Below are positions 1 through 27,547 of a stretch of 27,547 bases of DNA, piece by piece. Numbering within the stretch: the stretch's first letter is position 1; each line of letters begins with the position of its first letter. Source of the DNA: a virus. The notes below the pieces were generated by a model. It ran no database searches. It had not been told where the DNA came from and worked only from the letters and a program-made list of their open reading frames with translations. The stretch covers positions 1-27,547 of the IMG/VR virus record IMGVR_UViG_3300008120_000935; one strand, written 5' to 3'. The translations under genes were made by a program, and so were the position numbers.

Positions 1-336
1 TCTGAGCTGGTGCGGAAAGCACAAGTTGAGCGAGGTCGGAGCGTAGTTGCAAACCTGCACTCAAACGCCGACGCTGCCTTAATTAAGTGGGCGGAGCAGA
101 CAGAAAGACTGGTAAGGATTGACCGCAAAACCGAATGGGGCAACCCGTTTGAGATGGGCCCAGACGGTGATAGAGACACCGTTTGTGACTCATACGAGAT
201 TTATTTTGGTCGCAAATTCAGCCTTCACAACCGCGTTAGCGACCTGCGTGGAAAGGTTCTGGTTTGTTGGTGTTACCCACACCGGTGCCACGGCGACTAC
301 TTAGTCGAAAAGATTGAGGGCGCCAATGCCGATTAA
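1..336 (+). CDS. DUF4326-domain protein, C-terminal part (gene runs off the left edge)
   Basis: The frame is open from the first base, so the gene probably begins upstream; an internal GTG at 10 is the first possible start inside the window. The last ~75 residues carry the DUF4326 signature: RIDRKTEWGNPF, then DRDTVCDSYEIYF, then LRGKVLVCWCYPHRCHGDYL, a Cys/His-rich end (CWCYP..CHGD). The function of DUF4326 is unknown. The upstream stretch (QVERGRSVVANLHSNADAAL followed by IKWAEQ) looks, from memory, like the linker found where DUF4326 follows a ParB-like nuclease domain, so this may be the tail of a ParB/DUF4326 fusion; that is inference. Base composition here is less GC-rich than in genes after about 1,020. 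The next gene starts 11 nt before its stop, suggesting co-translation. Confidence 0.7.
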   Translation, partial: SELVRKAQVERGRSVVANLHSNADAALIKWAEQTERLVRIDRKTEWGNPFEMGPDGDRDTVCDSYEIYFGRKFSLHNRVSDLRGKVLVCWCYPHRCHGDYLVEKIEGANAD

Positions 337-1021
337 GAATCTGGTGGTACTGGCTCAGGCTCGCGTCATTGCAGGAACGCGGGCGCTGCCGCACATTTGC
401 ACTCTATCCCTGGATCGTGAGAAACAAGAACTGATTAGAGTGTGCTTCCCCTTCTCCAACCGGCAGGTGATGCCGGCTCGGCGCTGGTCCGAGGTCAATG
501 TACTGGCGTACAAAGCAGACGCCGACAAGCGGAGAGAGTCGTACTTTACGGATCACCTGCCTGAGACTGTCACGCAGACAATCAGTGTGGCAGAAAAGCG
601 GGAAGTACACAAGATGCTCTTAGGTCTCGCTATGCCCGAGCGCGAGGCTATGGAACAATCCCGCAGCATCGTCGTCAACAGCGTATCGAACTTAAAGATG
701 CACTTTTACGCACTAGATGAGAAGAACTCGCACCACAAAAGCGTGATGCACAGTATGCATCGGCTGTACTACCCAGATAGACGGATACTGATTTCCGGCG
801 CCCATCGGGAAGACGGTAAGACGTTTCGCAGAGCCCTACTTGACTGGGGCTTTGCTGAGTACCTGCGTAAGAACGCACATGACCCAGATCGGTACGAAAA
901 ACTGAAGGGGACGCTTACTTCCTACAAAAATCCATATCTTATATCGGGTACTCATCATCGACACACTAAAAGTTACATGGCAGTGGCTGTGCTCTCTGCT
1001 CCGTTTCCCCAAGCGGCATGA
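326..1021 (+). CDS. hypothetical protein, 231 aa, unrecognised family
   Basis: I chose the ATG at 326 (MPIKNLVVLAQARVIAGTR), overlapping the DUF4326 gene by 11 nt; a TTG at 314 would add only four residues. The N-terminal ~85 residues (RTYP-like 'TLSLDREKQELIRVCFPF', then 'ARRWSEVNVLAYK') weakly recall a family of uncharacterised bacterial/phage proteins with an N-terminal beta-rich domain, but I cannot name it securely. No catalytic motif, signal peptide or membrane segment is visible. The C-terminal part is basic and His-rich (KNSHHKSVMHSMH; GTHHRHTKSY), which might suit nucleic-acid binding. Codon use is mixed in the third position, unlike the strongly G/C-ending codons of the following genes, so this gene and its left neighbour could be a recent acquisition. 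It ends with an ATGA overlap into the next gene. Confidence 0.6.
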   Translation: MPIKNLVVLAQARVIAGTRALPHICTLSLDREKQELIRVCFPFSNRQVMPARRWSEVNVLAYKADADKRRESYFTDHLPETVTQTISVAEKREVHKMLLGLAMPEREAMEQSRSIVVNSVSNLKMHFYALDEKNSHHKSVMHSMHRLYYPDRRILISGAHREDGKTFRRALLDWGFAEYLRKNAHDPDRYEKLKGTLTSYKNPYLISGTHHRHTKSYMAVAVLSAPFPQAA

Positions 1022-1338
1022 CCCTCCCCCACCACGAATACTTCCTGCGCTTCCACCAGCAGAACCCGATGGTGTACGACCAGCTGGAGCGGCTGGCGTT
1101 CAAGCTGAAGGTGAAGGGTGTGGAGCGCTGGGGCATCAAGGCCCTGTGGGAGGTGCTCCGCTACGAGCTGGCGATCGCCACCAACTCCCAGATGGGCGAG
1201 TTCAAGCTCAACAACAACCTGACCGCCAGCTACGCCCGCCTCCTGATGGAGCGCAACCCCGAGGACCTGGCGGGCTTTTTCGAGACCCGTGAGCGCCGCC
1301 GCGGCCAGGGGGTTGACAGCCCTGACCTTCCTGAGTAA
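1018..1338 (+). CDS. small phage protein, conserved 'INNN...YAR' type
   Basis: 106 aa, starting at an ATG that overlaps the previous stop (ATGA). The sequence NPMVYDQLERLAFKLKVKG, then ELAIATN, FKLNNNLTASYARLLMERNP and GFFETRERRR matches, from memory, a widespread uncharacterised family of ~100-aa phage proteins with the pattern W..IR(Y/W)E....(T)....K(L/I)NNN..A.YAR.....P...GFF..R. Its role is unknown; members usually sit among replication or recombination genes, and here it lies 0.5 kb before the DNA polymerase. It is predicted to be soluble and mostly helical. GC content rises sharply at this gene compared with the two upstream genes. The same reading frame stays open after its TAA stop all the way into the next small gene (see the entry at 1462). 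Confidence 0.75.
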   Translation: MTLPHHEYFLRFHQQNPMVYDQLERLAFKLKVKGVERWGIKALWEVLRYELAIATNSQMGEFKLNNNLTASYARLLMERNPEDLAGFFETRERRRGQGVDSPDLPE

Positions 1339-1461
1339 CTTATCCAAGTAACCCACTCACGGGTTGCCGTTCCCCTTCCCTTCCATGCAGACCTCTTCCC
1401 GACTTCCCTTCCTCCAGTTTCCGTTGCCCGTGCCCTGGCTGAAGGCCGGGACTACGGCGTG

Positions 1462-1635
1462 ATGGAGAAGCTGGTGCGCGTTGCCAGCCGCTTCATCCAT
1501 GCCATTGACCGTGAGCAGACCGCCCGTCAGCGGGACCGCTCCTTCCTGGAACTGCACCAGCAGCTCAGTGCCGTCACGGCAGAACGCAACATCCTGCGCG
1601 ACCAACTCGACCGCCTCATGGAGACCAACGCATGA
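1462..1635 (+). CDS. small hypothetical helical protein, 57 aa or longer at its N-terminus
   Basis: From the ATG at 1462 the product is MEKLVRVASRFIHAIDREQT... ending ...RDQLDRLMETNA, 57 residues, Gln/Arg/Leu-rich and likely a single coiled-coil helix pair. A GTG directly precedes the ATG. The frame is open back to the previous gene's TAA at 1336-1338, and that upstream translation (VAVPLPFHADLFPTSLPPVS, then VARALAEGRDYG) looks protein-like, so the true start may lie further upstream at a non-standard codon. The gene ends with an ATGA overlap into the next gene, which supports its reality, and GGAG in its last codons may serve as the ribosome site of that gene. Function unknown. Confidence 0.55.
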   Translation: MEKLVRVASRFIHAIDREQTARQRDRSFLELHQQLSAVTAERNILRDQLDRLMETNA

Positions 1636-1859
1636 CCAGCACCAAACTCCACCAGCGCATGGACCTGCACGCCGCAGCCATGGTCTGGTACAGCCGCAAC
1701 GAAGACATCGTCCGCATCCTCACCCAAGGGATGCCGCACGTCTCACCGTCCGATGTGGCGGTGATCATCTCCGGTTGCCGGCTCTATGCCACCTGCAATG
1801 ACGAGCTGTTTGACCAGCTCGCCGCCGATGCCCGCAAGAAAGACGAGGTGCCCGCATGA
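1632..1859 (+). CDS. hypothetical protein, 75 aa
   Basis: ATG start overlaps the stop of the preceding small gene (ATGA), with GGAG nine bases upstream; its own stop again overlaps the polymerase start (ATGA at 1856). The product (MTSTKLHQRMDLHAAAMVWY to ...RKKDEVPA) is a small soluble alpha-helical protein with no recognisable motif; it contains two Cys (CRLYATC) that do not form an obvious metal site. Tight coupling on both sides suggests it is made together with the DNA polymerase, so a replication accessory role is possible but is only inference from position. Confidence 0.6.
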   Translation: MTSTKLHQRMDLHAAAMVWYSRNEDIVRILTQGMPHVSPSDVAVIISGCRLYATCNDELFDQLAADARKKDEVPA

Positions 1860-3664
1860 GCATCGCCGCAGACATTCAGGCGCTGGGGCCGATCACCTGC
1901 CTGGACTTGGAGACGGCCATGGCGCCGCTCTCCTTCCAGGGGCGCGATCACGTTCGCCTGCTTCAGCTGCTCTCCGATGCGGGGGAGTGCTGGTACGACC
2001 TCCAGACCTTCACGCCCTCCGACTGGGAGGAGCTGAAGAGCGCGCTGGAGCGCCCCGGTGTGACGTGGGTTGGGCAGAACGCGGCTTATGACTTCAGATG
2101 CCTGCTGGGCTGTGGCATCACCCTGGCGGGGCGGCTGGAGGACACCATGGTGCAGTCGGCCCTGCTCAACAACGGGCTGCCCAACGTCTCCAATTCGCTG
2201 GAAGCCATTGCCAAGCGGGTGCTGGGGCAGGTGATCGACAAGTCCCTGCAGAAGCAGGACTGGATGAACGCCACCCTCAACGATGCAGATCTTGCATACG
2301 CCATGGGGGATGTGCGGCTCACCTGGGCGGCGTGGCAAGAGCAGCGGGCCCAGATCAAGACCGCTGGACTCCAGAAGGTGTACGACCTGGAGTGCGCTCT
2401 CATCCCGGCGGTGGTTGAGATGGAGCACAGCGGGATGCTCCTCGACCAGACCCAGGCCGCCGCGGCCATTGCCCAGCTGGAAGGTGAGATCGAGGTCAGC
2501 CGTGGGGAGTTCCTGGAGCTGCTGGATTCCCAACTGCGGGAACTTCACGGCGAGGGGCTACCACGGGAACCCGATGGCACCTACAACCTTCGTGCGAAAC
2601 AGGCGCTCAAGCGTGATGGTGGTGCTCCCGCTGGCTTCAACATCAACGCGCCAGCTCAGGTGCTCACCAAGCTGAACCTGCTGGGCATCGACCCCCGCGA
2701 CCCCAAGACGGGCAAGCCCACCACCGACAAGAAGGTGATGCGCCCGCTGGCGGACAACCCCGTGGTGTATTCCCTGCTGGGCTACAAGCGGGCGGAGAAG
2801 CGCCGCTCCATGATCCAGAGCTGGCTCGACAAGAACGTGGAAGCCGATGGGCGCATCCACGCCCGCTTTGCCCCGCTCTCCACTGGCACTGGCAGGTTCA
2901 GCTGCTCCAGCCCGAACTGCCAGCAAATACCTCGGGAGTCCTACATCCGCGACTGCTTTATCGCAGGAGAGGGTAATGAGCTGGTGGTGATGGATGTCAA
3001 CGCCATGGAGCTGAGGGTGGCGTGCAGTGCTCCCATTGCCGATGAGAAGCAGATGCAGGCTGCCTTCCGTGATGGTGCGGACCCTCACCTGCGCACCGCC
3101 AGCTTGATGTTTGGCATCGCAGAGGAAGACGTGGATAAGACCATGAGACAGCAGGCCAAAGGCACCAATTTCGGTGCCGTCTACGGCAGTGGTGCTGGTG
3201 GGCTAAAGGACTACTTCGCTGGTCTCGGCATTGCCCTCACCTTCGATGAGGCCAGTGAGTTCCTCCGTCGCTGGAAGGCGGCGTATCCAGGCTTTGCCAA
3301 CTGGCACCAGTGGTGTGCTCGCCAAGCCGACAAGGGTGAGGTACGCATGGTCGATGGGCGCCGCCGCTGGTTGATGGGTGAGATGGCACGCCCCACCGTC
3401 TACGCCAACAACCAGACCCAGGGCACCAGCGCCAGCATCGTCAAGCTGACGATGGTGAACGTCCACCGCCGCCTGCCTGTTGGTGCTCGTCTGATTGCCC
3501 AGATCCACGACGAACTGATCGTCGAGGCACCCGAAGGCACAGGTGAGGAGATCCTGGACGCCATGAAGAAGGAGCTGTACCTGGCGGGTCAGCAGCTCCT
3601 TGGCGATTCCGTCGAGATGGTGGGCAGCGGCTCCGTCGCCAAGAGTTGGGGTAGCGCAAAGTAA
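1856..3664 (+). CDS. DNA polymerase I (family A) with 3'-5' exonuclease
   Basis: 602 aa replicative polymerase of the phage family A type, lacking the 5' nuclease domain. Proofreading exonuclease, residues ~10-165: Exo I CLDLET (D17, E19), Exo II QNAAYD (N75, D79), Exo III YAMGD (Y148, D152). Polymerase, residues ~175-600: a TGTGRFS template-binding motif near 345; motif A VVMDVNAMELR with catalytic D380 and E385; motif B RQQAKGTNFGAVYG (R431, K435, F439, Y443); motif C QIHDELIVE (H551, D552, E553). All catalytic residues are present. By motif alignment F439 equals Phe762 of E. coli Pol I, the residue class that helps discriminate against dideoxynucleotides. Motif A has NAME where SQIE is usual, keeping the essential Glu. 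It would copy the phage genome with helicase/primase genes that lie outside this window. Coupled to its neighbours by ATGA (start) and TAATG (stop). Confidence 0.96.
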   Translation: MSIAADIQALGPITCLDLETAMAPLSFQGRDHVRLLQLLSDAGECWYDLQTFTPSDWEELKSALERPGVTWVGQNAAYDFRCLLGCGITLAGRLEDTMVQSALLNNGLPNVSNSLEAIAKRVLGQVIDKSLQKQDWMNATLNDADLAYAMGDVRLTWAAWQEQRAQIKTAGLQKVYDLECALIPAVVEMEHSGMLLDQTQAAAAIAQLEGEIEVSRGEFLELLDSQLRELHGEGLPREPDGTYNLRAKQALKRDGGAPAGFNINAPAQVLTKLNLLGIDPRDPKTGKPTTDKKVMRPLADNPVVYSLLGYKRAEKRRSMIQSWLDKNVEADGRIHARFAPLSTGTGRFSCSSPNCQQIPRESYIRDCFIAGEGNELVVMDVNAMELRVACSAPIADEKQMQAAFRDGADPHLRTASLMFGIAEEDVDKTMRQQAKGTNFGAVYGSGAGGLKDYFAGLGIALTFDEASEFLRRWKAAYPGFANWHQWCARQADKGEVRMVDGRRRWLMGEMARPTVYANNQTQGTSASIVKLTMVNVHRRLPVGARLIAQIHDELIVEAPEGTGEEILDAMKKELYLAGQQLLGDSVEMVGSGSVAKSWGSAK

Positions 3665-4149
3665 TGCCGCGCCTTTCTGACAAGTTGACGGTGCGGCAGG
3701 CCAGCTACCGGCTGTGCCTCACAGCGGGGTGCCGGACGCGGGTGCATGGCAATCGCCTGCATTGCGCACGCTGCTACCGCAACACCCCCGAGGGGGCGCA
3801 GGAAGCCAACCAAGACACCCGCCGCCGCTATTGGGAGCACCAGGAAGCCAAGCGGCAAGCGGCAGGGAAGCCGCTCCCAGCCTTCCATTGCCAGCGCTGC
3901 GTGCAGTGGGAAAACCGCTGTCTGCTGGGGTTCCCTGAAGGCGTCGGTACGTTTGCTGAGGATTGCGCTGCCTTTCTGCCCGCCATGACCACCGACAACC
4001 CGCTTCACCCGATCCAGCAGCAGGAGGTGCAGGACCGCCTGGACCGCGCCTACCTCGCTGCTGGGCGCCAAAATTCCACCCACCCTCTCCATGCTCGCTA
4101 CACCAATGTCTTCGGAGAACTTGCCGCCAAAGGAATCGAACTCGACTGA
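3664..4149 (+). CDS. double Cys4 (putative zinc-binding) protein, 161 aa
   Basis: Begins in a TAATG overlap with the polymerase stop. Two candidate zinc clusters are visible: C18-x4-C23...C34-x2-C37 near the N-terminus, and C76-x2-C79-x6-C86...C101 in the middle (CQRCVQWENRCLLGFPEG, then AEDCAAF). The second pattern, with the LGFPE spacer and final AEDC, resembles small Cys4 proteins common in picocyanobacteria and their phages (from memory; no named function). Between the clusters is a basic helical segment (RRRYWEHQEAKRQAAGK). A nucleic-acid-binding or polymerase-accessory role would suit its position directly behind the polymerase, but this is inference. Its last 59 nt overlap the next gene if the latter starts at 4091. 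Confidence 0.65.
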   Translation: MPRLSDKLTVRQASYRLCLTAGCRTRVHGNRLHCARCYRNTPEGAQEANQDTRRRYWEHQEAKRQAAGKPLPAFHCQRCVQWENRCLLGFPEGVGTFAEDCAAFLPAMTTDNPLHPIQQQEVQDRLDRAYLAAGRQNSTHPLHARYTNVFGELAAKGIELD

Positions 4150-4381
4150 GAAGACTTATGTCGTGATTCATGACCCCGTTAACCACCCGTCTCATTACAC
4201 CCGTGGAGCCGTGGAATGTATCGAAGCAATTAAGTCTGCGCTGGGCGACGATGGCTTCATTGACTACTGCTCAGGGAACGCCATCAAGTACCTGTTTCGC
4301 TGGCGGCACAAGAATGGGCTGGAGGACCTCAAGAAGGCGCAGTTCTACCTGAGCGAGGTCATCAAGATGCACGGCGCGTAG
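4091..4381 (+). CDS. DUF3310 (SaV-like) nucleotide-kinase-annotated phage protein
   Basis: The DUF3310 signature is clear: DPVNHPSHYTRGAVECIEAI at residues 28-47, then a helix with NAIKYLFRWRHKNGLEDLKK (63-82) and AQFYL. DUF3310 proteins are widespread in tailed phages and often labelled 'protein of unknown function' or SaV-like; their biochemical role is not settled. The start is uncertain: ATG 4091 and ATG 4106 both lie inside the preceding gene, while GTG 4163 (VIHDPVNHP) would begin 13 nt after its stop with GAGAAG upstream. The conserved domain begins at residue 28, so any of the three leaves it intact. Confidence 0.8.
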   Translation: MLATPMSSENLPPKESNSTEKTYVVIHDPVNHPSHYTRGAVECIEAIKSALGDDGFIDYCSGNAIKYLFRWRHKNGLEDLKKAQFYLSEVIKMHGA

Positions 4382-4406
4382 ACTGCCACTACTTACCTCA
4401 GTAACA

Positions 4407-4616
4407 GTGGATGATGCGGCTCACCTAAGGCAGCAGGCGATGGCCAAGCTGCGGAGTGCGGTGAGCTTTGCCACCGCCGGTGAGCTGCATCGCGCTGCCC
4501 AGTTCCTCGACTTCGCCAGGGAGGTGCGCTCGGGTAAGCGGCGGATGCGCTCCAGCGCCAAAGGTGACGCCCGCAAGCGGGCCCGTGAGCGCTACGGCTA
4601 CTACGCCGAAGACTGA
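4407..4616 (+). CDS. hypothetical basic protein, 69 aa
   Basis: GTG start at 4407 (VDDAAHLRQQAMAKLRSAVS); an internal ATG at 4440 is a possible alternative. The product is helical and strongly basic toward the C-terminus (REVRSGKRRMRSSAKGDARK, then RARERYGYY), which would fit nucleic-acid binding. The first 40 residues (LRQQAMAKLRSAVSFATAGE, LHRAAQFLDFAREV) read like an antiparallel helical hairpin. It is the first gene here without a stop/start overlap to its neighbour: 25 nt separate it from the DUF3310 gene and 86 nt follow before the next gene. No family recognised. Confidence 0.5.
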   Translation: MDDAAHLRQQAMAKLRSAVSFATAGELHRAAQFLDFAREVRSGKRRMRSSAKGDARKRARERYGYYAED

Positions 4617-4702
4617 GACGCATCGGACGCAGCCAGTCTGCCCCCACCTGCGACATAGGTACCTATCTACAGGTAAGCTGGTGGGGTTGTAGCTGCTTCA
4701 CT

Positions 4703-4966
4703 GTGATTGTTGACGCCAAGGGGATCACACGGCGGGTGAGCTGTCCCTGCCCCAAGTGCCGCGAGCAGATGACCAAGGTGCTCCACACCGGCGGGGGAGA
4801 TGGTGGCGAGATCATCCGCCAGCGACTCTGCCCCACCTGCAACCACCGCTGGTTCACCGCCCAAGAACCCGAATACATCATTCCGCCCGACACCGTGGGC
4901 TGGGACGCCTTGAAAAAGCCGATGCGCCGTAACCAGACTGAATCGCTCGTAGGTGCCTACCGATGA
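4703..4966 (+). CDS. NrdR-like zinc-ribbon protein without ATP-cone
   Basis: 87 aa. Four Cys form a zinc ribbon: C16-x2-C19 (CPKCREQMTKVLHTG) and C43-x2-C46 (EIIRQRLCPTCNHRWFTAQE). The arrangement 'C..C...KV..T.....IR(R/Q)R..C..C..R(F/W)(F/T)T.E' closely follows the N-terminal DNA-binding ribbon of the ribonucleotide reductase repressor NrdR, but the ATP-cone domain that senses nucleotides is absent; only ~30 further residues follow. It could be a small phage DNA-binding regulator or a zinc-ribbon of unrelated use. The GTG at 4703 is the plausible start, since earlier codons give no ATG and the upstream 86 nt are otherwise empty; no strong ribosome site is visible. It ends in an ATGA overlap with the endolysin gene. 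Confidence 0.65.
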   Translation: MIVDAKGITRRVSCPCPKCREQMTKVLHTGGGDGGEIIRQRLCPTCNHRWFTAQEPEYIIPPDTVGWDALKKPMRRNQTESLVGAYR

Positions 4967-5685
4967 CCATTTCCGACCTGACCTTTACGCCTGAGCGCTG
5001 GGCGGCATTCTGGCGAGCGTTCAAGGCTGAGCCCCAGCAGCTCGCTGGCATCGAGGAGCTGCGCCAGCACATCGCCCAGTCCGACCCTGCCCTGCTCACC
5101 GAGGCAGCGTCATGGGTCCAGAACTTCAGGAAGACGCCACCCAAGCCGGCTGGTCCCATCACCCCTGAGTTGATGCACCGCCTGACGGCTTACCCCGCCA
5201 GCAGCTTCAACGAGGCGTTCTGCACCAGCTTCAACAACATGCTGGCCGCCACTGGCTTCGACCAGCACCCGCAGGCGATGCAGATGCTGATGGCAAACCT
5301 GATGACTGAATCAGGCAACTTCATTTGGATGAAGGAGATCGCTTCAGGCGACGCCTACGAGGGCCGCCATGACCTGGGCAACACCCAGCTGGGCGATGGC
5401 CGGCGCTTCAAAGGCTGCGGCCCCCTGCAGGTGACAGGCCGCGTTCACTTCCAGCAGTTCCATGACTGGCTGAAGGCCAACAAGGGGATCGACGACCCGC
5501 GCATCCTCAGCGAGGGCACGGCCTATGTGGCGGACGCCTACCCGTTCTGGATCCAGGGCAACCGCCTGCTGGATGTCTGCCTGAACGATGGCTTCGATGC
5601 CTGCTGCCGGCGGATCAATGGCGGCACCAATGGCTGGCAGTCACGCCACGCCAACTACCAGCACTGCCAGCAGGTGATGGGATGA
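4963..5685 (+). CDS. endolysin, glycoside hydrolase family 19 (chitinase-like)
   Basis: 240 aa, no signal peptide. Residues ~66-240 form a GH19 lysozyme/chitinase-like fold: LMANLMTESGNF (E116 is the expected catalytic acid), DAYEGRHDLGNTQLGDGRRF followed by KGCGPLQVTGRVHF (E133 in YEGR is the likely second acidic residue; the GDG..F.G.G..Q.TGR run is the family hallmark), DDPRILS, and RRINGGTNGWQSR near the C-terminus. Phage GH19 enzymes cleave the glycan strands of peptidoglycan to release virions. The usual GRG is GCG here. The N-terminal ~60 residues (WAAFWRAFKAEPQQLAGIEE) are a small helical domain of unknown use, possibly wall-binding or specific to this group. Coupled by ATGA overlaps on both sides. 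The identification is firm; the exact role (lysis rather than entry) is inferred from the free-standing gene. Confidence 0.9.
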   Translation: MTISDLTFTPERWAAFWRAFKAEPQQLAGIEELRQHIAQSDPALLTEAASWVQNFRKTPPKPAGPITPELMHRLTAYPASSFNEAFCTSFNNMLAATGFDQHPQAMQMLMANLMTESGNFIWMKEIASGDAYEGRHDLGNTQLGDGRRFKGCGPLQVTGRVHFQQFHDWLKANKGIDDPRILSEGTAYVADAYPFWIQGNRLLDVCLNDGFDACCRRINGGTNGWQSRHANYQHCQQVMG

Positions 5686-5876
5686 GCCGCGAAACCTACG
5701 CCCTGCGCTGGCTCACGGCTGCTGGTGAGATCACCGGCGTTGAAGTGACCCCGCAGCAGGAGGACCGCTGGACCAAGACCCAGGCCGTGGAGATGGGGCG
5801 CGTGATTCTTGGCGGTCTTGCCGAGCAGGACCGTGAGCTGGCCTTGCGGTCGTTCACCGTGGAGCGGATTGCCTGA
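5682..5876 (+). CDS. hypothetical protein, 64 aa
   Basis: Starts in an ATGA overlap with the endolysin stop and ends in a TGATG overlap with the lipase-like gene. The product (MSRETYALRWLTAAGEITGV to ...LALRSFTVERIA) has a short beta-hairpin-like start and a helical end, with no Cys, no membrane segment and no recognised motif. Its position between endolysin and lipase makes it part of the same translational unit; nothing in the sequence shows what it does. Confidence 0.6.
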   Translation: MSRETYALRWLTAAGEITGVEVTPQQEDRWTKTQAVEMGRVILGGLAEQDRELALRSFTVERIA

Positions 5877-6460
5877 TGGCCTTCACCACGCACAACCTGA
5901 TGCGGGCCGCCGAGCTGGCCCGCAGGGTCTATGACCTGCGGCCTGACTGGCTGGTGAAGCGCGACGGGGCGCAGGTGTATCTGGCCATCGAGGGCTCCGA
6001 TGAGCTGGTGGACTGGCGGCGCAACTTCGAGTTCGTCTACACCGCAGGCGACACCCACGCGGGGTTTGCGAATTACGCAACTTTGCTGATGGCGCAAATG
6101 TTGGCAGAAGGCGTGTCCTTCAGGCGTGATGACCACCTGATCATCAGCGGCCACAGCCTCGGTGGTGCCGTCGCCACGATCATCGCCGCCCACCTGCAGG
6201 ACCACCTGCCCTGCATTGATCTGGTGACGTTCGGCAGCCCCCGGCCTGGTGGCCGGCGGTTCCGCGAACGGTTGCGGGTGCCCCATCACCGCTATGTGCA
6301 TGGGGATGATCTGGTGCCGCACCTGCCCAGTCCGCTTATGGGGTTCCGCCACACCGCCCCGCCACAGCTGCTGCCGATTGAGGATGACTCGCCGTTGCGT
6401 GGGGTGGCTGACCACGCCATGGACGGATACCTACACGCTCTGGAGCAGTCCCTTGCCTGA
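5876..6460 (+). CDS. class 3 lipase-like alpha/beta hydrolase
   Basis: 194 aa. The alpha/beta-hydrolase nucleophile elbow is HLIISGHSLGGAVAT, S94 in GHSLG. Other class 3 lipase hallmarks are in order: AIEGSDELVDWRRNF (oxyanion/lid region, like 'FRGT....DW..(N/D)'), THAGFANYA, VTFGSPRPGG, YVHGDDLVPHLP with D145 as the expected catalytic Asp, and ADHAMDGYL with H180 as the expected His. All three triad residues are therefore present. No signal peptide is visible. Known class 3 enzymes hydrolyse acylglycerols or related esters; the substrate here is unknown. Placed two genes after the endolysin, it might act on host membrane or outer-membrane lipid during lysis, but this is inference. Starts at ATG 5876 in a TGATG overlap and ends in an 8-nt overlap with a small coiled-coil gene. 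Confidence 0.85.
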   Translation: MAFTTHNLMRAAELARRVYDLRPDWLVKRDGAQVYLAIEGSDELVDWRRNFEFVYTAGDTHAGFANYATLLMAQMLAEGVSFRRDDHLIISGHSLGGAVATIIAAHLQDHLPCIDLVTFGSPRPGGRRFRERLRVPHHRYVHGDDLVPHLPSPLMGFRHTAPPQLLPIEDDSPLRGVADHAMDGYLHALEQSLA

Positions 6461-6620
6461 ACTCATTGCCGACCTTGAGCTGCGCGTGCAGCAGCTGGAA
6501 GCCATGCGCGAAACCGAGAAGGCTGCGCTGCTTGATGTCTTTCGCCAGATCGAAGAGCTGAAGCGCCGCCTCGACTTCCACTACAGAAAAATCAACCGAC
6601 TGGAGGAAGCCGATGCCTGA
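6453..6620 (+). CDS. coiled-coil micropeptide, 55 aa
   Basis: A TTG at 6453 lies inside the end of the lipase gene (TTGCCTGA, 8-nt overlap) with GGAG about 8 nt upstream. The product, starting (M)PELIADLELRVQQLEAMRE, is one continuous heptad-repeat helix (LELRVQQLE, IEELKRRL, KINRLEEA), rich in Glu/Arg/Leu, without Cys or membrane segment. Coiled-coil micropeptides are frequent in phage lysis regions, including spanin components, but this one has no membrane anchor or lipobox, so I do not call it a spanin. Its stop overlaps the next start in the same 8-nt way. The same frame is open further upstream inside the lipase gene, but that part has no coding character of its own. Confidence 0.55.
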   Translation: MPELIADLELRVQQLEAMRETEKAALLDVFRQIEELKRRLDFHYRKINRLEEADA

Positions 6621-6708
6621 ACTCATTTCCCTGGTGACGTTCGTGCTGGTGATGACCGCGTTGATTTTGACTGTTGTGCTGTTCGATGAGCTGAGGCCCC
6701 ATGACTGA
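6613..6708 (+). CDS. 31-aa single-span membrane micropeptide
   Basis: ATG at 6613 overlaps the previous stop by 8 nt (ATGCCTGA), and GGAGG stands about 8 nt upstream (TGGAGGAAGCCG). The peptide is MPELIS followed by a continuous hydrophobic stretch LVTFVLVMTALILTVVLF (residues ~7-24) and a short acidic tail DELRPHD. This is long enough for one transmembrane helix. It follows endolysin, lipase and coiled-coil genes, so a small holin-like or lysis-timing peptide is conceivable, although known holins are longer; the call is inference. Its stop overlaps the next gene's start by 8 nt (ATGACTGA). Confidence 0.5.
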   Translation: MPELISLVTFVLVMTALILTVVLFDELRPHD

Positions 6709-7060
6709 CCACCCGATCACCCCACCGCCTGAGCTGGTGCAGCAGTGGCTTGGCACCTACTTCGGCACCACTGTTACTGGTGAAGTGAGCGATGTTGAGC
6801 TTGCTCTTGCCACCCAGGCCGCCCGCTGGGGATCCGACCAGGAGCTGGAGGCGTGTTGTGAATGGGTGAACGATAACGTGCCCTGCGGTTATGGACCTCC
6901 TGGCGACTCACTCCGCGCCGCCCGCCGCCCCAAGCCGCCGAGCTTGAAGAAGCAGGCGTATGACGCACTGGATACCTACATCTACGGCACACCTGATCAC
7001 AAAGATAAGGAGCGCACCTATAACACCATCCGCCGCGCCCTGGAGCAATTAGATGACTGA
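6701..7060 (+). CDS. hypothetical protein, 119 aa, 'MTDHPITPPPEL' type
   Basis: Starts MTDHPITPPPELVQQWLGTY, followed by an acidic helical part (DQELEACCEWVNDNV) and LRAARRPKPPSLKKQAYDAL. I recognise this combination from small uncharacterised proteins repeated in phages and prophages of Synechococcus/Cyanobium, where several paralogues occur in tandem; no function is known. A C-terminal helix-rich segment (KDKERTYNTIRRALEQLDD) ends the protein. Both its start and its stop sit in ATGACTGA 8-nt overlaps with neighbours. Confidence 0.7.
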   Translation: MTDHPITPPPELVQQWLGTYFGTTVTGEVSDVELALATQAARWGSDQELEACCEWVNDNVPCGYGPPGDSLRAARRPKPPSLKKQAYDALDTYIYGTPDHKDKERTYNTIRRALEQLDD

Positions 7061-7544
7061 AACCCTGCGCGACAAGCTGATCCGCTGCGGCTGGGTCACC
7101 AACTTCAACGCCGACACACTGGTGAAACTGATCGAACGGCATTACGCCGCCCTGGCCCAGCCCGAGCCGCAGGGGCCGACGGATGAAGTTGACCACATCC
7201 TGAAGTTGGCGGCGATCATTCGAGAAGTTGATGGTGGCAACAAGCTTGGAGCCGCATCTTTAGCGGAAGCAATCTTGTCTCACCGCGATAACTGCTGGGG
7301 CCGCCCCGCCATCGAGCCGGTGCCTGTCGCTGAGCGCCTGCCGGGGCAGGAGGATTGCGATGCGGAGGGGAGGTGTTGGTGGTGGCACCCAGATCACAAA
7401 GAAGACGAGTTCACCGATGGCTGGATGTCGCTCGATCCCAAGTGGGCGGATGGCCACCACGATGCCGACGATTCCCCGGTCTACACCCACTGGCTCCCCC
7501 ACCACGCGCTGCCGGTGCCACAGCGGGAGGGCAGTGATGACTGA
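7053..7544 (+). CDS. DUF551-like C-terminal domain protein, 163 aa
   Basis: The N-terminal part (MTETLRDKLIRCGWVTNFNA...KLIERHYAAL) is helical; a middle segment LKLAAIIREVDGGNKLGAAS, LAEAILSH resembles a segment shared by other small phage proteins of this type. The C-terminal ~65 residues match the DUF551 pattern: PVPVAERLPGQEDCD, then CWWWHP, GWMSLDP, and finally YTHWLPHHALPVPQ (the usual form is 'W..VSERLP...W....THW.PLP..P'). DUF551 has no known activity and occurs in phage accessory genes. Both ends lie in ATGACTGA overlaps. The start is the ATG in the overlap. Confidence 0.65.
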   Translation: MTETLRDKLIRCGWVTNFNADTLVKLIERHYAALAQPEPQGPTDEVDHILKLAAIIREVDGGNKLGAASLAEAILSHRDNCWGRPAIEPVPVAERLPGQEDCDAEGRCWWWHPDHKEDEFTDGWMSLDPKWADGHHDADDSPVYTHWLPHHALPVPQREGSDD

Positions 7545-7824
7545 ACCTCTCTCCCCCGCCGCGCAGGCGGTGCTGGATGCCTTTGCCAGCGCTAGTGATG
7601 GTGAGTACATAGACGGCGTATGGGTCGTCGATGAGCGCACCATGCTTGCCGCCGCCCTTCGCGCTGCGGTGGATCAGGTGGTGCCGCCACTTGACATCAA
7701 ACCGCAAGAGGATCTTGAAAGCAGGCGTGAAGCAATGGAGTGGGGCATGAACAGCCAAACTCAGCTCACCCGTCGCCAACTCCTATCCATCGCCGCCGAG
7801 CTGGAGGATCATGGCCAAGCGTGA
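7537..7824 (+). CDS. hypothetical protein, 95 aa, 'MTEPLSPAAQAVLDAF' type
   Basis: I place the start at ATG 7537 in an ATGACTGA overlap with the preceding gene; the frame is open further upstream but only as a shadow of that gene. The product has MTEPLSPAAQAVLDAFASAS, later AAALRAAVDQVVPP, and a C-terminal helix QLTRRQLLSIAAELE. Proteins starting this way are common, uncharacterised members of the small-gene arrays of picocyanobacterial phages (from memory). The stop overlaps the next gene by 14 nt. Confidence 0.65.
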   Translation: MTEPLSPAAQAVLDAFASASDGEYIDGVWVVDERTMLAAALRAAVDQVVPPLDIKPQEDLESRREAMEWGMNSQTQLTRRQLLSIAAELEDHGQA

Positions 7825-8140
7825 CCGTTTGGCGCTGAGCGCCTATCAATCGGTTGAGACCTACCGCGATGCGTCGGGCAGGTGCTTCATCGCCTACAGC
7901 AACAACGCCTCGGTGTTCATCCGCGAGACGCGTGAGCTGATTCGGTTCCTGCGGATCGCCAAAGGTTTGCCGATGCGCGAGTCGCTTGACTCCTGGCTGG
8001 CCAGCTTGGCTGACATGGACGCAGCCAGACAAAAGCCCTCCCCGAAGGAAGGGCTGAGTGATGAGCTGCTGGCCACGGGGTTCGGGCCTGAGGTTCACGA
8101 GGAAGAAGACCCAACTGCCAACACGAAGATGATCACCTGA
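7811..8140 (+). CDS. hypothetical protein, 109 aa, last gene of the plus-strand array
   Basis: ATG 7811 overlaps the previous gene by 14 nt, with GGAGG just upstream (GAGCTGGAGGATC). The product MAKRDRLALSAYQSVETYRD... is probably an alpha/beta soluble protein; the C-terminal third is acidic (GPEVHEEEDPTANT). No recognised family. The segment at 8031-8055 also encodes, on the opposite strand, a strong terminator hairpin, which constrains residues around RQKPSPKEGLSDE. Its TGA stop is immediately adjacent to the stop codon of the convergent minus-strand gene. Confidence 0.6.
   Translation: MAKRDRLALSAYQSVETYRDASGRCFIAYSNNASVFIRETRELIRFLRIAKGLPMRESLDSWLASLADMDAARQKPSPKEGLSDELLATGFGPEVHEEEDPTANTKMIT
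8031..8055 (-). terminator. intrinsic terminator of the minus-strand tail operon
   Basis: Read on the minus strand: a 9-bp stem (arm AGCCCTTCC with arm GGGAGGGCT, one G-T wobble), TTCG tetraloop, then a TTTT run and TTTTGTC. It lies about 85 nt beyond the stop of the last minus-strand gene, inside the coding sequence of the convergent plus-strand gene. On the plus strand the hairpin is followed by no T run, so it should work only leftward. Confidence 0.75.
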
Positions 8141-8145
8141 TCACC
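8130..8145. repeat. tandem TGATCACC repeat carrying both convergent stop codons
   Basis: Two perfect tandem copies of TGATCACC. The second copy's palindrome TGATCA holds the plus-strand TGA (8138-8140) and the minus-strand TGA (8143-8141) back to back, so the two convergent genes end with no intergenic base. Confidence 0.9.
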
Positions 8146-8440
8146 AGGGCACGCCGGTGGCGTGAGTAGGAGCTGCCTGTTCTGCCAGCTGGGCAGCAGC
8201 GGCCTTCTCCATCTCCGCCACCTTCTCACCGCCCAGCTGAGCCTTGACCCAGCCGATCACGATGTCCTTGGTCAAGTCGGCGTAGGGCACCTTCAGGTCA
8301 CCGTCCACGCCAATGCTGCCGTAGCTGCCGGTGGTGTTGGTGCCGTCAGTAGCTGAGAGGGTCCAATGAATCGTGGTGACCTTCCCGTCAGCGGTGTTGC
8401 GGTCCAGGGCAGCGATGCCCCAAGTGTTGGTGAGCGTCAT
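8141..8440 (-). CDS. DUF7936-like small phage protein, 99 aa
   Basis: The product has WGIAALDRNTADGKVTTIHW, GSYGSIGVDGDLKVPYADLT, IVIGWVKAQLG and a C-terminal Ala-rich helix ending THATGVPW. This layout (WGI..LDR...DG.V...HW......G....YGS.G........L.....IVIGWV...LG) matches, from memory, a small phage family found right behind tail fibre genes; I believe it is DUF7936, function unknown. The N-terminal part is probably a beta domain and the C-terminal part an amphipathic helix, which could suit a fibre-tip or fibre-assembly helper. Its ATG overlaps the glycine-rich fibre gene's stop (ATGA), and it is the final gene of the operon. Confidence 0.65.
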   Translation of the reverse strand: MTLTNTWGIAALDRNTADGKVTTIHWTLSATDGTNTTGSYGSIGVDGDLKVPYADLTKDIVIGWVKAQLGGEKVAEMEKAAAAQLAEQAAPTHATGVPW

Positions 8441-9483
8441 GGGTTCAAGGTTGGGTAACGAATGATGACGACGCCGGAGCCACCCGGCTTGTCCTCGCCG
8501 AATTGGTTGGAACCGCCGCCGCCAGCTCCAGTGTTAGCCGCCCCTGCCGTGTTGCCAGCCGTCCCTCCTGCGCTGCCTGCCGAACCGTTGGCTGCACTGA
8601 TGCCGCCACCGCCACCAACACCACCAGCGCCGTAATAGCGAGCAGTGCCAGAAATGCTGCTCAAGTAGCCGTTTCCAGCAGCGCCGCCTGTGGTGCCGGA
8701 GCTTGCGGCGTCGCCTCCGTTTCCACCAGCACCGCCGCCGCCTCCGCCACCCTTCAGGCTTCGGCCGAGGCCGCCCGCATTGCCCTGCCCAGCGGTTCCG
8801 GCATAGCCCGCCGTGTGTCCACCGGCGCCACTGCCGCCGCCGCCACTACCGCCAGTGCTACCCGCGCCGCCATCACCCGATGCGCCTAAGCCACCACCTT
8901 TCGCTGTACCGCTGACCCCGGTGATGAAGGAATCGGCGGTTGAACTGGGTGCGACCGCTGTGCTAGGTGGTACGCCCACCCTTACCGTCTTGGCGCCTGC
9001 GGTGATGGATGCAGGTGATGCGCTGTAGAGCACGCCTCCTCCTCCACCTCCTCCTCCACCATGGCTGCTGCTGCCCCCGTCTCGGCCCCATCCGCCGGCC
9101 GCAACAACCAGCCACTCTGCGTTGGTCAGCGGCGTGTTGACCGTAAACGTCCCACTGCTGGTGAACGTGTGAATGGTGTAGATACCGCTGGTCGTAATCG
9201 TGCCGCCCGTTGGAGGTATGAATGTGGCCGCGATCTTGCCTTTGATGTCTATCCAGCTCACTGCGTAATCCACCCCGCTGCGGTTGATCAGCAGCAGATC
9301 GGTGTTTTGCAGGCGAGTGCCGGCTTTGGCATCCGCCCAGGTGACTTTGTAATCCACCCCGCTGCGGTTGATCAGCAGCAGATCGGTGTCTTGGTTCTTG
9401 GTCTTGGTATCGGCAACGGCAACCCGGTAGTCAGTGCCACCCCGGTTGACCAGGAGCAGGTCAGTGTCTTGAACAGTGCTCAT
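8437..9483 (-). CDS. glycine-rich tail fibre / adhesin with triple N-terminal repeat
   Basis: 348 aa. Residues 5-27, 31-53 and 59-81 are three tandem copies of a ~23-residue unit (QDTDLLLVNRGGTDYRVAVA is the first), the kind of repeat that serves as a tail-attachment segment in cyanophage structural proteins. A short beta domain follows (TITTSGIYTIHTFTSSGTFT, then NAEWLVVAAGG), and from ~130 to 335 the protein is a glycine-rich domain with long Gly runs, closing with GGSGVVIIRYPT. This is the glycine-rich-domain type seen in phage adhesins, where parallel polyglycine-II helices present variable loops to the host receptor. Host receptor recognition at the tail tip is therefore likely. Coupled to both neighbours by ATGA. 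Loops such as KGGGLGASGDGG and GTARYYGAGG would be the variable positions. Confidence 0.8.
   Translation of the reverse strand: MSTVQDTDLLLVNRGGTDYRVAVADTKTKNQDTDLLLINRSGVDYKVTWADAKAGTRLQNTDLLLINRSGVDYAVSWIDIKGKIAATFIPPTGGTITTSGIYTIHTFTSSGTFTVNTPLTNAEWLVVAAGGWGRDGGSSSHGGGGGGGGGVLYSASPASITAGAKTVRVGVPPSTAVAPSSTADSFITGVSGTAKGGGLGASGDGGAGSTGGSGGGGSGAGGHTAGYAGTAGQGNAGGLGRSLKGGGGGGGAGGNGGDAASSGTTGGAAGNGYLSSISGTARYYGAGGVGGGGGISAANGSAGSAGGTAGNTAGAANTGAGGGGSNQFGEDKPGGSGVVIIRYPTLNP
9265..9305. repeat. 41-bp direct repeat, copy 1
   Basis: Identical over 41 bp to positions 9349-9389 (84 bp apart, 28 codons). It encodes the TDLLLINRSGVDY core of the third N-terminal repeat of the glycine-rich fibre. Near-perfect DNA identity shows a recent duplication or ongoing conversion between repeat units. 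Confidence 0.95.
9349..9389. repeat. 41-bp direct repeat, copy 2
   Basis: Second copy of the repeat at 9265-9305; it encodes TDLLLINRSGVDY of the second unit. The first unit of the protein (LLLVNRGGTDYRV) is more diverged at DNA level. Confidence 0.95.
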
Positions 9484-12359
9484 GGCAGCAGGGGCAGCAG
9501 GGAAACGTTGTGGCGGGTCAGGTTGCCAGAGGCATCAACGCCAACAGAGCTAACGCCAGTGCCAGCGAGGTTGTTGATGGTGACGGCGCCGGTACTGGAG
9601 ATGCCCAGGCGCTCCGTAGGACTTGCCGCACCAGCCGCCGTAGTGCTGAAGCCCAGGCGACCTGGCATGACGTCAGCGCCAGGGGTGCCGTCTACAGCAG
9701 CTTCAATGAAAGCCGCAGGTGTGTCTACGTCTGTACCGTCAGCTCCAGCAAAAACAATTCGCCCAACAAAGTCTTTGTTCTGCAATACAGTGCTGCCACC
9801 TGCTGCAGTGCCGCGTGATTTCCCTATGACAATGCTAGCGGGATTGGTGTCATTCCTGTTAAGTACAAAAGTGCTTAACGCTAAGTCCCCAGCGCCACCT
9901 TCAATAAATAGTTGACTCCCGGTATTTGCCTGGAGCCCTCCGCCAATCGCCCGCGCAGCACTCGACCCCACCAGCAGCCTGCCGCTGGAGTCGATGCGGA
10001 CTACCTCAGTGGCACCGATGTTGGCAATAAACGGTGCAGTAGCTGCAAAGGAGGTAAGGACTGTGCTGCCTCCGTCATCAATACGCAGCCGCTCTACTCT
10101 ATTGGTATAAAAGTTAAGACCTCCGAAGCCAGCCAGCCCCACCGAATATGCTTTGGATGTTGGTTGAAAAGTAAGGCCGTAGTCAGCGGTTACATTTCCG
10201 CCGGGTGGCGTGAAATTACTGGACACAGTAAATCCAATCCTGCGCCCTGCAACTTGCTCATCAATTTCGATGTTGCCACCAAAGACGGACAACTTTTCAC
10301 TAGGCGCACTCGTGCCAATGCCTACGTTGCCGCTGGAGTCGATGCGGGCGCGTTCGGTGCCACCCGTGCTGACCGCCAGCTGGTCCGCACCAGGGCTGTA
10401 GATGCCGGTGTCAGGGTCGCCAACCACCGCCAGGCCAGGGGCTGCTGCAGTGCCTGCGGACACCGTGACCACATCACCAGCAGTCTTGGGCGACAGCGTG
10501 GTGCCGGTGCGGGTCCAATCATCTGCGTCGCTGACTGCCTTCAGCTGAGCCGCGTCAACAACCAACCCAGCCGTACCAGCTGTGAGCCCGGCGGTGCCGG
10601 CCGTAACTGCTACGCCATCTGCTAACTGAACGATGCCCGCCTTGGTGGTCGTCGCGGCAGCAACCGTGGGCACGTTGGCCTTGAGCTGCGCCGGTGTCAC
10701 CGCCCGATTGGTCGCGGTGCCTGCCGTGGCTTCCGCGTCGGTTGCCAGTTGCACCACGCCTGCAGCGGTCGCGCTGGCTGCGTCCACAGTCAGTGCCACG
10801 GCGCTGGTGCCGGTGGCGTGAAGTGGTGCGGTCGCCGTCACGGTGGAAACACCAGTGCCACCCGTGGATCCCATCACAGTCCACTCGGCGCCATCCCAGG
10901 CGATGACCTCATGCAGCTGAACAATCTGACCGGCTGCACCAGTCCAGCTAGCTGCCAAGGTGCCGGCCTTATTCATCACCCACACATCACCCGTTGCAGG
11001 TGAAGCAGGTGCGGCAGCTGTGGGGTCCTTGCTGCCCTTAAAGATCAACGCGCCGGTCACGCTGGATTTCAGTGTGCCGTCGCTGGCAACCGTCAGGCCG
11101 GTGCCAACCTTGATGCCGCCCAGTACCGAGGTCGTTGCGGCCGGCAGGGTGTAAGCCGCAGGGATGGTGGGCTTGTTCAGCACCTCCGCGTCAGCGCCTG
11201 CCGCTGCGTTCCAATCCGGCTTTACGTTGACCTGAGCGCCGGCAGCAATGCCGTCGAGCTTGGTCTTGTCAGCGCTGCTCATTGAGCCCGCAGCTGAAGC
11301 CGTTGCAGCGGCAATGCTGATTGTGCGGGTGGCGCCGCTACCGGTTGCCGTGATCGGAGCAGTGCCCGTGATTCCCGTGATGCCACCACCCGTTGCCGTG
11401 GCGATGGCGTCATTGACGACCTTCAGCTGAGCGGCGTCCACCACCCGCCCGGCGGTCCCGGCGGTGATCGCACCAGCATCCGCCAGCTGAACCAGGCCCT
11501 TAACGGTTGTAGTCGCATCCGGCGCGGCGGCTGAGACATGCACCAAGTCCCATTTGGTGCCGTCGTAAAGCAACCAATCGCCGGCGCTAACAGCAACGCT
11601 CGCTGCACCTGTAAAGCCGGCATTCGTGGTGCCGGTGGCACTGCTGACGTAGAGCCCATCGGTCACCGGTGTGGCTGGCGGCGCTGCCGTCGCATCCAGC
11701 GTGCCGGCGTAAGTAATCGCGCCGGTGATGTTGGCACTCAGCGTGCCGTCAGCTGCAATCGACAGGTTGCTGCCAACCTTGACGCCACCCAAAACGGCAG
11801 CAGATGCGTTGGGCAACGTGTAGGCACCCGCAGCAGTCACCGCCGATTTCAACTGGGCTGCGGTAACAACGCGATCTGATGCGCCTGAAGTGAGGTCCGC
11901 CGCTGCAGCTAATTGGACAATGCCTGCAGCGCTATCGCTGGCGCTAGCTGGTGCGGTATGGACTGGGTTCCAGGTCGTGCCGTTATAGACCTTGAGCACC
12001 GGCGCCGTGCCGCTGGTATCCACCCAGAGGTCACCCGCTGCTGCAGTCGTCGGCTGCACTGCACTTGCTTTTGTTCCGCCGGTGGCAACAACCCAAGTCG
12101 TGCCGTCCCAAACTTTCAGAACAGGCGCGGTCGGGGTTGTGATATCAACCCACAGCTGACCGTTTTGCGGTGCAGTTGGTGCGGTAGCAGAGGTTGATGT
12201 GCCGCCCAAGCGGCGCACCACGTTGGCGCTGTCCTTGATGCAAAGGAAGGGGTCGGCGGCGTTGTAGTTAACGCCGATCTGCCCGACCTGGATGGATCCA
12301 GCTGCAGGAAGCTTGCCCTGCACCGTGCTGCGTAAGTGCAGCAACTGTGGTGTTGCCAT
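9480..12359 (-). CDS. large tail fibre protein with VQLA...AAQLK repeats
   Basis: 959 aa. The N-terminus (LLHLRSTVQGKLPAAGSIQV, GQIGVNYNAADPFLCIKD) is a conserved cyanophage-type fibre attachment segment. Two 'GQLWVD/GDLWVD...VLKVW/YNGTTW' units follow (~66-130). Four copies of a G(I/V/L)VQLA...AGTA.R.V.(D/T)AAQLK fibre repeat occur near 146-170, 288-312, 534-560 and 575-607, plus the widespread SADKTKLDGIAAGAQVN motif (~362-378). From ~647 the protein changes to a receptor-type distal part: DPDTGIYSPGADQLAVSTGG, IDSSGNVGIGTSAPSEKL, and further beta repeats to the end. No C-terminal intramolecular chaperone (peptidase S74) is visible. The distal part is encoded by less GC-rich DNA (about 9,690-10,320), suggesting module exchange. 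It forms a long trimeric fibre used in host binding. Confidence 0.88.
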   Translation of the reverse strand: MATPQLLHLRSTVQGKLPAAGSIQVGQIGVNYNAADPFLCIKDSANVVRRLGGTSTSATAPTAPQNGQLWVDITTPTAPVLKVWDGTTWVVATGGTKASAVQPTTAAAGDLWVDTSGTAPVLKVYNGTTWNPVHTAPASASDSAAGIVQLAAAADLTSGASDRVVTAAQLKSAVTAAGAYTLPNASAAVLGGVKVGSNLSIAADGTLSANITGAITYAGTLDATAAPPATPVTDGLYVSSATGTTNAGFTGAASVAVSAGDWLLYDGTKWDLVHVSAAAPDATTTVKGLVQLADAGAITAGTAGRVVDAAQLKVVNDAIATATGGGITGITGTAPITATGSGATRTISIAAATASAAGSMSSADKTKLDGIAAGAQVNVKPDWNAAAGADAEVLNKPTIPAAYTLPAATTSVLGGIKVGTGLTVASDGTLKSSVTGALIFKGSKDPTAAAPASPATGDVWVMNKAGTLAASWTGAAGQIVQLHEVIAWDGAEWTVMGSTGGTGVSTVTATAPLHATGTSAVALTVDAASATAAGVVQLATDAEATAGTATNRAVTPAQLKANVPTVAAATTTKAGIVQLADGVAVTAGTAGLTAGTAGLVVDAAQLKAVSDADDWTRTGTTLSPKTAGDVVTVSAGTAAAPGLAVVGDPDTGIYSPGADQLAVSTGGTERARIDSSGNVGIGTSAPSEKLSVFGGNIEIDEQVAGRRIGFTVSSNFTPPGGNVTADYGLTFQPTSKAYSVGLAGFGGLNFYTNRVERLRIDDGGSTVLTSFAATAPFIANIGATEVVRIDSSGRLLVGSSAARAIGGGLQANTGSQLFIEGGAGDLALSTFVLNRNDTNPASIVIGKSRGTAAGGSTVLQNKDFVGRIVFAGADGTDVDTPAAFIEAAVDGTPGADVMPGRLGFSTTAAGAASPTERLGISSTGAVTINNLAGTGVSSVGVDASGNLTRHNVSLLPLLP

Positions 12360-12406
12360 GGCTATCTAGCCCTAAGCGCCCAGCAAGTGAGCATTACCTA
12401 CTCAGA

Positions 12407-13975
12407 CTAGGTCCAAGTCCCTTCATCTAAAACGGAGACGTTCACCCACTGGCCGCTGCTATTGAGTTGCAGGAAGTCGCCAATGGTAGGGGCGGTCAGC
12501 TTGACATCCAATAGGTCATCCAAATTGCTCACGGTGGAGCCACCCCCGCCACTGGAGAGGGTATCGATCCGCTTCCAGCCGCTGGTCTGGTTGATGCAGA
12601 GCAGCCAGTCGCCGGGGTCGTAGGAGACGGAGGGCGTGACGCTGATCGAGCTGCCAGCTACTTCGCAGACGAGGTACAGACCGCCCAGGGAATCGGCGGC
12701 AGCGGGGATGGTGCCACCCACGGTCAGGCCGGCCTGGGTACCGAAGTCCGTGATACCTGTGACGCGGCCGGTGGTGGCGTCAAACAGACCGCCCCAGCGA
12801 AGGTTGTCCTGCGAGAGCCGCCCCAGGCCAATAGAAAACCAGCTGTTGCCGTTCCACATCCGCAGGGAGCCGGTGCTCTCCTGGAACCAGAGCATCCCGA
12901 TGTGCGCCGCAGACGATGTGGCTGCCGGTGCGACCTCCTGGATGTAGGCGACGCTGTAGTCCGCCAGCGCCAGCTGCGGGATGGTGCGGGTGCCGTAGAC
13001 CAGGGGATCCAGCGTCCCGGTCACCAGCTTCGAGGCTGAGTGGTTGGGGATGTCGGCGTCCGTCAGGCTCGAGAAGCCGGTGATGTGCCCACTGGTGTCG
13101 AAAGTGACCTTGGTGGCGGTTGTCGCAGCCACTGTGTTGCTGTGGTTCAGCGTCCCGAAGACATCGACGCTCAGCCCGCTGCCGGGGCGCACCGCGCCGA
13201 TGTCAGACGCGGTCGCCGCAGGCAAGTCCGCCCCGGTCAGGGCGCGACCACCCGTCACCAGGCCCTTGTCGTTGTACGTGACGATCTGAGCGCCGGTGGC
13301 AGCTGAGACCGTGTTGTTGATGGAAAGCAGATCGCCAGTGATGCTCAACCCACCGCCGCTGACGCGCACGGCGCCCTTTGCACCCGTTGAAGCTGTCGGT
13401 AGATCGGTGCTCGCAAGCGGCCGGTAGGCAGCGGGTCCACCCGTGATGGCTGGACCTGCCAGGACCTGCCCGCCGGATGTGGTGACGTTGGGGACGGTCG
13501 CGATGGTCGCCGTGTCGCCGGTGGTGGTCACCGTGGTGGTGAACACCGGGCCGGCCACCCCTGACACCGAGTTCAGGGATCCCGCCGCAGCGGGCGTTAG
13601 CCAGGAGCTGCCGTCCCAGACGTAGACCTTGTTGTTGGTGCGATCGAGCGTCCACTGACCGATGAAGGCGCCGGATGCCGGTAGCCCCACAGTGACGGTG
13701 GTGCTGCTGTTGTTCTGCAGGTTTTCGGCAGCGACCGCCTGCCCGGCCAGTTCCAGCGTGGTGATGCTGTTCGGCGGGACCGTGACGCCTCCGCCGACCA
13801 ACTTGTCGAGGGGGATCGAGTTGCTGTCGATCAGCGCTAGCCCGCGCTGGATGAAATCCTTGGTTGTGATCTTGGCGGTCTCTGACGCCGAAAGATCCGC
13901 AACCGCAATGGGGTCCGTTGCCTGCAGTTGGTCGGCGGGCAGTGGTTGCAGCTCGGTGATCTTGAGATCTGACAC
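12407..13975 (-). CDS. tail fibre protein, 522 aa
   Basis: GTG start at 13975. The N-terminus (MSDLKITELQPLPADQLQAT, DPIAVADLSASETAKITTKD) is a typical structural-protein anchor segment of cyanophage fibres. Then come beta-rich repeats: KVYVWDGSSW, GAKGAVRVSGGGLSITGD and SDIGAVRPGSGLSVDVFGTL (paired repeat units), a second 'LRMWNGNSW' unit and SVSYDPGDWLLCINQTSGWK. The C-terminus STVSNLDDLLDVKLTAPTIG, FLQLNSSGQWVNV is another recurrent phage-fibre element. No enzymatic motif. It lies between the 296-aa tail protein (33 nt gap, with an AGTCTAGG element) and the larger fibre (47 nt gap in which I see no terminator). Likely a second, proximal fibre or a collar/baseplate-attached adhesin. Confidence 0.8.
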   Translation of the reverse strand: MSDLKITELQPLPADQLQATDPIAVADLSASETAKITTKDFIQRGLALIDSNSIPLDKLVGGGVTVPPNSITTLELAGQAVAAENLQNNSSTTVTVGLPASGAFIGQWTLDRTNNKVYVWDGSSWLTPAAAGSLNSVSGVAGPVFTTTVTTTGDTATIATVPNVTTSGGQVLAGPAITGGPAAYRPLASTDLPTASTGAKGAVRVSGGGLSITGDLLSINNTVSAATGAQIVTYNDKGLVTGGRALTGADLPAATASDIGAVRPGSGLSVDVFGTLNHSNTVAATTATKVTFDTSGHITGFSSLTDADIPNHSASKLVTGTLDPLVYGTRTIPQLALADYSVAYIQEVAPAATSSAAHIGMLWFQESTGSLRMWNGNSWFSIGLGRLSQDNLRWGGLFDATTGRVTGITDFGTQAGLTVGGTIPAAADSLGGLYLVCEVAGSSISVTPSVSYDPGDWLLCINQTSGWKRIDTLSSGGGGSTVSNLDDLLDVKLTAPTIGDFLQLNSSGQWVNVSVLDEGTWT

Positions 13976-14005
13976 CTGTACGCCCGCGCAGACAGTCCTT
14001 TGAGG

Positions 14006-14013
14006 AGTCTAGG
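14006..14013 (-). promoter_or_regulatory. AGTCTAGG element (CCTAGACT on the coding strand), copy 1
   Basis: Sits 31-38 nt upstream of the 522-aa fibre start and includes the TAG stop of the preceding gene. The identical octamer recurs at 15375-15382 and 24739-24746. Function unknown. Confidence 0.3.
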
Positions 14014-14899
14014 CGTCGTTCTCCAGAAGAATCCCGCCGTCACCACTCTCCTGGAGCAGCAGACCGCCGTCTTCCTTCAGGAGCAGATCGGGTCGTTGAC
14101 CCATACGCAGGTGTACGGGGCCGGTGGTCACATACGAGATCTGGCTCTCCACGACAGCTCCGGGCTGGAAGGAAAGCCCGACGTTCGTGATCACGCATTT
14201 CGCCTCCAGCCACACGCCCACAGTGTTTGGCACTCCGCCCAAGGGTTGGTATCCCTCCCGCGTCAGGAAGAACCGTCCGTCAAACGACGCACCCTGTTGC
14301 ACCCTCAGCACCAGCTCTGCGAAATACTGAGGTAGCTCGGAGAATGTGCCGTCGCTTTCGGTCGATGAGCACAGCTCATGCCGGTGGTCCCAGAGGCAGG
14401 TGAGAGAGCCCTGGCCGGAGACCAGACCGTTGGCGTAGAAGCGGCGGTGCTCCTCGCCCAGGGTGGTGATGTCCACGTTTTCGCGGGTGGTGGTCATCTC
14501 CCAACTGCGGGTCTGCGCGACGCACCGAAACCCCCGTCCGATCGTCTTGACGGAGATCGACTGCGGCACAGTCGGTTCGATCAGGGCGAGAGCGTTGCCG
14601 TAGCCGCCGTTGACGGCGTCCTCGAAGAACTCGTAGAGCCGGATGCCGCCGACCTGATCGACATGGCAATACCAGTAACCGTCGGGGTAGTCGTGCCCCG
14701 CCACCAGCACCAGTGGCGAGCGGTCCGTGGTGGTGATGAACAGACGGTCGCCGGTGATCAGCGCCTCGGGCTCGAAGTCGAAGGAGAAGCGCCGCTTGGC
14801 GACGTTCACATCCGTCGTGTTGAGCACCGAGGTCAGGGGGACATTGAGGCTGTCGCGGCGGATCTCGATCAGCCCCGCGTCGCCGAGGTAGACCGCCAT
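14009..14899 (-). CDS. tail/baseplate protein with tail-tube-like domain
   Basis: 296 aa. Residues ~1-125 are a beta-rich domain (VNVAKRRFSFDFEPEALITG, FFEDAVNGGYGNALALIEPT). Residues ~129-258 resemble a phage tail-tube fold: RSWEMTTTRENVDITTLGEE, GLVSGQGSLTCLWD, closing with ISYVTTGPV. The W-(E/S)-(L/M)...E.(V/I)DITTL...GSG pattern is shared with the major tail protein at 25390-26481, which suggests paralogy. The C-terminal 25 residues are a repeated DLLLKEDGGLLLQESGDGG-type tail, an element common at the ends of tail structural proteins. It probably builds part of the distal tail or baseplate hub where fibres attach. The ATG overlaps the stop of the preceding tail-tube-like gene (TGATG). 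Confidence 0.7.
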   Translation of the reverse strand: MAVYLGDAGLIEIRRDSLNVPLTSVLNTTDVNVAKRRFSFDFEPEALITGDRLFITTTDRSPLVLVAGHDYPDGYWYCHVDQVGGIRLYEFFEDAVNGGYGNALALIEPTVPQSISVKTIGRGFRCVAQTRSWEMTTTRENVDITTLGEEHRRFYANGLVSGQGSLTCLWDHRHELCSSTESDGTFSELPQYFAELVLRVQQGASFDGRFFLTREGYQPLGGVPNTVGVWLEAKCVITNVGLSFQPGAVVESQISYVTTGPVHLRMGQRPDLLLKEDGGLLLQESGDGGILLENDA

Positions 14900-15354
14900 C
14901 AGATGTTGACCTCTGTGGGTGCGCCGATCACGCTGAAGGCCACCTGCGCGGACAGCACCGACCCAACGGACATCGCCAGTTCAGCGCTGGTGAGCCAGGC
15001 CGACACCGTGATGTACTTGCCCATGGCCGTCCCGTCCACCACCTTGAGCTTCAAGGTGACCCTTTCTGCTTCCGGTGCAACGCCTTCAACCGTTCCGGTG
15101 CTGCGGGACTTGATCAGCTTGTTCAGCAGCTTGCTGGCGCTGTTGGACCCAGTGTTGGTGGCGTCTTCTGCGTAGTAGAAGAGGGTGCAGTTGCCGCTAG
15201 TGCTGCGCACACCGGGCACGCTCACCTGATCGGTGTCAGCCAGGCTGGTGGCGTCCAGCATCCCGAGACTGCTACTCAAGCTCCAGCCACTCACCCGAGC
15301 CGCCTTAGTGCCGTCGATCCAAAGCTCGCCGTGACTACCGGAGTAGAAGCCCAT
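14899..15354 (-). CDS. tail-tube-like protein, 151 aa
   Basis: The product GSHGELWIDGTKAARVSGWS, LSSSLGMLDATSLADTDQVS, VPGVRSTSGNCTLFYY, then VTLKLKVVDGTAMGKYITVS and AQVAFSVIGAP has the alternating beta pattern and key 'DATSL.DTD....G.RS..G' line of siphophage tail tube proteins. The length fits a bare tube domain. Because another larger tube protein is encoded at the normal major-tail position (25390-26481), this one could be a distal-tail or minor tube-like protein. The ATG at 15354 follows a 30-nt gap holding an AGTCTAGG element and a short hairpin around the previous stop codon. Confidence 0.72.
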   Translation of the reverse strand: MGFYSGSHGELWIDGTKAARVSGWSLSSSLGMLDATSLADTDQVSVPGVRSTSGNCTLFYYAEDATNTGSNSASKLLNKLIKSRSTGTVEGVAPEAERVTLKLKVVDGTAMGKYITVSAWLTSAELAMSVGSVLSAQVAFSVIGAPTEVNI

Positions 15355-15374
15355 GGATTCGCCCTCTCGGGTTG

Positions 15375-15382
15375 AGTCTAGG
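15375..15382 (-). promoter_or_regulatory. AGTCTAGG element, copy 2
   Basis: In the 30-nt gap 21-28 nt upstream of the 151-aa tail-tube-like gene. On the coding strand it directly follows a small stem (GGTGT with ACACC) that encloses the TGA of the upstream gene. Confidence 0.3.
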
Positions 15383-15384
15383 TG

Positions 15385-15759
15385 TCACATCACACCCAGC
15401 AGCTCCACGCTCACGCTGGACACGCCTGGGCGGATGTTGGTGACCTGGGGTGGCTGGCTGTAGCGGTAGGCCGCGGTCGTGGCGGTGCCGGGGCTCAGCG
15501 CGCCGCCGCTCCACCCGGTCGTCGCCGAGGACGGCAGGACGAAGCTGCGGAAGGTTCCCTGAACCTCGGCGTAGTGGCTCAAAAACTCCTGAGCGCGGGC
15601 GTCAGGGATGTGGTCGAATGAGAGCTGCAGCTTGGCGCCGGTGCGGTTGTCGCCGTAGCGAAGCCGTATCTCAACGCCCGACATGGATGTGAAGCTCTTC
15701 ACCGGCCAATCGCCTGGGGTGTAGGAGCGGGCGGTGGGTGTTAGCGCTGGGAAAGCCAT
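15385..15759 (-). CDS. small tail protein, 124 aa
   Basis: Product MAFPALTPTARSYTPGDWPV, KSFTSMSGVEIRLRYGDNRT, GAKLQLSFDHIPDARAQEFL, SHYAEVQGTFRSFVLPS, ending PPQVTNIRPGVSSVSVELLG. I recognise the pattern '(F)P.LTPT.R.(Y/F)TPGD(W/Y)P...(Y/F)...SG......G.......L.F.N..D..A..(F/I)L.HY' from a small tail protein that follows the J-like tip gene in cyanobacterial siphophages. It may be part of the tail tip or a fibre adaptor. Its ATG overlaps the stop of the J-like gene (TGATG). Confidence 0.7.
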   Translation of the reverse strand: MAFPALTPTARSYTPGDWPVKSFTSMSGVEIRLRYGDNRTGAKLQLSFDHIPDARAQEFLSHYAEVQGTFRSFVLPSSATTGWSGGALSPGTATTAAYRYSQPPQVTNIRPGVSSVSVELLGVM

Positions 15760-18700
15760 CAGTAGTCCTCCACGACAATCGCGGACCCTTGGATGTCGCT
15801 GAGCATCAGGGCCACTGGGTAGTTGACGGCGGTGACCGACACCAGCCCATCCTCGCCAAGCTCGACGGTATCCACCATGTACTCATCCGTGGTGATGTTG
15901 GTGCTCACCTCGCTGTAGAGGGAGCCGAACAGCTCGGCTTGGTCGGTCTGCCCGTCCTTCACGGTCAGCACGGCGGTATCCACGTCCTGCATCCCCGGCT
16001 TGTAATACACGATCTCGTGGTCACCGTCCTCCGGTGCCAGGGCGGCGGTGACCTGGCCGGTGCTGGAGATCACGCCGTTGCTGGTGGTGTTGTTGATCGT
16101 CTGGGACAGGGCGACCTTGATCAGAGAGCCCGGCTGGACGTTGGCCTCCTCGGGGGCGGTCTGGAAGTTGATCGCGTGAGTGACGCGACGTTTGATCGAC
16201 ATCAGGTATTTCGTCGCGAGCACCGCGTGATCGCGGGTGGTGCAAAACTCGGTGACATCAATAGTCTCCATGGGGATGCTCACCGGCCGGTCGGCCCAAC
16301 GGAGACGAAGGCTCACCGTGCGGAACAACTCGTTCTTGTTGGCGGTGCGGTAGATGGTGTTGGCCTGGAAGTCCTTGCGCTCGCTCAGGCCCAGGAACTC
16401 CAGCTTGAGCGACCCCTCGATGATGTTGTCGGCGGTGAACAACTGAGTGACCGGGAACGAGCCGCCGCCCAGGGGCAGCGCGGGTTCGATCGCGAATCGG
16501 CCATTGCGGATCACGAAGTTGCACAGGAAGAACGGAGCGATCTCCGTCAGGTACGAGCGAATGTTCGCCCGATCGACGATCGCACCGTCGAAGTAGAGCT
16601 TGTTGGTTGCGCAGAAACTGTCGGCGCGTGCAATGGAGTCGCGGTCGAGCAGCTCAGGATCGACGCTGTCCTTCAGCCCATCGATCAGATACTCCACCAG
16701 CTTTGGGAAGCTGTTGGAAGCGCGAGTGCCGGTGTGGATCCAGAGCCGCACCTGATCGATGCTGGTGAAGCTGCGGCTGGATTTGACGGACAGAGCAGCC
16801 GTGGACATGTTATCGAAGCTGGGAACACCGGTGGCGGAGGAGCTGATGATCTCGTTGACTGCCACGATTTCGTGCTCGGGGTTGGAGTCACAGCTACGGG
16901 TGATCAGGTCTCCGTAATAGCTGACTTCGGAGATCTGCGTGTTGCTCTCAAAGATGCGGGTGCCGAGACCGTCGTTGACGATCGGCGTAACGCCCACGCA
17001 CGTAGCCGTGTTGATCGTCTTGATCTCAAATGTGAGGCTTGTGGGGCCGAAGTAGCCGCTCAGGTTGTTGCCGTTGACGACGCGGGTGCTGGTGACGCGG
17101 GTTCCAACAACATGCCCGGTCGCGCACAGTGAGCTGGTCACCGTGACGGTGGGGTTAACCGCCCACCGAAGCCGCCCGTCAGCGTTGACCGTGTTGGAGG
17201 CGACGGCGACCAGAGTCAGAACCGTTACTGCTGCCGGGGTGAGCGGGTCGAACGCCACCGTGACCGTCGTTGTTTTGACCTGCCCGTTGAAGGCGGGGTA
17301 GCCGAGCAGGTCGAACATGTAGCCCTGGTAGCTCGAGGTCGCTTGCACAAAAGCTGAGGCCACCTTGGCCAGCGGCGTGGTTGGTGTTGGTGTTGGTGTT
17401 GGGGTCGTCGTCGTGGAGTTGTCAGTGACCTTCCGCATGGAGGTCAGGTCTTCCACCAGGCGGCAGCCGATCTGCGTGCCGGGTGTCTCGATCGTCAGTC
17501 CGCCGGGGGCGCTGACACCGATCAGGGCACGCGCACCGCTCTGCAGCCAGACGTACTGCTTGCTGTCGGGGAACCGGGCGGCGCGGGCAGACGAAACCGG
17601 CACAAAGCGGAACTCGTAGGTTCCTTTCTTCGGGTGGCGGAACTTGAAGAAGTTGTATTGGTCAACTGGGGCGGTGCCACGGATGCAGAAATGCTGTTCG
17701 GTGAAAATCCAGCTGGTGGCGCCGACCTCGCGGTAGTGGATCGTGAAGACGCTTGTGCGCCAGTCGTAAAGAGTCTGCGTGCCGCTGGTGACGGCCACGT
17801 TGTTGTCGTCCAGGCGCTGCAACCTGTCGCCCGAGGGTACGGTCTGGAAGTTGCAGATGCCGTTCAGCCGGGTCCACACCTGTGACTTCAGGCAGACTTC
17901 GGTCTGGTCGCACGGGCGGGTGTTTTTCACCACCCCGAGCGCCGTGCGCGATAGGGGATAGAACGGGTTCTCGACGAGGAACTCGCCAAGGCGGACGGTC
18001 TTGTTCTGATCAACCGGATCTCGCGAATCGATATGAGCAGAAGGTGGGATGCTGAAGGAGGGGCCTCCGACAATCTCGATGCACTCCAGCGTAATCAGTT
18101 GGGTCTTGCCGGCGTCCCAGACATCCAGTGAACGGTTGGTGACCTTCCAGATACTGGCCCCGAGCTGGATCATTTCACCGATCTGGAGGATCGAGTCGGA
18201 ACGAGCGCACTCGGAGTCGAGGATGTTGGTCATGTCCTCCATCGTGAACTCCTTCGTGAAGTCGTCGCCGAGGTTGTCGCGACTGAGCTTCTGGCCACGG
18301 ATCGCGTAGGTGATGGTGGCGCCCACCGTGGCCGTGTTCACATCGATACCGATGCTGAACCCGCCGCTGGGGATCAAGCCCTGACGGCGAGGCCACCCGC
18401 AACCGACGCCAGTCATCAGCGGGAAGCCCGCGTTGGGCCCCGCGATCTTTCGCCGTTCCCACTTGGCCAGCTGCTGGGAGGTTTCCTCGGCGTCCTTGAG
18501 GTACGACACCACCCGCCAGTTGGTACGGAGGGGCAGCCCGTTGGGGATGGCTTCGTAGATCCCGAAGCTGGTGTTGTTCGAGGGGACGTATGCGCCGCAG
18601 AAGGATCCCTCCGGGAATCCCATCAGGTTGAAGAGGTTCTCAGCGCCGTCGGGGTCGCCGGAAGACTTCGAGCCCTGCGTTCCGTAGAGCAGGTTTGCGC

Positions 18701-19343
18701 GGGTGCATTTGCCGGAGGAGCTGTACCAGAACGCGAACTCGCTGCTCAAGGTGTTGGTGAGCGAGTTGTTGCCAACGAAGATGCCGGCGCGGTCAGGGGG
18801 CAAGACACCGCCCTCGGATACCACCATGTTGAGCTTGGCGGCCTGCTGACCCCCGAACGATTTGATGCGCGAGTACACAAGCCGGGGACTGACCAGAATC
18901 CCGCCGCTGGTGCCCGTCCATCTCGTCCAAACGATTGGCAGTGTGTCGCCATACTGCGCTAGTTCCTGTGAGGACTCAAAGCCGTAGGTGCTGGCAAAGC
19001 GTTCAGTGCCGCTGCGGCCGGCTAACTGACGCGATCCGCCGCCTTTCTGGTCTGGTGCCGAGGGTTTAGGCGTGAGCAGGTACGCCGCAGCTGTCAGTGC
19101 CGCGCCAATGACAAGGTTGATAACAACCGTCCAGAAGATTGCTTCGTTTCGTATGTCTGGTACTTGGTCATACGCAGCGGGTCGCGTTCCTGCCTTGCTC
19201 TGGGCGAGTTGAGCAAACTCTTGGTATTCGGCTTCGCTGCAGCCGAGGATGGCAATCAGTTCCCGTTCCCAGGGAAGCAGAGGTCTGCTTACTCTCTGTG
19301 CCTGAAAAGCTGACAGCTCCTGACGCCGGTGAACGGAAACCAC
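15759..19343 (-). CDS. J-like central tail tip / host-attachment protein
   Basis: About 1,194 aa from a GTG at 19343; a GTG at 19409 would lengthen it by 22 residues but overlap the previous gene by 121 nt. The conserved start of the family appears as FQAQRVSRPLLPWERELIAI, LGCSEAEYQEF. A hydrophobic helix follows (FWTVVINLVIGAALTAAAYL, about residues 70-90), then beta-rich hub domains (TGVGCGWPRRQGLI; TITYAIRGQKLSRDNLGDDF), a TTTTPTPTPTPTTP linker near residue 645, and a C-terminal hub region (PMETIDVTEFCTTRDHAVLA, THAINFQTAPEEANVQPGSL) typical of J-type proteins. It closes the tail tube distally, contacts the fibres and takes part in DNA release. Coding overlap with the upstream NlpC-like gene is ~55 nt. 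The identification rests on position, size and the C-terminal motif. Confidence 0.85.
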   Translation of the reverse strand: MVSVHRRQELSAFQAQRVSRPLLPWERELIAILGCSEAEYQEFAQLAQSKAGTRPAAYDQVPDIRNEAIFWTVVINLVIGAALTAAAYLLTPKPSAPDQKGGGSRQLAGRSGTERFASTYGFESSQELAQYGDTLPIVWTRWTGTSGGILVSPRLVYSRIKSFGGQQAAKLNMVVSEGGVLPPDRAGIFVGNNSLTNTLSSEFAFWYSSSGKCTRANLLYGTQGSKSSGDPDGAENLFNLMGFPEGSFCGAYVPSNNTSFGIYEAIPNGLPLRTNWRVVSYLKDAEETSQQLAKWERRKIAGPNAGFPLMTGVGCGWPRRQGLIPSGGFSIGIDVNTATVGATITYAIRGQKLSRDNLGDDFTKEFTMEDMTNILDSECARSDSILQIGEMIQLGASIWKVTNRSLDVWDAGKTQLITLECIEIVGGPSFSIPPSAHIDSRDPVDQNKTVRLGEFLVENPFYPLSRTALGVVKNTRPCDQTEVCLKSQVWTRLNGICNFQTVPSGDRLQRLDDNNVAVTSGTQTLYDWRTSVFTIHYREVGATSWIFTEQHFCIRGTAPVDQYNFFKFRHPKKGTYEFRFVPVSSARAARFPDSKQYVWLQSGARALIGVSAPGGLTIETPGTQIGCRLVEDLTSMRKVTDNSTTTTPTPTPTPTTPLAKVASAFVQATSSYQGYMFDLLGYPAFNGQVKTTTVTVAFDPLTPAAVTVLTLVAVASNTVNADGRLRWAVNPTVTVTSSLCATGHVVGTRVTSTRVVNGNNLSGYFGPTSLTFEIKTINTATCVGVTPIVNDGLGTRIFESNTQISEVSYYGDLITRSCDSNPEHEIVAVNEIISSSATGVPSFDNMSTAALSVKSSRSFTSIDQVRLWIHTGTRASNSFPKLVEYLIDGLKDSVDPELLDRDSIARADSFCATNKLYFDGAIVDRANIRSYLTEIAPFFLCNFVIRNGRFAIEPALPLGGGSFPVTQLFTADNIIEGSLKLEFLGLSERKDFQANTIYRTANKNELFRTVSLRLRWADRPVSIPMETIDVTEFCTTRDHAVLATKYLMSIKRRVTHAINFQTAPEEANVQPGSLIKVALSQTINNTTSNGVISSTGQVTAALAPEDGDHEIVYYKPGMQDVDTAVLTVKDGQTDQAELFGSLYSEVSTNITTDEYMVDTVELGEDGLVSVTAVNYPVALMLSDIQGSAIVVEDY

Positions 19344-19651
19344 CGCACCTTGCTGCTGATCCCGCTGATGATCAGAAGGCCCTGGTCCCAGACCACCGCG
19401 AACACCCACGACTGCTCGGCTACTAAGGCAACGTCCCCATCGTAGGCGGGGCCACTGATACGACTTCCCCAGCGCAGCAGGTCGCGGTAGACGGTGAACC
19501 GGTTGCAGCGATACCAGTCAGAACGAAACGTCGGGCAGGGGAGACCCAACCGCTGGCGGACGATGTAGACCAAGTGGATGCAGTCGATCTTGCCCTCGGG
19601 GCCGCTGCCGTCGGCACCCAGTTCGTAGCGGCGGCCGATGAGGTCGATCAC
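19289..19651 (-). CDS. NlpC/P60-like tail assembly protein (lambda K-like), possibly inactive
   Basis: 120 aa with a GTG start in a GTGA overlap with the preceding tail gene. The order fits an NlpC/P60 cysteine peptidase: RRYELGADGSGPEGKIDCIH with the candidate nucleophile C24, LVYIVRQRLGLPCP, then a GD-type turn (YDGDVALVAE) and WVFAVVWDQGLLII. In phage tails this fold sits between the L-like and J-like proteins, as here, and is thought to cut peptidoglycan during DNA entry or to help tip assembly. The usual His ('fHVGvv..' or 'liH') is not visible: the strand reads FAVVW and LLIIS. The enzyme may therefore be degenerate or use another residue. The C-terminus is basic (RSCQLFRHRE). Confidence 0.7.
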   Translation of the reverse strand: MIDLIGRRYELGADGSGPEGKIDCIHLVYIVRQRLGLPCPTFRSDWYRCNRFTVYRDLLRWGSRISGPAYDGDVALVAEQSWVFAVVWDQGLLIISGISSKVRWFPFTGVRSCQLFRHRE

Positions 19652-20058
19652 CGCATGTAGAGAGAGGCGGTCGTCGGTAGAGGGCCGACCAAGTCGGCTG
19701 TGAGGCTGCGGAACGGAATGTCACCGCCGACGGCATCCAGCACAGTGTTCAGCTGCAGGACCGCCGCGGTCTCGTCCCAGCTGCCGGAACTCACCTGCCC
19801 GACATAGCGGTAGAGCTGCCGGCTTGGCTCCAGCAACTTGACATCCACCTTGGCCACCCACTGGTTGTCGATGGCCTGCCGGACCCAGGAGCGGGTGAGT
19901 GCCGTGTTGGGGAAGATGAGGTTCGCCGTCACGTTGTCACCCTGCCTGTTGATGACGCCGCCCGAGAAGGAGAACGGCAGGAAGTTGGCCGCCTGGATGC
20001 TGTGGTTCTGGAAGGTCAGGTTGTTGAGCGTCAGCTCGTGGCCAAAGATCAGTTCCAT
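19648..20058 (-). CDS. minor tail protein (L-like position), 136 aa
   Basis: Product MELIFGHELTLNNLTFQNHS, FSFSGGVINRQGDNVTANLI, FPNTALTRSWVRQAI, YRYVGQVSSGSWDETAAVLQ, LNTVLDAVGGDIP. This matches, from memory, a well conserved minor tail protein of cyanobacterial siphophages (GGVINR.GDN..A.L.FPN..L.R.W....; YVGQVSSG.WDET...L.LNTVLDAVGGD.P). It occupies the place of lambda M/L: after the tape measure gene and before the NlpC/P60 and J-like genes. It likely forms the distal tail adaptor. ATG at 20058 overlaps the tape measure stop (TGATG); its own stop is in a GTGA overlap. Confidence 0.82.
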   Translation of the reverse strand: MELIFGHELTLNNLTFQNHSIQAANFLPFSFSGGVINRQGDNVTANLIFPNTALTRSWVRQAIDNQWVAKVDVKLLEPSRQLYRYVGQVSSGSWDETAAVLQLNTVLDAVGGDIPFRSLTADLVGPLPTTASLYMR

Positions 20059-23000
20059 CAGACTCCGATCTTGCGGCGGGTGGAAGGTGAGTGCTGCATC
20101 CGACGCAGCGTCTGCTGCTCGGCCTGCTTGGCGGTGCTGCGCATCCCAGAGGTGAACTGGTCTTGGGTCACGTAGTTGCGACCCTCGAACTGCAGCACAG
20201 GACCGGTGGTGACGCTGATGGTCATAGCGCCTGAGCCGCCGGTGGAGGACGGTCCACCGGTGGGATCGGCTCCGTCAATCACGGAGCTGCCTCGAGAGCC
20301 CGCATTCCAACGGGCCATGGCGCTGCCCATCTTGCTGCTGGGAATGACGTACTCGCTCTCGCCACCCTCGCCGATCATGGCCTTCGTGGGGCCGGTGACG
20401 AAGCCGCCGGTGGCCATGAAGCTCGGGGCGCCTGGCATGAACATTGAGCTGCCGCCGCCCACACCGGCGCCAGGCATGGCCACCGGACCAGCGCCGCTGA
20501 AGCCGCCGAAGCCGCCAGCGGCGCTGCCGAGGAAGTTCATCGCCAGGCCGATCACCTGCATCTCGATGTACTTGGCGATCATCTGGGCCGCCATGTCGAG
20601 GAAGTGACCCGCAATGCTCTGGAAGGCGTCAGCCAGGGCCTGCTGCGCTGACTTGGCGCCGCTGGCCACATCCTTGAATGCCGTGCCAAAAGCGCTGCCG
20701 ATAGCGTTGGCGCCAGCGATCACTTGGTTCACCGGGTCCAGCAGCGCGTTCAGCTCGCCTTGCACCTTGTCGTAGGCGCCCTGCAGGCGCTCACCAGGGG
20801 ACTGCGCTTGCTTGGCGCCTTCTTCGGCTTTCTCCTTTTGCTTGTCGAGCAAGCCGAGTTTCTCCTTGAGGAGAGCCAGCTCTTTCTCCAGCTCCGTCGT
20901 GATTTGCCCTCTTGCCTTGGCTTCGGCAATGGCGGCCTCGACGCTGAGCACCTCGTAGTCGAGAAGCTCCTTGGCTTGGGTGTAGGTCTGCTTGATCTTG
21001 GCCAGCTGCTCGGCTAGGGCAGGCAACACTCCGTCCGCCAGCAAGGCTCCGTACTCCCGCTGGTAGGCCGCCGAGTTCTTCTGGTCCTCGACGATTTCGT
21101 TCATCGGACCGAGCGCCTTGCGCAGCACCTCGTCAAAGCGCTGTTGCAGTTCTACAGCGGCCTTCTGGTCGCCCAGTTCTTTCCAGCGCTTGACCAGCTC
21201 CATTGAGCTGATCTCGATGGACTTGGATTTATCCACCAGGGCGGTGTAAACGTTGAGTACGCCGCTGATGTCCGCCAGCTTGGGAGCCGCCGGCAGCGCT
21301 GGGATGCCTGGAGCTGTGGGTGCAGTAGGTGCAGTAGCTGCGGTGGCACCCGTGGCACCAGTCACCACCACCGGCACTGGCGCAGTAGACGCCCCAGGCC
21401 GCTGGAACAGCGGCGACATCTGGGTGGTGGCTGCGGTCTTGCCGCCCATCAGGGCAGCCAGTCCCGGTGTCAGGGGCACCTTCCCGCCAGGCGTGGGGAC
21501 ATGGAGGTGGGTGGCGTGGCCACGGGGGTCGCGCTCGGGACCGAACAGCTGGTTGCCGAACGCCCCCGTTGCACGGAGCTTCCGCTCCATTTCAATGGTC
21601 TTCTGGACGTAGTTGCGGTCGTACTGCGGGGCTGTGAAGCCCATGTCCATCGCGTTGAGCATGTGGTTGGGCGTTCTATGCCCGGCGTTTGTGAAGTCGC
21701 CGCTGGTGCGCCCCATGCCTTGGCTGATCAGCCACTTACGCAACACTTCCTTGTCGATGTAGCCGCCGGCGGTCATCGGAGCACCCCCACCTCCGCTGGT
21801 GAGTGGCGTGGCTGCGGCCTGGACCTGCTGGAGGTCGCCAGTCTGCTTGGCCAGCTCGTAGGTGCGCTGCGCCATGGCGTACTGGTACTCCGCTACCTTC
21901 ACCTTGTAGTCCTCAGCCGAGCGGGTCAGCTGCAGGTACGTCTTGGCAACGTCGCGCTGGTAGTCGCTGGCCTGGAGCTGCAGGTCGGCTGACTTCTTGG
22001 AGACATCGAGGCGGAACTTGGTGCCGTCCCGGTCGATGTCGGCCAGCTTGAGCTTCAGCTCGCGCTCCTTTTGCGCCAGATCGGCTTCACCCTCGCCGCG
22101 CACCCGCAGGTACTCACGGGCGGCGGTGACCAGTTGGCTGCCCTCAAACTTGCTGGTGGGGTCGCCCTTGCCAATCTGAGAGAGGCTCAGGTCCAGGCGT
22201 TCAATGCTGAGCTGAGCCTGACGGCGCAGGTTGTCGCTTTCAGCCCTGGCAAGCTCCTGTCGCTTGGAGAAGATCGCGTCTTCGATGCTCTGGCGCAGTT
22301 CGATGGAGCTGCGCTCAATGTCGGCGGCCTTGCGCCGCAGTCCGTAGACCGCCTCTTCAGCGTTGAGTCGCAGGTCCACAGCGCTGCGCTCCAGGTCGAT
22401 GCCCTGCTGGCGCAACTGGCGCTCCTGCGCGGCGGACTGCACCCGCCGGTCGATCTCTGCCTCTTGGCCTTTCAGGTCGAGAGCTGGTGGCTGGGCACCT
22501 TTGCCTGCGTTAATGCCCAGTCCTTGCAAGCCTCGGAATACGCCAGGAAGGTCAACACCTGTCAGTGCTTTGGACGTGGACGACAACAAGAAGTCCGTCA
22601 TCCACTTGGGCGGGCGGACTTTGGCCAGCTCTCTAAGCGCACCAGCAAAGATATTCAGAATCGTCACTGCGCCTGTGACGGCAGGGATCACCTCGGATTG
22701 CAGTGCTGCTACAGCTTGATCCCATTGCGCGGTTAGCTTCTTCTGTTCGGCGTAGAGGGCGAAGAGCGACTGCGTGGTGTCAGTACCGAGACGGCGGTTT
22801 AGCTCTGCAATAACTCTGGCCTGGGCCTCGTAGCCGCGACCTGACGCGCTGAGTTGTTCGACGGTGTAGCGCAAACTGTCGCTCACCTTTAGCCCAGCAG
22901 CCTCCATGGCTGCCAGCGCGTCAGTCGGCGACTTCAGCGAGCTGGCCAAGTCCGTCAGGGACTTGGCGTAAGTGTCCAGGATCTGGCCAATGGCGCTGGT

Positions 23001-23276
23001 GAAGACCCCAATCATTGGGTTCTTGCCACCCAGCGCCCCACCGGCAAAGCCGCCGATGGTGGCCAGAGGGCCGGCACCGAACAGCAGTGGGAAGGCGCCG
23101 GAAACCAGGGTGTTCTCCACCCGGCCCTGCAGGTCCTCGCCCTTCTTCTTCTTGTTGCGCAGGTCGGCCAGTTGGGTTTGTCGGCGGGCCACCGTCAGGG
23201 CACGTTCGTCCAGCTGGGCCGCTTTGATCCGCTCGGCGTTTTGTTGGCGCAGGCGCAGCCTGTTCACGCAGGGCAC
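20058..23276 (-). CDS. tape measure protein, C-terminal part (separated by a net +1 frame change)
   Basis: Reading continues the tape measure protein in the frame one base downstream of its N-terminal part. Coherent sequence starts near LRLRQQNAERIKAA (nt ~23258); the nominal GTG at 23276 has no support as a real start. Features in this numbering: hydrophobic glycine-rich segment FPLLFGAGPLATIGGFAGGA (62-81), lambda-H-like region SPTDALAAMEAAGLKVSDSL (116-135), long coiled coil (270-480), a metallopeptidase-like insert (~503-600; H538, D544, H590, H592), a Thr/Ala/Pro spacer (639-660), a second coiled coil (690-830), a hydrophobic part (860-915), and the C-terminus TGGFVTGPTKAMIGEGGESE, YVIPSSKMGSAMARW typical of tape measures. 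Together with the N-terminal part it spans ~1,550 residues, setting the length of a long flexible tail and passing into the host envelope during DNA ejection. Confidence 0.88.
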   Translation of the reverse strand: MPCVNRLRLRQQNAERIKAAQLDERALTVARRQTQLADLRNKKKKGEDLQGRVENTLVSGAFPLLFGAGPLATIGGFAGGALGGKNPMIGVFTSAIGQILDTYAKSLTDLASSLKSPTDALAAMEAAGLKVSDSLRYTVEQLSASGRGYEAQARVIAELNRRLGTDTTQSLFALYAEQKKLTAQWDQAVAALQSEVIPAVTGAVTILNIFAGALRELAKVRPPKWMTDFLLSSTSKALTGVDLPGVFRGLQGLGINAGKGAQPPALDLKGQEAEIDRRVQSAAQERQLRQQGIDLERSAVDLRLNAEEAVYGLRRKAADIERSSIELRQSIEDAIFSKRQELARAESDNLRRQAQLSIERLDLSLSQIGKGDPTSKFEGSQLVTAAREYLRVRGEGEADLAQKERELKLKLADIDRDGTKFRLDVSKKSADLQLQASDYQRDVAKTYLQLTRSAEDYKVKVAEYQYAMAQRTYELAKQTGDLQQVQAAATPLTSGGGGAPMTAGGYIDKEVLRKWLISQGMGRTSGDFTNAGHRTPNHMLNAMDMGFTAPQYDRNYVQKTIEMERKLRATGAFGNQLFGPERDPRGHATHLHVPTPGGKVPLTPGLAALMGGKTAATTQMSPLFQRPGASTAPVPVVVTGATGATAATAPTAPTAPGIPALPAAPKLADISGVLNVYTALVDKSKSIEISSMELVKRWKELGDQKAAVELQQRFDEVLRKALGPMNEIVEDQKNSAAYQREYGALLADGVLPALAEQLAKIKQTYTQAKELLDYEVLSVEAAIAEAKARGQITTELEKELALLKEKLGLLDKQKEKAEEGAKQAQSPGERLQGAYDKVQGELNALLDPVNQVIAGANAIGSAFGTAFKDVASGAKSAQQALADAFQSIAGHFLDMAAQMIAKYIEMQVIGLAMNFLGSAAGGFGGFSGAGPVAMPGAGVGGGSSMFMPGAPSFMATGGFVTGPTKAMIGEGGESEYVIPSSKMGSAMARWNAGSRGSSVIDGADPTGGPSSTGGSGAMTISVTTGPVLQFEGRNYVTQDQFTSGMRSTAKQAEQQTLRRMQHSPSTRRKIGV

Positions 23277-24711
23277 TGGTGCGGTTCCGCACCACCTGCA
23301 GCGACTTGCCCTCCAGGATCGTGCGCTGTTGGGCCTGTTGCAGCAACGGCTTGGCAGCTTCGGCGGCCTGTTTGTAGGTGGCAGCAGCGTTCTGGGCGGC
23401 CCGGTAACCCGGTTGGGCCGTCATGGTGTTGCCGCCGGGGAACAGCTGTCCGCCAGCCGGAACTTGGTTCAGTCCGTATGCCTTGCCTTGGAGGGCAGCG
23501 CTGCGTTCACGGGCTATCTGGGCGCTGCGGTTGTTCGCCCGCATCTCCTCCAAGCGAGCCTGGATCTGGCTCTTGTTGCCCAGCACGCCGGCTTTGCTGG
23601 AACGCTCCACGCGGGTGAGGTTGTCGGCCCATGCCTTGGTCTGGGCTGCCACCTCCGCAGCCAGACGGGCGTAGTCCTCCAGCTCGGTGTTGAGGCGGGA
23701 CTGCTCGGCCGCCATCTGTTTCTGGGCGTTGCGACCGGAGGTGAGCAGTGCCATCCGCCGCGACACCTCGGTGTCCCGAACGTCCTGGGTCTGCAAGCCC
23801 TTGGCCTGCCGAACCAGATCGTTGATCTTCTTCTGCTCCACCGTCTGGAGCTTCATCGCGGAGGCCAGCTGCTGCGCGGCCTCCCATGCCTGGACGGTGC
23901 TGGACTCAAACTCGCCGGACTGCCTTACCGCGTCGCGAAGCTGCGCGTTGAGCTGGTTGAGGGATGACCCCTGCAGCAGCGCCTCGAACGCATTTCCTGC
24001 CGAGATGACACTGCCTTCCAGCTTCTCCGCTGCAGAGGCAGCGTTCCGGATTCCGGCGGTGAGTTCAGCAATCTTTTGGGTCGCTTGCGTACCAACCGCA
24101 GTGTTGATTGCCTTGCCGGCAGTGATGGCCGCAGGCGCGAACGCCATGGCAGCAACCGCCGCCAAGCCCCAGCTGTTCGGAAGATCCTTCAGGTAGAGCA
24201 GCAGCTCCTGAATAGCGTTGCTACCGCCAACGGCTGCTTTGGCTGCGGTATCAATGCCAGCGCCGACACCAGCAATGGCGGCACCCGCGCCTCCCAAGCC
24301 TCCAGCAAGGGCAGTGGTCTTGGCCACCAGCCCTGTTAGGGCAGTCGTCAGGGCGCCAACGCCCTTTACCGCTGGTGCGGTGGCAGGCGCCATCTTGGCA
24401 AGTGCCAGACCTAAAGCACCGACGCCTCCACGTATTGCGCCACTCTTTATCTGGCTGTCCAGATTGCGAGCAGCCATCGCAAACTTATTGACCTGCGCAG
24501 CACCTACACCAAATGCTTCGCCGGTACGTTTCAATGCAGCGGGCAAGTTCCCGCTGATGGCGTTCTTTAATCCCGCGCCACTACCAAACAGCTCAAACTT
24601 CAGCCCACCTGCTCGCTGTAGCTGTTCAAGCTGCCCGGTCAGCTTGTCCAGCTGGCGTTCTGCCTGCTTGGTGTCGGCAGTGACCTTGATGTTCTGGATG
24701 AAGTCAGCCAA
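22921..24711 (-). CDS. tape measure protein, N-terminal part (coherent to about 23260)
   Basis: TTG start at 24711 (TTG GCT GAC TTC), with GAGG about 12 nt upstream; no ATG is available. The first 484 residues are typical tape measure: MADFIQNIKVTADTKQAERQ, a helical start, hydrophobic Gly/Ala-rich stretches (VGALTTALTGLVAKTTALAG, AAVAAMAFAPAAITAGKAIN) and long coiled coils up to RNRTSALREQ. After that this frame turns into Pro/Arg/Gly-rich sequence (APAPTKRRADQSGPAGRTC and onward) that is plainly an out-of-frame read of the continuing coiled coil in the neighbouring frame. The coding content therefore moves to the other frame at about 23259. As deposited, the full tape measure would need a frameshift, or the base is an assembly or sequencing insertion. 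It follows the chaperone genes after a terminator-like hairpin. Confidence 0.85.
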   Translation of the reverse strand: MADFIQNIKVTADTKQAERQLDKLTGQLEQLQRAGGLKFELFGSGAGLKNAISGNLPAALKRTGEAFGVGAAQVNKFAMAARNLDSQIKSGAIRGGVGALGLALAKMAPATAPAVKGVGALTTALTGLVAKTTALAGGLGGAGAAIAGVGAGIDTAAKAAVGGSNAIQELLLYLKDLPNSWGLAAVAAMAFAPAAITAGKAINTAVGTQATQKIAELTAGIRNAASAAEKLEGSVISAGNAFEALLQGSSLNQLNAQLRDAVRQSGEFESSTVQAWEAAQQLASAMKLQTVEQKKINDLVRQAKGLQTQDVRDTEVSRRMALLTSGRNAQKQMAAEQSRLNTELEDYARLAAEVAAQTKAWADNLTRVERSSKAGVLGNKSQIQARLEEMRANNRSAQIARERSAALQGKAYGLNQVPAGGQLFPGGNTMTAQPGYRAAQNAAATYKQAAEAAKPLLQQAQQRTILEGKSLQVVRNRTSALREQAAPAPTKRRADQSGPAGRTCPDGGPPTNPTGRPAQQEEEGRGPAGPGGEHPGFRRLPTAVRCRPSGHHRRLCRWGAGWQEPNDWGLHQRHWPDPGHLRQVPDGLGQLAEVAD

Positions 24712-24738
24712 GAACCCAGGTCCTCACCGCGTGGCACC

Positions 24739-24746
24739 AGTCTAGG
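24739..24746 (-). promoter_or_regulatory. AGTCTAGG element, copy 3
   Basis: Lies in the 54-nt gap between the chaperone genes and the tape measure gene, 28-35 nt upstream of its TTG start and just after the T run of the terminator at 24755-24781. Confidence 0.3.
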
Positions 24747-24754
24747 CGGACAGT

Positions 24755-24781
24755 AAAAAGCGGGCCTACCGGCGGGCCCGC
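24755..24781 (-). terminator. intrinsic terminator/attenuator between chaperones and tape measure
   Basis: On the minus strand, a perfect 7-bp GC stem (arm GCGGGCC with arm GGCCCGC, 8-nt loop) is followed at once by TTTTT. The stop codon TAG of the GT-like gene (24768-24766) lies across the loop and stem, so a ribosome finishing that gene would melt the hairpin. Partial read-through would allow tape measure expression. Confidence 0.75.
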
Positions 24782-24975
24782 CTCATGGCTTTCTCCTGCT
24801 GGTCGTTCAGATAACCGAAGTAGGCGCTCCAGCCCAACAACTCCTCGGGAGTTACTTCCGCCCAGAGGCGGGTGAGGGTCATCCCGAGTTCCTTGGCCAC
24901 CGCGAACGACAGCAGTAGCCATTGATCTTTCTCAAGCTCCTTTTGCAGTGCTTTTGGGCTCCAGGGGCTCCTCAT
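24766..24975 (-). CDS. tail assembly chaperone, GT-like extension (reached by frameshift)
   Basis: 69 codons from an ATG at 24975, but probably translated as the T-extension of the upstream chaperone: from the CCC-AAA site (24958-24953) the frame reads KALQKELEKDQWLLLSFAVA, KELGMTLTRLWAEVTPEELL, GWSAYFGYLNDQQEKAMRRA. The 'L....L....(T)..EL.GW.AYF.L...Q.E.A.R.A' pattern is that of GT-type tail assembly chaperone C-termini in siphophages with lambda-like tails. It binds the tape measure protein and tail tube subunits during assembly and is absent from the virion. The frame lies one base downstream of the first chaperone's frame. Independent initiation at the internal ATG cannot be excluded. Confidence 0.75.
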   Translation of the reverse strand: MRSPWSPKALQKELEKDQWLLLSFAVAKELGMTLTRLWAEVTPEELLGWSAYFGYLNDQQEKAMRRARR

Positions 24976-25294
24976 CCTCCGCGCTGGTGAGGACGGCGAG
25001 CATCAGCTTTTGGAGGTCCTCGTCGCGTACCTCATGCTTCAGCTCGGCCAGGTCGGCCGGCATGAACAGGCGCTGGCCGGCTTCGTCGAGGGCCTTGTCC
25101 ACCAGCAGCTGGAGGGCGAAGGCGTTGGCGTCGTCACCCTTGGCGGTGCGCTGGGCCTTGTCCCGCTCGGCCATGGTCAGCGGCCGTGCCCAGAACGTGA
25201 AGGTGCTGCCATCGTGCAGTTCCACGTCCTTGCGCGACGGCACCAGGTTGGCGGCGTTCTTCAGACGGTCGATGGCGCGGATGGCAGATGCCAT
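24932..25294 (-). CDS. tail assembly chaperone, G-like
   Basis: 120 aa, ATG at 25294. MASAIRAIDRLKNAANLVPS, RKDVELHDGSTFTFWARPLT, MAERDKAQRTAKGDDANAFA, then LQLLVDKALDEAGQRLF and an acidic C-terminus (AEDEEPLEPKSTAKGA). The short N-terminal beta part, the 'PLTMAERDKA' helix start and the acidic helical end fit G-like tail assembly chaperones, which sit between the major tail and tape measure genes as here. Near its 3' end the codons CCC-AAA-A (24958 onward) form a candidate +1 slip site joining it to the GT-like frame. It is preceded by a strong terminator 45 nt upstream, so it needs read-through or its own promoter; TATACT at 25324-25319 is a weak -10 candidate without a convincing -35. Confidence 0.78.
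   Translation of the reverse strand: MASAIRAIDRLKNAANLVPSRKDVELHDGSTFTFWARPLTMAERDKAQRTAKGDDANAFALQLLVDKALDEAGQRLFMPADLAELKHEVRDEDLQKLMLAVLTSAEDEEPLEPKSTAKGA
24951..24958 (-). promoter_or_regulatory. candidate programmed +1 frameshift site
   Basis: Coding-strand CCCAAAAG, with CCC as in-frame codon 113 of the G-like chaperone. A forward slip of the Pro-tRNA from CCC to CCA moves the ribosome into the GT-like frame, which begins its coherent sequence exactly there. +1 slips at CCC codons are known in phage structural genes (Listeria phage PSA). Confidence 0.55.
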
Positions 25295-25338
25295 GCAGGG
25301 GTGTGGTGTACTCAGTTAAGTATAGATCCTGTGCCAGT

Positions 25339-25361
25339 AAAAAGCCCCGCCGAAGCGGGGC
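25339..25361 (-). terminator. intrinsic terminator downstream of the major tail gene
   Basis: On the minus strand, a perfect 7-bp stem (arm GCCCCGC with arm GCGGGGC) closed by a TTCG tetraloop and followed directly by TTTTT. It lies 29 nt past the major tail gene's stop and 45 nt before the chaperone start. Highly expressed major tail genes are often followed by such partial terminators that lower expression of the next genes. Confidence 0.88.
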
Positions 25362-25389
25362 ACCGTCTCTTCTCGACCAACCCTGTCTA

Positions 25390-26481
25390 TCAGGCGAGGC
25401 TGAGGTTGAACAGGTGGCTGGGGGGACCGGAGAGGCTGAAATTGATCGAAGCCACGATGGCATCGCTGGTGTTCACCGAGATGGAGAAACCCTCCAGCGA
25501 GACGGGTGCCTCGATGTAGGAGGACGCGGTGTCATCCATGATGCCGCCAGAGCCTTCGATGGCGTTGACGTACAGCTTCACCGTGGCGCCGGCCTGGGAC
25601 TTCAGCAGCGAGTTGGCGATCAGGCGGCTGCTCAGGCTGGTGTTGTCACCAGAGAACAGGACGCTCATCGAACCAGAACCGCTGGCGTAACCAGGGATGG
25701 TGGTACGGAAGCTGGCGTATTTGTCAGCTTCACCACCAGTGCTACAAGGCAGGGTGGTGATGTCGATCGATTCACGGCTGAAGTCCAGGCTCCATTCCTG
25801 AACCATGCAGGTCACGCTGTACTCGGAGTAACCGACGTTGATGTGACCGGTGGTGTTTTCCCGTGCGGTGGTCAGCGTGGCAGTGCCGCTGAAGGCAGTA
25901 CCGGGAGCGGTCTTGTCGATCGCATCGCCAGCAGCGTTGCGGCCGCCGCTCAGGGCAATGGTGCCGGCGCCGGTGGTGTAGCCCTTGCCCGCCACGGTGA
26001 CCGTGATGGCACCAGCGTTCAGAGCACCGCCGGCAGGAACCACAACAGTGGCGCGGGCGCTGGACTCGCTGCCACCACCGATTGTCTGCACCAGGCGGAC
26101 ATCGGTGTAGGTGCCGGGGGTGTAGCCCGCGCCAGCGGTGGCGGCAGCCAGGGAGGCGATACCGGAGCCAGCTTGGCCGCCAGCGCCGGCAAGGGTGATC
26201 GGCACGCCGCCCTTGGTGGCGGACACCGCGATGCTGGTCTTGGTGACATCCACCACGAAATACTTCGTGTTGGCGGTCAGCGCGGTGTCGAGCACACCAG
26301 CACCTTCCGTCTTGAACACCACGGGGTCGCCCACGCGGTAGTCATGGTTGCCAGGCACGGTCAGGTACTTGCCGGCAGGGAAGTCAGTTGCGTCTGACAG
26401 ACAGAACTGAACACCTGCAGGCTTGAAGGTGATCAGACCATCGGAGCCGGTGAGGGCGGATGTAGTGCAGTTGACGGCCAC
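25390..26481 (-). CDS. major tail tube protein with inserted domains
   Basis: 363 aa from a GTG. The tube fold is at the ends: residues ~1-30 and ~215-363 (MVQEWSLDFSRESIDITTLP, IPGYASGSGSMSVLFSGDN, SSYIEAPVSLEGFSISVNTS, ending AIVASINFSLSGP). Residues ~45-95 (DYRVGDPVVFKTEGAGVLDT, KYFVVDVTKTSIAVSATKGG) and ~117-185 (GAGYTPGTYTDVRLVQTIGG, VTVAGKGYTTGAGTIALSGG) are two inserted beta modules of the kind seen in many phage structural proteins, probably displayed on the tail surface. Position supports the call: after the terminator/completion genes, before the chaperones and tape measure, and followed by a strong terminator as expected for an abundant structural protein. Confidence 0.85.
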   Translation of the reverse strand: MAVNCTTSALTGSDGLITFKPAGVQFCLSDATDFPAGKYLTVPGNHDYRVGDPVVFKTEGAGVLDTALTANTKYFVVDVTKTSIAVSATKGGVPITLAGAGGQAGSGIASLAAATAGAGYTPGTYTDVRLVQTIGGGSESSARATVVVPAGGALNAGAITVTVAGKGYTTGAGTIALSGGRNAAGDAIDKTAPGTAFSGTATLTTARENTTGHINVGYSEYSVTCMVQEWSLDFSRESIDITTLPCSTGGEADKYASFRTTIPGYASGSGSMSVLFSGDNTSLSSRLIANSLLKSQAGATVKLYVNAIEGSGGIMDDTASSYIEAPVSLEGFSISVNTSDAIVASINFSLSGPPSHLFNLSLA

Positions 26482-26530
26482 TTAGGGGACCTCAGAGAAA
26501 CGACAGGCGGGGGCGTCACCTGCGGGGGCT

Positions 26531-26557
26531 CAGGCTGCCCTAACTGTAGGCAGCCTG
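26531..26557. other. 9-bp perfect hairpin enclosing the stop codon of the tail terminator gene
   Basis: Arms CAGGCTGCC (26531-26539) and GGCAGCCTG (26549-26557) pair perfectly around a 9-nt loop that contains the TAG (26542-26540) of the frame-corrected U-like gene. No T run follows on either strand, so it is not a standard terminator; RNA stabilisation or coupling control is possible. Confidence 0.7.
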
Positions 26558-26960
26558 GAACCCGCAGCTCAGCCGTGTCAGCTGGTGGGGTCTGCCGTCC
26601 AGGGAGGTGAAGGTGGGGCCGTTGATCTCGTTGATGCGCCCGCTCACCACATCGGGAGTCGTGGTGTCGAGGTGGAGGGGCAGGTTGTTCAGGGCGAAGG
26701 TCACCACGCTGGCGATCTCGCCCGCGACCCTTAGGGGTGTAGATCTCTACCACCAGGGAGCCGCGAATTCGCTCCATCGGTCCGCAGAAGGTCTGCTCGG
26801 TGGTCGGTCCAAAGTTCACCCGCATCAACACGAACTCAGCCTCCGCGTCGTTATCGACGTAGGTCTGGTTGTCAGTGAAGACGGGGATGGTGGCGTCGTA
26901 GGTGGTGATGCCGTCCTCGACGGGCTGCTCAAAGAAGCGGCGGATGGCTTGCAGGGTCAC
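26540..26960 (-). CDS. U-like tail terminator protein, frame broken near 26728-26737
   Basis: GTG start at 26960 in a GTGA overlap. Frame 1 gives TLQAIRRFFEQPVEDGITTY, DATIPVFTDNQTYVDNDAEA, RIRGSLVVEIYTPKG, then degenerates into Arg/Pro/His-rich sequence. From ~26731 the frame one base downstream gives VAGEIASVVTFALNNLPLHL, VVSGRINEINGPTFTSLDGR, PHQLTRLSCGFQAAYS and a TAG at 26542-26540. The joined ~139-aa protein has the look of a tail terminator/completion protein (SLVVEIYTP.G.G......; C-terminal 'RL.CGFQA'). It would cap the tail tube before head joining. Left uncorrected, the first frame runs on to 26433, past the stop hairpin and into the major tail gene. Either the sequence has an extra base in CCCCTAAGGG or the gene is truly disrupted. 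Confidence 0.72.
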
Positions 26961-27418
26961 TTGAACACCTCCTTGAAGGCAGCCTTGGCGGCTTCCTTGT
27001 TGATGCGGATCAACTCGCCGCCCTCCATGAGATTGGTGTACCAGTCCTGGGGAGCGGTTTCGTTGCCGCCCCCCTTGATGCGACCGGGCTCCAAGTCCAT
27101 GGCAATGGCGCGGTACTCCATCTGGTTGCCGATGGTGTAGCCCTTGCGCAAGTCAGCTGGAGGGATTGGTGGCATGGTGTAGACCCGGTTCTCGCGTGCC
27201 TCGGGCTTGGGGCTCTGCTCCACCCCCTGCAGTGTGGCGGGGATATTCACGTTGCCGGAAACGACCACCCACTCGTTGGCGAAGTAGCCGTCCCAGTAGG
27301 GACCTTCTTCCTGTAAGTCCCGCACGGTGTTGTAGGCCATAGCCTCCATAGCGTTGCGGGTGGCTTCCCGTGCTTTGCGCATCGTGAAGTCCTTGAGGCT
27401 GCCTTGACGCTTTGCCAT
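26957..27418 (-). CDS. HK97 gp10-like tail completion protein (lambda Z-like position)
   Basis: 153 aa. MAKRQGSLKDFTMRKAREAT, RNAMEAMAYNTVRDLQEEGP, then YWDGYFANEWVVVSGN, PPADLRKGYTIGNQMEYRAI, AMDLEPGRIKGGGNETAPQD and W. The N-terminal amphipathic helix followed by 'GP..(D/S)G.F...W.V..G' and a 'Y.I.N...YA...E.G' segment is the gp10-like layout of proteins that complete the tail or head-tail joint. Position first in the tail cluster agrees. ATG at 27418 in a TAATG overlap with the gene to the right; stop in a GTGA overlap with the terminator gene. Confidence 0.75.
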   Translation of the reverse strand: MAKRQGSLKDFTMRKAREATRNAMEAMAYNTVRDLQEEGPYWDGYFANEWVVVSGNVNIPATLQGVEQSPKPEARENRVYTMPPIPPADLRKGYTIGNQMEYRAIAMDLEPGRIKGGGNETAPQDWYTNLMEGGELIRINKEAAKAAFKEVFK

Positions 27419-27547
27419 TACTGCGGCCTTGCGACGCAGGCGAACAGTACCGGGTTGTCGCCCCGGTAGGTCACTGGGTTGATCACCTTGGCGTGGATGG
27501 TGGTACCCGCCTGCTGGTACTCAAAGCTGTCTGCCGTGGTTATGTAA
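27418..27547 (-). CDS. partial gene, C-terminal 42 residues of a connector/neck-type protein
   Basis: The frame is open from the right edge and ends with TAA overlapping the next start (TAATG). The visible end reads YITTADSFEYQQAGTTIHAK, VINPVTYRGDNPVLFACVAR, PQ. No family can be assigned from 42 residues; immediately upstream of a Z/gp10-like gene a head-tail connector or head-completion protein would be expected, which is inference from gene order. Confidence 0.55.
   Translation of the reverse strand, partial: YITTADSFEYQQAGTTIHAKVINPVTYRGDNPVLFACVARPQ

Follow-up and report, generated by a model that had tools for sequence, protein, structure and literature searches.

A probable +1 ribosomal frameshift at a conserved AAA_AGC site in the G/GT tail assembly chaperone genes of a cyanophage-like virus

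The sites of frameshifting in phage tail assembly chaperones were reportedly first listed, in all likelihood, by Xu et al. in 2004. That study lies outside the literature examined here, none of which was found to describe AAA_AG as conserved. Tail chaperones are known to use -1, -2 or +1 shifts depending on the phage (Atkins et al. 2016, PMC5009743), and for one archaeal virus chaperone a +1 shift has been called 'very likely' (PMC5009743). The chaperone shift of the mycobacteriophage Karhdo has been reported as +1 (PMC10793310). The +1 shifts of Listeria phage PSA are placed in capsid and tail-shaft genes (PMC5009743), so PSA does not serve as the chaperone precedent for which it had been taken in an initial annotation of this DNA. 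According to the paper on the prediction tool PRFect (2024), which searches for three or four identical bases in a row, a general +1 motif is not known (PMC10885494).

The junctions of mycobacteriophage chaperone genes annotated as +1 were compared (loci L411 (Che8), L492-L497 and L499). AAA AGT stands at the junction in Che8, Karhdo, JangDynasty, BIB3, Redi, Baka and Necropolis alike, and the lengths of the joined genes leave 1 modulo 3. The same AAA AGT was found in 80 of 80 Che8-like IMG/VR loci and in the prophage prophiGD90-1, where two ORFs are annotated. The frame and the invariance of the motif suggest AAA AGT as the place of the shift in the mycobacteriophages. Since mycobacteriophages annotated as +1 carry AAA_AGT, +1 frameshifting in chaperones is itself already known; what is new in the present locus is a sharper +1 site and a switch of direction.

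The DNA analysed here (the window) comprises 27547 bases and is a linear virus record in IMG/VR. On its minus strand the major tail protein gene is followed by a G-like ORF, a GT-like ORF and the tape measure gene. The features are as follows.

25390..26481, minus strand: major tail protein gene, the upstream context (phrog_1407, E=2.7e-7)
24932..25294, minus strand: G-like tail assembly chaperone ORF, 120 aa (phrog_344, E=5.5e-7; top PDB match 2ob9)
24956..24958, minus strand: CCC codon before the slip site, taken as the slip codon in the initial annotation; it varies in relatives
24950..24955, minus strand: putative slip site AAA_AGC (AAA in 59/59 lineage-1 and 76/76 lineage-2 sequences), where the P-site AAA would re-pair at +1 within the AAAA run
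24932..24934, minus strand: G stop codon TGA, read from the sequence, the end of the unshifted product
24766..24957, minus strand: all-helical GT-like extension of 63 aa (counted from P/K) in the +1 frame, a protein conserved in more than 100 loci
20058..24711, minus strand: tape measure protein gene, the downstream context (phrog_37649 and other tape measure families), intact in contig L038

Two overlapping ORFs, G and GT, thus lie between the major tail protein and tape measure genes, which is the arrangement of G/GT-type chaperones. The gene order, the overlapping ORFs and a fusion made by programmed frameshifting are features that the window would share with lambda G/GT and HK97, but lambda shifts by -1 (PMC5009743) and the window would shift by +1 at AAA_AGC. 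The mycobacteriophage +1 chaperones also have the +1 at the end of G, between the major tail protein and the tape measure. Their junction is TCG AAA AGT, or CCC AAA AGT in Baka and Necropolis, while that of the window is CCC AAA AGC; the window shares with this type both a +1 offset conserved in relatives and AAA_AG[Y] at the junction. The mycobacteriophages differ from the window in their larger G and GT and their different hosts, and BLASTP of Che8 G against window G gave no significant similarity. Listeria PSA and SPP1 resemble the window in having +1 frameshifts in phage structural genes, but these are capsid and tail-tube genes with a CCC slip before a stop or pseudoknot, and the CCC of the window is not conserved. 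The mycobacteriophage chaperones annotated as +1 are the closer precedent.

The proteins were folded as separate models. The AlphaFold model of G (mean pLDDT 76) was compared with the PDB by Foldseek, and the top match was the HK97 tail assembly chaperone 2ob9 (E=4e-4, probability 1.0). The AF2 model of GT (pLDDT 96) is a small all-helical domain. The first ORF (G) had no match in Pfam and NCBIfam, a search of the PDB by sequence gave no match, and a search of genome contigs for prophages with the GT profile A1 gave no confirmed match. The sequence and the predicted fold indicate that G is a tail assembly chaperone. The chaperone identity proposed in the initial annotation is upheld by the relatives, phrog_344, the HK97 2ob9 fold and the gene order, and by analogy the pair would act as chaperones of the lambda G/GT type.

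The G frame ends, on the minus strand, with GAG CCC CTG GAG CCC AAA AGC ACT GCA AAA GGA GCT TGA, in which CCC occupies 24958-24956, AAA 24955-24953 and the G stop 24934-24932. The GT coding sense PKALQKELEK... starts one base downstream of the G frame, that is, at an offset of +1. Relatives were collected from IMG/VR using G and, separately, GT as queries. Among about 110 loci having both halves, about 60 of them with distinct junctions, the offset was +1 in nearly all, +2 (equivalent to -1) in about a dozen and 0 in none; the relatives span 28-100% identity, and 63 distinct junctions have the +1 offset. A divergent marine lineage showed +1 as well, in all of its about 80 loci, and a continuous G-GT frame was absent from every fetched locus. 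A lambda-type X_XXY_YYZ heptamer with GT at -1 was absent from the window and most relatives and present in a subset of relatives. The dicodon AAA-AG occurs elsewhere in the window ORFs at 2 of 6013 codon positions. By these sequence comparisons the +1 frame offset at the G/GT junction is confirmed as real and as more than chance. The direction proposed at the outset, +1 and not -1, is in accordance with this result, as relatives with as little as 28% identity keep the offset, and the relatives also support the approximate place of the shift.

Two neighbouring genes of the window are defective when scored against contigs of 99-100% identity. In the tape measure gene, which is one continuous frame in relatives, the window lacks at 23254 (minus strand) 23 nt found in the 99% identical L038, and the frame is broken; this gap probably arose in assembly or through a recent small deletion. 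In the tail terminator gene, 14 nt of L029, L002 and L039 are missing at 26720 (minus strand), and the frame is shifted. These small deletions made it worth testing whether a sequencing or assembly indel also causes the apparent frame change at the chaperone, which the initial annotation had named as the finding that would speak against frameshifting. The explanation fails there: the independent contigs L002, L029 and L038, which come from other samples, are identical to the window at the junction with the same +1 offset, and every close relative keeps this offset. An indel as the source of the offset is therefore extremely improbable.

Independent translation of GT from an internal start or by reinitiation, with no frameshift, was also weighed. 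An ATG does occur in the GT frame of the window, at 24975, and a non-frameshift mechanism for T4-like phages is suggested by the title of a work cited in PMC12859696. Against this, ATG, GTG or TTG near the junction in the GT frame was found in only 15 of 63 lineage-1 and 9 of 81 lineage-2 loci, a Shine-Dalgarno-like motif at start spacing was found in 0 of 63 lineage-1 loci, and the conservation of GT begins at the slip codon. GT has no conserved start of its own and is reachable only by frameshift, as in other members of this chaperone class, and its independent translation is considered very unlikely.

The codon at which the ribosome would slip was then examined from the variation among relatives. 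The codon before AAA in 59 distinct lineage-1 sequences was CCC in 30, ATG in 13, ACC in 9, AAC in 3 and another in four; the variants seen across the relatives are CCC, ACC, AAC, TCC, TTC, CTC, ATG, TTG and TTA. AAA itself was present in 59 of 59, followed by AGC (44), AGA (8) or AGT (7), and over both lineages only AGC, AGT, AGA and a single AGG were found after it. The flanking codons and amino acids vary while AAA_AG[C/T/A] stays universal. The third codon positions of the window are rich in GC (GC3 0.76) and lysine is encoded by AAG 201 times against 46 for AAA, yet the slip-site AAA is fixed. Where ATG, TTG or TTA precedes AAA, the GT frame reads TGA or TAA just ahead of AAAA, so the slip must be at AAA_A. 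These data argue for a slip at the AAAA run and not at CCC.

A +1 slip of P-site tRNA-Pro from CCC to CCA, the mechanism first suggested for this locus, would give the same fusion protein. The window does have CCC here, which is the sole proline codon used at that position (30 of 30 sequences when proline is encoded), and it is known to be +1-prone from Listeria PSA (PMC5009743) and SPP1 (PMC6316719). But a non-proline codon stands there in about half of the distinct lineage-1 sequences and in all of lineage 2 with the +1 offset kept, and the shifted codon would be a stop where ATG, TTG or TTA precedes AAA. Of the CCC-AAA whose conservation was to be checked, the AAA proved invariant and the CCC did not, being found in 30 of 59 lineage-1 and 0 of 76 lineage-2 sequences. 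A slip at CCC is therefore unlikely. A -2 frameshift reaches the GT frame as well and would add one extra lysine, and Mu chaperones use -2 (PMC5009743). In that case tRNA-Lys would have to re-pair on CCA or TGA, or tRNA-Ser on AAA, while with +1 the re-pairing, from AAA to AAA, is perfect in every member. As it offers no acceptable re-pairing in most members, -2 was rejected as highly improbable, and the initial remark that the site does not favour it held good, re-pairing two bases back being poor.

The G/GT pair is most probably expressed by programmed +1 ribosomal frameshifting, in which tRNA-Lys moves from AAA to AAA before AGC. Most ribosomes would read the G frame to the TGA at 24932. 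In a fraction of them, when the P-site AAA is paired with tRNA-Lys and AGC is the A-site codon, a slip of +1 along AAAA would take place. This slip from AAA to AAA would restore perfect pairing; GCA CTG CAA... would then be read, and a 175-aa G-GT fusion (...EEPLEPK-ALQKELEK...) would be produced. The occurrence and efficiency of the shift and the movement of the tRNA are predictions made at the sequence level. In a variant of this mechanism tRNA-Lys would enter out of frame at the +1 AAA with no P-site slip; the product is the same and the two are indistinguishable by sequence. If the pair acts as in lambda, the tape measure protein would be coated by G, and GT would recruit the tail tube subunit.

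Candidate stimulators of the shift were considered. For a downstream hairpin or pseudoknot the signal was weak and unconserved (z averaging about -0.8 across 60 nt). With 188 of the 6624 codons of the phage, AGC is common; this gives no support to a hungry-codon mechanism, and a rare A-site codon was rejected as stimulator. An RF2-like Shine-Dalgarno element, GGAG 3 nt before AAA in the window, was rejected as it is not conserved.

A marine sister lineage (lineage 2) comprises 80 IMG/VR loci and the marine virus AG-345-A17, with 76 distinct members. Its junction reads ...GAG GCT AAA GCC GAN TTR AAA AGC TAA with an offset of +1. In the 76 distinct members GCT, GCC and the slip-site AAA are fixed, and AGC is present in 72 of 76. 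GAG is used in 74 of 74 although GAA dominates elsewhere in those genomes, and GCT and GCC likewise stand against the usual codon preference. A purine block about 21 nt upstream of the slip site keeps its likeness to a Shine-Dalgarno sequence (AAGGAGGT, AGAGGAGT, AAGGGGGT) while the amino acids it encodes change. The constrained upstream element comprises AAGGAGGT and GGCUAAAGCC, and the pattern GGCTAAAGCCGANTTRAAAAGC has at least 120 matching stretches. These data show selection acting at the nucleotide level, centred on AAA_AGC. The marine loci L118-L198 show, about 30 nt upstream of the slip site, an ultra-conserved Shine-Dalgarno-like AAGGAGGT block, then GAG GCT AAA GCC and then TTR AAA AGC, with the synonymous sites fixed.

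The direction of the shift differs among relatives. One clade of the window family is at -1, with GAC CCA AAA TCC, GAC CCA AAA GCC or GAC CCA AAC TCC, and these junctions are the canonical heptamers C_CCA_AAA or C_CCA_AAC (C CCA AAC in L067). In the fusion, the +1 and -1 forms encode one and the same junction, D-P-K-[A/I/S/L]-L, and GAC CCC AAA AGC (+1) and GAC CCA AAA GCC (-1) are a small indel apart. In a tree of 76 G+GT proteins, made with the junction removed and with S-H1 and S-2L left out, at least 4 changes of the direction label are required, of which well-supported branches force 3. The direction has probably changed through small insertions and deletions at the same spot. The mycobacteriophage Cactus (L498) has an offset of -1 with C CCA AAC, like the switch seen in the window family. 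It is tentatively proposed that AAA_AG[C/T/A] may be a general natural +1 site of tail chaperones in the sequence-unrelated cyanophage-like and mycobacteriophage families, that small adjacent changes make it a -1 heptamer, and that the direction has switched repeatedly with both states in both families.

The G of the cyanophages KBS-S-2A and S-2L is homologous to that of the window, and GT lies in a different frame than G in KBS-S-2A, S-2L, S-H1 and the Prochlorococcus phages MED4-184/P-HS2, as it does in the window. These cyanophages differ from the window in that all are -1, with A AAA AAC (KBS-S-2A, S-H1), C CCA AAG (S-2L) or xxA AAG GAA (MED4-184). The site is kept in hundreds of genomes, relatives of the -1 type occur naturally with theirs at the same junction, and the upstream element of the marine lineage is highly constrained, which makes this a clean system for asking what sets the direction and efficiency of frameshifting in bacteria. 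It also offers a rule for annotation, the GT half being unjoined in every cyanophage record examined.

The records of KBS-S-2A (L116), S-2L (L117), MED4-184 (L199) and S-H1 (L202) have no joined GT annotation, and that of S-H1 has only a partial overlapping ORF for the GT half. The MED4-184 type (L211-L290 and L199; 81 loci) is at -1 with the non-canonical xxA AAG GAA TCY TAA and has RGGGGG right after the stop. The protein D6PII1 of an uncultured phage (BFVD), which at 179 aa has the length of the fusion, matches both the G and the GT models, so a single-frame relative may exist; it is possibly a naturally single-frame chaperone or the result of a sequencing indel.
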